Position numbers and translations under genes: made by a program. From Mesodorylaimus sp. YZB2_4 (Eukaryota > Nematoda > Enoplea > Dorylaimida > Dorylaimidae): a stretch of DNA of 64,000 nt. The notes below the pieces were generated by a model. The model was given only the letters and a program-made list of their open reading frames with translations, was not told where the DNA came from and made no database searches. This document shows positions 1 to 64,000 of the stretch, piece after piece. Positions within the stretch are counted from its first letter, which is position 1. Each line of letters starts with the position of its first letter. The DNA is taken from positions 23,948 to 87,947 of the forward strand of contig JASANH010000872.1 in assembly GCA_030248295.1 (NCBI GenBank), read 5' to 3'.

Positions 1-1132
1 CAATATTCGGGAAAACGTATCGAGTAGTTGCCGCAATTGAGCACATCGGCTTCGAACCGACGTCTGGTCACTATATTGTTTATGCAAGACGTGGAAACTT
101 ATGGTGGCTGTGCAATGACAGCCGAGTCAGTGAAGACACAATACCAAAACTTTTTTGATGTTGGAAAGGTTGAAAACGCCACGCCCTGCTGTGTGTATCA
201 GCACCTTGGATGAAGGCCATGTCGTACGGTACTGTATGTGCGAGAGTAAGAATTCACAAAGTGTAAAGGAGGCTCGAAATACGACAGCTTAGTCCGCAAA
301 AACTAAAAAGCGAAAAAAGAGCTTGTGACACGGACTCGCTGTAAATATGTGACTGATGTGAATGATGTCAGCAAAGTGAGGTATCTTCTGTACCTCCCCG
401 TCCTGTTTGCAGTAATTTCCCTGAGTTCAAGGGCGGGTGCTCAGCCATGACTACCACCTCCACGTGGTGCTGAGCGGGCGGCTGAGAGTAGTCACTCTAG
501 ATCAAGGAATCGTCGTCCATGTACACAAAGGTAAGTTTGATTTGAGTCTTTGTAGTCCCGTTTGTGCAAAGCCTCCATTCCGGCTTAAGGTGTTCGCTCG
601 TGGTCGATTCGAATCACTGGCCGAGATACGAATGCAATGATGGCACAAAGAAAATTTCTCATTAAATTTGCTGCCAAATTTTTGAAGGACTTCAGCTTTG
701 TGTTGCAAAAGTGAATAGCTTTTCCGGTCTAGAACTTCTGTTGAGAAAAGCACTGCTGCTGTAACAGTATTCTGTATGCTCATAATTCCGTGGGTGAAGA
801 AGTGTGCCGCAACCGTAGACGTGCAAATAAAGTTCTCTCCGTACAATAGATTTTCGCAAAGATGTAGTCGAAAAGGCGAAAAACGATATTATCATATCCA
901 AAAAAGTCTGCTTATCGCAGACTACAAAAACTTTTCGACCAGCCACCGCATTCCAATACATGATAGCTTAGGGTGGCTAGTCTAACTCTGCGACAATTTC
1001 TCGGTGAGTGTTCGTAAACTCTTCATGAAAATAAAAGGTTTCAATGCACACTAGCAACTGCAAACTGTCGAACATTGCTTTAAATGCAATTTTGTCGGTG
1101 ATGGTGTCGCATTAGTGCGGATTATATCGATT
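1..1132. other. No gene seen
   Basis: Only short overlapping open frames occur here. None shows a recognisable motif or splice-bounded exon. A T-run followed by an AG near 1142 could be a splice acceptor leading into the Helitron-derived region. Confidence 0.5.
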
Positions 1133-1137
1133 TTTTT

Positions 1138-1825
1138 TTGCAGCAAGTAGTCATAGATGGTGGGCGGGAGGTTGAAGCGTATTCTGGAGTAACCATGAGC
1201 TTGGGAGGAACAGTAAGTGAAGGGGGTGCGGATGGAGTCGACAAGTGTGAAGGGGGGAGAATAATTTCAGATGTGGCAAAGGCGGAAATCAACGAACATT
1301 TGGACGAGGTTGTCGACATTGTGGTTGCAGGTAGCACGTTGGACGAGTGAGGCATGTCACAAGTTGGTGAAGGAGACAAGAAGCGTAGGGAAGTGTTGCG
1401 TTCACGAGCACGCTTAGCCATTGAGTCAATGAAAATACGACGTACTAAACAAAGTTTTTTTCAGGCTCGTTGATGGGCAGTTAACAAAAACCATGGCGAA
1501 ATATAGCATAAAATTTGGACGACGTCGATCACTTGGACGAGGAAACAGGGATTCGAGCTTGCCTGGGGGATTTAGAGAGGATTTTGGTATGAAGCAGTGG
1601 ACAAGCGTTCGCAGTGAATCTGCAGACGTCGAAGATGGCAATTATAGTGGTAGCACGTGTCGTAATGTCGAAGCGGCTGACGAAAGCTTTATGGATCGCG
1701 TGTTTGTCGATGGACGCCGAAATCAGGACGTGATCAGTGCACCGTGGGGATGGCCGAAGTTAAGTAGTTTAAGCCAGCGGCGAAAACGGCATTTTTGTTG
1801 TCGGTTTGCTAGATTTCGTCGATAG
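1138..1825 (+). pseudogene. Unrecognised N-terminal segments of the Helitron region
   Basis: Open segments at 1138-1350 and 1493-1825 lie upstream of the recognisable Helitron parts and in the same orientation. The first continues in frame past a TGA at 1348-1350 into a basic Arg/Lys-rich stretch, which suggests nonsense decay or missed splicing. T-rich runs ending in AG near 1142 and 1464 look like acceptors. No domain is recognised. Assignment to the Helitron rests on position alone. Confidence 0.35.
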
Positions 1826-2040
1826 GGCTGCGCGCATTGGACTAGTCGATTTATGAATGAGAAGAAGCAGCGAAAGTCAAGAAATAGGACGAAGGAAATT
1901 CAGGTCGAAGATGTGTGGGATAGTTGTGCTGTTCAACGGTCATCCGTCGACGTGTTCAACAACCCTATTTATTATCAAGGGTCGAAGGCATTAATGAATG
2001 CAGGGATCGTTGAAAGGAGAAACGAGTTCGTAGCGAAGGC

Positions 2041-3267
2041 TTGGCGAATGAGCAGAAAAAAGAGGAGCCTATCGAATACGAAGATTTAAAGGCTGTAATT
2101 CACAAGAATTGGAATTGGCGAGCAGAGAAGGCGAGCAAATTAAAGACGCTTAGTTTATTGGTCAAGGAAGAGGCGATGGTTATTTTGCAAAGATTTGTCG
2201 AAGTCGATGCAGGTCGGATATCGGTGCTAAATGATACTTGTGGTGATGGGAGGCATAGCAGCGAATGCCAGCCGTATTTTATGGACTTTGATTAGAGGCA
2301 ACGTGTGGGCAAAGTGGACGGCGAACAATTGATGATTGCTCGTGACGCCGAATACCGACAATTGGGTTTTTCAGATAGCTTTATCGAGCGAGGTCATATT
2401 ACTTATCGCTCTCGTGGCCCTGCCAATGGATTGGATATCTTATGGAAATTGCGTGATCCTTCCGAATGGGATGATTCGTCAAGGATTAACAATGTGTGGA
2501 TGCGAGCCGATATTGATCAAAGCATATTGGACGCGGAATAGGCTGTGCGGCACGAGAGCAAGGATATGAAAATTGGAGGCGAGGATTTCTGGCCATGCGA
2601 TAAGGATATTTGCAGATTGCCACTGGAATTTGCTTATCGATTAGTGCGATTGTTGCTTGACATTTTCAAGGCGCGAAATATGAGGGAATTTATGGCAAAT
2701 GGCCGTCTTGGGTATCGCGATCACATGCGTCATGTCAAAGTGAAGGAGCAAGTGAAAGAGGATTCAGGTAATGTGGAAAATGGTAATGATGGCGATTTTG
2801 TTGTTGGTGTCAGTACTGAGGTCATAGGCAATTCCTTGTCTGCTCTGGAACAGGAGGGGATATATGAGTATAGTACGAGCGAATTTTGTTGTGATGAAAG
2901 CGTATTGGCTGAGTCAAACTTGTCGATGGATTGTGATGAACAGTTGGCTGACAAAGGTGGGCGTAACTTAGAGTTCAAGCATGGGAATTCATTGGCATGT
3001 TTGATGGATGACGATGGAGGCAAATCATGCGGGGATGAATTGTTGTTTTCACGAAGGCTGGGAGTACATTTTGCTGTTGTGAGGCGTATCGGCGAGTTGT
3101 TATGTGATTTGTCAAAGCTAGATGGGCTACTAGCATTTATTGATAAGGCTTTTGCGGATGGCGATGTACAGGAATGTGTTATGGCTAGTTATACTGTACG
3201 TGTGCATTTCACGCTCGTTCGCCAAAATTATCGTTTTCGAATGTATTTGCTCGGGCAGCGTTGTTAA
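2041..3267 (+). pseudogene. Unrecognised middle segments of the Helitron region
   Basis: Open segments at 2041-2295, 2305-2541 and 2545-3267 follow one another with little spacing and similar codon use, as expected of one broken ORF. The longest (240 codons) is acidic and has no motif I recognise. It ends a few bases from the next segment, at 3261. The layout suggests the N-terminal extension of a Helitron protein, but a separate captured host gene cannot be excluded. Confidence 0.4.
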
Positions 3268-3749
3268 TTTGTGATAACGCGGTTGCAAGTGCTCGACGTT
3301 TTATGGATAAGTTTCTGTATGATCTATGTGGATGCCATCTGGAATCTTCCGATCAGCCATTGACAGTCAAGCCTTTGTTTGAAGAGTCGGTCTTTGCCCT
3401 AATGAATTTTTCTATTTCAGAAAGCAGGATGCGAGAAATGGCGAGACAGCTGATAAGCAGCACAATTGATATGCCTGAACCGAGTATCGCGGGGTTTGTA
3501 GCAGGAATCGAAGGAGAGGTTGGTGAGGTGAAATTTCCAAATGCTGATTTTTGTAAAAGTAAGGCTGTGAGAAAGTTGAAGATGTCTATTCGAGAGAAGC
3601 CAGTGTTTGCTTGCGGGTGCTGTAGAAAAAATTTTTATCGTAATTATGTGGAACTGATGGATTACGACGAGCAGGGGACTTGCATAGAAGTAAGACCAGC
3701 TGTGTGCACGAAGAAGCTTAAGCCGATTTACAATGATATCGCTGCTTAG
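3261..3749 (+). pseudogene. Helitron N-terminal Cys-rich segment
   Basis: A 162-codon open segment. Its last third has a Cys cluster (a CGCC pair after a Pro-Val-Phe-Ala start, then aromatic and basic residues) resembling the CxxC element that precedes the DUF6570-type block in animal Helitron proteins. It overlaps the previous segment by a few bases in another frame and is followed after 6 bp by the DUF6570-like segment, so both probably belonged to one ORF. The internal frame changes mean it is not functional as it stands. Confidence 0.5.
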
Positions 3750-3755
3750 GCTGCC

Positions 3756-4229
3756 ATGATATGTGCCATAGATGGTTTTCGAGATATGCATGGTGGAAAA
3801 GACGGGAAGCTGTGGTTTTGTTACAACTGTGTGCAGTCGTTAAGAGCTAATAAGCTACCAGCCGTATCTACATTGAATGGCGTCTATTATGACATGGTCC
3901 CTGATGAGCTGGCTAGAGTGCACGAATTAGACAGGGTTTTTGTGTGTGCAGCTAAATGTTTTCAGACGATTATGAGGCTTGGGAGTGTGAAGTCAAACTT
4001 GCCTGCAAGAGAGAGAGTGCCAGGGCATAAGGGGCAAGTAGTTTATTTCCCATTGCCAGTTTGGAAAACTGTCGAGTGTGTCGAGGGAAATTTGAAGTTA
4101 TATGGGAATAAGAAGTGTCAAATTTCAGTTTATGGCCAACCGACGAAGAATGATATGGAAACGATTTGTCGATTTCGACCACGTCAAGGATGCACTGCAC
4201 TATCTGGGTCAGGTAAATCCGTTGTTTGA
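3756..4229 (+). pseudogene. DUF6570-like block of Helitron protein
   Basis: The 157-codon segment has the family's run: an aromatic/Cys start (WFCYNC), a Lys/Pro/Ser block ending in an aromatic 'LNG' element, a 'P-x-E-L' stretch, a hydrophobic helix, and a conserved 'GHKGQVVYFP' motif close to the usual 'xKGxVVNFP'. In Helitrons this region lies N-terminal to the Rep nuclease; its role is unknown. Its end falls in a region where three frames overlap (4226-4486), so the join to the next segment is lost. Confidence 0.65.
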
Positions 4230-4561
4230 ATGCATCAGGTAACAAGAGCCAGTGGCAGTTGATACGACTAATGCGGAAGTGGATGCGGAGTTTTTGTCCA
4301 GAGTTGAGGATTGTAGAAATTTTGCGCGGGAGTATGTGGACATGTATATGGAGGATAGTGACAAGGATGATGAATTTATGGCAGGAGGAATGTTCAGTGA
4401 TAGGTATAATGGTGATGTTGGCGATGGACAGTGCAGTAGTAAGGCTGTTGTGTGAATGGAATATACAGCGGACGATGGCATGTTAGGTGATGCGTTTATG
4501 AAGGGCTGATCGGGAGTCCATGTTGCACAGAATGAACTTGGCTTAGAAAGAAGTTTGGGTA

Positions 4562-4828
4562 TTGCCATATACTGTACAATCCATATCAACCGATTTGCCA
4601 TCGCAGGATGACTTAGAACTGTACATACAGGAAAGAGTGAGTGGTAAGTTTTTGGATCCGAAGAAGGAGCAGAGGATTGAAGAGATGTGTTTTCCTCATC
4701 ACTTTCCAACAGGCCGGTTCGCGGTTAACTATAAGCGAGATGTGAAGCTGTCGTTTTCGGAATATGTGAAGGCTAAACTGTACTGTGTCGAGCCGAGGTG
4801 GCGTCGCGATCCGCAGTATATTTTTTAA
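4562..4828 (+). pseudogene. Helitron-like N-terminal domain, first part
   Basis: The 88-codon segment ends in the pattern typical of the Helitron-like N domain: 'E..CFPHHFPTGR', then a Lys/Leu-rich 'LSFSEYVKAKLY' and 'PRWRRDPQYIF'. Family members continue directly into the Rep nuclease; here a TAA follows at once, and the reading frame resumes at about 5030. The match in order and spacing makes the identification firm although the gene is broken. Confidence 0.8.
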
Positions 4829-5029
4829 TTGTTACACAGCTATAGAAGAAGAGCAATAGCATCCGGTATTTGCGAATTGATGCTATGCACTTAAGAGTTG
4901 CAGTCGAAGAGTGTGAAAGATATTCTTGATTTGGTAGCTCCTAGCAGTCGTGAATTCGAGTGTTCCTTGAAAACAGTTTTCGCCCAGTGAAGAGGGGGTG
5001 CAGAATATTGGGCTGCGAGGAGAAAAGAT

Positions 5030-5939
5030 TTGAAAGCCATGGTGAGGGAGTTGGGTTCGCCTACTTGGTTCGTGACATTATCAGCTGCAGAGTATGAGTG
5101 GGAAAATATCAAAGATTTGTTTGTGACAATGAATGGTGATCTGGTAGGCGTGGAAAACATGCGAGCGGGCGAACGGTGTGTCATGGATGCTGTGTATACG
5201 GCCAAGCATTTCAATAGACGATTTCTTAGTTCTTTCAGTAATGTCATCCATGCACATGGTTGTCTGGGTAGAGGGTGCGCTAGAAGTGGGTGTCACCTCA
5301 GAAGAAGAAATTTTGGATTTGATACAGAAATATGTGACGTGTAGGCTTCCGAACAAATCAGATCACCCTGTATTGTATGACTTGGTGCTTAGACATCAAT
5401 GGCATACGTGTAATCGGTACTGCAGGAAATTTAGAAAAGGATTGCACGGGTCTTATTGTAAGTGCAGGTTTGATTTCCCGCGAGCACCAATGACTGATGC
5501 CATATTGAGAGATCCTGTGCAGTGTTGCCGAAGAAAAGCGAATGGCATAGGTGCGAGTAGGTTACACGAGTTGCCACGTAGTAATCGAGAAATCACAATA
5601 AACGATTATTCTGAGGCCATGTCACTCTTGTGGCAGTCTAATATCGATGTGCAATTTTGCGGCGATAAAAGTGAAGCCATTATTACTTATATCGTGTCGT
5701 ATTTGACCAAGGGCGAGTCAGCAGCTTTGGACGAAGTGTTTAATGATATTGGGAAACATAAGTCGGTTTGGGGGCAGTTATTTAGTTTTGCAAGCAGATG
5801 CTTATCGATGCGAGAGTGCGGTTTATATGAGGCAATCGATATATTGAGTGGGGTATCTTTGTTCGGCAAGTTGATTTCAGAAAAGATACTGAGAAACAAG
5901 AGTAAGACAAGAGTAAGTCGAAACGGGCTGGAGGTTTGA
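5030..5939 (+). pseudogene. Helitron Rep nuclease region, frame-broken
   Basis: Two overlapping segments (5030-5344, 5178-5939) carry the Rep core. The first holds the 'LGSPTWFVTLSAAEYEW' element. The second holds the region after the HUH site, with 'HMVVWVEGA', a Cys-rich 'CRKF..GSYCKCRFDFPR' stretch and the double-Tyr motif 'TYIVSYLTKGE'. Rep makes the single-strand nick and forms a 5'-phosphotyrosine link. Both Tyr are present, but the HUH site reads S-M-H-M with one His missing, and a frame change lies between 5170 and 5260. A further in-frame-looking remnant (DYFWSPIQLKF) runs to about 6117. The helicase is absent. Confidence 0.8.
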
Positions 5940-6334
5940 GTGTGAGAATAAGGCCAGGAAATGGAGGTCAGGGAGTCCAGGTTCTGGATGTGCTGATTAT
6001 TTTTGGTCACCCATACAGTTGAAATTTCGCGAAGTCGCTAAAAAGCAGGGAAGGCCAGCGACTCCAATGGAGATAAATGGCTTTTATAGGCTTTATCGTT
6101 CCAACAAGCTTTCAAGCTAGGCAGTATCAGGAACGTTCGACAAGGTCAGGAGGGGGATCAGCTGCCAAAACCCAGTCTTATTATTGTGTTTTGTTGTTTT
6201 CCAAAAAGAGGATCGAAAGTATAGCGAAAATTTTAACCAGAAATCACTAGATTGGTCACCGACCCTGTTTTGGACGCGAGCTGAGGTCTGCAGAAGTGTG
6301 ACCACGGCAGTTGGCTTCATCATCCTTTCTTATC

Positions 6335-6440
6335 AGGGTTCCCACGAACCCTGAATGCCCTAAAAAACCCTGATTTTCAGCCCTCACCCTGAAAACCCTG
6401 AATTTCTGTATACTCTGCCCAAAAAACCGAAAAAACCTTA
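6335..6440. repeat. CCCTGA-rich short repeat
   Basis: The stretch repeats AACCCTGAA/CCCTGA units six or more times in imperfect form, and its left part forms a short inverted repeat (CAGGGTTC...GAACCCTG). It may be a fragment of a short interspersed element. Confidence 0.45.
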
Positions 6441-6639
6441 ATTTGCGTGCGCTATCGGGACCAGCGTCGGTCTTTCTAGTCCGAGTTTTGAACTTAGAAG
6501 GTAGCGTCGTACGTCGTCCGCGTGAAATATTTATCATCGGTACCAAAATTTCTAAAATTTTGGCTTATCAGGGACCTTAAAAGAGCCTTATTTTCAATTT
6601 TTAAAAGTCCGTGGGAGCCGTATTTTATTCTTCCAGAAT

Positions 6640-6835
6640 GTTAAAGAAGCGGGGCAAGGCGGCCGTCATGTTGGCCGAGAAAAACGTTGGACCCGAACAA
6701 CGTCTACCATGAGAAGGCGAACCCATCGGCTTTGTCCCCGAGTGGGTGCCAACTCGAACGAAGCCCAATGAACACGTGACAAGACCTGAAGCGATCGACT
6801 GGCTTCATCACGTTTATGAAGGAAAGTTATAGTGG
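6640..6835 (+). pseudogene. Coding-like remnant, unrecognised
   Basis: One frame reads for about 60 codons with a single TGA, beginning in a Lys/Arg/Ala-rich stretch and ending in 'PEAIDWLHHVYEGKL'. Its amino-acid composition and local GC content resemble coding DNA more than the AT-rich surroundings. I do not recognise a family. It could be a captured exon or part of a transposon ORF. Confidence 0.25.
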
Positions 6836-6999
6836 CAGTCACGTTTTTTGGTTGGTTTTTTGGAGCTAACGTGGGTTTTTGTTCGGGCTAAAACGATTTC
6901 GCAGTTTCGTGATTTTGGTGAAGAGTTATCTCGTAAATCTGCTCATTCGGGACCTTTCCCTCCTCAATTAGCATATTCTGATCAGTCCCAAGTGAGAAT

Positions 7000-9400
7000 T
7001 AGGGACCCGGAGCAACCGCAGCCTTCTGCCGCTGCCTTATTTTATTTGGCCCCTTACCAGGGTGGCATGCGCAGCTGCTACCGAAAGCAAGCGATCGAAA
7101 AATGGGACTGTGGAGACTCAGAATCCCATCGCCTAGGCATTCAGGCCTTGGATTCTGTGATGGACTAAATGGTAAAAACGGTGCAATACATGCCCTGCAG
7201 GGTTGTGCGCCAATCACTACTTCTCCAGCAAAAATAAGCTGCAGGGCAAGTGGCGGTCATTGCGCCAGTACTAAAGAGTCACCATCATTCAGAGGCGTCT
7301 CCGGTTTCACGACTGTCATGATGTACGATCAATCCTCTACGCTCACGGAACGCGTTATCAGGCTGACATCACAGAGATCAGTGCCAGTGCTGGAATAAGG
7401 CTCACGCTGTCAATCACTATCACTGCTCTGTCGGTCAGTTTTTATCGCCTTCATCGTTTTTATCGATTTCGGATGGGGACTCTTGGATTGTCAGGCCCCC
7501 CCCCTCTAGGTACAAGCCAGCGGCCCAACATCTTGTATAGCCCAAGCCTGGTGGAAAGGATGATCCTGCAGAGTGTCGATTTTGGGTTCTATGGCTTGGT
7601 GGTTCACCTTTTTTCGAAACCAAGCCCCAAAAAACCACTTTTCTACTTGGGGTCAGCATGAGCACGTGGTCGATCGTGCCCGCGTTTTTAAAGCCACTGC
7701 GATGTCCGTTGGTTTTGAATCGACGGATCCTGGTGTTTCAAAACTGTACCCAACGGCCCCAGCTAGTCTGATTCGACATGTCAGTCTGACTGTGACCGAC
7801 CTTAGGAATCGTCTGTCAGCAAATGACATCGAGCTATGACCTGATCTCTTGTCGACTCGCAGTCAGAGATTAGCTCCTAATCTTGGAAGTTTGAAAGCTC
7901 GGTCAGTCAGAATCTGTGAAGATGCCTCTTGCTTTTTTTTAGCATGGAGTGGGCTTGAGTTTTTGGCTGGGCTCCGAGAGTGATTTCTCGCCATAAAACA
8001 GGTATTTCCTGCGAATTTATTCATAGACCAGTGGGAAGTTATGTCTGCGAGAAGCCCACGAGAGGAAAAAATTTTGCACTGGTCTGCACCCCACCCCTCA
8101 CTTGGACGATTAGCGCTCATCCTTGAGCTCTAAATTATAGCATATTCAGCCAATTTTTTGGCCCTGCGACACCGAAATCCTGAGTACGTGAAGTGACACT
8201 GCGGTTTAATTGGCGGGTGGAGGAAAGTAACACGGCTTGTAAGATTAGTGCCCTGGTGGAACTAGTCTATCAGCTAGGCTTCCGTTATTCGAAAATTGCA
8301 ACTCGAAAAAAATGGCCGTTGAGATATGAGCAGGTTGCTTCTCAGACCTCAGGTTGCGTTTGAAGGAGTCCGGAAACTGAATTGGTAGGTGCAGGCAGAT
8401 TAGCTCATGCCAGTTTATCACCAGTTTACCAAGCACAGGCCAGCTGTCCAGCCAGCCAACAGTACTGTATGTAAACAGTCATACACTCACTCACTCACTC
8501 GACTCGACCCAAACCTGACCTGGCCTGACCTGTCTCACACGCAATCAGATCAGGCTTAGGCGACCTGATTGGATCTCTACTCCCTCCCCTTCACCCCTAC
8601 TCTCTCTCCCCCTCTTCTCCCGCCCAACCCCCCCCCCTCTAACCCAGCCGACCTTGCCCACACTTGGTGAAGTCCCAGGAGGCCAGGTCTTGGTCGAGCC
8701 CACATTCAATTTGATCGCTTTTGCTTCCTTCCCGTTGCGTGGGAGAGGGGAAGGGTTTAACGTCCTGTCTGGCCCAACAGGCTGTACACACCCCTACCCC
8801 CTTGCCCATACTTGGACTTCACACGACTTGTGTGGGGACAAAAGCGAGCGTGGGCAAATTCCTTGCGAGACAGAGCGTACACTGAACAAATGCCTGTTAC
8901 CAATGAAGACTGCACAAGGACCAGCACCAACCGTTCAAGGCAGTGACCAAGCATGACGGTGTACAGTGCTTGGCTATAGATAAAGAATGACTGTGCACTG
9001 CATGCATTTTCTCGCCTCGTGCACCACTCCTTGCAAGTGAACTCTCACTAAACGCGCAGTCAGTGCAGTCCTCTGGAAGATGGCCCGTGCACACACACAA
9101 AAAAAGCCATTACCTAGCCTGCCGGAAGAGTCGCCCGACAACTGCGGCGGGTCGAGCTGTTTGACGACGACGGACTGATGGCCACTTGCAAAAGAGCGCA
9201 AACGATGCTTCACTAAGGGAACCGGGATAACCATTTACCGTCAGGCCCAACGACTGGCCTTTTAAGCAATCAGTCTGTATTTTGCGATTTTATTGCCAAC
9301 ATGGCCTTAAACAGAAACCAGTTAGCACAAAAAATAAAACTTAATCGAGCCCGTACCTTTAAACGCGCAATTCTCTTCCTCGAATCGGGCAATTTTCGTC
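7000..9400. other. No gene seen; pyrimidine-rich tract at 8575-8650
   Basis: Open frames here are short and mutually overlapping, with no motif. 8575-8650 is an almost pure C/T tract ending in a run of C. 8470-8500 contains CACT repeats. 8925-8980 resembles the 3' tail of the SINE-B repeat seen at 14.3 kb. Confidence 0.45.
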
Positions 9401-9419
9401 TGTTGTTCCTAGCGTTCGT

Positions 9420-9478
9420 TTGGGATCACTTTTTCGGGATCGGGACTCGCTCAATCCCGGCCGGGATCGGGATTTTCA
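9420..9478. repeat. GGGATC dispersed repeat, copy 1
   Basis: A stretch of about 60 bp made of GGGATC/GGGAT units around a central CAATCCC. Related copies occur at 31,675-31,735 (opposite strand) and 39,235-39,278. The three share the order GGGATC, a T-run, then GGGATCGGGAT. Confidence 0.5.
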
Positions 9479-9479
9479 G

Positions 9480-10817
9480 AGTGTTATTTTTTCACATTTA
9501 ATTCGATGTGGGTAACCTACAACCCGCCCCTAGTAGCCAGCAAATATAAATCAAAAAACTTTTTTGCGCAGTATTCACCATGGCATTCAAAATCATGCAA
9601 GCAAAAAGACCTAGAATCAGTCACCCATTAGCAAACAAATCCCTCACTTCCTCTTTACCGTTCAATCATTCACCAAAGTTTTTGCAGCATACCCTTCTGG
9701 AACACTCCCTTCCCCGTCCCCTTCTTCACATATCTCCACAACATTCAATTCCGACCATTTTGTATCGGGAGGCGTTTGGGATCCCGAAGTAACGCTAGTT
9801 GTCCCTGATTTTGGTTCCGAAGTTCCTCACGTTCCTTTTCCTTTGCCTGCAAAAACACAAGTTGGGTTAGATTGCCAATTATCACCAAACAGTCATCCAC
9901 AACGCCCCATAAATAGCATGTGACCCAGCAGTGGCAGTTGCACAACGAGCTGAATATCACACACTGTGCTGGGTACTGAGAAACTATCGACACTTTTATT
10001 TGAGTCGGTAGAAAAAAGGGGAACTACAGCTTATAGAAACTACTTGAAAGGTTTGCGAGTTAGAGCCGTACAAAAAACGACGTCGTACGCCGGGGGGAAG
10101 CGGAAGTCGCCAAAAACACGATCTTGTACGACAGGGTGAGAGGGGGGTCAGGCCAAATACGACGTCGTTTATGCAATGGATATTCCAAGGTCATCCTGCC
10201 ACCTGCGCAGTGGCTGATAATGGTCAGCATGTCCTGCCATTGGTCTCTAACCTACCCAGACACGCTGGGTTTCTGGTTGGATTGGGCGTTATGTCCATGG
10301 GGATGGGTGGGTTGGGTGGAATAGTAAATTCCGAGGTTGGATTGGGCCAAAAAGCCAAACCCAGATAAGCCCGACTTTTTAAAATCTCGGCAAAGTACGC
10401 GGATACAATTGAAACTGAAAAAAATATTTTTTAGTGATTCATTCTAATTGTAGAAAAAACATGCCAATTGTTCTACTTTTTGACATTCGGCTTTGAAATA
10501 CTGAAACTGAATATATGTGGTAACAAAGTTGGGTTGGGTTTGACTTCAATTTAAAAAAATTTCGTGGGCCTAGATTTTAGGTGGATGTGGCCCTCGAGGG
10601 TCAACTCTAGGGTCAGCGGGGTGTGGTTGGGTCAAATTTTTGATCCCATGCAGGACCTGGACGCTAACCCTCGACAGTACGTGGGTCTTCGTCAGGCTTC
10701 AACGAATGTACTTTAAAATTTTTTAACACGTCAGAAAATTCTACCTTTGTAATCTCAAAAACCAATTCTGAATGGAAGATCAAAGTAAGAATCCCAAATA
10801 CTCTCGCTGCTTGTAAA
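9480..10817. other. No gene seen; CGACGTCG palindromes near 10,080 and 10,165
   Basis: No convincing coding frame. Copies of ACGACGTCGT occur at about 10,078 and 10,161, each near a G-rich tract, with a similar arrangement (TACGACATCGTA beside a G17 run) at 11,385-11,450. They could be degenerate copies of one short element. Confidence 0.4.
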
Positions 10818-11242
10818 GGAACATCGCCCGTCAAGTCAAACTTTACAAAACCAAAAGTCGCTTGTTTGTTCCTTGGTGCAAAATAAAGCACCGTGCAAAA
10901 CACTAGATGCGTCTGGCCAATCGGTCGTACAGGTCAGCGCCTGAAGTCCGCCAGATATTTGAGGAGCGCGAGAATTGAGAAAGACACGCAGGGTTCCTTC
11001 TAAACTGGATTTTTGGTTTGAGGTTTCAAATTTAAGTTTCTAACACTCGGATTTGGTGTTTTCTGGTGCTCCACAAAAAACACAAAAAAGAGAAATTCAA
11101 GTATTACGGACCAGTAGCGGGACTGAAGGCGCCGACCAGTTAACCAGACGCTTAATATTTTCTACTGAGCTTTCTTTTGCACCTCGAAACACATTGCAAT
11201 TTTTGGTTTTCTAAGCTCGTCCTGGCGGTTGGCGAAGTTCCC
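10818..11242. mobile_element. Inverted-repeat element (MITE family M1), copy 1
   Basis: One of four diverged copies in the window (others at 24,192, 26,574 and 61,681). The left end reads GGAACATCGCC and the right end is its inverse, GGCGAAGTTCC. The arms are about 100 bp; the centre carries a conserved run of 'CAACACTCGGATTT'-like sequence. No coding capacity, so non-autonomous. Confidence 0.7.
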
Positions 11243-11388
11243 TTGGTAGTTGATCAGTTTGAATAGCGCTTAGGCGGTCTAAAGGCCCATTAAATTTGAT
11301 ATTAGAAAAGCTAAGGGTGATGTTGGAATTGTTTTATCAAAAATTCGCCGGATGGGGGGTGGTCTATGAAAAAACCATTTTGTACGAC

Positions 11389-11405
11389 GGGGGGGGGGGG
11401 GGGGG
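11389..11405. repeat. G17 homopolymer
   Basis: A run of 17 G, followed by GGGGAGAAGGGGAGG, next to the TACGAC motif. It is a likely length-variable site and a possible G-quadruplex former. Confidence 0.9.
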
Positions 11406-11574
11406 AAGGGGAGAAGGGGAGGTTAAAAGAAGCTTATTTGCATACGACATCGTATTTGTATGGCTTCTTAGCTGAGAAAGAGCAATAAGATAAGTTGTCC
11501 CCTGACAAAATGTGAGCCGAGAGAATATTGATATGAAGGCCTACACACCCACGAACCAGACACTAGGACTCACC

Positions 11575-11965
11575 CTAGCACTCTAGCCATCCATCCTGTC
11601 CTATAACTGACCATAAACTCATTTTTAGATTTTCAGCTAGCACACACGCCGCCTCTTTGTCGTCGTCGTCCAAAACTACTCCCTCAGTGTTTCGCTTCTT
11701 TTTTGCACTTTGCGCGAGCTCCGAACGATCCTCGGTCAACTGTTTGATCTTATCCGCTGCATCGTCTTTATTATTGCTAAAGCACAAATCGGATCGAGAC
11801 GGGACCAGCCAAAGCCAAAGCCAAAGCCATCACAACATCCACTTACCCAAATTATTCCATTTCTGGGCAATCTTTCGTTTGGTTCACGTAGCAACCTTCT
11901 TCTCTTTTAGCTCCTTGCTCTTCAACTTTGATTTACAATCTTCGACGAGGGACAGGTATTGTTAA
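11575..11965 (-). pseudogene. Candidate exons of a coiled-coil protein, possibly broken
   Basis: On the minus strand, a segment rich in Lys/Glu/Ala/Asp (11,590-11,785; contains 'DKIKQLTEDRSELAQSAKK', with heptad-like spacing) is preceded by a TTAG acceptor. Upstream of it lies a second charged segment (about 11,850-11,960; 'LVEDCKSKLKSKELKEKK') ending in a GTAAGT donor. Together they look like two exons of a charged, helical protein. The upstream exon has an in-frame TGA, so it may be a pseudogene. The family is not recognised. Confidence 0.35.
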
Positions 11966-11969
11966 ATCA

Positions 11970-13490
11970 CCTAAAAAACTAGGGAGTAATTCTCTTCCCG
12001 CTCCCGCTCACAGTGGAACCCTTTTCTTCTGAATACCATCTCAGACTTTGTGGCCGTTTTGTCGGTCAGCGTCCGTCAAGTCGTTGAGACTGGACTGGAT
12101 CCTGCATAGCCCACCCACTCTAAAACACACTCACCTCGTTGTTTTGATCCAGAAAATCAACGTCCTATACGCCTCGTCTTCGTCGTCGGTCGATCACTTT
12201 TCGACGATTCGCCAGTGGCTGTCGCGATCTGTGCCTTGGCCGGAGGTCACTGGACGCATATGACGATGCCGACGAAATTCGACCATGCCAAGGAAAATTT
12301 TGCCGTCGGTTGCGAAACGGCGTGTTATTTGATGTCTTGATCTGAAATTCAAATATATACTGTAACCTTTTTTAAATAGGTAGGTACCATTCAACATCAA
12401 TAACACATCCACATCTACTATTCTACATCTAGAAAGGTCAATCTTATCATTTATAAGGTCCTTTGTCACCAGTCTATATCGAAAGGGAATATGCCACGTG
12501 CCAAAACGTGAGTATGCTATGTTGCATACCCACATGAATTTACTCACGTATTTTTGTTGCATCTTACAAGTATTGTAACCTTCCCGTTTTCTTCTGACTC
12601 ATTCCTTCACCCACTAGTACCTATCATGTCTGAACCATTCCTGTTAGTGCCAAGTGAAAGGTAAGATCGAGCGGTTGCTACTGCAACCAGAAACCCTGGC
12701 GGTTGGGAGTAATCGATACGCTTCCCTGGCTGGGAGACGTCAGTGTGCAGTACGAGTACTGCTCTTAAAGTAAACACCGCCTCAGGCGCCGCTTACCTGA
12801 GGTAAATAAATGGCCCGGTGACACAAAAAGGGGTCGTAGTGAGGTCACCATATTCGTTCGCGATCATTGGTATGTACATACCTATTCTAGTACTGTAGAT
12901 CGATAGTGCTCCAACGCGTTTCCCACAACCCGTTGCCTCGATGTGGCCACTAATTTCCGGCCTTGTGGCCATCACTTCAAGGCCAATTACCTCCATGAGA
13001 ATAGCCTATGATGCTCCAACTGTATTTTTGACTCGTCAGAGGACAGTACATCGTCCATTTCGTAGCCTTGGTCAAGAAGCGATTGCATACTAGTGGCCCA
13101 GTCAAAGCGGGACATAACGTTGACATCACGAACAGCCTACAAGCACATTAGTTTACGAATTCCTAGCAGCCATTTTTTCGTGCAAAATGTTAGAATGACA
13201 AACCTGGCAGTATCGAGTTCTCCCATGAATACATCCTAACGGCGCTCTCGCTCTTTCCCTGGTTGGCAGCGCCTTATAACTCGTGCATTAACTGGCGCCC
13301 TGTTGTCGTTGTCTACCTTCATGCGCTTTTGAACCAGTGACCAAACTCCTTCGGTTATTCTTAATGGAGGGCCAGATCCACGCTTTGGCCCTAGAGATCA
13401 GAGGGATTGTACTGACTGCACTAATTTAAAATCTTTATCTGGCATATACAGTAAGTCGCATTTCGTCATACCAATTGATGTCGTTTCGCG
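11970..13490. other. No gene seen
   Basis: A 122-codon minus-strand frame (12,194-12,562) has no motif and ordinary AT-rich composition. Nothing else in the stretch is supportable. Confidence 0.4.
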
Positions 13491-13495
13491 ATAGT

Positions 13496-13945
13496 TTAAT
13501 AGCAAAAACGCGCTACATGGAAAAAGATCATCGCTATCACTGCCATGTTGACCATCAGTTGAACCCTGCCATCGAGCAGGAAGTTCAAGCTTCCATCCAG
13601 TCCGGAGTAGGTGGTTTGATTTTTAAGGTGCTGGAGAAGTAGGCAATTTGTCTGCAATTGATATTTGTGCTCGCTGATCAGCTGTGAGCGGCGCCCTGCT
13701 GCTGCTGCCATTTGGAACAAGGAATACGAGATTAGTTTTTTAAAGGCTTCCTCGCGGTTGTCCCCTTCATATTCCGCTTTGACTTTGCTTTCGGTCAAAA
13801 GCGTTGGGCATGCGAATAGTAGCAAAAAGTCCTCTAACATGACTGCTTCGGCTGAATTGCTCGGATTTCCCGTGCATAGATGGCTCCTTCCGCTGCGAGG
13901 TTGGAACACTGCATAGTCGCCGTCTGCGCCAGTCCAGTCGGTCAT
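13496..13945 (-). CDS. Unrecognised 149-codon ORF
   Basis: An uninterrupted minus-strand frame with mixed, coding-like composition. It has an acidic start, then 'LLTESKVKAEYEGDNREE' followed by an Ala-rich helix and a hydrophobic C-terminus. It lies downstream, in the same orientation, of the copia integrase remnant, so it could be a diverged part of that polyprotein; however, I cannot match it to RT or RNase H. An E-x-K arrangement is present but too weak to argue for a nuclease. No start context is decisive. Confidence 0.25.
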   Translation of the reverse strand: MTDWTGADGDYAVFQPRSGRSHLCTGNPSNSAEAVMLEDFLLLFACPTLLTESKVKAEYEGDNREEAFKKLISYSLFQMAAAAGRRSQLISEHKYQLQTNCLLLQHLKNQTTYSGLDGSLNFLLDGRVQLMVNMAVIAMIFFHVARFCY

Positions 13946-14159
13946 TTCTGGGATACAAATGGCTGGATATCCATAAGACTGTCGTTGCTCGGTGAGCTAC
14001 GAGCTTTGGGTCCAGATTAATGGACATCCGTTCGCTCCTTTGACTGTCATAATTCGCACTACTGTAGGATGAATGCAAGAATTGCCCACATTGGTCTAAT
14101 CCGAATTTTCCATATCGGCATCGATTCCTTGTTGGTATGTGATGGTTTCGTAGACCTTG

Positions 14160-14340
14160 CGGCATGTGTTGTCTTCTTGGTTTTTCTGATGTTATGCCCT
14201 AATGCAACTGTTCGGGGGGGGGGGGGGGGTTCGACTCCCGCCTCGGTACAAAGTGATTGTCAATTATGTGTTCCTTAGCCCTCGAGTGCGCCTTATGGTG
14301 CTTGGCTATGGATAAAGTATGACATGACATGACATGACTG
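14160..14340 (+). mobile_element. tRNA-related SINE (SINE-B), copy 1
   Basis: Contains a B-box-like GGTTCGACTCC (14,228-14,238) directly after a G16 run. It is followed by a body that includes GCCCTCGAGTGCGC and ends GCTATGGATAAAGTATGACA with repeated TGACA units as tail. The same body and tail recur at 45,757-45,814. The A box is not clear. It abuts the copia remnant, which suggests insertion into it. Confidence 0.65.
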
Positions 14341-15235
14341 TAGCAAGTGCTGGTTGTGGCTGGTTACTGACGGCTGTTGCTCCTTGTCTTCTTGCATACA
14401 TGCATATTTTCTCTGTGATTTTCGTGAACTGAGCTTCTCCGCCCTGATCGGCTTTATTCTGCTTTTCCTTTAGTCGTTCTGAGCTTCGTGGCTGCACTGG
14501 CATCTCAACTTGCTTCTTTGGTGGGATTTCGTCCCCACTCGGTTTCTGTTCAGTGGGGACTGTTTCATGTCCTGTATCTTCCCCCAAAAATCCTCATCTG
14601 CTTGATAGACGGCTTTCAGTGAAACCAGGCCTCAAACGGAGTTTTCATCTTGACCGCCTTTGTGACCACATGATTCTTGATGTATACTGCTGTGTTCACA
14701 GCTTCTGCCCAAAACGCTTGCGCCATGTGCGCCTTGTGTAGCATGGCACGAGCTGCTTCCACGACTGTGCGGTTTGCCCGCTCCGCTACTCCATTTATAG
14801 TACGCTTGTTTGATGCACGATCCCACGTTTCTTGCAGAATTTTTCAAAATCGTCATTGACATATTCACGACCATTGTCACTTCGAATCTGTTTTATTTGG
14901 AGTCCAGTCTGGTTTCTTATTTCTGCCTCGAACTCCTTCATTTTCTCCACTACTTCCGATTTGTTTATGAGAAAATAGACCACTGTGTATCGAGTGGTGC
15001 CATCCACAAAGAGAAGAAAGTACCGTTTGCCGTTCGGACTCTCCTCTGGCATTGGAGCAAATATGTCTGTGTGAACCAATTCTATGGGCTCCTGTGCTCG
15101 TTTCCCTAGAATTTGTTTCTTGGTTCCCGGGCCTGTTTCCCTGCAGCACATGCCCTGCAGAATGTTCCCCGATCATCTTCCTTGAACTCTAGAACTTCCA
15201 CGCATCGGCGGAACTTCATATGACCTCCCATCTTT
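14341..15235 (-). pseudogene. Ty1/copia retrotransposon remnant (pre-integrase and integrase)
   Basis: Read on the minus strand, the fragment starts with the GAG-pre-integrase zinc motif (CRACAAGKQAR, about 15,150). A frame change near 15,120 leads into the integrase core: 'ELVHTDIFAPM', 'YFLLFVDGTTRYTVVYF', 'IRSDNGREYVNDDF' and, after another frame change near 14,800, 'NGVAERANRTVVEAARAML'. These give the catalytic D, D and E. The tail contains the Arg-Ser-Ser-Glu-Arg linker typical between copia integrase and RT. Gag, protease, RT and LTRs were not found. Two frame changes make it non-functional. The downstream end coincides with a SINE. Confidence 0.85.
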
Positions 15236-15589
15236 AAAAACCGAACATTCGAACTTAAAGGACATAAGTCAGGCTGTTCGAACAAGTTATGTGGCCGCCA
15301 AGGTTGATAAGTTAGTGAACCTTCCCATTGTTTTCACGGCTAAACCCTTCTGTTCTCTGCATCTGCGTGTCAATAATCAATAAGGCGCAGCGGGCGTAAT
15401 TTGATGCCTGCCTTATGAATGCCTGCCCGAATCTTGTACTTCGTCTAACATTAGCGGTAGGCCAACAGTTCAAGCTGAATGGTAAAGAAAACGTTGAGCT
15501 TGCAGCAGGCATGCAATTTTTAAGTTCTAAACTACAGCACGGTACAGTATAAAAACTTTGCGGTTAGCTCAAAAGAAGTCCAAAAAATT

Positions 15590-15680
15590 GCTCGAGAAGA
15601 GAATCGAACCCAAAAGTTGTACGACACATTCGTTTCTGATCCCGCCGCGTTTATCACCACAACAGCCGCGATTCTTCTCG
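15590..15680 (-). mobile_element. tRNA-like SINE head
   Basis: On the minus strand, GTTGTGGTGATAAACGCGG (A-box-like, 15,641-15,663) is followed about 45 bp later by GGGTTCGATTC (B box, 15,599-15,611). No acceptor stem pairs up, so it is a pol III promoter head of a SINE or a tRNA pseudogene, not a tRNA. Confidence 0.5.
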
Positions 15681-16049
15681 CTTTGATAGCTGTCATTTCT
15701 ACATGCAGAAGCAAGGGCCTCTCTCAGACACAATGGTGATCATCGTGGCACTTTCCATCGTGAATAATCGATTGACGTTGAGCTCTTGCAGTGAGAATAT
15801 GACACTTCTGTTAGGCTACTGGAGCTTGACCTGGCTCTTTTATTAGCATTTATCATTATCTGACCCACCCCTGCTTCTGATAACCTGATAGATGACCAGT
15901 GGTCGAGGTGCTCTTGAACGCATGCAAAAAAGCAGTGGAATGTGAAGTCTGTTACACTCTCGCATGTTATCTGGAGGTTTTCTCATTACGGAATCGGCGT
16001 TCGTTCATCGCAGTCAAGTCAAGTGTAGAGGCTGATTCCGGTTTTTCGG

Positions 16050-16275
16050 TCCAAGTTAGATTTTATTCATCTGTGCGTCTGCGCCAAGCAACCCGCGTCA
16101 GTAGATTTAGGCAAGTAACCAGTTTGGAAAAGGAAAGACAGCTCGGAGAGTTTTCAAAGCCAAAAATTCCAGCCACTGGTGGACTCAAACCCTCGGTAGG
16201 CGAATTTATGGAGTGTTGCATCGAACGGCGCTGCACTGCGCCACCAACACCCTGGACATCGCTGAAAGAACAGTG
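16050..16275 (-). mobile_element. tRNA-derived SINE
   Basis: On the minus strand, TGGTGGCGCAGTGCAGCGCC (A box region, about 16,230-16,252) precedes GGGTTTGAGTCCACC (B box, about 16,179-16,193), with a tail region running to about 16,050. The 139-codon plus-strand frame over this region is best explained as the reverse of the SINE. Confidence 0.55.
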
Positions 16276-16919
16276 GTTTCACACTCACATCTTGTACCTG
16301 CTATTCTCCGCACACTAGATGTACATGGATCTGCCCTATGCTGAGAACATTATGTGAATCTTGACCGCGCTGCTCGGGCCTTCTTCAAACCCAAGTCAGC
16401 GCTCGCCCTGCGCGAAGGAAAAACAAATATGAATTCCAGACCAAAGAGCGCAGAGACTGAAACTTAGAGAAAACGGCTCGATGGAACGAAACGCACGCCG
16501 ATTATGTCATGAGAAAACCCCCGCAAGAATTTTCATTCTAAGAGGCAAGCATGCATCCCAGGTTTTGGGGAACGGCGTGGAACTTGCCAAGAATAGTTCG
16601 GTAGAGAACAGGAAACCTGTCTGAGGCAACAAAAGTTGGCACTGACCATTGTCCACTCGTATTTAGGAAATGGTCTCTTTTGTCACTCTCTGCCCATCTA
16701 CAATGTTTGGCGCAAGATAGTCCATCACGTGCAAACTACATATAGCGCAGATAAGGCTAGACAATTCTGTCATTTGAGTCAATTCGTGCTTGCTGTCTCC
16801 AAAAGAAAGATTGCATTCCAGATATTCACCGTTTCCGCTCTGAGAAAGTCCCTTCCGATTGGACAGGGAAGGCCTGAAAGCGGTCACAAACCCCTTGTCT
16901 TCTGACTTCTACCCGAAGT

Positions 16920-17010
16920 GTAAGGTCTCTGTGGCGCAGGGAGGAGGACTCTTGACGCACAATGTCGGCAATCCAGCCGCTTTGCACGTCGGTTCGAAGT
17001 TTACCAAGCT
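16920..17010 (+). mobile_element. tRNA(Asn/Arg)-like SINE head
   Basis: GTCTCTGTGGCGCAG (16,925-16,939) matches the 5' end of animal tRNA-Asn and some tRNA-Arg genes. GGTTCGAAGTT (16,991-17,001) stands at B-box position. The anticodon arm and acceptor stem are not conserved, so this is a SINE head or pseudo-tRNA. Confidence 0.55.
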
Positions 17011-17039
17011 CAGTTCTTTTTGACTTCTGAAATAATTCT

Positions 17040-18450
17040 TTTTTTGTTCTACAAGCATGAATTCCCCATCGTTGATTATTGATATATTCTGTTATATTTT
17101 TCCGCTAATAGTTTAAACTTCTACTTTTTGCGCTGAGCTCCTCGTCATATAGACATGAAGACGTGCAGTCCATATTCGTGCATACAGTTTGAAATCAGAA
17201 AAATCTCAACAACAAATTACAGGAATTAAATAAAAACAGCATTATTATGAAAGAAACTGGCAATCGTCCCGAGTGAGACAGTTTTCCGACTTTCGGCATT
17301 GGTCAGGTGAGCGCTTACAGTAACCCCAGCCCGCACCCTCTCTGTTCACTGTTTGAATCTTACGCTATTTGTGATAAGAGGCTAAAAACGACCCTGCCTG
17401 TGGTAATTTCTGGCACCAGAAATTCCCAGACGCATGTCCTTTAACAGCGATTTATGCCCACCCACCTCATTCAGGCTCAAGCAGATAAGATCAGATGTGC
17501 GAGTTAAGCGCGAGCGCAATTATTATTTATCGTCTCTTGAACAATTATCGGAGGTGGCAGGCGGCGATTGATGGTGTACCCGCACTGAAAATTCTGCTGA
17601 TGACAAGTGCACAATTCAGCCTGGCTCAGTCGTTGGATGGGTCTGCGAGCGGTATCGACGGGAACTCGTTATGACTGACGATGGTCATGAAGAAACAAAA
17701 ACCGCTTCACCGTCAGTATTCAAGATTCGATTCCGCGGGGGAGAACAAAAAGTAGGTCAAGAAGTTCAACTGTTATTATATCAGTCATATCGTGATCTAA
17801 TTATGGACACAACGCTGAAATTCATTACTTTGGCTTAGGCTGGGGCGGCATGCGCTGTAGCAAAGCGCTTCCACCAACTGAGCGGCGATATTGAAGAAAC
17901 CCAGGTCCCAACCAGCGGAATGATTTCTGGATTAAGTTAGCAATCGACCGGGACGTTGTAGTGACGTGCATGAGGCAAAACTTCACGGTGTACAAGTATT
18001 CAAGCCAGCTGAGTGAGAAAGTACTCATTCGAATCAATCGACATTACGAACTCAGCGGGTGGAATATCGTGGGTTTCACAGGCCTTTTTGGACCCATTTA
18101 AGGTCAAATAAATCCGTTTACGATCAAAGGGCTTTAACAAGCCCAGTCACTTGTTGATCGAATTCAGGCAGCAGTACGGCGATTGATTCCACACGTAAAG
18201 CGATCTGGCAAGGGCACACGCCAGAAAGAGGCATTTCGAAAAAAAATGGAATCGCGACCATGGACACTCCATGTCAGGCTTGACGAAATTTACATGAATC
18301 GGGTGGAAGCGATCATCAGACGGCCACCTGACAAAGTCCTGGGAGCAAAAGAGGAAAGGACTACACATAACCCGATGAGTGCCAAAATACTTGCCGCCAA
18401 ATTGAGTCAGCTATAGACGCGCAATACTGTGCGTACAAGATCCACTGGAT
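17040..18450. other. No gene seen
   Basis: Short frames only; no motif, repeat or splice-bounded exon that I can support. Confidence 0.4.
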
Positions 18451-18456
18451 CCGAGC

Positions 18457-18600
18457 TCATTCAAAAATAACCCATTCGGCTTCCTCATGGCTGAACTGTG
18501 TCCACGTCTCGTCTTCCTCCTCTCTTTCCACGTTTTCCCACGACGCGTCACTCTCCTCCTCGGACTCCACCCACGCTCGATCGCGCTTCCTGCATCTCGT
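18457..18600 (-). CDS. Possible acidic C-terminal exon
   Basis: One minus-strand frame runs about 45 codons to a TGA at 18,457-18,459. It is strongly acidic (repeated Glu/Asp with Trp) and GC-richer than its surroundings. Stops lie just upstream, so it would need a splice acceptor near 18,600. The opposite strand is also open, so evidence is thin. Family not recognised. Confidence 0.2.
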   Translation of the reverse strand, partial: TRCRKRDRAWVESEEESDASWENVEREEEDETWTQFSHEEAEWVIFE

Positions 18601-18861
18601 AAAACTATGGCGTCCGGGCCATTGATTTCTTCACATGGCTCACTCTGCGAACTTTTCAAGCTGGAGTCTCATGATAATATTGATTTCTCCCATCGCCAAA
18701 AAATTTTTGGAAACCTGTTGATCACGAGTTGGAGGCGTACTATATTTTGTCATCCTTTAAATAGAAGTTTTCTTTTTCAAATTTGTGGGCTGAAGCCTGT
18801 TTTGCAACTAGCCAGCCAGCATTCACACCTTAAAAGGGGCTGTGCGGGGACGAGCGCACAA

Positions 18862-19195
18862 AGCAGCGTCCCTCTGTGTGTCTCCAATAGGAGTAACTCC
18901 ACGCGAGACCATCTTAGATCGGACACCGACTTCCTCGGACGATTGCGGGTAGGGTTTGAACCCTGTTGCTGTTCGATTGTCGAGACTGCCTCCTCGTTTG
19001 GCTTCCGTCTCTTCGCTTGGACCATCTACAGTAGTTGGTACCTGGTGACGGCCTAGCATGCAAGCTCAGCGAGGGTTTATAATTCGCGAGCTGACCTCGA
19101 TCACTGAGGATCGAGCCCAGGACGAGTGTAGTCACTCGCTCCCAAGCAATGGGGAAAGACAAATGATGGACTGCTCCGCATGACCGCGGGTGCCC
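18862..19195 (-). mobile_element. tRNA-derived SINE (SINE-A), diverged copy
   Basis: 18,862-18,925 matches the 3' body of the SINE at 46.6 kb (GCGTCCCTCTG, a CTCC element, then CTCCACGCGAG). 19,100-19,195 matches its head (GATCGAGCCC B box, CACTCGCTCCCAAGCAATGGG, and a degenerate A box). About 130 bp of other sequence separates them, so the copy has an insertion or is a dimer. Confidence 0.6.
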
Positions 19196-20164
19196 ATAAA
19201 ATTAAAGTCGACATTATTAGGATTGTGATTGTTGATTGGTGCAAAAGGAAGCTCTCTGCAGTGGTGGCGCTGTCTGGCCGACTGTTACAGCAGTCATTTT
19301 ACGATTCATTTCCCACGCGCGACTGATTCGTCGCTCAAATCAGCAGGCGTTTGTGAAGCTGACGATTACAACCATTTGGACGTATTAGGAACGTCATCGC
19401 CTATCTGCGGCCTATGCAGAATTTTCAACTGGGCCTCTTCACGCTCTGGATCAAACTCGTTTGGGTCATATTCGTTGTCTCCCAGAGCAGCATCATCGAT
19501 TTCAAATTCATCGCCAATAACATGGGAATGCATCTACCTGAAATTCTGCTTATTTCTTATGCACTGCGCACATATGGATCACCGCGAGGGGTTTGTTGGT
19601 GTTGATACCCAATGGCTAGTATCTCGCGTCGAGAAAAGGTGAATGATGAGGATATAAAACATGGAGTGTTCACATATGAAGCCCAAGCGCGCGGCTGTAG
19701 CCAGTTTCTTATTCTATTACACACAACACTCCAGTTTGAGTTCAAGTAATAGTTCGTTTTTTGATGGGTGCATGATGGCGAATTCATGTAGCTGTTTAGC
19801 GGAGTTGGTGGAAGGCTGTCGGAGGATGAGAAATTTTGTTGTGGCCTCCATGAGTAGATTTAGGTGCTTCAGCAGGTGATCGTGCTCCTGCTTGCTGGGG
19901 TGCGTCTTAGCAACTAAATCGCCATTTAATTGGGGCACGATAAACACTTGGAGCCGCATGATGCAGGGAGTAGACAGCCTGCGATGAAGGGAAAATGGCG
20001 CGCTAGTGCAACCATTGTTTTTTTATAACCCTGCGCTAGAATTAACCTCCTCTTTGCTCGGTAAGCTCTGCTGTGTTCATGAAATCGATATAATTACTCG
20101 CCCATTTTTTGAGAAGGTGTACTTCTATTGCCATTATCACACATTTTTGTACCTGTACTGCTAT

Positions 20165-20320
20165 ATTACAGCTGCGGTGGTCGCGATCGTGGCCTTGGAC
20201 GGGGTGGTCGTAGTCACTGGCTTGGATCAGGTGATCGTGGCCATGGCTTTGGATAAAGTGGTCGTAGTCGTGACCTCGAACGACACGCAATATCCACGCG
20301 TTTATGAGCACCTCTATTCC
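20165..20320. repeat. Degenerate minisatellite coding His/Asp-rich peptide
   Basis: Units of about 27-30 bp (GTGGTCGTAGTC... CTTGGA/GATC) recur four times. A related stretch lies at 20,600-20,690. One minus-strand frame through it reads as repeated H-D/Y-D-H units. No gene context is visible, so it may be only a tandem repeat. Confidence 0.45.
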
Positions 20321-21803
20321 TTGAGCGAACCGATCAAACACAATCTCGATTGCTGGCGCAGAGCGAAAGACATTGGCAGGGCGCTAATGACATTGTGAAC
20401 GACAGCGTTCACTGCGCGCTTATGACAGCGTGAACGACAGTCTTTACTGTGGAGGGGTTTAGATGTACGTAGGATTACTAGACCAGACGAGATGAGGTCT
20501 ACATGCAGTACGATGCGCAGCACCAGGTTGGCGGGGAGACTCAAGGCCGCGAAAAACAAAACTAGTAACGATGTCTGCCTTCTTAGTAACTGAACCAGAC
20601 TTTATCGTCGTGGTGGTAACAGCGAGACTCGCCTTGGTCGGCGTGGTGATCATAGTGGGGTTTGCCGTGGTCAAGGAACGTCAAAACGTTGTTGTGACAA
20701 TGGAGTGGGTGCATACAGGAACCTGTTTGGCATATCTCTCTTATGCAAACAGGCAGAATGTCGTCGACGCTGATGCAAAGTGCTGGGTCTTCCATAAATA
20801 TGACTTCAACTTTGAAAAATACATTAGGAAACGAATTCCACACAGAATTACAGTAGATAGACGTCCGCGGTCAGGTAGGCGCATTGTGCTTCCCAGTCAT
20901 CAGTCCGTAAAGTCAGGTCTTTTGTGAAGACCCCGCCAGAACAGGTGAATCATCCTGCGAGAACAATCGCTCGTAAAACGAAAATGGAAAACATTACTAG
21001 CACAACCATCGCTCGTAATATGCAGCCGCCTTCCGTAGGAATTCAAAACCTTCGAGTGACCGGGAATGACTTCGTCGTGGTTCTCTTCTCCCTCCCCTTA
21101 GGCCCGAACTTTTCCAGGCTGTAAAAAGCTTGATGTGGTGAATATGAGTAGCCTCAGCGTATAGGTTAAGTGGCGCCTCCTTTGTGTGCTGTGCGTGCCT
21201 GTCGCAATGATGACAGATCTCTAGATTCAGCTAATTAGTAAAATACAGACATGTTTTACTCCAGTGCCGACAAGACAAGAAACAAGCGAGACGAGTGAGC
21301 TCAGTTACCACCAAGGAGGCAGTTCGAGTCAGTTACCGCCAGTTACAGTTATCGTCAGTGCGCCAAGAATCGCCTCTTTCCTTTCTTCATGCTTTCTTGA
21401 AACAATGACAGTTGGGCCAATTTGTCATCACTATATCTTTCTGATTTCCGGCTACATTCTTCCAGTCCTCACTTCTCTATGTGCCTTTTCGGCCTGAAGC
21501 TGTGATTGTTGCACAGAACATAAGCCGAGCGATATAACCCACAAGCTCCACTCACAATCCAACGCCATATACGAGTCATGAAACAATCACCTTTCCGGCC
21601 AACTTGGCGACACTGGATCGCAGTCCATAGCAAACGGACTGCCAGTGAAGCAGATTTTCAACTCCACAATGCATTAACGGGATGCCCCTTCGTCAAAATC
21701 TAACCTGATCAGTATTATCTGACCGCAGCGAGGGGCGTATATGATGAGCACAAGACTCTTCTAACCATACGTGGCCATGGTATTCATGCCTTCGAACCAT
21801 ACC

Positions 21804-22157
21804 TTAGTTCCCGGCTCGGCTTGATGAGAAGTGCAAAAACCCATCTTCAAAACATAGAAATTTGGTACCTTGGATAATATCTTTAAACGATCCCGAGTGC
21901 TCCGACCTGCCGACTGCCACGGGATATTCTCCTTCGTTCCATCCAATGACTGCTGATAATTCGCCGCTCACCATACGATCAACAAGTGCGATTGCCCAAG
22001 AGTCAGGCGAATCAATCGCGTTTCGCATTGACAAAATCAACAATATTTTGAATGTTCGATGCGGAGAAGCCATTTTTTTGAGAGAATGTTGTTTTTTAGG
22101 CCAACCAACATTCAACCTCACGTCAAGGGGGCGAGGCCAGCAGAATCCTTGATTCAT
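21804..22157 (-). CDS. Unrecognised ORF, 117 codons
   Basis: A minus-strand frame with coding-like composition ('DSWAIALVDRMVSGELSAVI'). An overlapping frame (21,761-21,946) appears to continue it with similar composition, which would imply one frame change near 21,880. No family recognised. The plus strand is also open here, so confidence is low. Confidence 0.2.
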   Translation of the reverse strand: MNQGFCWPRPLDVRLNVGWPKKQHSLKKMASPHRTFKILLILSMRNAIDSPDSWAIALVDRMVSGELSAVIGWNEGEYPVAVGRSEHSGSFKDIIQGTKFLCFEDGFLHFSSSRAGN

Positions 22158-22699
22158 ATGACAATACTATTGTCAACATAACCGAATTTTCTCCCATGCA
22201 CCAGCGATCACCAAAAAGTACAACAATGCCTTAAACAGCAGACAACGTTTTGTTAGTGATACAGCTGTTCTGAGGGAGGTTGGCCAAACAATAATGCTTT
22301 CCATATTAGTTGGTACTTTCTACTACGCTGGGCAATATGTAATAGCAGCAACATCAGTCGCCCTCCGGCATGAAGGGCAGAATACCAATCGTAGAGCTGC
22401 ACAAATGATGATTTTCAATTTCAAAATGTAAGACGCGTCGTGTAAAATGCAATTTTTCCTGCTCTTCGATGATGAGTTCTTTCTTCGGTCTTTCATACAT
22501 TCGAGTAATGTATTGACTTGAAAAGAAACATTTATTTTTTGGCACAAAGGCGCCCAATCGAATAAACGAATTAGATAGAGGCTGAGCTTAGAGCTTGCGG
22601 GATTTCTTGAAATCAAGACATGAAAGCACGTAACACAAAATTTAGCGTAAGTGTGACTTATCAAATAGGGCACAACAAAATGTGGATGATGATTTTATT

Positions 22700-23430
22700 G
22701 GACTGAAGCGGTCAATGAACCGATGAGCCATTCAAATAAGCCAATACCCCTTGTTTATGTATCAAGCTAGTCAGGATGAATAATGAGGCGGTGGAAGCAA
22801 AAAATAAGGAGACAACAAGGTCACCCTGCTATAAAGGTGACGTGTTTGGACTTTTGTTTGTTAGTATCCACACTTTTATGCATTCGCAAATATTCGTCAA
22901 TACACTCAAGCAAATATATGCACTTGACTTAAGGATTTTAAGAGACTCTTGAAATTAATCAGAGCTCATTCGCGATTTCAAGTCACTAGCTAGCATGATC
23001 TTATTGAACGGAACACAGTAAAACAGTCGCAGAAAACACGAAACTCCAAATGTGAACTCAAAATTATGACTTTAAGAAACCAAATAGTGTGATTCACACA
23101 GTCGCCTACTAACATGACAGATCAGATTTTGTGTCTTAACCGAGGATTCTCAAATGATAAAACCCAAGGTAAAGCTTATAAAATAAACCCAATGTGGCAC
23201 GTTAACAGACCTCATATGAAGTGGCCTAGCTGCCTTAGCCGAGGCGTCCTCGAGGCATAGTAAAATTATTTGGATACATTTGGAATTATTTGATTGCCTA
23301 GCTTGCACGTACAGTATGTATTTCCCGCGTTAAATTCTATGGTCTGCTAAAATGTCTCAAGTCATCGTTTTTAATTATTGCAAAAGATAAGACCTGTCTT
23401 AGGACTCGCCTAAATTTACGGATAAGGCAC
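22700..23430. other. No gene seen
   Basis: AT-rich stretch without convincing frames or repeats. Confidence 0.45.
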
Positions 23431-23432
23431 CT

Positions 23433-23562
23433 GGGCTAGTTTCACAATCAGCTGGGACATAATTCCTAAAGTTGGGACGATAAAATCGCAATGATGTAAG
23501 AAAGGACTTACGGTGTCCTCCTAATATTTAGGACATGTCCTAGGCGATTGTGAAACTGGCCC
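23433..23562. mobile_element. 130-bp MITE-like element
   Basis: The ends are inverted repeats of 17 bp with one mismatch (GGGCTAGTTTCACAATC at left; GATTGTGAAACTGGCCC at right). Internal GGGAC/TAGGAC motifs also recur in inverted form. A similar TGAAACTGACCCC lies at 23,677-23,692, so a second degenerate copy may follow. Confidence 0.6.
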
Positions 23563-24191
23563 TTGTAGGGCAGCTATTGTGACACGTCCCAAACTAGTGT
23601 CTCATCGTTATCCCAAGTTGCTGTACCAAGCAAGTGCCCTGAATTCGTACATGTCCTGAAGTTAGGATCGCTTGTCCTGAAACTGACCCCTGCTGATTGT
23701 GAGTCTTGTGCTATTGCAATTATCTTACTCGTCCACTCAGCAACCCACCAGCCCAGCTGCATAGACTGCTGTGTACCAGAACAGTGTGCTCGCGTATGCT
23801 ATCCATCCGCGGCATAGCCACTCTTTCCCCATCTGTTCATTTGTTAATATCCAAACTTGGCTGAATTCGCGCAAGGTACTGTTTGGCAAGGTTTGGCAAC
23901 ATGAAGCTCGGCCAGCTAAAAAGATGACAAAATATGTCTTCACCACGCAATCACGATAAATCGACTAGCTTTGTTTTCGTCTGGCTGCGTCTCGCTTTTT
24001 TTAAATCTGTGCGAACATACGCAAACAAGATTCCTAATTTTTATGAATGTAGTAATTCGAAAAATGAATTGAACTGGTTCTAAAAAGATTCACTTACATT
24101 TAAAAAAAAAGTTTTTGCGAAGAGATTCAGTTTCACTTACGGATGACTGAATAAAAAAGATTCAGTTAACTGATAGATTCACTCTCACAAA

Positions 24192-24587
24192 GGAGCATCG
24201 CCAACCGTTAAGTCGAATTTTGAAAAAGCAAATATTGTAATATGTTCCAGAGGCGTCCGGCCAACTGATCAGCAGTGGTCAGCGTGTAAAGTCCTGAATT
24301 TTTGTGCGATAACGAACCTGAGCGTTGACAAAAACACGCAGAGTTCTTTCCGAATTCGGTTTTTGGGTTCTGAGTTTTGAGTTTAAGCTTCCAACAGGGT
24401 TTGGGGTTTTTTAAAAAATCCAAAAAATTAAACAGAATTCGAAAATTTCTTAGTACTTTAGGCGCTAGCCACTGCTGACCAGTTGGTCAGACGCACCTAA
24501 TATTTTGCTCAGAGCTTTCTTCTGCACCTATAGATATATTACAATTTTCGGTTTCTCAAAGTTCGACTTAACGGTTTGCGATGTTCC
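24192..24587. mobile_element. MITE family M1, copy 2
   Basis: Starts GGAGCATCGCCAACCGTTAA and ends with the inverse AACGGTTTGCGATGTTCC. Arms pair over about 100 bp. The interior shares 'GAATTTTTGTG..AACGAA..GAGCGTTGA' with the 61.7-kb copy. No ORF. Confidence 0.75.
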
Positions 24588-24759
24588 GTTGTCAGTTTCA
24601 GTCATTTGTATTAACGCTAGTTACGTCATACTCAGAAAAGGAATTTCCAAATGCCGCACATCTTGGAGGCTACACGACTTTACGTGTCACGCTGTTTTGT
24701 TGGAGCCGGAGTACTTTAGATTCGATGCCAGGATATTGAAAAAAGAAGGGTTGTAAATG

Positions 24760-25330
24760 TCAACGCACTCAGACACACAGTAAATGCAAGCTAGAAACTC
24801 TGCCTCTATTTCATCTACCTCTATTCAGGGTCGCAAGAGTTATCTTCTCCCGGCCTCTTAAGTCCCAAAATTAAACTTAATTTTGTGCCTCACTCAACAG
24901 AAATGCGCCCCACGTACTGAACTGCACCATTCTTTAAACACTAAACAGAACGATATGCTCCCATGTCTGTCAACGTCATTCATAAAAAGTGCACAAAAGG
25001 CAAGCGAGACCCGGTTGCTGCGTTGGCCTAAGTAAATCTAATAAAACATAATTTTATGACAAAATATGTCAGAAGAGCGACGTGCAAAGAGTGCGCGACA
25101 TATTCGTCTTTGTATTCCTTCTCTTCGATCCAAGTTTTCTTTTCATCCCCGCTCGTCTATATTGGTGCCTGGTAGACATCGGGCGAGGCTATAGAGAACA
25201 TGAACAAAATAAGAATAATCACTGCACAATCTTGTGAACATCCGCTTGTTTTGATTTTGATAGCTTCACATTTTGGAAGCGGTATGTAAATAGATGACGT
25301 ACCTCTGACTCCTTTGTAAAAACTTTTCTT
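24760..25330. other. No gene seen
   Basis: Short frames only. A pyrimidine run with TAG at 25,325-25,334 is the acceptor of the following MAM exon, so this is probably intron or upstream DNA of that gene. Confidence 0.4.
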
Positions 25331-25334
25331 CTAG

Positions 25335-25502
25335 TTCTCACTGCTGTGAAACGACCGCCTGATGTGAACTGTGATTTTCAAACAGACACATGTGGTTGGA
25401 GGAATGGGAATAATGGTCTCGAAGATGATATCGATTGGAAAATCACTGATCGAGTGGTAACTGATATTATTACTAGCGTCCCCAGAGGACCGTCTGGCTT
25501 AG
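25335..25502 (+). CDS. MAM-domain gene, exon encoding first half of MAM domain 1
   Basis: The exon is bounded by a TTCTTCTAG acceptor and a GTAAGT donor. It encodes a typical MAM start: a Cys-Asp-Phe, 'DTCGW' and 'DDIDWK' pattern, then Pro-Arg-Gly-Pro-Ser. MAM domains are extracellular adhesion or dimerisation modules of about 170 residues, found in receptors, meprins and secreted proteins. The exon ends after the first base of a codon, and the next MAM exon (27,505) begins with two bases, so the 2,002-bp intron restores the frame. The intron contains a copy of the M1 element. Upstream exons, signal peptide and promoter were not found. Confidence 0.75.
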
Positions 25503-26573
25503 GTAAGTGCGGGAATTTATTATCACATACTATTTGATAAAACCGTATCTTGGCCATGGTGGTCGTGAGTTTTTCTAAATAAATACGAAAGCAATTTTCG
25601 AAAACTTTGTGGCACGGGGTTTTTTGTGCTTTTTGTGCTAGTTTGAATTTTACAGTAAATTATGGAGGTACTACGGGAAATAAAACTTGTTGCAATTCCC
25701 TGCTCTGGTTGCTATGGTCTGCCAATCGGGCGGCTTGTAAATCATCGTTACTGTAGTTTTGAAGAGTAGGCGCCTGACTTGTTTTTCTCTTGGGGTGTAA
25801 GAAATGGATAATGTACTCTAGCTGTCGCTGTGAACCTGAGTGTTCGAGAGGCTAGAAACTCTAGCAGATGGGCTACTTGGCGTGCTCGGCCTAGACTTCA
25901 TCAGGGTGCCCTGGAAGGTGCTTAAGAAACTGTAAGTGATTCTAATGCTGACGGATTAATTAATGCGCAGAGCTTAAATAAGACCGGGCATCTGAGAATA
26001 TGTTATGGGGGGATGGTTGAATGGGCTAACGAGAATCCAGCAGGGCGAGGGCCATAAGCCTCGCTAAAAATGACAAAAACTACCAGGAATTTTTAGTCCG
26101 CAAAAAGAGGAACTTGATGTTCTTGCAAAATGACTAAGCTGAGAACAAGATGACCCATGCCTTCACTTCATTACGAAAGGATCAGAGTCAAGTTTTCAAA
26201 AAAAGTCCTCTATAAAAATTTTTGAGCTCTGTGACATTTGATTTCATCATTTTGAAGGTTTAGAGCTGGAGCAGAACTGATATTTCACGTTTTCTTGCGC
26301 AAACATCTTCAAGCTCACCGGAAAAGGGTGTTTGAACGACCACCAGGCAAAATCAGTTCTTACCAATCAAATCAAGGCAGAAAGCGACTTCCCCATCGGT
26401 TGAGAATTAAAAGATGCGTCTAGCTAAAAATACTGTAGATAAAATATAGGCTAAAGTTGTCGTGATGTGCACTTGTCTCCAACTGCTAGTGTCGGCATCT
26501 TGGTACTAGCCGGTAAGGAAAGAACTGAAGATTTGATGCTTCCAGCTACGTGTTGCTAGCCACAGACGAAAAA

Positions 26574-27014
26574 ACATCGCCAGCCGTTACAGTAAGTCGA
26601 ACTTTACAAAACTAAAAATTGTAATATGTCAATAGGTGCAAAAAAAGTCTCGGCGCAAAATGATATGGGCGTCTGGCCGACTCGTCATCAGTGGTCAGCG
26701 CCTGACGTCTGACGGGTTTTTAAATTTTTGTGTGGTTAGAAGCCTGAATTTTGAGAAAAAAAGCGTTGTTGTTTCTAAACTCGGTTTCCGTCTTTTGGGC
26801 TTCGATCAAGCTCCAACACTCGGGTTTTGAAATCTTTCCAAAAATCTAGAAGGTGAATTTCACAAAATCCCAGGACGCTAAGAGGTTTTAGGAACCACTA
26901 CTGACCAATTGCCTAGACGCCTATGAAATTTTGCAGGGAGCTAGCACTGGCATCTGGGAACAAACGCCATTTTTGTGGTTTTGTCAAGTTCGATTGAACG
27001 GTTGGCGATATTCC
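26574..27014. mobile_element. MITE family M1, copy 3 (in MAM-gene intron)
   Basis: Starts ACATCGCCAGCCGTTA and ends AACGGTTGGCGATATTCC. The arms are the same as in the other copies but more diverged. It lies wholly within the intron 25,503-27,504 of the MAM gene. Confidence 0.7.
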
Positions 27015-27504
27015 TCATTAGTTCTCCCTCGAATTAGAGCTCGCCATTCGATTTGCTTCAAACGTGATGTCCAAGCAAATAATGTGGAGAAAATTGATGG
27101 TACGTTGCGTTTCTCAGTCCCAGTCTCGTTTCACATTGGATAATGTATGGCTCACTTTAGTGGCAATTCACTACTTTGACATCCTTTAACGCTGGAGCAC
27201 ATGTTCTCAATCCAGGGAAGACCTTTTGGCTCCACATGAACGATATTAATCAGAGGATTCCTTATGGGCCCATGTGGACTTGCGTGAAACAATATGGTCC
27301 CTCAGTTATGACATCGGCAAATACATATTTAGGAAGCCATTAATTTCGGCAGTATTGTTTATGGTACGACTCTCTAAGAACAGCGTGAGCAGCCTCAAAA
27401 AACTGAAATTCATCTCTATTTTGGATGGTTCATTAAGCTGAGAAGGATTTGAAAGCCACTTATTCTTGAATGGTTTTGATAGCGGGCATCTTCTTTCAAT
27501 TCAG

Positions 27505-27885
27505 GAGACTCATTCGCTTACATCGGCCGCTCTACAGTGCCAGCAGTCAACAGACCCTTGGATCGACAATCCCAAACAGCCCTCCTACTAAGTGACATTA
27601 TTAACTGCCAGTACAGCAGTGGTAGACTGCAGCTGCACGTTTGGAAAACAGCCATTGGCGGTGAGCTTGACATTCGTTCCACCAAAACCAAACGGCCGAT
27701 CTTTGTGCTTGAACACCCTGGAAGGACTCACTGGAACGGGGTGGCGACGGGTGGTTGTACGAGTGCCACCAGTCACAGTTCCATTTAAGGTGCTTATTTC
27801 ATATAGTATTTTGGGTCGGCATGTTGTCTTCATGAACTCTGCTGAGAATTTTAGATTGTTTTGCGAGGAAGAATTCGAACATTAG
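27505..27885 (+). pseudogene. MAM-domain gene, exon with rest of MAM domain 1, frame-broken
   Basis: A TTTCAATTCAG acceptor precedes 'DSFAYIGRS'. The frame continues through 'LLLSDIINCQYSSGRLQLHVWKT', which fits the middle of a MAM domain. The next conserved part, 'LEGLTGTGWRRVVVRVPP', lies in another frame, so one or two bases have been gained or lost between about 27,665 and 27,705, close to an A/C-rich run. The expected C-terminal 'G..AIDDI' end of the domain is not evident before the stop at 27,883-27,885. Either this is a pseudogene or the assembly has an indel here; a splice site does not explain it. Confidence 0.55.
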
Positions 27886-28025
27886 CTGACATCTTGGCAA
27901 TAGACCAGATCGAGTACGACCGGCCTAATCTATGCGGTGGGTAGTCCAGTAATCTGCCGCATTGACACCATTTGGCTACGCATACCCTCATCCGCTCATA
28001 AGAATCACCTTCTTGTGTTTTTTAG

Positions 28026-28845
28026 TAGACACTTCCTCTTTCTTGGAAAATTCTGAGTCTGTACCAAGTGAGAGCGACCTTATCAAAGACGACACCGTCA
28101 TTTCATCATTTCTCACCTCGAGCCCTTCTCCCGCGCCCTCCACTTCTTTTCCTGACGTACACTTGTCATCTTTACTAAAAATCTAATCGAATTATCCGCC
28201 AATCGATGTTCGAGAATATCAGCCAACCGAATCAAAGTGCTACGAAGCTGAATGCGATTTAGAAAGGGATTACTGTAGTTTCGATACTTTTAAGAGCCAG
28301 CAAGTGCCATATGCAGTATTAAGGCGCCAGTGCGGCTCCTTGGCACGATACCCGAATGTACCTGGCGTAAGTAGTGGCAAGTGCTCAATGGTAATGACCT
28401 CCATGAAACCATCGCAGCTGTGGCTGTCCTAAGCACAAAGACATTCCTTCTCTACGAGCCTAGTCGCCTGCAATTCTCCTACTTGGCACCTTCAGCAATA
28501 GGACTTATAGCCATAGAGAATGGAACAGCTGCTCCAAAAATATTACCACCAAGGAAATTGAGCGATCTCAGTGAAGTAGGAGGCATATCAGTTTGTGTTG
28601 ATCAAATGAACCATTGTATTTGGGATTCGTTCGATGAGAAGCAGTCACCTGGAAAAACTGAAGATGGGACTCAAAATTATGGATGGCGTAGGAAAACCAT
28701 TTATTTAGCACCTGGTAAAAGACAGGTGCTCTTCATTTTCGACCAAGTCCGACGAGGGACTTTCTTGGCAATAGATAATGTGAGCCTGAGAAAGATTAAT
28801 GGAGGGAAGGATGAAATCGCCTTTTGTTCTTTGTATGACTGATTG
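28026..28845 (+). pseudogene. MAM-domain gene, Ser-rich linker and MAM domain 2, frame-broken
   Basis: A TGTTTTTTAG acceptor precedes a Ser/Pro/Thr-rich linker (28,030-28,180), an in-frame TAA at 28,184-28,186, then 'CYEAECDLERDYCSFDTF', the Cys-rich start of a second MAM domain. After about 28,385 the match moves to another frame: 'LSTKTFLLYEPSRLQFSYL', a Cys pair, 'YGWRRKTIYLAPGKRQVLF' and the terminal 'FLAIDNVSLRK'. The last motif is the usual MAM end. A GTAAGT at 28,365 could mark a donor, but removing that interval does not restore the frame. Two disruptions in this exon and one in the previous one favour a pseudogene. Confidence 0.6.
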
Positions 28846-28849
28846 GAGA

Positions 28850-29390
28850 TGCTTCATAAAACTTGACAAATGTTCATGATTTTACTGTAAGTTCAAGATT
28901 ATCTACTGAAGCAGACTGAAGTAATCAGAAAAATATTCATCATTCCTGATTTCTGTTTTGTCCAGTACGAATGGTGCAATGCCTTGTCTTCCGATGTGCG
29001 ACGAGAGCGAAATCAAAAACCCGAAAAAAACAACGATTATCGTAAGAGTCTCTGGAAAATATAATTGAGAACAAAGAACTAAATCGATAGAATATTTTCG
29101 AGAACTTCGCGTTTCTGCTCTTTCAAATCACACTGCCTTAAACTGGGAAGATAACGTAAAAATTTTCCAATTAAATGCACGTCCACTCACATTTTTCATT
29201 CACACTCTCCCTAGTATTGTATGTTAGAACAATTCATTAAAGTATCATCTTTGATTGAGCACAGCAACCACATCATTCAAAAAAATGCGTGGAAAAACCA
29301 TTCCTACAGTGAAAATATTTGAGCGCACAACTCTAAACTTGAAAGGGAATATTGTTCGTGCCAAAACAGGCTATTTCACCCCATTGAACA
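28850..29390. other. No gene seen
   Basis: AT-rich sequence without supportable features, between the MAM gene end and the receptor exon on the other strand. Confidence 0.45.
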
Positions 29391-29397
29391 TAAACAA

Positions 29398-29796
29398 TTA
29401 CTTCTGACTCTCTTCCATGGGTCTAGTAGATGGCTTATTGAATGCTTGGCGCACATAAGTGGTCATGGCTGCACCTGCCGGGTTTGTACCCGTCGTTCGG
29501 TGCACGGTTTGAGATTTCAATGGCAGTCGACTTCGAATTTCCGATCCAAACGTCAAATACAGGAATAGACTGATGCAGCTGTTGAGATTAACAAAGAAAT
29601 TCAAAACCATTTCGCTCGGCTCAAAACCATACTGATAAACATATACGCAGCTCAGGGAAATAAGACCTGAGTCCCAGACATGTTTTGGAATGAGGAAAAG
29701 GAAAGCTGGAATAAGTGGGACTTTTAAACCCTGGAGGAAGATAATCTGGAGACTTAGAAAGCAACGAAGCAACCCCTTCTTCATTTTGTCCTGCAT
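29398..29796 (-). CDS. Seven-transmembrane receptor, C-terminal exon (Srx/Srsx-like)
   Basis: A 132-codon minus-strand frame that follows a T-rich AG acceptor (about 29,797-29,810). It contains a hydrophobic helix after 'LRCFLSLQIIFLQGL', a second helix, and then 'NLNSCISLFLYLTFGSEIR', the position and shape of TM7 plus the start of the cytoplasmic tail in rhodopsin-class receptors. The 'LQ..LQGL' helix start followed by the TM7 layout recalls nematode Srx/Srsx chemoreceptors. The tail is short and Ser/Thr/Arg-rich. Upstream exons with TM1-5 were not located. A single exon cannot fix the subfamily. Confidence 0.5.
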   Translation of the reverse strand: MQDKMKKGLLRCFLSLQIIFLQGLKVPLIPAFLFLIPKHVWDSGLISLSCVYVYQYGFEPSEMVLNFFVNLNSCISLFLYLTFGSEIRSRLPLKSQTVHRTTGTNPAGAAMTTYVRQAFNKPSTRPMEESQK

Positions 29797-29849
29797 CTGT
29801 AAAAAATTTGCTCAACTCTGCCCATCTGTAAAAAATCTTCTTAACTTAC

Positions 29850-29965
29850 GCATTGAAATTTGGATGCGTATACGCCATCGCATACGCACACGCATTCCAA
29901 CCGATGCACGCATGTGCGCATACGCAAACTGGCTTGTACGCAAACCATACCATGCGTACGCCGAT
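29850..29965. repeat. GCGTATACGC-rich repeat, copy 1
   Basis: Repeats of GCGTATACG, GCATACGCA and CGCATGTGCG alternate purine and pyrimidine over long stretches. Related to the copies at 31,240 and 45,055, but more diverged. Confidence 0.55.
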
Positions 29966-29969
29966 AAAA

Positions 29970-31235
29970 GCAGCTTGAGCTAAATCATAAAAAGCCGCGA
30001 ATTTTTTCGAAACAATGGCGACGATAGATAGAGACAATGTGCTCACATCCTCTTATTAATCCATACTTCTTGTCTCATGATCAGAGTTATTGTCTGTAAG
30101 GCGTCTGCGTGTTTGAGTCATGCCTCATTTCTAGTTTAAACTGGCTTGCTCGTAGATGGAAGAGCTACCATACTGTACATAATCCTTCTACCACATCTAT
30201 CTCCTGTAAACTTCTTGTTTTGACTTTTATGATTCCTCTGCATGTCGCCATAAAGCTCTCATAAAAGCCTCATAAAGCCCCTAGCATAAAGAGAAGGTTT
30301 TTGTGCAACTTTGCATGCTGTGGTCCCTGTGCAGGGTCCACGGTAAGGAGTGAGTATGATAGTTTATAGCGATCCCGTAATACGCTGATTTATTTAGCCC
30401 CTCGGTAAGGATTTCTCATGTACATTATGTAGGAGACCAAGAAGAAATGGTGAAAGAGTTTGTATTCGAATCCGCGAGGTTTCTTCTCCGTGATTCACTT
30501 GTTAGGAGTTCTGAGGTTTCTCAATGAAGATCCTCCCAAAGTGTATGAGGAAAATGCCGATAGGAAGCGTCTGTTTCTTCAACCAATCGGGCAGCCAGGT
30601 GAACTGTTTCTACAGACCAGTATATAATATGGAATACTGGAAAAAGACTTGTTTTTATAATCCAATAGAAATTTTGGCAAGCATTCCTAGAAGACATTCT
30701 AAAAACCCTGTCATTCTTAAAAATTCTTATTTAATGTGAGTGTTCTTATCCGAAAGTTGCGCAGGAAATCTGGAAAGTCTTGGCAGTCTTCTTGTGAGTC
30801 TCAGGAATATTTTGTGAGCGTGTGGCCGCTGCACTGCAAGCCTCCAGACGCTGGACTAGAATGTTATGTCAAAGAAACTTATCAGTCATTCAGGTCTGCG
30901 GCCCCAAAGCCAAAGTCTGTGATAGGTTTTTTGTATCATATATAGCTAAATATCACCTTGTGCCCCCGTGGCAATGGCATGTTCCGCCAGTGCTGAGCAA
31001 GTGTTTCAAAAAGTACCGCGTTGGAACTATTCATGGCAATTAAGGCATGGATTAGATGGGAGTACTCGAAAAGAATCCATGATCGAAGCTGACTGGAATT
31101 TTCCCGGTTGGACTTTTAAAGCTGGCCATAAGCGGCAGCAAAATGTACTGCCATGTCAAAATGACCTTGCAGCTGCTATGGTCGCTAATAATTTTAGCCA
31201 CGGATGCATAATTAGCTACAATTTGGGGCCAGAAA
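29970..31235. other. No gene seen
   Basis: Plus-strand frames of up to 71 codons (30,524-30,739 and others) show no motif and no clear exon borders. Confidence 0.4.
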
Positions 31236-31239
31236 CCGA

Positions 31240-31385
31240 CAATAGAGAATACGCAATACGCAAACTTGTATGCATACTTCGTGGAGTACGCAATTTGCGT
31301 ATTGCGCAATACGCATACGCATTCGAGAGAACTTGCGTATACGCATACGCATTTAAATCAAGTATTTATACCAGCCGTATGCGAG
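31240..31385. repeat. GCGTATACGC-rich repeat, copy 2
   Basis: AATACGCAATACGCAAAC, then a TTCGTGGAGTACGCAAT segment, then GCATACGCA units ending at TATTTATACCAGC. It aligns along its length with the reverse complement of 45,055-45,190, so the two are copies of one element of about 135 bp. Confidence 0.7.
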
Positions 31386-31674
31386 CCCCCCCCCTTCTCA
31401 AAAATGGTCGACCTCTTCAGCCAGACCGCCTCCCCTTTCCAAACGCAGTTTTGTGAAATGTTTCGTCTTATGCTTTCTCGAGCTCGACAAGATGCCATCT
31501 CCTTCGAAGACAAATCGTTTTTGATTTATGGAGCGGATTTCTATTTTTTAAAAACCTCCAGCTTATTTATGATGACTGAAAGTCGACCTGATAAAAAGCC
31601 TGGATGACTAAGGTGTGCTTTAGTCTGGAAAATAGACTCATCTCCTTCGTGCGTGCAAACTGTTTGACCTCAAA

Positions 31675-31735
31675 CAAAAAATCCCGATCCCGATCGGGCT
31701 TGCCCTGATCTCGATCCTGGAAAAAGGTGATCCCG
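31675..31735. repeat. GGGATC dispersed repeat, copy 2
   Basis: Reverse-strand copy of the repeat at 9,420 (ATCCCGATCCCGATCGGGC ... GGTGATCCCGACC). Confidence 0.5.
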
Positions 31736-31743
31736 ACCTCTCC

Positions 31744-31835
31744 CTAGAGGTGACTAGCTCTCATGGAAAGCTCCCTGTGTCTTCACTGGGAGCACCTCAA
31801 CACGAGGGCATACTGGGTGAGAAGGGGCTCGGGCT
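31744..31835 (-). mobile_element. SINE-A, truncated copy
   Basis: GAGGTGACTAGCTCTCATGG, then CTCCCTGTGTCTTCACTGGG and GAGCACCTCAACACGAGGGC, follow the 3' body of the SINE at 46.6 kb with about 80% identity by eye. The tRNA-like head is missing. Confidence 0.6.
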
Positions 31836-31947
31836 TATCGTTAGCTCAGGGACCATCTCGACTGGTGTTTGAAGACAGTTTCCTCATTCTCTGCCCTTCG
31901 GGTGGGCGTCCGCCGTTCGACAGTAACGTGGTGTCGCCCAGAGCCGG

Positions 31948-33918
31948 GTGTCCTATTTTATTTCCATTTGTTTTTCCGTTGTTCCATTTCCGATTCGTCC
32001 AGATCGAACGTCTTGTAAAAAACTATTTAGATCGAATTTGGCCAAATGCGATGCTATGCCTGGTTCTAATATCGCTGGCGCTGGTTATTATTCGACGTAC
32101 ATCTTACCGCATCAATCGCCAAATAAGTTAGGGATCAATTTGATATTATCGACCGATGGTGCGCGACCATTCACTTGTGGTACGACAAGTCTCTGGCCAG
32201 CTGTCGGATCTGTTGTCGAGCTGCCGCCTAAGATCAGAACATGTAAAGACAACGCGATCGTTTGCAGTTTTTGGTTTGGTTCAAAAGATCGAAACAAACC
32301 GATTTGGACGATATTCTTTAAGCGGCTAGTAGAGGAAATTGCGGACCTACGTGAAGGATTCGATGTGGATGTTGAAATCGGTAATCATCGTGAGCGATTT
32401 GGCATTCAAGTGACAGTAAATATTTTTGCCTCTTTATTCGATTTACCCGCCCTGGCGGCGTTTAGAATCACTAGCAATGGAATGGTGATGCCTTTCTTTT
32501 TTCTATTCGTTCGTTATTTAACGTTTTAATGTTGGCGTACTTTTTCAGGCTTAAATGGCTGCATCGTGTGCCACGGCCTGGCTCGGTATGACAGGGATGC
32601 TAAAACGACGCTTTGGCCAGCAACTAAAATCATCAGACTGAAAACGCCCGATTTTTTTGATAATGCCTGGATAAAAATAAAGAATCGCATCGACGATGGC
32701 GGTCCAATTTATCAGATCGGCGGCGTGTTAGGCTTGAGTCCATTCGACAAAATCGATCTTAATCCCGCGATCGTCAACGTTTTGGATCCCATGCACATGC
32801 TTTATCGTGGCGTCGTTGAGCTGATTATGTTTTGGCTGTTTGCAAGTTAGTTTTCTTTTCCTGTCCCCTTCAACTTGAGAAATTATTTCATGCAAAAGTT
32901 TCAAAGTGTCAATGGTTTTTATCTTCAGATCGACCTGACAAAGGAGGCAAGGGTTGCTGGGAAAGATTGTTCGATAAAAACGTTTTAAACGATTTCGATG
33001 AGAATTTCATCCAACGTATTCGCTTCTCGCCTGATTCCAATCGGCGAATTCCTCCTCTCAGTCGTCGAACGACAAACAAAGCGTCGGAGAACAAGAATTT
33101 CTTGTTGTATGCCGTCGTATCAGCCACATCATGTTTTATGGCAGGGGAAGTTTGCGACTATTGGCATTGGATTGCTGTACTTGTCCACGCTATACGTCTT
33201 TTTACAAAGCCAATTGTTGGTCCTGAGGAGATTCAGATTGCGAGAAAATTACTACGATTATGGCATAATTTATTACCGCGCATGGCTTCTTCTCACGCCT
33301 GTACTTCTAATTGCCACGCAACCATTCACTTACCTCGGCAGGTAAAATAATTTCTTATGTTCTCGCTTGCTTATTGCATTAGAGATTTTTATTTTACACT
33401 GCCACCTATTTTAGGCCGCTTGTTTTGGGCCGTTATAGGACTTGAGCACATTCTTCTTCGAGTCGTGTCACTCCGGTTTTGGCAAAAAGATTACATCGTC
33501 GAATTCTCCAATCACTCAACTCAGCAAACGCTTTGTGCTTCAGCATATGCTGTTGGAAGATTTACCAAGAATGGCCGCCATAAATCCTGCTCTGGATAAG
33601 CTCACTAGGCTCCTTATACCAATGACCGAATTGGACGCCCGCCAACAAACACTCGGACATATTCGCCTCGAGAATTTATGCGACTGGCCAAGCGATCCAG
33701 CGATCATGGTGGCGATAACGTGCGAATTCGAGTGCCACCTTCAACCATCCGCATTCGGTTTGCGAGTGGTAGCTCATGGTACAAATTTTGAAGCTGAGAA
33801 ACCATTGCGCTCAACTGCTCTCCATCGCCGGTCATTCTCTGTGCGCTTTGAATTGCCTAGCAACGATGGCGTTTCGATGAGTCGGTACGGAACTCCGATC
33901 ATATTCCTTGAATCATAG
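31948..33918 (+). pseudogene. CACTA/EnSpm transposase (Tnp2-like), spliced, with one nonsense codon
   Basis: The exons follow the Tnp2/transposase_21 order. Exon 1 (to about 32,484) has 'LSTDGARPFTCGTTSLWP', 'ELPPKIR' and 'FWFG'. Exon 2 (32,549-32,845) has the 'NGCIVCH' zinc element and 'DPMHMLYRGV'. Exon 3 (32,929-33,341) has 'SENKNFLLY', 'DYWHWIAVLVHAI' and 'CHATIHLPRQ'. Exon 4 (33,415-33,918) has 'FFFESCHSGFGKKI'. Introns 32,846-32,928 (83 bp) and 33,342-33,414 (73 bp) have GT..AG ends and preserve the frame. The join of exon 1 to exon 2 does not keep phase at the sites I can see. In exon 4, a TAG (33,436-33,438) replaces the conserved Trp of the GPLW motif. Terminal CACTA repeats were not found. 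Confidence 0.75.
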
Positions 33919-33919
33919 C

Positions 33920-35335
33920 AAAATATACGCGTTGTGTCGATTATTTGTTCTCGAGAAGGACAATTTTGGATGAAATGCAACCCTAAATGCATTTGATAAG
34001 AATTATGAATTTAAGCAAGAACTGATCGACATTTGCGACCGTCGCTTATATGGCTCATTTTACAAACTAATTTATGACACTAACGAACTGATGATCGTGG
34101 ACGTGTGTCAATTTGTCTCCCGTCTGATTTTTATCCCATACAACGTGGAGAAAAGCAAATTTTATGCGACAGATGCTATCGCTTACGAACATGACTAGTT
34201 ATTAGTAAATAAAGAAAATCAGCGAATGAATTTTATTAGTTTTAGAAAGTTTATGTGTGTGACCATAAATGACTGATGATATCTGTATTAGAATCATACT
34301 GTGTCAGGTTGCTGTGTGTTTTGTGTTATATCTTAGTGTCGCATATCATGCCAGCAAGCTGCGTAAACTCGCCAATTTCAGCCGATCGTGTAAATATGCC
34401 TAGTTTGCCAGAGGACTCGTGATGCAGAGGTGCAATTTTTTCCACGCGGAATGTAGATGGAAATACACGATGCATAAGGAAAACAGGCTGTGAATGTTTA
34501 CTATCTGTTTTCTTTGGGAATGTACTCGCGGCCTATGCGGCAACATGGAGGGCGTGTGTGTTCTCAAAGAAAACAGGTTCTACTTATGGTAGCACACCTG
34601 GAATTTCTACTTACACGTGTAATACACAGTGGGTACGTGGAAACACGTGGAAAAACACTGTGTAATTGCATGGAACGGTGGCCTAGGTTTAGGTACCACA
34701 ACTAAATTCATCTAGCGCCCCAGCGCACGATTTCTGACCACACATTATTTAAGAACTTTACAGCCTGATTACAGCCTAAATTCTCTCCTCTGTCCATCAC
34801 AAACAATTTTTGTAGCGCCCCTCTTACGTCTACTATGAAGTTTTCAATTGTCGATAATAATTGTGCTCCTCAAAGAAATATTTAGCCTTCAAACCTACAC
34901 ATATAAGCTAATTTTTCAGGATCTGAAGTGCTGCATATAAAATGTGCAGCAGGAAAAAAGAGAGAAAAAATCAGCTACTGGACAAGCTAAGGCAGAATGA
35001 AACAGTGGAAGGCTGCAAAAAAAGTTATCAGGTATATAGATACAATCTAGATACGTATGTCGATCCTCTTATTGAGTTTCTTTTAATATTTTCATGCTTC
35101 AGTAGCTGCATACAAATAAGCGCATAAGCAAAATAATGAGAAAAAGGCAGTGGCCGTAATTTCACTCCCACAAAAATAGGGTTGTGTTGAAAAATCAGAC
35201 AATAGAGCTACCAACAGAGCGCGCTGGAAAATTACGGGTTATTGAGCTCCGCCGAGATAAATGCTGCTTCTGACATGATGACTGATTCGGGACAACACAG
35301 AGTCGGCGGCTGAGGTTCACCATCTATACATGGAC
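33920..35335. other. No gene seen
   Basis: Short frames only. ACACGTGG motifs cluster at 34,560-34,660. The region may include the 3' end of the CACTA element and the 5' flank of the BEL fragment, but no boundary is visible. Confidence 0.35.
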
Positions 35336-35339
35336 AGTT

Positions 35340-36052
35340 CATATCGAGAAGTGTCTAATCAAAGATATTGGCGAGAAGTGTCTGATCAGTGATGCCAATC
35401 TTCTCGAGTTCCCACAGGTCGTTGATTTGAGTTTGATCCTTGATGTGTGGCTCGAGGTGATTCAGCTCTTGATTGTTGATTGCGACTGACGAGACAAAGC
35501 AGTTGAATGTTGAGGCTGGCTCAGCCCTTTAGATTTGATTCTTGGTTCGGCCGAAAATGATCCACCCAAAGACAGAGTTGCGGAGATGAAGGCTTGGTCC
35601 GATTTCTTTGCTTTCAGCTACCATGATGCGCTCATATTCAGTGATGTCAATGAGTACATCGATCTCGATCGTTTCTGATTCGTTTCTGATTATGATTGGA
35701 TCGGCTAGATCATAGGTATCGAGGGTGTCCTTTAGATCCGCGAGCATCGCGGCGAGAGGCGAACTCGCTCGATCTCCGCGTTCACTTTGGCCTCTTCCAG
35801 CCTGGCCTTCAGCTGGCGTTCTCCTTTCTTGATCACCCGATTTTCAAAGCAGCCAATATCAGCGATTGCCATATCGTATTCGATCCCCATTTGGGCGTAT
35901 TGCTCGCTCTCAGTGACGAACTCAGCCGAATCGGCATCGTCCACAACGTGCGATTCCGTCTTCGGAACATCAATTTCCTCTGCGCGATCAATCGACGACA
36001 GATATATTTGGTAGCAGAACGTGGTTATAGCGGCAATTAATTATCAACCACG
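35340..36052 (-). pseudogene. BEL/Pao fragment, internally deleted, minus strand
   Basis: Reading leftward from 36,052, the fragment begins with the same leader and Gag N-terminus as the plus-strand copy ('MAIADIGCFENRVIKKGE', 'KARLEEAKVNAEIERV'). At about 35,747 it jumps to the end of the protease region ('IDVLIDITEYERIMVAESK', 'NSVFGWIIFG') and the protease-RT linker with 'LWELEKIGITDQ'. Most of Gag and the zinc knuckles are missing. It therefore looks like a deletion derivative lying head to head with the longer plus-strand copy. Confidence 0.75.
36007..36033 (+). promoter_or_regulatory. Possible BEL primer-binding region
   Basis: TTGGTAGCAGAACGTGGTT stands just before the Gag ORF, with a TGG start as expected for a tRNA-primed site. 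It also lies at the centre of the inverted junction (CGTGGTT...AACCACG), so it may belong to either copy. Confidence 0.35.
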
Positions 36053-38097
36053 ATGGCGGTCGTTGCGGCGAGGCTTCGAAAACAGCTTGCCCCTCGACGC
36101 CTAGCCCTTCGCCACCTATTCGACGCCAAACCTAACTTGGCAGTTATTAATGAAGAAACTTCTCATGAAATCGACAAGTACAAGGCCCGCTTGCGAGCGC
36201 TTTTCGAGGGCTATAAGAACAAGTACGACGACTACACGAACGCTGTGGACAATGCCGATTCGGCTGACGTGAGTTCATTACTGAAAGCGAGCAATACGCC
36301 CAATACGATATGGCAATCGCTGATATTGGCTGCTTTGAGAATCAAGTGATCGAGAAAGGAGAATGCCAGCTGAAGGCCAGGCTGGAAGAGGCCAAATTGA
36401 ACGCGGAGATCGAGCGAATTCAGGTGCAGATACGACTGCAAGAAGAGGAACAAAGAATGAGGTGGGATATACAACGAATCGAACAGCAAGCTCGAATAGA
36501 ACGTGAGCGCGTCGAGCAAGAAAGTCATAGCAACCAAGCCGTAGACAACCAAGTTGGTATGAATCAAGGCCAAAGTGGCGTCGAACAAATTCACGCTAAG
36601 TTGCCGAAACTCGAGTTGCTGAAGTTCAGTGGCGTTGGGCTGCAATTCAAGCCATTCTGGGACGCGTTCAACGCCTTGGTTCACGCGAATGATGCAGTCG
36701 CGCCTGTCACGAAAATGGCCTATCTGGTGGCTCAACTTACGGGCGATGCGAAATCAGTGGTCAATGGGTTAGCGGTCACAGGCGAGAACTACAAAACGGC
36801 GGTTCAGCTCCTCAAAGAGCGCTTTGGCAACGACCAAGAAATCATTCGAATGCACCAACGAGCCATTGTTGATCTCGAGACCGCTCGGAACATGGAAGGC
36901 TTGCGCCAACTGCAAATCAATCTCGAAAAGCATCTGCGCTCGATCGAATCACTGGGTGGCGCGGTCGATGAATTTTGGACGACATGTTTGATCTGGCCGA
37001 AGTTGCCAGCGTTTGTTCTTGAGAAGATCTACGGAAAGATGCCTGCCGAGCAATGGACGCTCAAAGAATTGCGAGCCGAGTTGACCAAGATGGTATCAAT
37101 CCATGATGCCATGCAATACGAGAAACAAAAGACGAGCCATGATCAGCTCAGTCATCGAAGCAGCGAAACGAGGGGTAAACCAAGCGTACCAAAGACGAGC
37201 CATTCGTTTCTGCTCAATAGCAAGAGTAAAACGAAGCTTACCTCAACAGCTGTCACCAAGCATGATCCGGTCAAGAGTAAGCCTCGCTCTCCATGCATAT
37301 ACTGTGGGGGCGACCACTGGGCCGATGAATGCCGACAAGTGCCCACAGTTCAAGAACGAAAGAAGAAACTCAAGGACCATTGCTGGCGATGTCTCAAACC
37401 TGGCCATCAAACTGACCAATGCTGGGCGAAAACGAAGTGCTATCATTGTCGAGACACAAGCCATCATTCAAGGCTTTGCGAAAAGCGATTAAAGGCACCG
37501 CATATGGACACTGGAGCAACCACAACGACGCTCGCTTCGGACGTAAGCACCAGTCTGTTCACATCGAATCAAGGAGTCCTTTTACAGACAGCTGTGGATG
37601 ATATCCAGTCATTGGGCCAAGCTTCCCGATCGATCAAAGGAAGAATTCTTCTCGATAGCGGTAGCCAGCGAACATATGTGACCGAAGAGCTTATAAAGCG
37701 ACTCGCAATAAAACCAACGTCGCTCGAAGCAATCATGCTGTACACATTCGGAGCCAAAGAACCAAAGCGAATCAAATTTGCAATCGTGGAGCTCGAATTG
37801 AAGGGCAAACGTGGAAAACGAATCAAAGTCGAAGTAAATGTCGTCCCGGAGATCGCTCAATCACTGGGCCGAATCGTCTCAGTGGGGGAATCGACCAAGT
37901 GGGGGAAACGACACAGTGGGGGAAACGACCAAGTGGGGGAAACGACACAGTGGGGGAATCGTCACGGGGCCTTTACTTCAATGTCTGCAAGATATGCTCA
38001 ATGCAAACTTGCTTATCACCAATGTGCGTGTTTAACAGCAAATTATAAGGGGACTGATAGTAGATATGGCCAAGTGGCCAACTTGCTGGCAGTTTAG
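36053..38097 (+). pseudogene. gag: BEL/Pao retrotransposon: Gag and aspartic protease, truncated before RT
   Basis: The Gag N-terminus is at 36,053-36,270; a small deletion then changes frame, and a 595-codon frame (36,310-38,097) continues. It contains a Glu/Arg-rich coiled coil, the DUF1759 Gag core ('LPKLELLKFSG', 'FKPFWDAFNALVH', 'LTGDAKSVVNGL'), CCHC-type zinc knuckles (CIYCGGDHWADEC, CWRCLKPGHQTDQC, CYHCRDTSHHSRLC) and a DUF1758 aspartic protease with intact 'ILLDSGSQRTYV'. Gag packages RNA; the protease processes the polyprotein. After residue about 520 the frame enters a 17-bp tandem repeat and then unrelated sequence. RT, RNase H and integrase are absent, so this is a truncated copy. 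Confidence 0.85.
37881..37965 (+). repeat. 17-bp minisatellite, five copies
   Basis: Units start AGTGGGGGAA at 37,881, 37,898, 37,915, 37,932 and 37,949, exactly 17 bp apart. Units 1 and 3 end CGACCA and units 2 and 4 end CGACAC, so a 34-bp dimer may be the real unit. It sits where the BEL protease similarity ends. Confidence 0.9.
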
Positions 38098-38123
38098 AAG
38101 GTTTCAACGCACTGTACTGTACA

Positions 38124-38625
38124 CTACGAACCAGACACAAAAATAATGTCACAATAGCAAAATCTAGCGATAAGTGGAGATTTCATCCTTCGGTCATCAA
38201 AGAATAAGTCCAGAGTTGTTTTTTTAAAAACAGTTCCAAAACAGGAGAAAGAAATACCGTTTCCATCGAAATCATATCCATTTCCTGGGGCTTTATCAGA
38301 TAACCTTAGGAACCATGCTTTTAGTGCTTGAACCTGACTTTCAGCTTTCATATCATAGACCAACAGCAAGACCAAGAGCTTGCGAGTAAGGTTTTCCCTA
38401 CCAATCTCTGTATACCGTTTTGAATCGCTCGTTCTGGTGTCGTTTCAAAACATGCTCTGCCACTTCCTCCCAGTTTTGTATAAGATTCCTTGCAGTTTGT
38501 GGTAACTGTATGTTAGAGTAAGGCGGGTTTTGTTTTAGTTTCCCAGAATCTTTTTGAGAAGATAGAGTTTTACTTTTTTTTGCGCCAATAAAAGCATTCA
38601 GATAAGCGCCAAAACCTTGTGCCAA
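38124..38625 (-). pseudogene. Coding-like fragment, unrecognised
   Basis: Two minus-strand segments (38,398-38,625 and 38,124-38,375) in different frames have coding-like composition. The second begins with a hydrophobic stretch, 'KLLVLLLVYDMKAESQ', followed by 'ALKAWFLRLSD'. They could be one broken exon with a frame change near 38,420. I do not recognise the family. Confidence 0.25.
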
Positions 38626-39234
38626 AACGAACCAGACATAAGTGACGTTTTATTGAATATTGAGAAAGCGGAAATAAGTCGTCAATATTGCAAAAATTTT
38701 GTTCGGACTTTCAGTCATGTCATGTCATGTGTGTGAGAAAAAGGGTCAGTAGGACTAGTACAGCGAGATAGTCCACCCCGTATTATGGTAATATGAAAAA
38801 GAATTACATTGTAGACAGCGTTTGACTTCCGGCTTTCCTTTTTGAACAAAAACAACCTTCTACTCAAGGCTTGGCTCTTCAGTTCGAAAGTTTATGAAGT
38901 AATCCGCTCAGTAATCCGACCCAATAAAGGACAGGCAATAGGAAGCTCAGGAAAATTCAAGAATTTCCAGGAGAGGAGACGCTCTTTCTTTTCACTTTTC
39001 ACTGAGACCCACGCCCGGACTCGCGTCATAAATGAGATTCCGCATGCTCTGTCATGATGAACATGCCAGCATGCCAGTTTGTTCGAGGACTGGTTCTATG
39101 GCAATACTTATCTGATGCATCTGCCGGTCAGATTGCTTCAGTGAAGCCTCACAGCGCTGCAGCCTCACAATATTTTATTTGTGCCATCTCTCTACTCTGG
39201 TGATCTGCACAGTAAAATGTCGTCATTAGGGGTA

Positions 39235-39278
39235 GATCAGGATCAGGGCAATCCCAACCAGGATCAGGATTTTTGCAT
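39235..39278. repeat. GGGATC-type dispersed repeat, copy 3
   Basis: AGATCAGGATCAGGGCAATC followed by CCAACCAGGATCAGGATTTT; same order as the repeat at 9,420 with more substitutions. Confidence 0.4.
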
Positions 39279-39429
39279 TTTTTCGTTTTTTTGGCTATTT
39301 CGCATTAAAGTACACTTCCCAGGCATCCAGATTTTTTTTAGCTTTTCCTTACGGCTGGGCCAATTTGTGATCATTATTTACGTACAAGGTGAAATTGTAC
39401 GACCTCTGATTGTTGCGCTAGCCTGATCT

Positions 39430-40055
39430 TTATTTTCCCTCCTCCTCCTCGCCTTCTCCCCCCTGAAAAAGAAATCGCGTATTCAGGACGGATTTTGATG
39501 AAACTTAGCACGATTGTAAATTAGGCCGATTCTGCTATGAGTGCAAAAAGATCAAAAAGTTTTCGTGGAACCGTTCTCGAGTTATTAGCCGACGAAAATC
39601 GTCCTTCAGCATTAGGCGTCTGGTTGGCTGGTGTAAGCAGGCCTGCTAATATGACATCACGGATCATGGACGAAGAAATCATGATATGCATAATCCCAAT
39701 GCCTTAATGTCGGGACCTAGCCCAAGTCGCCATCCTCTAAAAATTCTATCCACAATTAGACAAGTCAATCAACTATAAATTCCACAAAAAAAGCACCTCG
39801 CAACATGGCACTGAACATAGGTAATGATCGCTCCTGCTGTATACCTCCTTGGACGCGTGGTAGTGCTCATGCATACCTACCTAATATTTAGCAGTATCTG
39901 ATTCAGAAAACCCTACTTGGCACAACCGAATAAACCATGTGTGTATGTCAGAGGCAAAAACTTTCCGAGACCCCTGTCAAAGTCAAGGTCAAAGTCAAAT
40001 TTGAAAAACCGACGTCATATGCAACACTAGCTAACAACGACATCAAACGATGCAG
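39430..40055. other. No gene seen
   Basis: No supportable coding frame. The left end of the Tc1 element should lie here, but I could not identify its terminal inverted repeat. Confidence 0.4.
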
Positions 40056-40058
40056 AAT

Positions 40059-41020
40059 TCAACCCTTTTTCAAATAATAAAGCATCTGTACTAATACGAC
40101 GTATTCCCGCCCCTTTTTTAAAAGTTCCGCGACCCTACAGGGCATACTGTTCACAAGCTTTTGCAAGACTCGATCGTAATCGCGCTCGAAATGTCCTGCA
40201 CCCATTTCCTCAATGCTTTTTTGCTCAAAAACTTCTCGTCTTGTACCTGCCGTTCGATATAATCCCATACGTTTTCGATTGGGTTCATGTCTGGTGACTG
40301 CGGCGGCCAAAAAGTCATACCGTCGTGGCTCCTATCAACTTCAGCTCTTTTTCATTTTCCATTGCCTAACCAAGGCACTGCCGCGCGGCCCCAGACCATG
40401 GCAATGGGCTTTATCTTCTTGAAAACGAAATTGCCCATTGGGATGCAGTTTTTCAATCGAAGGCGTCAGACTTCGCTCCATAATGTCAGTATACTGCGCT
40501 CCATCAACAGTTCCTTTTGCGAGATGTAATTTACCAACGCCATTGTAACTGGAGCATCCCCGCACCATTATGCCGCCTCCACCGAATTTCGATGTGGTCT
40601 AAAGGCAATCAGGCCGTAATTTTTCACTTTTGGTTCGGAAACATCGTTCTGAGCGATCTGACACCAAACAAAACCGAGATTCATCAGACCAGACAATATT
40701 GCGCTAATACTCATCAGACACTCCTGCATGTTCTTTTGTCCATTGAAAACGGCACTCTCACGATTTTTTGATAAAAAGGGCTTTTTGACACACTGATGAT
40801 TGTAAATTTCACTTTCTGCCAGTCTACTGGCAGTCATTGGTCGAGACACCTGTGCTCCTACTGTGGAATGAAGCTCATTGGCCAACTGTCTCAGGGTGAT
40901 CTTACGAGATTTTAGACTCAATGCTCGATCAGTCTGTGGCCTGGTCTTGCGCGGTGAGCCACCTTTCCTTTTCACCGCGCCATAGTTTCTTTGGCGGTTT
41001 AGTATCCGGGACTGATGCAA
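40059..41020 (-). pseudogene. Tc1/mariner transposase (DD34E type), frame-broken
   Basis: On the minus strand the segments run N- to C-terminus. First comes a helix-turn-helix part with a Gly-Ser-Pro-Arg-Lys GRPR-like basic motif, 'KITLRQLANEL' and 'CVKKPFLS'. Next is a frame carrying 'VWSDESRFCLV' (first Asp), then 'SYNGVGKLHLAKGTVDGAQY' and 'FQEDKAHCH' (second Asp). Last is 'WPPQSPDMNPIENVWDYIE' (Glu) and a C-terminal 'LVNSMPCRVAELLK'. The catalytic D, D and E are all recognisable, but at least three frame changes and a TAG (about 40,600) prevent expression. Tc1 elements move by cut and paste into TA. Terminal repeats were not resolved. Confidence 0.85.
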
Positions 41021-41149
41021 TTCGATACCAAATGAAGTTTTAATCGTTTTGACGATGCCGCGCTGCTATTCACCAGAGGCTGCTTTTAAGCCACAGTTTT
41101 AGCTGCTTTCTCTGGTGACCAGGGGTTTTCTGTTGCCAAGGTCTTTCGG

Positions 41150-42320
41150 ATCAGTCTAAAGTAAAAACTGAGCTCAACTGACTTGTTATGCACATCCAGC
41201 TCGCATGAGACCGAATTGCGCCGTGAGAGAAGTCAGCGTCAAAGCAAAACCCTTTTCCTGTAAACTTTGAGATGAAATGAAGGCAACTAACTACACGAAT
41301 CACGCATCTTGGTACCTTGCCTGGATCAATCAACATGAACGAGGGCCAATAAAAAACCAACTAGCCAGCTCACCCATGCATAAAACTTGGTTTACACACA
41401 ACAGCGATTCTTTCGAAATTTCTGAAATTCCGTGGCAATAATTTAAAATAATATGCCATTCCTAATTGGAAAGATAACGGAAAAATTTTCAGTGATTTTC
41501 ATGGCTAAGAAAATTCTCTTCAAAATACACACCACTGGAGCACGATTCTGGCCCATGTGAGCAAAATGGTGCCTATTCAAACAAAAACTTACTACGCGCA
41601 GCACATTATGCATCTTTTTTTTACGGAGTGTATTCTGCTGCACAGTTCCAATTGACACGTTTCGAGGTACATAGGCTTTTTGTCTCCCCTCCGCGTGTGA
41701 GAGTTGCGAATTTTCAAAAAAGGACGTCAACGGGGCTTACGATCTCGTTGTCTTTGGCCAAGCGGCCATCGGCCAAGCCTGTGTTGTGACTGGAGGGAAT
41801 AGTGAATAATTTTCTACCTATCGTTTATCTGAAAATGTGCTTGGCGAGTGCAAACAGACACACCCTGAGAGCCAATGCCACGTTTGTAGATTATTGATTA
41901 ACTATCATTCAGGGCATTCCAGCATCTTTGCATCATGCCAAGCACAAGTTCGGTAGCTGTACCCTAACTGCGATCTAAATTGAAAATTAAAATTTGTACG
42001 CAGAAGATTTCTTTTGTTCCGAAATTGGCCCAAAATTGCGATTGCGCCGCCCTAATAGACGTTTTCGGAGTGAGCAAAAATTTGAATTCTCTTGATTGAC
42101 TGCCTATGACAAGTTGAAACTTGGTGAGCCATCTCAATCGGCTCACTAGTTAATAATTGAAAACGTTGGGGCGATTATAGTTTCGAAACTCATTTTCTAA
42201 TTTTTTATAGAGATTTCTCCCTTTTTTCGTCGGCGATAAGGTTAGTTGAAAATATTGATTTCTGTCATGTCAGCCAAAATTTGCAAAAGATCGTGCACCG
42301 ATCAGCTTGATCGTTAATTC
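41150..42320. other. No gene seen
   Basis: Minus-strand frames at 41,151-41,360 and 41,443-41,730 lack motifs. Probably upstream DNA of the gene starting at 42,327. Confidence 0.35.
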
Positions 42321-42326
42321 ATTGTC

Positions 42327-43558
42327 ATGACCATCCTCGACGACGACGACAAATATGTGCCGTGAGTGCGAAAAAGTTTTGAGATTTCTGTTTGGCGTGC
42401 GCTTCACTCATTAGATTTCTAGTTAGGCGGCCCCCAAAGCGGTGGTCGGTCATCTGAGGAAATCAGATTAAGATTCTCACTTTTGATGCCATATTTTTAT
42501 CATCCCATACGATTCACAAGTTTTGTTTATGTAGGCTCCCGCCAAGCTCTGACGAATCGGGGTCGAAAGGGTCATTGCGTCAGACTCCAACAGTCGCTCA
42601 GTCGAAATTGAAAGATAGCTCTGCGCCGCCACCCGAACCATCGGTGCATTCGGAAAAGGAATCTGTCGAAAAAACCATCGTCCTCATTACCTCGACATCA
42701 GTCTTTTCGACTGCAAACAACCAAAAAAGGGTGGTAATTGCTAGCATCTTGGGTTCTGCCTCTAAATTAGGATACAAAACTTGTTTCGCTTCGGTTCTGG
42801 CACCAAGGTACATCCTTGATTGTTCCTTAGTCGCTCCAATGCGCCAGCCACCGAAACCCGAAGTGCCTGCTGCGAATCGCGCCTATCGAACCATATACGG
42901 CTTGGACACTAGTTTCGACCTATCCAATCGAGCACCAAATCAGGGCAAACGAATCCAGACCATCCTGAATGGGAACTTGCGAGAAACCAAGGTCGTCACC
43001 GCGTCGCCGTATACGGATCTCCAAGAAAACCTCGCGAAAACTGTGATTACCAAGCAGGAAAACGCTCTATCTATGAAGACGGCAGCATTTTGAGGCTGGG
43101 GCAAGCATTCGATTCTGGTCAGAAGTGTGTCTTCATACGGGATTCCCGTGACGCTATCAACCAAACTGAAAGATGCTACGACTGCAACGAACGACGATAG
43201 GCCAACCGTCTTTCGTCCCACCACAATTGAAAAGGTGCCGACTCGTGCGTTTGCGGCCCATACACCGCAATCGACTGTCCGCTCGTCTTCTACAGTGCCA
43301 GAATCCATTCGACCAGACCGATCGTTCGCCCCGCCGAGAGAGATGCGCCAAAAGCTGAAACGACGATCGCGATCGGGCGAGCAAGCTTCTGGCGAGAAGA
43401 CGCAAGAATCGTTTGAACGAGGGCGTTCGGGCAGACGAAAAAAGAAGAAACTGAGAAAAGGTGCTACCACTGTCGCCACCACCCAAGCAACTACCACTCG
43501 ACTGGTCGATGGACGCTCAAAACAAAAAGCTCACGACATTGAATCGAGGTTTACGTGA
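42327..43558 (+). CDS. Candidate host gene, at least two exons, Ser/Thr/Arg-rich protein
   Basis: Exon 1 (42,327-42,361) reads ATG then an Ile-Leu-Asp-Asp-Asp-Asp start and ends at a GTGAGT donor. The intron (42,362-42,534, 173 bp) ends in TTTATGTAG. The second exon joins in frame and runs 186 codons, rich in Ser, Pro, Lys and Thr, to a TGA at 43,091-43,093. The same frame then stays open to 43,558 (Arg/Lys-rich, with 'RRKKKKLRK', a likely nuclear-localisation stretch), where a GTGAGC coincides with the stop and may be a donor. The protein looks disordered; no domain is recognised. The internal TGA may be a nonsense change, an assembly error or a missed intron. Codon third positions are GC-richer than the flanks, which supports real coding. 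Confidence 0.5.
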
Positions 43559-43925
43559 GCTCGTGATGTGTGATGGAAACGGAGTTGGGTCCTGCATGAC
43601 TGCTTGCTTTCCTTCTTCGTGGGCGTCCTATGATTATCTGCTCTCGTAGGCTGATTTTGGAGTAAAGCAGTCTGCAGAATAGAATTTTCTCTGTTCTTTC
43701 GGCGTTGCCTAAATTTACTACAGGAACAAAATTTGCTGGCGACATTGGTCGTTTATAACCTGCATGGTGGGAACATACTTCGTAGGATGTAGACTCCACT
43801 CGAGAACGCCGCGCCATTGACCAATTTTGATATTGCAGCTGCTTACCCCAGGTACATGCTGGCACTCATAGTATTCGGCAAGTATGAAGACCCGTTATTG
43901 GCCTCATGCAGTATATACCTGTGAA

Positions 43926-43962
43926 CTATAGTGTACCTACATGTGATGTAGGTACACTATAG
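43926..43962. repeat. Perfect hairpin: 17-bp stem, 3-base loop
   Basis: CTATAGTGTACCTACAT, GTG, then the exact inverse ATGTAGGTACACTATAG. No T-run follows and this is a eukaryote, so a rho-independent terminator is not implied. It could be the end of a tiny foldback element or a site bound by a dimeric protein. Confidence 0.9.
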
Positions 43963-44070
43963 GACTACCTCAAATTTCTGGTTCGTTGGCTCATATGAGT
44001 TTAGCGGGCTCCCGCGATAAACGATTTTTACTCTTTCAAATACAGAAGTAATTTTTGACTGCTCTTACAG

Positions 44071-44252
44071 AAAGTGAACGAAGGACAAATCTAAAGCGCA
44101 TGAGTGACAAATGGTTAGAATTTATGATTTGTCGATGGAGACACAGAAGCGAGCTCACAAAAACGCAGGAGCGGATGGCGATGCTGCATGAAGGTCACGT
44201 TGAAACTATTTACAAGGCCGCGTCAAGTCCACACGCTGGCGGGGCGGCATAA
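44071..44252 (+). CDS. Possible terminal exon, basic/helical
   Basis: A TGCTCTTACAG acceptor precedes 60 open codons rich in Arg, Glu and Met ('LKRMSDKWLEFMICRWRH'), ending in TAA. It could be a 3' exon of the gene at 42,327, but the phase does not fit the donor at 43,555, so the link is unproven. Confidence 0.3.
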
Positions 44253-44717
44253 GCGGAGATCTCTCTAAACTAATGATTTTGGGGTGTTGATGTTCAAAAC
44301 GATTCGAACACAGCCGCCCATCTGTCCACTTTCATTAGTGCTACAAATGACTTTGAACTGGTCACAGCATGTTGGACCAATCACGCGCGCGCTTACCCAT
44401 GTTTTGTGACTCTTACTTCTTTTCCGAGTCTGATCTTGACTCACTGCTGTCTCAGATCGTTTCAGTATAGCGATACTGCAGTGATCTGTTTTCATACAAT
44501 TCATACGGCGGCTCATACGGTTTTTATAAGGTTAGAGTGACTTCGGCAGTAAGATCAGGGCTCTTCTAATTTACTAGATGTTACTTCAAAAAAAAGCAGT
44601 TTCATCCCTTTTAACACACATACACTAGTTATAACAGTTTCCTCTGCCAGTCATCAGGTTTGTAAGCCGCATCATCTGAATGAACCAAGAGATTTTTAAT
44701 TGTAAAAAGTCCCCCTT

Positions 44718-44734
44718 CCCCCCCCCCCCCCCCC
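44718..44734. repeat. C17 homopolymer
   Basis: A run of 17 C preceded by CCCCCTT. One of several long G/C runs in the window (11,389; 14,214; 63,624). Confidence 0.9.
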
Positions 44735-45054
44735 ACTGTCCTTATATAAATTTTGAGATTAGCGAATAGCCTTTGTTTAGAAACATATGCATGCACATTT
44801 CGTCATCCAAGAAGATATGAAATGAGCAAAAAATTCATGAAATGACCCCGGGAAAGATAGTACATGCGGTTTGATGCGCCCTCTCATCAGGCAAGTGCAG
44901 GCTTACAAAAGGTGATCAAGAAAAATCTTGCCTGGCTACTGGCTGGTCACATGTAGTCGCTGTTTTCGGGTTGACAAGAAGACCATAACAACTAGCCTTA
45001 TTTATGTCACCAGCTTTAGTAAGGTGGCTCTCAGCATACTCAAACCAGCTCTTA

Positions 45055-45190
45055 CGCTTGGTAAAAATACTTGCTTATGCGTATACGACAAGTTAATTCA
45101 ATGCGTATGCGTATTGCATAATACGCATATTGTGTACTCCACAAAGTATGCGCTCATGTTTGCGTATTGCGTATTTTTCCTACTGTAGCT
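45055..45190. repeat. GCGTATACGC-rich repeat, copy 3
   Basis: Inverse orientation of the copy at 31,240-31,385. Both share TGGTAAAAATACTTG/CAAGTATTTATACCA at one end, the ACTCCACAAAGTATGC/GCATACTTCGTGGAGT centre, and the GCGTATTGCGTATT end. Confidence 0.7.
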
Positions 45191-45756
45191 AATGAAATAC
45201 CTAGTCCCACACTGAAATAACAGTATGCCCATAGCTGCAGTATCCGCCCCACCAGAACCACAGACGGTTTGAAGGGTAAGCGAACCGCAGCAGACGGGGA
45301 CCCCGTGTCTGCTTCGCGCGAGCGAAAATGTTACCACAGACGGTTTAATATTGCAGAACTTGTCGGTGCCGCTTATAATCAGCTTGAAAAACGTTTGCGG
45401 GGATAAATTTCTGTTAGGTTCGATCGTGGGATATATCTCAGGGCCCGGCTCAGCCAGCGACACGTTGCGGCCATTTCTTAAAAGGCGTAGTGTTTGAATC
45501 TCTAGGCACCCGCACCATGACTTGGTCAACATTGGCCAAAATATTAAAAGCAATCATATGAGCGAGAGCTAAAAGCTCGGATGATTCTACAAATCGGTAA
45601 TGCTATGTCATCTTGCTATGTTCTTCGGAGACTGCTTTGCGACCTCTCTAAAGGTCAGAAACTGCACTTTACACGAGGGGACGTTTGGAATGGTTCCGAA
45701 CACATATGCCAAGATCATGTGCTTGCTGCTCATGCTCCCCACCGTGTGCTGGTGCA

Positions 45757-45814
45757 AGTTAGCCCTCGAGTGCGCAGTACATTGCTTTGTTATGGATAAA
45801 GTATGACATGACAT
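45757..45814 (+). mobile_element. SINE-B, 3' end copy
   Basis: GTTAGCCCTCGAGTGCGCAG, then TATGGATAAAGTATGACATG: the same body and TGACA tail as at 14,275-14,338. The head lies upstream, if present, but no clear B box is seen. Confidence 0.6.
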
Positions 45815-45965
45815 TTGTAGGCGGTCTTAACCAGTAATCCATGGGCGCAAGTGCACATTCCGTTTCATGTTTCTGTTTGTCTTTGGTTTGAAAGAAGGCG
45901 TATAAAGGTCAAGTCACCCAATTCTCTCAGTTTATCTATGCGAGGACATGCGGTTTTTTTGGGCG

Positions 45966-47027
45966 AACCTAGCTTGTAGCAAAAAAACGAAAACCGGTTT
46001 TATTATTTACAAAAAAAGTTATGACAGACTCAAAACTTTTAGACCAGCCGATGCTCACAGTGGAACTAGGGCTTAGGATGGCTGGTCTACTCAGCCACAA
46101 GAAAAAGAAGAGGTGGCCCAACATGCTAGGCACTTCACACAGCGTGGAATCGCTCACACACACATACTGTATGCATGCATTGATATGTCAGCGTACCAGC
46201 TGTGCTGTTTCACATGAGCACCCTGAACACGCCAAAGCTGGCGCTGCGAGTAAAGTGATATGGCTTATCGTTTAAGGCCAAACCCTTGAGCGACACTGAG
46301 AAATGTTCCCCTCCCCCTTCTTCCAACTTCATGTTCATGCTCATGGCTTATCATATCAGTAATGAGCGATTTACCTACGCCGCGAGTCGAACACTCTCGA
46401 CTAACAATAAGAGCGACGGCCACTAAACGCATAGCCCGAGAATTAGACACTCCTAGCCCACTTTCTGGACTACGAGCACAGGATTGCATGGTCCTCCGCT
46501 CGTTGTCACGATAAGTCGTCGTGTTTGTATTTTTTTTTTTGTGGGGTGGGTCCTGCGCCGCCTGAGTTCCCCACGGGACTTCCAACCCGTTATGCCTATA
46601 GCCGGCCAGCAGTCATGATATGCTAAGCGAGGCCGTGAGGTGACCAGCTCTCACGGCAGCGTCCCTCTGCGCGTCTCCACTAGGAGCACCTCCACGCGAG
46701 GGCATCCTAGACCAGGCACCGACGGATCGAACCCGGAACGAGTCCAGCCACACGCTCCCAAGCAATACGGGGAGACGAATGCCGAACCGCTGCACCACCG
46801 CGGCCGCTAAGTCGTCCTGTTGATATTCATGCAGAAAAAGCAGCTTCTGCTTAGACATATTCCCTAAACCGTGGTTGCGCTTAGCAGTGGCCGAGTAGAC
46901 CAGCCATCCTGAGCTCTGGTTCCGCTGTGAGCATTGGCTGGTCTGAAAGTTTCAAGTCTGTCAGAACAGACTTTTTTTGAAATAATTCTTACTAGGCTGG
47001 GGTACGACTCGAGCCAGCTAGGTGTTA
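45966..47027. mobile_element. Long-inverted-repeat element with nested SINE
   Basis: 46,021-46,105 (ATGACAGACTCAAAACTTTT, then AGACCAGCCGATGCTCACAG and GGATGGCTGGTCTACTC) is repeated in inverted form at about 46,893-46,985, with roughly 85-90% identity by eye. The outer parts also match (ACCTAGCT at both ends). The interior has no transposase and carries the SINE-A copy. It is best read as a non-autonomous foldback or DNA element; exact ends and target duplication are uncertain. Confidence 0.6.
46610..46808 (-). mobile_element. tRNA-derived SINE (SINE-A), best copy
   Basis: On the minus strand the head reads GCGGTGGTGCAGCGGTTCGG (A box) and, after about 45 bp, CCGGGTTCGATCCG (B box, 46,722-46,736). 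The body has GAGGTGCTCCTAGTGGAGAC and GAGAGCTGGTCACCTCACGG. It is found again, truncated or diverged, at 18.9 kb and 31.7 kb. A non-autonomous element transcribed by RNA polymerase III; partner LINE not seen. Confidence 0.75.
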
Positions 47028-47139
47028 CTAGGTATGCATCGCAGTAATGCCCCAGATAAAGGTCTAGACTGCCCTTTGAAAAAACACTGCTTTCCTGACA
47101 CCCAACAATATTTTAAGCGAGCAGATTATTAACATGCAC

Positions 47140-47280
47140 ATTTTTCAAAAATACGATATTTAAGGCGTTAACGATATTTTTTAAAACGCGTTAACCACTA
47201 ACGATAACGACATCTTTTAAGCGCTTTATCGCACGGCTGACGATAACGGTATATTTTTTTGCTAACCATATCAACCTTAA
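47140..47280. repeat. GTTAACGATAAC-rich degenerate repeat
   Basis: TAACGATA/TTAACG units recur at least five times, with AAAACGCGTTAACC and TTTTAAGCGC between them. This may be part of a degraded inverted-repeat element just outside the gypsy insertion. Confidence 0.4.
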
Positions 47281-47395
47281 AACCCCCCTTGGTTAATTTA
47301 TGATATAAGTCACGCCGAAAAATAAATTTTCGCTTTTCATTTTAAACGATACCTTTAAGATACCCTCTGTTAGTAGATACCCCCCAGTGTGCAGC

Positions 47396-47786
47396 TGAAA
47401 TCCTTGGCTCGCCCTAGGGCACACTAGGGCTGACCAGAGGATGGCCCAAGTCAGGAACAGTACCACGCAGTCCACGGACACCTTGTAATATCGTTTATTG
47501 CCACCACACCACAAGGGCCGTGTAGACTCACAATTCGGGGAGCAGCCGCACGTGTCGGCCGTCAAAGGGGTTCTGACGGGCCTGAGCCCGAAGTGCTCAC
47601 AGAGCAGTTCAGATCAGGTGATCCAGACTAGTTCTCAACTGATGTCTGCAATCAGACCAGCCACTCGACCTCAACCTCGCTCTCAGTCTCGTGCTGGCCC
47701 TGACATAGGAGAGGCGGACCGGTTCCCTGAACCAGTACACACATAGGCCGGAGGACATGACACATGCCTAGTCCATGCCTATTACA
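47396..47786 (-). repeat. Gypsy 3' LTR
   Basis: Same as 58,753-59,143 except about four substitutions (three near 47,640-47,660 and one near 47,749). Begins TGAAATCC and ends ATTACA on the plus strand. Confidence 0.95.
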
Positions 47787-47800
47787 TTCCTCCCCTCCTT
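47787..47800 (-). promoter_or_regulatory. Polypurine tract
   Basis: AAGGAGGGGAGGAA on the minus strand, immediately upstream of the 3' LTR, as required for plus-strand DNA priming. Confidence 0.85.
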
Positions 47801-49877
47801 AAAAGAAGCGTGACCCCACGCTTCCCGTGAAAAGTAGGGCACCTTCGATTAAGGGATCCGGAGAAAAGTCCAGGTCGTCAGGCTAAGAAAGCAGAGATCA
47901 GAGACTGAACCAGTGGGAGAAAGGTCCAGCAAAAGGCGAGACCAGGGCGTAACCGGAGTCAGTGGAGACCAAAACGGATAGTCCACTGCCGTCGTCCAGC
48001 GAGTCCCCCAGGTGACACGAGCATAAGCGACTCCCCAGACGGCCCTATGGTCCACCGAGGCGCACACCAAAGTACCTGGGTTCAGCAATGCTCAACACCA
48101 CACGTCAACCCAGCCCCAATCACAACATCACAGAACATCACACGTTCTTCATGGCTGGGCGACGGCTGCTGAAATGGAAGAGGAGCACCACCCAGGCACA
48201 CTGCCAGAGAATCATCGAGCAATGGGAGACCCCGTGACCTAAGCATGACCCTGAAGCCCGAAAAGGGGTCAAGGATCGTGCATTGACACAACCAGGGATC
48301 GCCCAGTATGTGCGCAAACTTGGTGTGAACAGAGACCAGAAACAGTCCAGACTCTGTAACCCAGTCCAGATGACGAAAGACTGGGCGGGCAAATAATGCA
48401 CCAAACCTCAGCAAATCAAAAATAATCCCCACAAAATCTACCACACGGCTGAGGCTGGGCCAGAAATAGTCTAGCCCATAAAGAAAACAGGACCGAAAAG
48501 AGTTCAGTCCGTAAAATACCCACGCAAACACACACAGGGTTAATCCAATTAGCCAAAAACCCTGTTAGCCCAACTTACGACGAATCACTCCACCATCGGC
48601 ACCGGGCAAGGAATCGCCTCGCCGGCCACCGTAGCTGCGACGAACTCATCGCCATCAGCCGACATCCGAACGTCCGAAACCAAAGATTCGTCGTTGCAGA
48701 ACGGGAAACCACCACCAACCGGATCCAATCGTCGAACGAAGCAAATAGCTGACGCGACGGCCAATCCATAATTGTCCACGGCTGGTCCATGGGGACGCCG
48801 GCGATGTCAGAAGCCGGTCGGAATGCCGTGGGGTAATGCGGTAAATAGAAGAAGGGTTTGCGAATCACCCATCGTTTGAATCCACTGGCACCATGAATCA
48901 CGACCGCTGCTGGACAGTCGAACTGCAGCTCGTAGACGTACCGCGACATATCCTGGCCGAAACACAACGGAACCATGAACGAGTTCCTTTATTGTGGAGG
49001 CGCGACCATCGAAAACCCGAAGGGAACACCGTTCAGGTCCGCAAACCGAACCAGAGGCCACATGGCGGTCTAGTTCAGCGACTTCGCATGAACCATCTCA
49101 GATTTTGGCATCCAAGTCACGCAACCCATTCGCAGTATCGACGGGCAGACCCAAATACAGATAACTGCCTTATCATGATACATAACTGCCATATCCGAGG
49201 CACCGGCCACTGAAGCCATAACGGGTTCAGTGCTGGGTGCTGAAATCGTTGCTGAGAAAATGGGAGCACTGGCGACCGAAGCCATCGCGGGTTCAGTGCC
49301 AGGTCCCGTCGTGTCCATAGCCGATGAAGATGCGTCGGCCACCGCAGCCTGTGCTGAAACGGTGCCGGACGTCGCTGACGAGATCGAGGAATAATCCATT
49401 CCGATACCCGCGACCGAAAAAACGAATACTCGAAAATAATACCTGAAATAACCAACACCTGAGTACGACAAGGCGCAATACCCGTACCGGTGATACCGAC
49501 TAAATACTTGAGCAATTCCTTGCGGAATGCACCGAGATTTGACGAAAAATAAAAGAATTATTCACCGGGTCTAAAGCTCTCATTTTTTAAAGCTCGAGAC
49601 ACCCAGCCAACCAACCAAAACGAAATTAGTACCAAAACGATTAGTAAGGCACTAATTGAGACCAAAAAGAAAAAGAAAACGAAAACCCAACACCAAAAAA
49701 TCGAATGATCACCGATCGATCGAAAAATCAAACGAAAATAACTTGTGGCGTCACGCGAGCCCACCTTAGGAAAATTTTCCAGGCGGCGCACATGACGAGA
49801 CCATCTTGAAGTAGACCTACTGAGCAACGTGTACCACCACGAAGATGCTCAGGCGCGGGAAGTTCAAATTCCGAAAA
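47801..49877 (-). pseudogene. Post-pol region of the gypsy element; decayed ORF of unknown function
   Basis: Between the pol stop and the polypurine tract lie about 2.1 kb with several minus-strand open segments (49,070-49,471; 48,575-48,976; 48,082-48,531). The 48,575-48,976 frame continues upstream in frame past a TAA (just above 48,976) for about 25 codons, which suggests a longer ORF broken by a stop. The 49,070-49,471 segment is Ala/Ser/Thr-rich and repetitive. I see no fusion-peptide, furin site or clear envelope signature, so I do not call it env. It may be an accessory or captured gene. Confidence 0.45.
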
Positions 49878-52505
49878 TCACATATCGCAGTCCAGATGCA
49901 CACAGGGCGCATAGGGGCAGCGATACACTGAAGTGAATCGGACCGGAGCTGTACCTCCGTCAAGATTGGCCTCTGGCAAAGTGCCAGCCAATCGCATATC
50001 TTCGATTGCACAAATCGCTTGGTGAATCGCTTCCTTCAAACGACCCACCTTACCCTTGTGCTTCTGGGGAATGAAATTCTTTAATTTCAGCTTTGCCTGG
50101 AAGAACTGCTGATGCGTGGCAAAATCGCGTATCGCTGTTTCCCGCAGAACCGCATACTCCCCGTCATCGTTCAGGAACTGCACCTGATATACCTGTTCCA
50201 GGTTGACCTTGGACACGGAAGACGCATGTGCCTTCTTGATCGGTGCATCGTCGAGGTCACCAGGGCACGAATCCGGGCCCAGGCCTGTAATACGACCTGG
50301 CCACCACAGAAAACCCATGACCTTTGCCCAAACGTACTGACCAACGTGGAAAGATTGCGTAGCAGGCGGGACAGTCATCGTCGAACTTGTATTCGAGGTA
50401 GGCTTGTCCTGTAATGGAATAGGCTGATCAGCATTATCTGCACTACCCTCCACCTGCTCTGAAAGACCCATGTCCTTCGTCGGTATGCGCTCTGCATCAG
50501 CGGACACATCTTCCACTGCCGCAGCTCGTTCCAGGCGTTCCGTCGTCTTGACTAAATGCTGTGGGTGCCATCGTTCAATCGGCTTCGACGGATCCTGCAG
50601 ATTGCGGATCAACACGCCCGACTCACCCATCAGCTTCACCACTTCGTATGGACCTAACCAGTGAAAACTCAATTTCCTAGAAAGGCCAGGTTTGAAGTGA
50701 TAATTCGGCTTACGAACCCAATCTCCAACTTTCAACGACAGAGGACGTGCCGTTTTGTCATACTGCAACTTCTGACGAAACTGATTGAGTTCGATGTTCT
50801 GACGTACCTTCGCATCGATACTTGCCATGCGGATCCGCAAGTGATCCACATACTCAGTGCCTTGTACCGATTCGGTACGAGGTTGAGCGAGCAAAGTATC
50901 CAATGCCGTGGGCGGGTCCCTTCCATGCGACATGAGATACGGGGAAACACCCGTCGTCGTGTGCGGTGTATGCCGATAATGCATCATTATCAGCTGCAGT
51001 CGGTTATCCCAATCATGTTGATTAGGATGCACGTAGCATGCCATGGAGAACCCGATTAACTTGTTCAAATTTTCGACATTACCATTGCATTGCGGGTGAT
51101 AGGGTGTTGTCGAGACTTTCTTCACTCCCAGTTCCTTGCAAAGTCGTAAAACGAGCTTTGACAAGAAATTAGAGCCCCGATCGCTAAGGAGCACCCGAGG
51201 ACATCCGTGTCGAGTGATCCACCCATCGACAAGCAGGCGAGCAATGCGTGCTGCCTTTTGATCGGGCACCGCATATGCCTCAGCCCACTTGGTGAATATG
51301 CACATAATCACAACCACGAACCTGTTACCATGATCAGAGGTTGGAAATGGACCTTGTACATCGATGGCAATCATGTCGAAAGGCGCTGTGCGTTTAATGA
51401 TCTCTAACGGCGGTCGTTCGTATCGATGAGGTGCCCTAAAACGCGCACACGTATTGCACTCGGCACACCAGGCCCTGAGATCGCGTCGCATCGTGGACCA
51501 GAAATACTTGATCCTCAGCGCAGAGAACAGTCGATCGAAACCAGGGTGGTTCGCATCCTTATGGGCAGCATCGAAAATGAATCGACGCAGCTCTGACGGG
51601 ACCACCACTCTGTCGTGAAGATACGTTCCTTCGACCAACCTGCTCTCGTGATGCCATCTGTGCATAAGAATGCCCTCGTCGTCCAGCAGATAGCTCTTCG
51701 CCAAATTCGCGATTCTGGGAGGTTGATTGTAATCACCCTGCAAAAATGCAATGATACGTCCCATTTCGTCATCATCCCGCTGCATCTTCTTCAGAAGGTC
51801 CCGGGATGGTGCATCAGGAAATGCATCGGCTGCTATTTTAGCCATGTCAATCCCCAACTCGTCCGATTCCAATTGCGTTGCCGGATCTAATTCGTCCCGC
51901 AACTCCAAATCGCATTCAGAGTCGGAGTCGTCGGAGAGATTGACATCCGGTTGCACTTCTAATTCCAACGTGGCATCTGTGTCTGGAGACCCTACCGTAG
52001 TCCAGACAGATGCTCCCACCACATGTTTCGCTTCTGCAATCGCGACGGCACATTCATTGAACATGCCCTCATATCCATCTTCATTACACTCCTCAGAGAT
52101 TGAGTCTAAGGGACCAGACGATGCCAGAGCAACAAAGTGGTCTAGCCAATTGACTGGGAGAGGCACTGGTAGGACCTCACGCACTGGAGCCAATGGGATA
52201 TCGTCGATAATCGCGCTTGGAGCCTCCACCACAGACTCGTCCTCGCTTCCCGTATCCGTTGCTGCCGTGACGCAGATCATGGGTACACCGGGCTCTGTGA
52301 CAGGAGTTTGCTCACCGTCACCATCAGTCGCTTCGCCACCGTTGGAGATACCAGAATCCAACTCGATCGTGACTGCTTGCGGCAATAAGGCGATCAATGC
52401 GGAAGGGCCACACGTCGAACACCGTTTGGTGGGTGACAATGCCGAGAACAGCGTAGCATCGGCTGCTGGCATGCATGATAGAAAATCGGCGGCGCCATTG
52501 TCACA
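49878..52505 (-). CDS. pol: Gypsy pol: integrase with C-terminal PWWP domain
   Basis: The frame (864 codons counted from 52,472) follows the RT/RNase H frame after one TGA. After an acidic linker (to about residue 230) comes the HHCC zinc finger (H304, H309, C339, C342). The DDE core follows with D371 ('IAIDVQGPFP'), D431 ('LLSDRGSNF') and E467 ('GNVENLNK'), giving a canonical D-X35-E. The GPY/F module is at 605-625 ('WLGPYEVVKLM'). Residues 708-800 form a PWWP domain: 'VGQYVWAKVMGFLWWPGRI', a loop, then 'VYQVQFLNDDGEYAVL' and a C-terminal helical part. PWWP domains bind methylated H3K36 nucleosomes through an aromatic cage; W724 aligns with the cage Trp of LEDGF. In chromoviruses the same position carries a chromodomain. 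The core is uninterrupted, which argues for recent constraint. Confidence 0.92.
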   Translation of the reverse strand, partial: CDNGAADFLSCMPAADATLFSALSPTKRCSTCGPSALIALLPQAVTIELDSGISNGGEATDGDGEQTPVTEPGVPMICVTAATDTGSEDESVVEAPSAIIDDIPLAPVREVLPVPLPVNWLDHFVALASSGPLDSISEECNEDGYEGMFNECAVAIAEAKHVVGASVWTTVGSPDTDATLELEVQPDVNLSDDSDSECDLELRDELDPATQLESDELGIDMAKIAADAFPDAPSRDLLKKMQRDDDEMGRIIAFLQGDYNQPPRIANLAKSYLLDDEGILMHRWHHESRLVEGTYLHDRVVVPSELRRFIFDAAHKDANHPGFDRLFSALRIKYFWSTMRRDLRAWCAECNTCARFRAPHRYERPPLEIIKRTAPFDMIAIDVQGPFPTSDHGNRFVVVIMCIFTKWAEAYAVPDQKAARIARLLVDGWITRHGCPRVLLSDRGSNFLSKLVLRLCKELGVKKVSTTPYHPQCNGNVENLNKLIGFSMACYVHPNQHDWDNRLQLIMMHYRHTPHTTTGVSPYLMSHGRDPPTALDTLLAQPRTESVQGTEYVDHLRIRMASIDAKVRQNIELNQFRQKLQYDKTARPLSLKVGDWVRKPNYHFKPGLSRKLSFHWLGPYEVVKLMGESGVLIRNLQDPSKPIERWHPQHLVKTTERLERAAAVEDVSADAERIPTKDMGLSEQVEGSADNADQPIPLQDKPTSNTSSTMTVPPATQSFHVGQYVWAKVMGFLWWPGRITGLGPDSCPGDLDDAPIKKAHASSVSKVNLEQVYQVQFLNDDGEYAVLRETAIRDFATHQQFFQAKLKLKNFIPQKHKGKVGRLKEAIHQAICAIEDMRLAGTLPEANLDGGTAPVRFTSVYRCPYAPCVHLDCDM
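50073..50351 (-). other. PWWP domain coding segment within integrase
   Basis: Codons for residues about 708-800 of the integrase frame. The signature is 'GFLWWP' (50,298-50,315), with Leu in place of the first Pro. It is preceded by 'VWAK', the usual first strand, and followed after an approximately 30-residue insertion by a strand with 'VQF'. A Thr/Ser/Pro-rich linker of about 60 residues separates it from the GPY/F region. Confidence 0.88.
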
Positions 52506-54400
52506 TCATTTCGCGTGTGTAATGCTGAAAGTATAATCTTGCAATTGCATAAGCCACTTACCGCGACGTCCTTCCAAGTCCTTCTCCTTGTACCAGTACA
52601 AGAGAGGCTTGTGATCCATGTACACTTCGAAGGACCATCCGTATAAATAATGTCGATATTGTTTGATCGCCCAATGAATAGCAAGGCACTCCCGATCGAT
52701 CGTCGGGTGCCTCTGCTCGGCTGGTGACAGAGTTCGTGAGATGAACCCAATAGCCCATGCGTGCTTCGGCTTCTTCGGATCATACTGCTCCAGGACAGCA
52801 CCTATGGCAAAACTACTTGCATCAGTGCTGAGTCTGAAAGGCAGTGAGAAGTCAACATATCGCATGACTGGATACGTTACCAGTGCTTCTCGCAGATCTT
52901 CGAATTCTTTTTGATGTGTATCCGTCCATTCCCATCGCACGTTTTTTTTCAAGAGTTCTCGCAGAGCCTTGGTTCTACGAGCAAACCCCTCGACGAACGA
53001 TCGATAGTAACTGGCCAACCCCATAAATTTGTGGAGTTGGTCTGTGTTCGTCGGAATTGGGAAATTTTGGATTTTGTCCCGCTTATCATCTGTGATCGAA
53101 ACACCCTCGGCACTAATGCAATGGCTCAAGTACTCGACTCGGTCCATGCCAATAGCGCACTTGGATGGTTCAAGCATCAGATGTGCCTCCCGCAGACGTC
53201 CAAATACTGTGTTCAGATGCTCGACATGTTCGTCCAGTGTCTTGCTGAACACGATGATATCGTCCAGATAGCATAGGGTGTAAATCCACAGCAATCCAGA
53301 CAATGTCATCTCCATGCACCTTTGGAACTCCGCAGGTGCGTTGCAGAGTCCAAATGGCATGTTGACGTACTCCCAGAAGCCGAAGGGGCAAACGAATGCC
53401 GTTTTTTCAGCCGTTTCTGGGTCCAAGGGTATTTGACTATACCCCGACGTCATGTCGAACACTGAAAAATACTTCGACCCACGCAGTGCATCCAACATTT
53501 CATGAATGTTGGGCAGTGTGTGGGCGTCCTTCTTCGTTACCTTATTGATGGCACGGAAGTCGACGCACATCCTCCAATCGCCCGTTTTCTTGCGCACCAA
53601 TACGATCGGCGATGCCCATGGAGAACGTGAGGGTCGAATCCACCCCAGGCGCAATAACTTCGCGACTCCCTCCTGGATGATTGGCTTCTGACTTTCGGCT
53701 AGTCGTCGAGGACGGGCCATGATTGGTTTTGCGTCCCCGGTATCGATATGATGTTTAGCCAAATGTGTGCCACCAATTTCTTCCTTTTTCAGGGTGAAGA
53801 CGTCCGAATTACATGCGACCACCGCACGGACACGCTGTTCGTCTCGCTCTGAAAGGTTGCCATTTCCGAATTTGAGCTTACCCAATAGTTCTTTTTGACG
53901 CTTCGGATCATGCTGGTCAATCGGAGCTCGGTGTAGGCGATTGGGCTTCGGCCGCCCATCTTTTTTCCATGCCGTGTGCAGCCACAGTTCTTCATGTCTC
54001 ACGAATTCGACCTCAGGCCTGATTGGCGTGTATGAACCAGGCGCCAACTCTGCGGGTTGATCCGAAATAACCGCCTTAATCCTCCAAAACGGAGGCGCTT
54101 TCTTGTCGAACGGAAATGGACTTGGTATTTCCCATTGTAGACCAGATTTCCCTGGATCCGTCCTCCGATTGTAACGGAATGTCACTCGGAACGGTTCCAA
54201 CTCAGAGAGAAATCCCACATTCATATTTCTTGGCAGAATCTGAGCCACTTCTGCCAGATTCACTAAAGGGACCAGAAATTGTCCGGTCCTTTTATCAGGT
54301 CGTACCACAGTCCTGGGCATCATGACTGGTAGTTCCATAGGCATCGGGTCGAAGAGCACATCGCGTCCCCGATATACGACGAGGTGCGACGGCTGTGGTG
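52506..54400 (-). CDS. pol: Gypsy pol: reverse transcriptase and RNase H, ended by a TGA
   Basis: 617 codons in the same frame as integrase (54,359-52,506). The N-terminal part resembles the spacer after protease ('LFDPMPMELPVMMPRTVV'). RT has 'GWIRPSRSPWASPIVLVRKK', 'RMCVDFRAIN', 'FSVFDMTSGYSQI', 'FGLCNAPAEFQRCM' and the catalytic 'YLDDIIVFS'. RNase H has its acidic residues in 'LSTDASSFAIGAVL', 'IDRECLAI' and 'VYMDHKPLL'. It makes DNA from the element RNA. The stop TGA (52,506-52,508) falls inside the conserved RNase H tail, just before 'CDNGAADFLS', so it is a nonsense change and not the natural end. Another TGA lies at 54,402-54,404. All catalytic residues are intact. Confidence 0.93.
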
Positions 54401-54552
54401 ATCACATGCCGACGAGCTCCAACCTGAGTGGCGTTAGCCATTCGAGCGGATGCTCGGAATAAGTCTTGAGGCGTACGATGCACTGGTACGTCAACACCGG
54501 CCAACGCACCAGCCGTGTACCGAACTCATTCTTGGTCGGTATCGTATTGCCA

Positions 54553-54906
54553 TCAATGCAGACTCGTGTTGAAATCTTCTCCCAGTAGCACGGAATATTT
54601 TTCATACTCTGAAACGTAGAATGGGACATTAGGTGCAATTTTACCACTGATTTTGATATCCAAACGAGCAATGCCAATAATTGGCATCGGTTTACCATCC
54701 CCATCAACACAATGATCGATGTCTGGGGGCTCCAGTTTGGACCGATCGTATCGTTTTCGTTCTATCGCTTTCATTGTTTCCTCTGAAATCAGGGTAATTC
54801 TTGCACAACTATCCACATACGCACGAGTCTTATGACGACTAATCGAGACGTCAATCTGCGGAAGAGACAGACGTCTCGTTACCATCGTTCGCCCATCGCT
54901 CGCCAT
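54553..54906 (-). CDS. Gypsy aspartic protease, altered active site
   Basis: A 117-codon frame lying in +1 relative to Gag and with RT in +1 relative to it. It has the retropepsin pattern: 'AYVDSCARITLISEE' (active-site turn), a middle strand 'MPIIGIARLDIKI', and 'YSVLLGEDF' near the end. In active enzymes the turn reads Asp-Ser/Thr-Gly; here the Gly codon is TGT (Cys). The frame stays open upstream of its ATG back into the Gag 3' end, so expression by frameshifting is possible. The match ends at 54,553, after which the similarity continues in the RT frame. Protease function is doubtful. Confidence 0.75.
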   Translation of the reverse strand: MASDGRTMVTRRLSLPQIDVSISRHKTRAYVDSCARITLISEETMKAIERKRYDRSKLEPPDIDHCVDGDGKPMPIIGIARLDIKISGKIAPNVPFYVSEYEKYSVLLGEDFNTSLH

Positions 54907-55006
54907 GCATACACCGTACGGCCCGTAGCCTGCCTCTGCAAAAGATAGTTTTACAGTGGGTACGTTCTGGGGGGGGAAGGGAATAAATAGTGGATAGGCG
55001 GCACAC

Positions 55007-57130
55007 TCAGTGGTGTACCGCCTTCCTCACGTTTTTTGAAGCGGTTGTTCGTTCGATTGGTTCTTCCTCCTTCACCTCCACTGGCTGTGTCTTCTTCCAA
55101 TGGTACGGACTTTCATCTCGAATTCTGGCGCTACACTGCATCAAGGAGTGTGACCTATCCCCACACTGACCACATGGAGAGGAGCAGTCTCGGGCATAGT
55201 GACCACTGCCCTTGCAGTTAAAGCAAACTACCTTACCGCTCTCTCTCCTGCTGTCGGACGAATATTTGTCACTGTCCTGCGCCCGTTTGTTCCAGCGTGG
55301 CGCTGAAGAATTGGGTCGTGAATCGCTGAACGATGTCGATCGGTCACGACGATTGTACTGTCGATGGTCACTTTGGCGCGTCTTCTGCTGCCTCGAATAC
55401 CATTGCTTTTGGTCGTCGTCGCTCGACTGGTACCTCGTGCTGTACCGTCCACGCCACTGGCCGCGTGAGCGCATCTGGCCACCCGAATCGAATTTCGGTC
55501 GTGACGTGGTACGATTGAAACGAGCGTACCCTTGATCGCCGTATGGATTGGGGCGATTCTGATTCGGTCGATTTTTGTTGCCGAATCGCGACTTCGTGAA
55601 TCGAACAGCAGGCATCTCATCGCTGCCTCCATCGTTCGTCATACCTGACCCATCGTCAGCATCGAAGAATTCGCCCTCTGAACTTGATGCATCTCCGTAC
55701 CTCGCACTCGCCATCATCGCCTTAGGCGTCGTACCCCTGTCAACAAGGTCAGATTTCATAAAGCTTTCTAACTCACAAGCTAGATGAACTCTTCGTTCCA
55801 AACCTGGTGGAGACTGTTCCACCAAGATTTGCTGCATCAATCGTTTCTTCAGAGGTTGCGTCAGGCCCACTGTGAACTGGAACGAGAGTTCTTCCTTCAA
55901 TCGTTCCGTGTCAGATTCTGGATACAATTGGGTACCCAGATCACACAACCGTTCCATGTATTTGATGACCGGTTCGCTCGCCTTCTGCACGCAGCTTTGG
56001 AACCTCATTCGGCGCTGCTCTGCGGATAATTGGCGATCGTAAATATCGGCCATCGCTTTCCTTGCTTGTTCGTACATAGATTTCTGTTCGGGCGACAATA
56101 ATGCCCATGTCGTCGCCGCTGCTTCTTTCATGCAACTACCAAAGTATGTTAGTTTAGTAGTTGCGTCAGCCGCTGCCAGTGCACTTTCGAACTGGCGTAA
56201 CCAAACTCGAAATTCGCCATCCATGCCGCCCCGAAAAGGGTCGAGACGTTGCATGGGAGGAAGTGGTAACATTGGTTTTCGCGGAGCCCATTGACGAGGT
56301 CCTCGGGGCGGATATCGTCCGCCTCCTCGTCCTCCACGTCCATCGTCGCCGTTATCCGATTCACTGGATCCGTTTCCATCGTCGTCATCTGGTGGGTCAC
56401 CTCGTTGACCTCCGCGATGATACTGTCTGCCGCTCGTTCGCTGGGGAGGGTAGAGATGATATACCGTTGGTACCTGTCCCACGTGATCGTTGACTGGCGC
56501 TGATTGACGGCCAGGTGCATTCGCTGCCAAGTTGACCCAATGCGGGTTCCCTTGGGCGTTGTACAGCACTGTTGGTTGCTCTTGCTGTTGTGCCGACGCC
56601 TCTGAGCACCTGACGGTACTCAGGCCTGTCGACGCACGGGGGGCCACATTCAGGGTTGTCGTTGTCGTAGCAGCCTGTTGCCTCGATGTACCGATCGTAT
56701 TCGCATCACGCAAGTTTGGCGGAATCGCGAATGGAAACTTGATCGGCGGATAATCTGGAAAACCAGTTTTAGGGTTAATCTGAACCTTACCTTCAGATAC
56801 CAACCGCAAACGATACTGTTCCATCGCGTCACGGGTACGCTGATAATGCTTATGGAGCTCTTCCTGGTACCCTTCTGGATCGTCTCGTCGTTTCCGCAGC
56901 ATCGCATCGCGTTCTTGTTGCGTGAAGAAATCGAGGAACCAGTGGTCCCACTCCGTCAGGGCGGGATACACCGGCCGTGGCTGCTGTTGCTGGTCTTTCG
57001 ATTCTTGTGGCTTCATCAGATCCGCGAATCGTTGTTCCATTCGCTGGATCGATGCATTGATCTCAGCTTCCTCCAAATCTTTATTCGTCTGCGTGAACGG
57101 CGACAGTGGCCGTTCTTGGTCACCAGCCAA
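55007..57130 (-). CDS. gag: Gypsy Gag with two CCHC zinc knuckles
   Basis: A long frame (to 707 codons). The first ATG in it is at 57,040. The central part has the retrotransposon Gag core ('LDPFRGGMDGEFRVWLRQFE', 'WALLSPEQKSMYEQARKAM', 'GLTQPLKKRLMQQI'). It is followed by an Arg/Ser-rich basic stretch and two zinc knuckles: CFNCKGSGHYARDC and CGQCGDRSHSLMQC, both C-X2-C-X4-H-X4-C. It forms the capsid and binds RNA. The frame is the same as that of the upstream ORF, separated only by a TAA (57,206-57,208), and the intervening codons are open. So the two could be one long ORF broken by a stop, or be linked by readthrough. Confidence 0.9.
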   Translation of the reverse strand: MAGDQERPLSPFTQTNKDLEEAEINASIQRMEQRFADLMKPQESKDQQQQPRPVYPALTEWDHWFLDFFTQQERDAMLRKRRDDPEGYQEELHKHYQRTRDAMEQYRLRLVSEGKVQINPKTGFPDYPPIKFPFAIPPNLRDANTIGTSRQQAATTTTTLNVAPRASTGLSTVRCSEASAQQQEQPTVLYNAQGNPHWVNLAANAPGRQSAPVNDHVGQVPTVYHLYPPQRTSGRQYHRGGQRGDPPDDDDGNGSSESDNGDDGRGGRGGGRYPPRGPRQWAPRKPMLPLPPMQRLDPFRGGMDGEFRVWLRQFESALAAADATTKLTYFGSCMKEAAATTWALLSPEQKSMYEQARKAMADIYDRQLSAEQRRMRFQSCVQKASEPVIKYMERLCDLGTQLYPESDTERLKEELSFQFTVGLTQPLKKRLMQQILVEQSPPGLERRVHLACELESFMKSDLVDRGTTPKAMMASARYGDASSSEGEFFDADDGSGMTNDGGSDEMPAVRFTKSRFGNKNRPNQNRPNPYGDQGYARFNRTTSRPKFDSGGQMRSRGQWRGRYSTRYQSSDDDQKQWYSRQQKTRQSDHRQYNRRDRSTSFSDSRPNSSAPRWNKRAQDSDKYSSDSRRESGKVVCFNCKGSGHYARDCSSPCGQCGDRSHSLMQCSARIRDESPYHWKKTQPVEVKEEEPIERTTASKNVRKAVHH

Positions 57131-57205
57131 TTCGTCATTGCCTTGACCATTGCCACTTGTCTGTCCTTCTTTATTCGATTCCAGTGACTTTCGGATATTG
57201 GTGGC

Positions 57206-58447
57206 TTAATGCACCATTTCTGATAATTCTTCTCGCAGGTTGCCCAGTGGGTTGAGACCAGACACCTGCCAATTCGTTGCGGTTAGGGTGCCATTGGCGC
57301 CCAACCTTGTCGAAGTCGAAGCTTGGTCGCTTGCTGGTGAAACATGCAAGCCCACCTGCTGCTGTTGATCGTCACCAGGACCAGTAGATTGACCAGTCCT
57401 GGCCGGTGTAGTGTAGGTCAACTGGTATGCGCGTTCCGTCCACCATTGCTGGATCGGATCCCAAATATACGCTCCAGTGACGAAAGCCAGCTGCAATGGC
57501 AAATACACGTGACAACGAGCCAAATCAAAATTACCTGACTGGGTGAAATATTCGTTCGCTGCCTCTTGGAGCCAGTCCTTCGTTGGAACTAGCAGTTCTT
57601 CGGCTTTGATCGTCTTGGCTGGTGCTCGACCATGGATCAGCCAGTAATAGGCGATCGCGTACTGGTACAGTTCACGCCGTAGGATATCGAGCAATTCGTA
57701 TTTGTTCGTTTTCGTCCAGCTAGCCTGTGGCCAAACCCCGGACCAGCCCAGACACTCGATCCAACGTTGGATGGTTTCGATATCCTTGCACTGTAAGATA
57801 TCTTTTCCCGTTAGTGCACCAGTTCCTACGGGAGGGGCGTTCTGACTGTCCATCCTCATACCCGATGAGGAGGTACCAGCCGCTTGGTCTTCCACGATCG
57901 TCGCCACTGACTGTGTGCGTTCGACAACCATAGTCGGCACCGTGTTTGGTCTAGTGTCTTCTGTCTGGTCCGCTTCCCTGGGCAATGATCTAGTACCTTT
58001 GGGGCGAGGACCCGTTGCTAAATCCCGAACCCAAGACGGTGTACTTACTACAGTCGAAGTAACCGCTGTCGTTATCGCCGGGAAGATCGTTGTTGTGGCT
58101 CTGGCAGCCTCCGTCGGAATGGCTGACAGGCGCTGATCTGAGGTACCCGCTCTGTTGATCGATGCCATCGTCTCACTCGTTCCACCCAGGCCGAGACGTT
58201 GTAAATGGTCTGTCTCGGACGTCCGTTGTTCCTTCGCTCGTTGTTGTGCCATTGTTGCTTGGACGGGCAATTTCGAATGACCAGACGGAGGAGCAAGCTC
58301 GTCCATCACTCGGTCCGCACCTCGGGTAGAAGGATTGTCCACCCTTTGGCGTGTATTGTAATAATGCTTCGGTGGATGACTTCCACCTTGATTCTTCTTC
58401 GTCGGATCCATGCCGATCGAATTTATGCGTCCGTTCACTAGACACAT
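57206..58447 (-). CDS. Gypsy upstream ORF, unrecognised (Gag N-terminal part?)
   Basis: About 414 codons from the first ATG (58,447; another at 58,411) to TAA. The N-terminal two thirds are low-complexity and Thr/Arg/Gln-rich. The last 140 residues look folded, with conserved-looking Trp residues ('CLGWSGVWPQASW', 'QYAIAYYWLIHG', 'YIWDPIQQWW'). No family recognised. It lies where a Gag matrix region would be, in the same frame as Gag, 76 bp before the annotated Gag frame. A matrix-like role is an inference from position. Confidence 0.65.
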   Translation of the reverse strand: MCLVNGRINSIGMDPTKKNQGGSHPPKHYYNTRQRVDNPSTRGADRVMDELAPPSGHSKLPVQATMAQQRAKEQRTSETDHLQRLGLGGTSETMASINRAGTSDQRLSAIPTEAARATTTIFPAITTAVTSTVVSTPSWVRDLATGPRPKGTRSLPREADQTEDTRPNTVPTMVVERTQSVATIVEDQAAGTSSSGMRMDSQNAPPVGTGALTGKDILQCKDIETIQRWIECLGWSGVWPQASWTKTNKYELLDILRRELYQYAIAYYWLIHGRAPAKTIKAEELLVPTKDWLQEAANEYFTQSGNFDLARCHVYLPLQLAFVTGAYIWDPIQQWWTERAYQLTYTTPARTGQSTGPGDDQQQQVGLHVSPASDQASTSTRLGANGTLTATNWQVSGLNPLGNLREELSEMVH

Positions 58448-58736
58448 CGGAATAAAAAGAATAACACGCGTGCGAGGGCTCACCTCAGCCTAACACGTGA
58501 TACTTGGCAACTCGCCAAGACAAACAATACTCAATGTTCTCGACGAGAATAATACTCGACCGAGCCTAAAACCAACTCGTGGCGATGTCCAAAAAGAGTT
58601 TAGACTTTGCACGTGCACGTCGAACGTCGACGGAATAATAATATCGCCGAAAAGTCAATATTAAGCAGCTCGGCGCTACTCAAACCGACACGCTTGACCA
58701 CTCCTGAATTGCGTTGGTAAGCTAACCCAAACGTGG

Positions 58737-58751
58737 CTGTTCGCGACGCCA
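58737..58751 (-). promoter_or_regulatory. Primer-binding site
   Basis: TGGCGTCGCGAACAG begins one base after the 5' LTR on the minus strand. It starts with TGG, the complement of the CCA end of tRNA. The tRNA was not identified. Confidence 0.75.
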
Positions 58752-58752
58752 G

Positions 58753-59143
58753 TGAAATCCTTGGCTCGCCCTAGGGCACACTAGGGCTGACCAGAGGATG
58801 GCCCAAGTCAGGAACAGTACCACGCAGTCCACGGACACCTTGTAATATCGTTTATTGCCACCACACCACAAGGGCCGTGTAGACTCACAATTCGGGGAGC
58901 AGCCGCACGTGTCGGCCGTCAAAGGGGTTCTGACGGGCCTGAGCCCGAAGTGCTCACAGAGCAGTTCAGATCAGGTGATCCAGACTAGTTCTCAACCAAT
59001 GTCTGCAATCGGACCAGCCACTCGACCTCAACCTCGCTCTCAGTCTCGTGCTGGCCCTGACATAGGAGAGGCGGACCGGTTCCCTGAACCAGTACACACA
59101 TAGGCCAGAGGACATGACACATGCCTAGTCCATGCCTATTACA
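58753..59143 (-). repeat. Gypsy 5' LTR
   Basis: Partner of 47,396-47,786. It should contain the element's promoter and polyadenylation signal; no TATA box stands out. Confidence 0.95.
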
Positions 59144-59332
59144 CAGCCTGTTACAAATAGTCTCCTTCTGAGGCCCCGACTAGCTCTTCGGCGTGATCAT
59201 CGGAAGGACATGATAAGACTCGGTTTTTAGATTATTTCACTTTTATAGCAATATTCCAATACCGACAAAAGATCCGTTGGATCCGCCGTGTCATCAGGAA
59301 ATCATCATATTTCTTGACTTCATATTCCTCGG

Positions 59333-59599
59333 ATGCATACCCATACGACGACAATGCAAAAGAGGAGAAACTCATCAGCCATAATTATTGCCAGTTGCAA
59401 ATATATCGATCAGTTAGAAAAAATGTCACTGCTGGGCAGTAGACTTTTAGTCAAGCATTTCATGTTCTTGAATGATAGTACAAGTACCTTGCCATGCATG
59501 GCTGCTCGAATCGACAACTGCATTGTGTGTGTAACTCGAAGCAGTTTAGTTGCTTGCCTAGCTAACGCGCCGGAAACTGTTAAGTTTTGTTCGCGGTAA
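59333..59599 (+). other. Possible upstream exon of the MULE transposase
   Basis: An open frame of 88 codons in the same orientation, with 'GSRLLVKHFMFLND' resembling the start of a FLYWCH finger, lies before the acceptor at 59,650. A GTAATT at 59,596 could be a donor, but the phase was not matched convincingly. Confidence 0.35.
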
Positions 59600-59650
59600 T
59601 TGGGACGCCCATGGTGTAAATGCGTGCTGCTTCGCTGGCTTTGTCTACAG

Positions 59651-60376
59651 GTTAGTCGAAACTAGTACTGCGAGAAAACGCTGGAGATGTGTTCGAAAGG
59701 ATTGCGCTGGCAAATTATGGACAACAATCCAAAATACTGCTCCTATTCCACGCGGCGACCACAATCATCTGCTAGATTCGGATCAAGCAATTGTAAAGGA
59801 AGCTGTATATGAAATGAAGGGAAGGGCTAAGAATGGAACAGTTCCAATTCCCACTATTTATTTGGAATCTGGGAGAATTTTCATGGACGGAACCTTCGAT
59901 GTGGCACCGCTGTTTCACCAGCAAGTGTTCACCATTTATGCCTTCATCTCGAACATTCAATTTCCTTTGCTTATCTGCGTACTGCCGGACAAGACAAGGA
60001 ACACATACAAGGCGTTGTTTCGGTAAGCTTGGAGCTTGGAGTAAGCGTATTGCGTTAGCCGACAGATTTTTTCCCAGGATGTCGAAAGATAAGGCTGTCG
60101 AAATGGGTCTTCAACTAGCGCCGCCCGTCATCACGTCAGATTTCGAAAGTAGATTGATTTCAGCCATTGCTAAGGAATTCCCAAACGCTCGCCATCTTGC
60201 GTGCTTTTACCACTCTTGTCAATGTATACATCGACGAGTTCAGCGTCTAGGTAACGAACTATTGTACATGCAAGATTGATTTTGAATGTTTGCTGCGTTG
60301 TAGGTTTGTCAGACCTGTACACGAATAACGAGAACATTCGAATTCAAATCCGTAATTCCTTCAGAATGTCAGCCTG
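59651..60376 (+). CDS. Mutator-like (MULE) transposase with FLYWCH finger, three exons
   Basis: Exon a (59,651-60,022) follows a TTTGTCTACAG acceptor. It encodes the end of a FLYWCH zinc finger ('KRWRCVRKDCAGKLW', 'GDHNH') and the MULE core start ('IFMDGTFDVAPLFHQQVFTI', first Asp; 'LLICVLPDKTRNTYKALF'). Intron 60,023-60,077 (55 bp, GTAAGC..CCCAG). Exon b (60,078-60,250) has 'PPVITSDFESRLISAI' (second Asp) and 'ARHLACFYHSCQCIHRRVQ'. Intron 60,251-60,303 (53 bp). Exon c (60,304-60,376) has 'LSDLYTNNENIRIQIR' and ends at a GTGAGA donor. Both introns preserve phase, so this stretch is intact. MULE transposases cut and paste DNA. Later exons with the third acidic residue and zinc knuckle were not found. 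Confidence 0.8.
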
Positions 60377-60379
60377 GTG

Positions 60380-61675
60380 AGAGTTTTCGTCGTTTCAATC
60401 AACAAAATCACTAGGCCTCGTTGGGATCGCAACTTCCACTTCAAAATTATAGTCACACATGCAGCTCAGGCCATCAAGAAGAGCAACCATTGGCAAATAC
60501 TAGACTGGCCGCTGCTGATTCGCAATTGACTTTTTTAATCGACAGCCATAATTTAGCTGATGACGAATCTAGTTCGATCGCCGAGTGAAACTGGGAAAGG
60601 TAGTACTGTACATGTGGTCAATTCTTTCCAAACAAAAAAATCCGTCATATTTTTTTGCGTGCGGTTTTTCATGACATGTTTCTCGATCGACGTAATATAC
60701 ATTACAAAATTCTGTTCTAAGTCTTTCGGATTATTGGCCACCGATTTCAACGCTTCTGAATGCATGATTTTTGGAACAGCAACCTCATCAATTACAATTG
60801 CACTGGCCTACGACAAAGTGAACTGGATGTCAGTTCACTCAGTCGTAAGTATCTTATAACCGAGGTGAAACGCGACAACAGACAAAAAATATGCTGTCGT
60901 GTAACCAAAGGTTTCTTACAAGCGAGGTTCTTGTAACCGAGGTTGACTTGTTGAATCTTTATCGGAACAGGTAGCCTACTGAATATATTCAATCAATCGA
61001 CTACATTTGAATCATACGGGAAGCAACAGATAGATTTCATATCGAAGTTACGCTCTCAAAAATTCAACTCCCAAATTCTACTAAACATCCCAAAAACACG
61101 TTTTTCATCGTGGCGACTCGCTTTATTCGCCAATCGGCGCTGGGCGCCTCTTTCGCATCAGCCAGCAGCTGTGAGGAGTAGCTTCCCGATGGTACTGTAC
61201 ATTGGTAGATAGTCGGTCCACAACGAAATTAATATTGTAGATAACGTTAATCACTGAACCAGAACCTCCGTGTGCTAGAACTTGACGTAGTAATGCTGGT
61301 TCTCCAGCAATTTGGCAATTATTACAACTTTGTGGATGGCCTGATACGTCTCCGATTTCTTATTAAACACTGGGGCCTCTTTTCCTAAGGTTGCTGCCCC
61401 TCGTGATCGCACTGACTACCGCTCCAAGTTTGTTCACTGGCTACGCGATGAGTAGTACTACCCGATTTCGCATAAAATAAGATGGATCACGATTTTCAGC
61501 CTCCTCAATCCTGCCGCTCATCTGATGTGCTTACCGCCATTAGTTCGACCTGTAACTCGCAAGTGCGTGCACAATACCAGAAATGATTTTTGATTGCTGG
61601 AATCTATGGCAGCAAATACTTTGGTTTCGGTCTTTCACGGCCAACCTTTTTCGTCCATTAAGAACGATCTTATCT
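60380..61675. other. No gene seen; may hold further MULE exons
   Basis: No segment could be matched to the rest of the MULE domain. 60,860-60,960 has short repeats of AACCGAGGT/AAGCGAGGT. Confidence 0.4.
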
Positions 61676-61680
61676 GAGAA

Positions 61681-62125
61681 GGGGACATCGCCAACCGTTA
61701 AGTCGAACTTTGAGAAACCAAAAATTGTGATATGTTCCTAGGCGCAGAAGAAAGCTCTGTGCAAAATATTAGAGGCGTCTGGTCAAGTGGTCAGTAATGA
61801 TCAGCGTCCCGAAAAGCTGAAGTCCCGAATTTTTGTGTGTTAACGAAGCTGAGCGTTGAGAAAAACAGTCAGAGTTCTCTCCAAACTAGGTTTTGGGTTC
61901 GGAGTTTCGAGTTAGCTTCCAACACTCGGATTTAGAGTTTTTTCGTGAAAAACCCAAAAAATCCAGCAGAATTTAAAAATTTCACTGTACTTCACGCGCT
62001 AACCACAATGACTAGTTGGCCAAACGCCTCTACGTAATATTTCACACGGAGCTTTCTTTTGCGCCCAAGAACATATGACAATTTTCGGGTTTCCAAAATT
62101 CGACGTAACGGTTGGCGATGCTCCC
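61681..62125. mobile_element. MITE family M1, best-preserved copy
   Basis: Starts GGGGACATCGCCAACCGTTA and ends TAACGGTTGGCGATGCTCCC. The arms pair for about 110 bp, with matching inner parts (AGAAAGCTCTGTGCAAAATAT against ATATTTCACACGGAGCTTTC; AGGCGTCTGG against CCAAACGCCT). 445 bp, no ORF. Three further copies lie in the window. Confidence 0.8.
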
Positions 62126-62587
62126 TCGTGTGTGGCCCGAGGGATAAAAAATCTTACTTCACCCAAGTGTGCTTCGATATTCTCCGCCTGAAACTATTAA
62201 ATGCTCGTGACAAAGCCTACAATCATGGTAAAATCCCATACTCGGTGCCAAGTGTCTAATTGTGTGTGACGGTGCTGCAAATGCGCCCCAGCCGCTCCAT
62301 CTTATCGTCATGGATGTCTTAAAGAATTTTTGAGTGTTTTTCTCGCAGCCTTCAAAAATTTCTGGGGCCTCGATTTAGCGTCTTTTACAATACCGAACTT
62401 CTGTCAGAATCCAAATTTTCAGATTGGACGTTCCTTACGCATAAGAGACATGATGAGAGACATGAGAGAGGGAGGATTTGCAAATGCTGATCAGTCACCA
62501 TCGATGTGGATTCCAGGCCAGTGTGTCGCTTTCCAGTTACACGGATATCCACGACGTATCTGTAAAAATAGGTCTTTACCAACAAAT

Positions 62588-63220
62588 CTACTTTCTCCTA
62601 GATCGACTTTGTCTAAAGGTCACGATGTTTTCTCTAAACAGAGTGATTTGCCCGCTTCCTCCCATTCGAGATTCACCATTATCTGCAAGTATGAAAGATA
62701 AATTGCCCGAGAGTAATAAGGTTTTCCCTACCAGTAGTACATAAAAAATGGGCCCGCAGACTGACGCAAAACCCAGGACTATGAAATTGGCCATCCGAAG
62801 CAAAAGCGCATCGAAAGTTGTTTTTCTTCATTGCTCGAACACTTATCGCCTGTTCGATTGAAGCACTCTTCCACTACTGGCAGCGCGAAATACGAGTATT
62901 GCTGAATGCTGCGATTTCGCTTCTATGACAGAATTCGAATATTTATCGCCTAGGCACAAGATAACAGTGAAAATCACATAACATTCAAAATGTATGATGA
63001 TTATTCTTGCAGAAAAGGTGAAGCTGACCTCTGGCGTTACCGCTCTAAAAACCATAAGACTATACAAAATGAGCAGACACACCTGGAAAGGGACATACGT
63101 ATGATCGACGATGTCAAGAGCACATTCAGCGCGTAAAACTGGCTCTGTAGTTCGTTGAAATGTTGAAGTTTTCTCGAAGATGTCTACTTGAATCCGAGCG
63201 GCACCGGGCTTCCGAAGCAT
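62588..63220 (-). CDS. Possible membrane-protein exons, unrecognised
   Basis: Two minus-strand open segments (62,588-62,803; 62,843-63,220) contain hydrophobic stretches ('FIVLGFASVCGPIFYVLLVG' and 'VCLLILYSLMVF', 'IIIIHFECYVIFTVILCL') separated by polar residues, as in a multi-pass membrane protein. No family motif and no clear splice pairs. The opposite strand is also open in places. Confidence 0.25.
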
Positions 63221-63479
63221 TTTACTGTTACTCCCAACACACCGCCAACTCGCTGGAGAAGCAATCGATATCGAACAAGTTATCTACATACCGCATCAAG
63301 ACAAAAAGAGGGGCGGATAGCGGTAAGACTTCAGAGCCAATCGTCCCTGACATCACCCTAAAATTGGCTTTTCTACCCTCAGCAACAACTTACTCGCATT
63401 ACGGATTTGAGAGCAAGTGCGTCCAAGTTATTTTGTGCATCGCTTGTAACGCATTTTGATGTCATCAGTTTTAGCAATT

Positions 63480-64000
63480 GATGGAATTGTACAATCCACC
63501 TAAACGCAGACTAGATTCACTTCGACACGAAAAGTGATTCACAGAGAGGCAGCTCACCTCCGCTTGCTAGCGAGATCAAGCGCGTCCATGTTCTTTAGCT
63601 GCTCTGTTCGTTTCCTACCACGAGGGGGGGGGGGGAGATGCTTTCTTTCGAAATAAACGGATCCTTTGGCACATGCGGCCGCACCTGCTTACCATTCCTA
63701 GATTTTCTAAAGGAAATGGGTAGGCCTCGATTTTCGGCAATTTCTGGAGCCAAATATTTTCAGGCAGGTGTTTCTTATCGCAAAGAGCGTGATATTCAAA
63801 CAATGATCTGATAGAGACTAGGTGGGAGCTACTGTTGCCGTTGTCGTTCACGAGCCGTCCAGTGCTGGGTGGCTTGCATGGCTGTTTGTTTGTCTTTCTC
63901 TGAACCAATCGATTACGCGTCTTTACGTTAGCGCGAAGCGAACATGACACATGACGTGGCACAGCCAAGACAAGGAGCTCATCTAAAACAGCATAAAATG
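63480..64000. other. No gene seen; G12 run at 63,624-63,635
   Basis: A minus-strand frame at 63,615-63,968 lacks a motif. Nothing else is supportable up to the window end. Confidence 0.4.

Follow-up and report, generated by a model that had tools for sequence, protein, structure and literature searches.

The sequence supports the view that a PWWP domain is fused to the integrase of a Ty3/gypsy element. The element is an 11.7-kb LTR retrotransposon that lies on the minus strand (positions 47396-59143) of the window, i.e. the whole stretch of 64,000 nucleotides analysed here from Mesodorylaimus sp. YZB2_4. With a probability of roughly 0.6, we consider that the PWWP domain is a built-in tether of the integrase to H3K36-methylated nucleosomes and gene bodies, both the binding and the targeting being predictions drawn from a single copy of the element.

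The integrase frame and its PWWP domain

The integrase-PWWP frame found by ORF analysis (49878..52505, minus strand) extends over 875 codons between two stops, one at 52506-52508 and the other at 49878; considering the base composition alone (GC 0.52), the chance of such a frame staying open is about 1e-17. Residues are numbered from the first ATG (52472), which gives a protein of 864 amino acids. This frame encodes, on the minus strand, the zinc-binding (H2C2) domain of integrase (residues 291-347, 51432..51602; Pfam Integrase_H2C2, 7.5e-15), the integrase core (residues 362-460, 51093..51389; Pfam rve, 5e-11) and a GPY/F module (residues 604-650, 50523..50663), the last recognised by its motif and by alignment with Ty3. 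The catalytic residues D371, D431 and E467 are all present, with 59 and then 35 residues between them, and E467 is located just downstream of the rve match. GPY at 607-609 aligns with the GPF segment of Ty3, and the Pfam family SH3_Tf2-1 was matched at only 0.055. Moreover, the best match of the integrase among solved structures is Ty3 (6.5e-23), and its core aligns with the integrases of Ty3 and PFV. NCBIfam gave only matches to IS481 and IS3 transposases, both below the cut-offs. Behind the GPY/F module, the same frame continues through about 55 linker residues into the PWWP domain (residues 711-820, 50013..50342, minus strand), whose segment has a GC3 of 0.59 as compared with 0.49-0.55 in the other integrase segments.

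In the whole protein, the Pfam PWWP profile (PF00855) was matched at E=1.8e-9 over profile positions 1-89 of 93, with 38.4 bits against a curated cut-off of 25.6. The tail alone gave 7e-11 (165 aa) and 3.2e-11 (127 aa), and the scores ranged from 38.4 to 44.0 bits overall. A chance match was rejected by the shuffle control, in which none of the five shuffles matched PWWP; in one of them an unrelated family came up at 0.32, short of the cut-off of that family. The sequence-only reading had proposed this profile check on the translation of 49,878-52,505 and had claimed that the integrase frame continues unbroken into a PWWP domain behind a DDE core and a GPY/F module, all of which agrees with the open frame, the residues and the significant profile match described above. 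It had also placed the PWWP signature at 50,298-50,315 (minus strand), where GFLWWP (residues 720-725) is indeed found. A chromodomain in place of the PWWP domain was rejected, since no chromodomain family was matched in the integrase protein at E up to 1 in Pfam; in this respect the element differs from the chromoviruses.

A search of the sequences of solved structures with the PWWP domain gave 37 different sequences with E-values of 1 or less. The top match is a chain of DNMT3B, aligned in two stretches (7.2e-6 jointly, 0.069 for each alone), followed by NSD3 and NSD2 (0.0017-0.0021) and DNMT3A (0.0029); the aligned pieces of NSD3 and NSD2 are 30-31% identical to the domain. As these single-sequence matches are modest, the case for PWWP rests on the Pfam profile. 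The signature includes two putative cage residues, F721 and W724, and the third, F766, lies in the stretch that runs to the acidic E772 (50157..50177, minus strand, from the alignment). In the sequence alignment only, F721, W724 and F766 fall on Y281, W284 and F312 of NSD3, the first of them being Phe here and Tyr in NSD3. Together with E772 they presumably also fit Tyr22, Trp25, Phe48 and Glu53 of HRP3, as judged by eye against the HRP3 sequence. The cage of the NSD3 PWWP domain is described as Trp284, Tyr281 and Phe312 (PMC8398374), and in HRP3, whose cage is given as Tyr22/Trp25/Phe48, Glu53 is reported to touch dimethyl-lysine (PMC6547440). Since the NSD3 cage positions fall on F721, W724 and F766, and E772 roughly corresponds to Glu53 of HRP3, a methyl-lysine pocket could be formed. 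At the position of Met15 in LEDGF there is a Val, as in NSD3 (by eye). Residues 706-830 contain 16 K+R and 13 D+E, and since the segment is almost neutral, a strongly basic DNA-binding surface is not evident. In two AlphaFold runs from the single sequence without an alignment, the mean pLDDT was 32.6 and 33.8, and no confident barrel was obtained.

Boundaries, layout and age of the element

The 5' LTR (58753..59143) and the 3' LTR (47396..47786), both on the minus strand and defined by alignment to each other, are 391 bp each, start with TG and end with CA, and differ by 4 mismatches without gaps (98.98% identity). They are flanked by a 4-bp target-site duplication, GCTG, with the upstream copy at 59144..59147 and the downstream copy at 47392..47395. 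In addition, two features were seen by eye on the same strand: a sequence resembling a primer-binding site, which starts with TGGCG and adjoins the 5' LTR (58734..58751), and the purine tract AAGGAGGGGAGGAA, which adjoins the 3' LTR (47787..47800). Because the LTRs are 99% alike, the copy should be young and should have moved with the PWWP domain already in place. Furthermore, the open frame sits inside the LTRs and the target-site duplication, which argues that the domain is part of a recently moved element; a neighbouring host gene as its source was rejected on the same ground.

The internal order between the LTRs is gag, protease-like region, RT, RNase H and integrase (the protease match being just under its cut-off), which is the order of Ty3/gypsy elements. 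Both this order and the zinc finger (HHCC), DDE core and GPY/F of the integrase, as used here for assignment to Ty3/gypsy, were found. At the 5' end there is an ORF of 425 aa (57206..58483, minus strand) in which the Pfam scan found no family. It shares its reading frame with the gag ORF, with at least one stop in between, and could be either an extra ORF or a long N-terminus of gag. The gag ORF (55007..57130, minus strand) encodes a CCHC zinc knuckle (Pfam zf-CCHC, 2.9e-6) and shows a weak similarity to PNMA capsid (Pfam PNMA, 0.012, below its cut-off). The aspartic-protease-like region (54553..55026, minus strand; gag-asp_proteas, 7.2e-6, 27.0 bits against a cut-off of 28.2) is in a frame different from those of gag and RT, and does not run through into RT. 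It carries DSCA at 54802-54813 (minus strand), a site at which gypsy proteases usually have DSGA or DTGA. The ORF for reverse transcriptase and RNase H (52506..54359, minus strand; RVT_1, 4.2e-34, and RT_RNaseH, 9.1e-33) is in the same frame as the integrase and, from the ORF coordinates, is parted from it by one stop codon (52506..52508, minus strand). The sequence directly after this stop, NGAADFLS, presumably resembles the end of the gypsy RNase H connection. Between RNase H and the zinc-binding domain of the integrase, about 280 residues (51633-52472, minus strand) appear acidic by eye and have no Pfam match.

Downstream of the integrase frame, a 3' region of 2.1 kb (47787..49877, minus strand) has no recognised domain: of its minus-strand ORFs, three of 137-163 aa were scanned and none scored above a Pfam cut-off. 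A 34-bp sequence is repeated (at 85%) within this region, which could represent the remains of an additional gene. Considering the stop between RNase H and integrase, and the protease-like frame that does not continue into RT, the copy looks damaged and is probably not autonomous. The same features would be seen if the family had a way around such stops and frame changes; a single copy is compatible with both.

No second copy of the element was found within the window, the sole repeat matches being the element itself and the short repeat inside the 3' region. In the window, neither Rfam (at gathering scores) nor the tRNA prediction by ARAGORN gave a match, and the flank beyond the 3' LTR (42535-47390) showed no Pfam family in six frames at E up to 0.01. 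On the other side of the element, a short way outside the 5' LTR, a decayed transposase is located at about 59620-60225 on the plus strand (MULE, 1.4e-6), with a FLYWCH zinc finger in another frame (0.0017, under its cut-off). Elsewhere in the window, an ORF on the plus strand (36268-38097) has matches to DUF1759 (4.2e-25), Asp_protease_2 (5.8e-6) and DUF1758 (4.3e-5) in Pfam, and we take it to be a gag-protease of the BEL/Pao type. This ORF and the MULE/FLYWCH remnant suggest an animal genome rich in transposons.

Reader domains in other elements and in host proteins

Chromoviruses likewise have a Ty3/gypsy integrase with a C-terminal reader of a histone mark. The group I chromodomains of these elements are reported to have an aromatic cage (PMC3605345), and chromodomains are described as setting the target preference in chromoviruses (PMC3605345, citing Gao 2008). 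In contrast to them, the reader in the present element is a PWWP domain and not a chromodomain, and it is predicted to read H3K36me on active genes and not H3K9me. In the Gypsy elements of Ectocarpus, readers are reported to have been captured independently at the C-terminus of Pol: three lineages have chromodomains, and another one, Gypsy-10_Ec32, has a Tudor domain, which to the knowledge of the authors (in 2025) had not been reported in any TE before (PMC12477816). The oomycete Chronos is also reported to have captured a chromodomain (PMC5348765). Thus, the readers in Chronos and in the Ectocarpus lineages are chromodomain or Tudor, whereas that in the present element is PWWP, a word that does not occur in the accessible text of PMC12477816.

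Lentiviruses offer a different comparison. The HIV-1 integrase has as its cofactor LEDGF, a protein with a PWWP domain that binds H3K36me3 (PMC8149907). The lentiviral integrase with LEDGF/p75 is linked to H3K36me3 chromatin via PWWP (PMC8149907), a link that is only predicted for the present element; in HIV-1, however, the PWWP domain belongs to a host protein that binds integrase, while here it is inside the integrase frame. Among solved sequences, the nearest are the PWWP1 domains of NSD2 and NSD3 and the PWWP domains of DNMT3A and DNMT3B, which share with the element the aromatic residues at the three cage positions of NSD3 but are parts of host chromatin enzymes.

Neither a relative of the integrase nor one of the RT was found in viral contigs, a collection ill-suited to eukaryotic elements, and the PWWP alignment gave 26 pattern-matching stretches there, none of them confirmed. 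In prokaryotic genomes, 8 stretches matched the integrase and 2 the RT, again with none confirmed. Such collections are poor places for a eukaryotic element, so these misses say little. No fusion of PWWP and integrase was present among the matches listed from the full text of 5.39 million open-access papers. Two papers with the right words deal with another idea as far as their accessible text goes, namely DNMT3 losing its PWWP domain (PMC12460157) and a plant AP2-PWWP fusion (PMC9817154). Since these matches come from open-access papers, a PWWP-tailed integrase may be described elsewhere, e.g. in subscription journals, in preprints or in Repbase. The novelty suggested by the sequence-only reading, which knew of no described lineage of this kind, therefore stands in part: no PWWP-tailed integrase appeared among these open-access matches, but the capture of readers by gypsy integrases was already established. 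Such readers are known to have arisen on gypsy integrases several times in evolution, and PWWP would be a new reader type among them.

Possible role of the PWWP domain and its alternatives

According to the tether reading, the PWWP domain would bind the H3 tail methylated at K36 through F721, W724 and F766, with the help of E772, and would bind nucleosomal DNA in addition. During cDNA insertion, this binding would hold the integrase complex on transcribed gene bodies. One protein would then do what lentiviral integrase and LEDGF do as two, and the PWWP domain of the integrase would be the active-chromatin counterpart of the chromodomain in chromoviruses. The PWWP domain of PSIP1/LEDGF is reported to bind the H3K36me3 peptide and DNA weakly, and to bind H3K36me nucleosomes about 10,000-fold better than the peptide, which requires the cage and the basic surface together (PMC3663649). 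A wider form of the proposal is that a whole Ty3/gypsy lineage took its PWWP domain from a host and uses it as a built-in LEDGF. The integrase of such a lineage would read H3K36me unaided and would insert into genes that are transcribed, a preference opposite to that of chromoviruses; we put this forward tentatively and lean slightly against it.

Three other explanations have to be considered. The domain might be a general clamp for nucleosomes or DNA, or a reader of another methyl mark (e.g. H4K20), without any H3K36 targeting. DNA binding by PWWP domains is reported to be non-specific, and the PSIP1 PWWP domain is reported to bind the peptide alone weakly (PMC6547440, PMC3663649); PWWP domains can also bind DNA independently of a histone mark. 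However, aromatic residues occupy all three NSD3 cage positions, which a pure DNA clamp need not keep, and we regard this explanation as unlikely, if well worth weighing. The counterparts of W724 and F766 in PSIP1 may also serve the hydrophobic core (PMC3663649), and by analogy W724 and F766 may do so here, which would temper the argument from the cage.

That a single copy is known would also fit a private fusion, in which this copy or a small subfamily recently took up a host PWWP exon without a selected role. This seems improbable to us considering that the signature and the cage residues are kept in the domain, that the join through the linker is in frame, and that domain and integrase are close in base composition; moreover, the domain is bracketed by the LTRs and the target-site duplication, and so was mobilised with the copy. 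Finally, the structure prediction from the single sequence, with no confident barrel, would also fit if the match were PWWP-like by chance, or if a chimeric assembly had joined the integrase to a host PWWP gene. Such an artefact is very hard to reconcile with the E-value of 1.8e-9, the result of the shuffles, the single open frame, and the intact LTR pair and target-site duplication on either side, and we give it hardly any weight.

If the tether reading is true, a gypsy integrase is predicted to favour active gene bodies over silent chromatin, which raises the question of how an element that aims at genes survives. Insertion maps of families bearing PWWP, chromodomain and Tudor readers would be a test of the weight of the reader domain in the placement of retroelements. 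If the domain works, integrase and its PWWP tether would be present in one polypeptide, an arrangement that lentiviruses reach through LEDGF.
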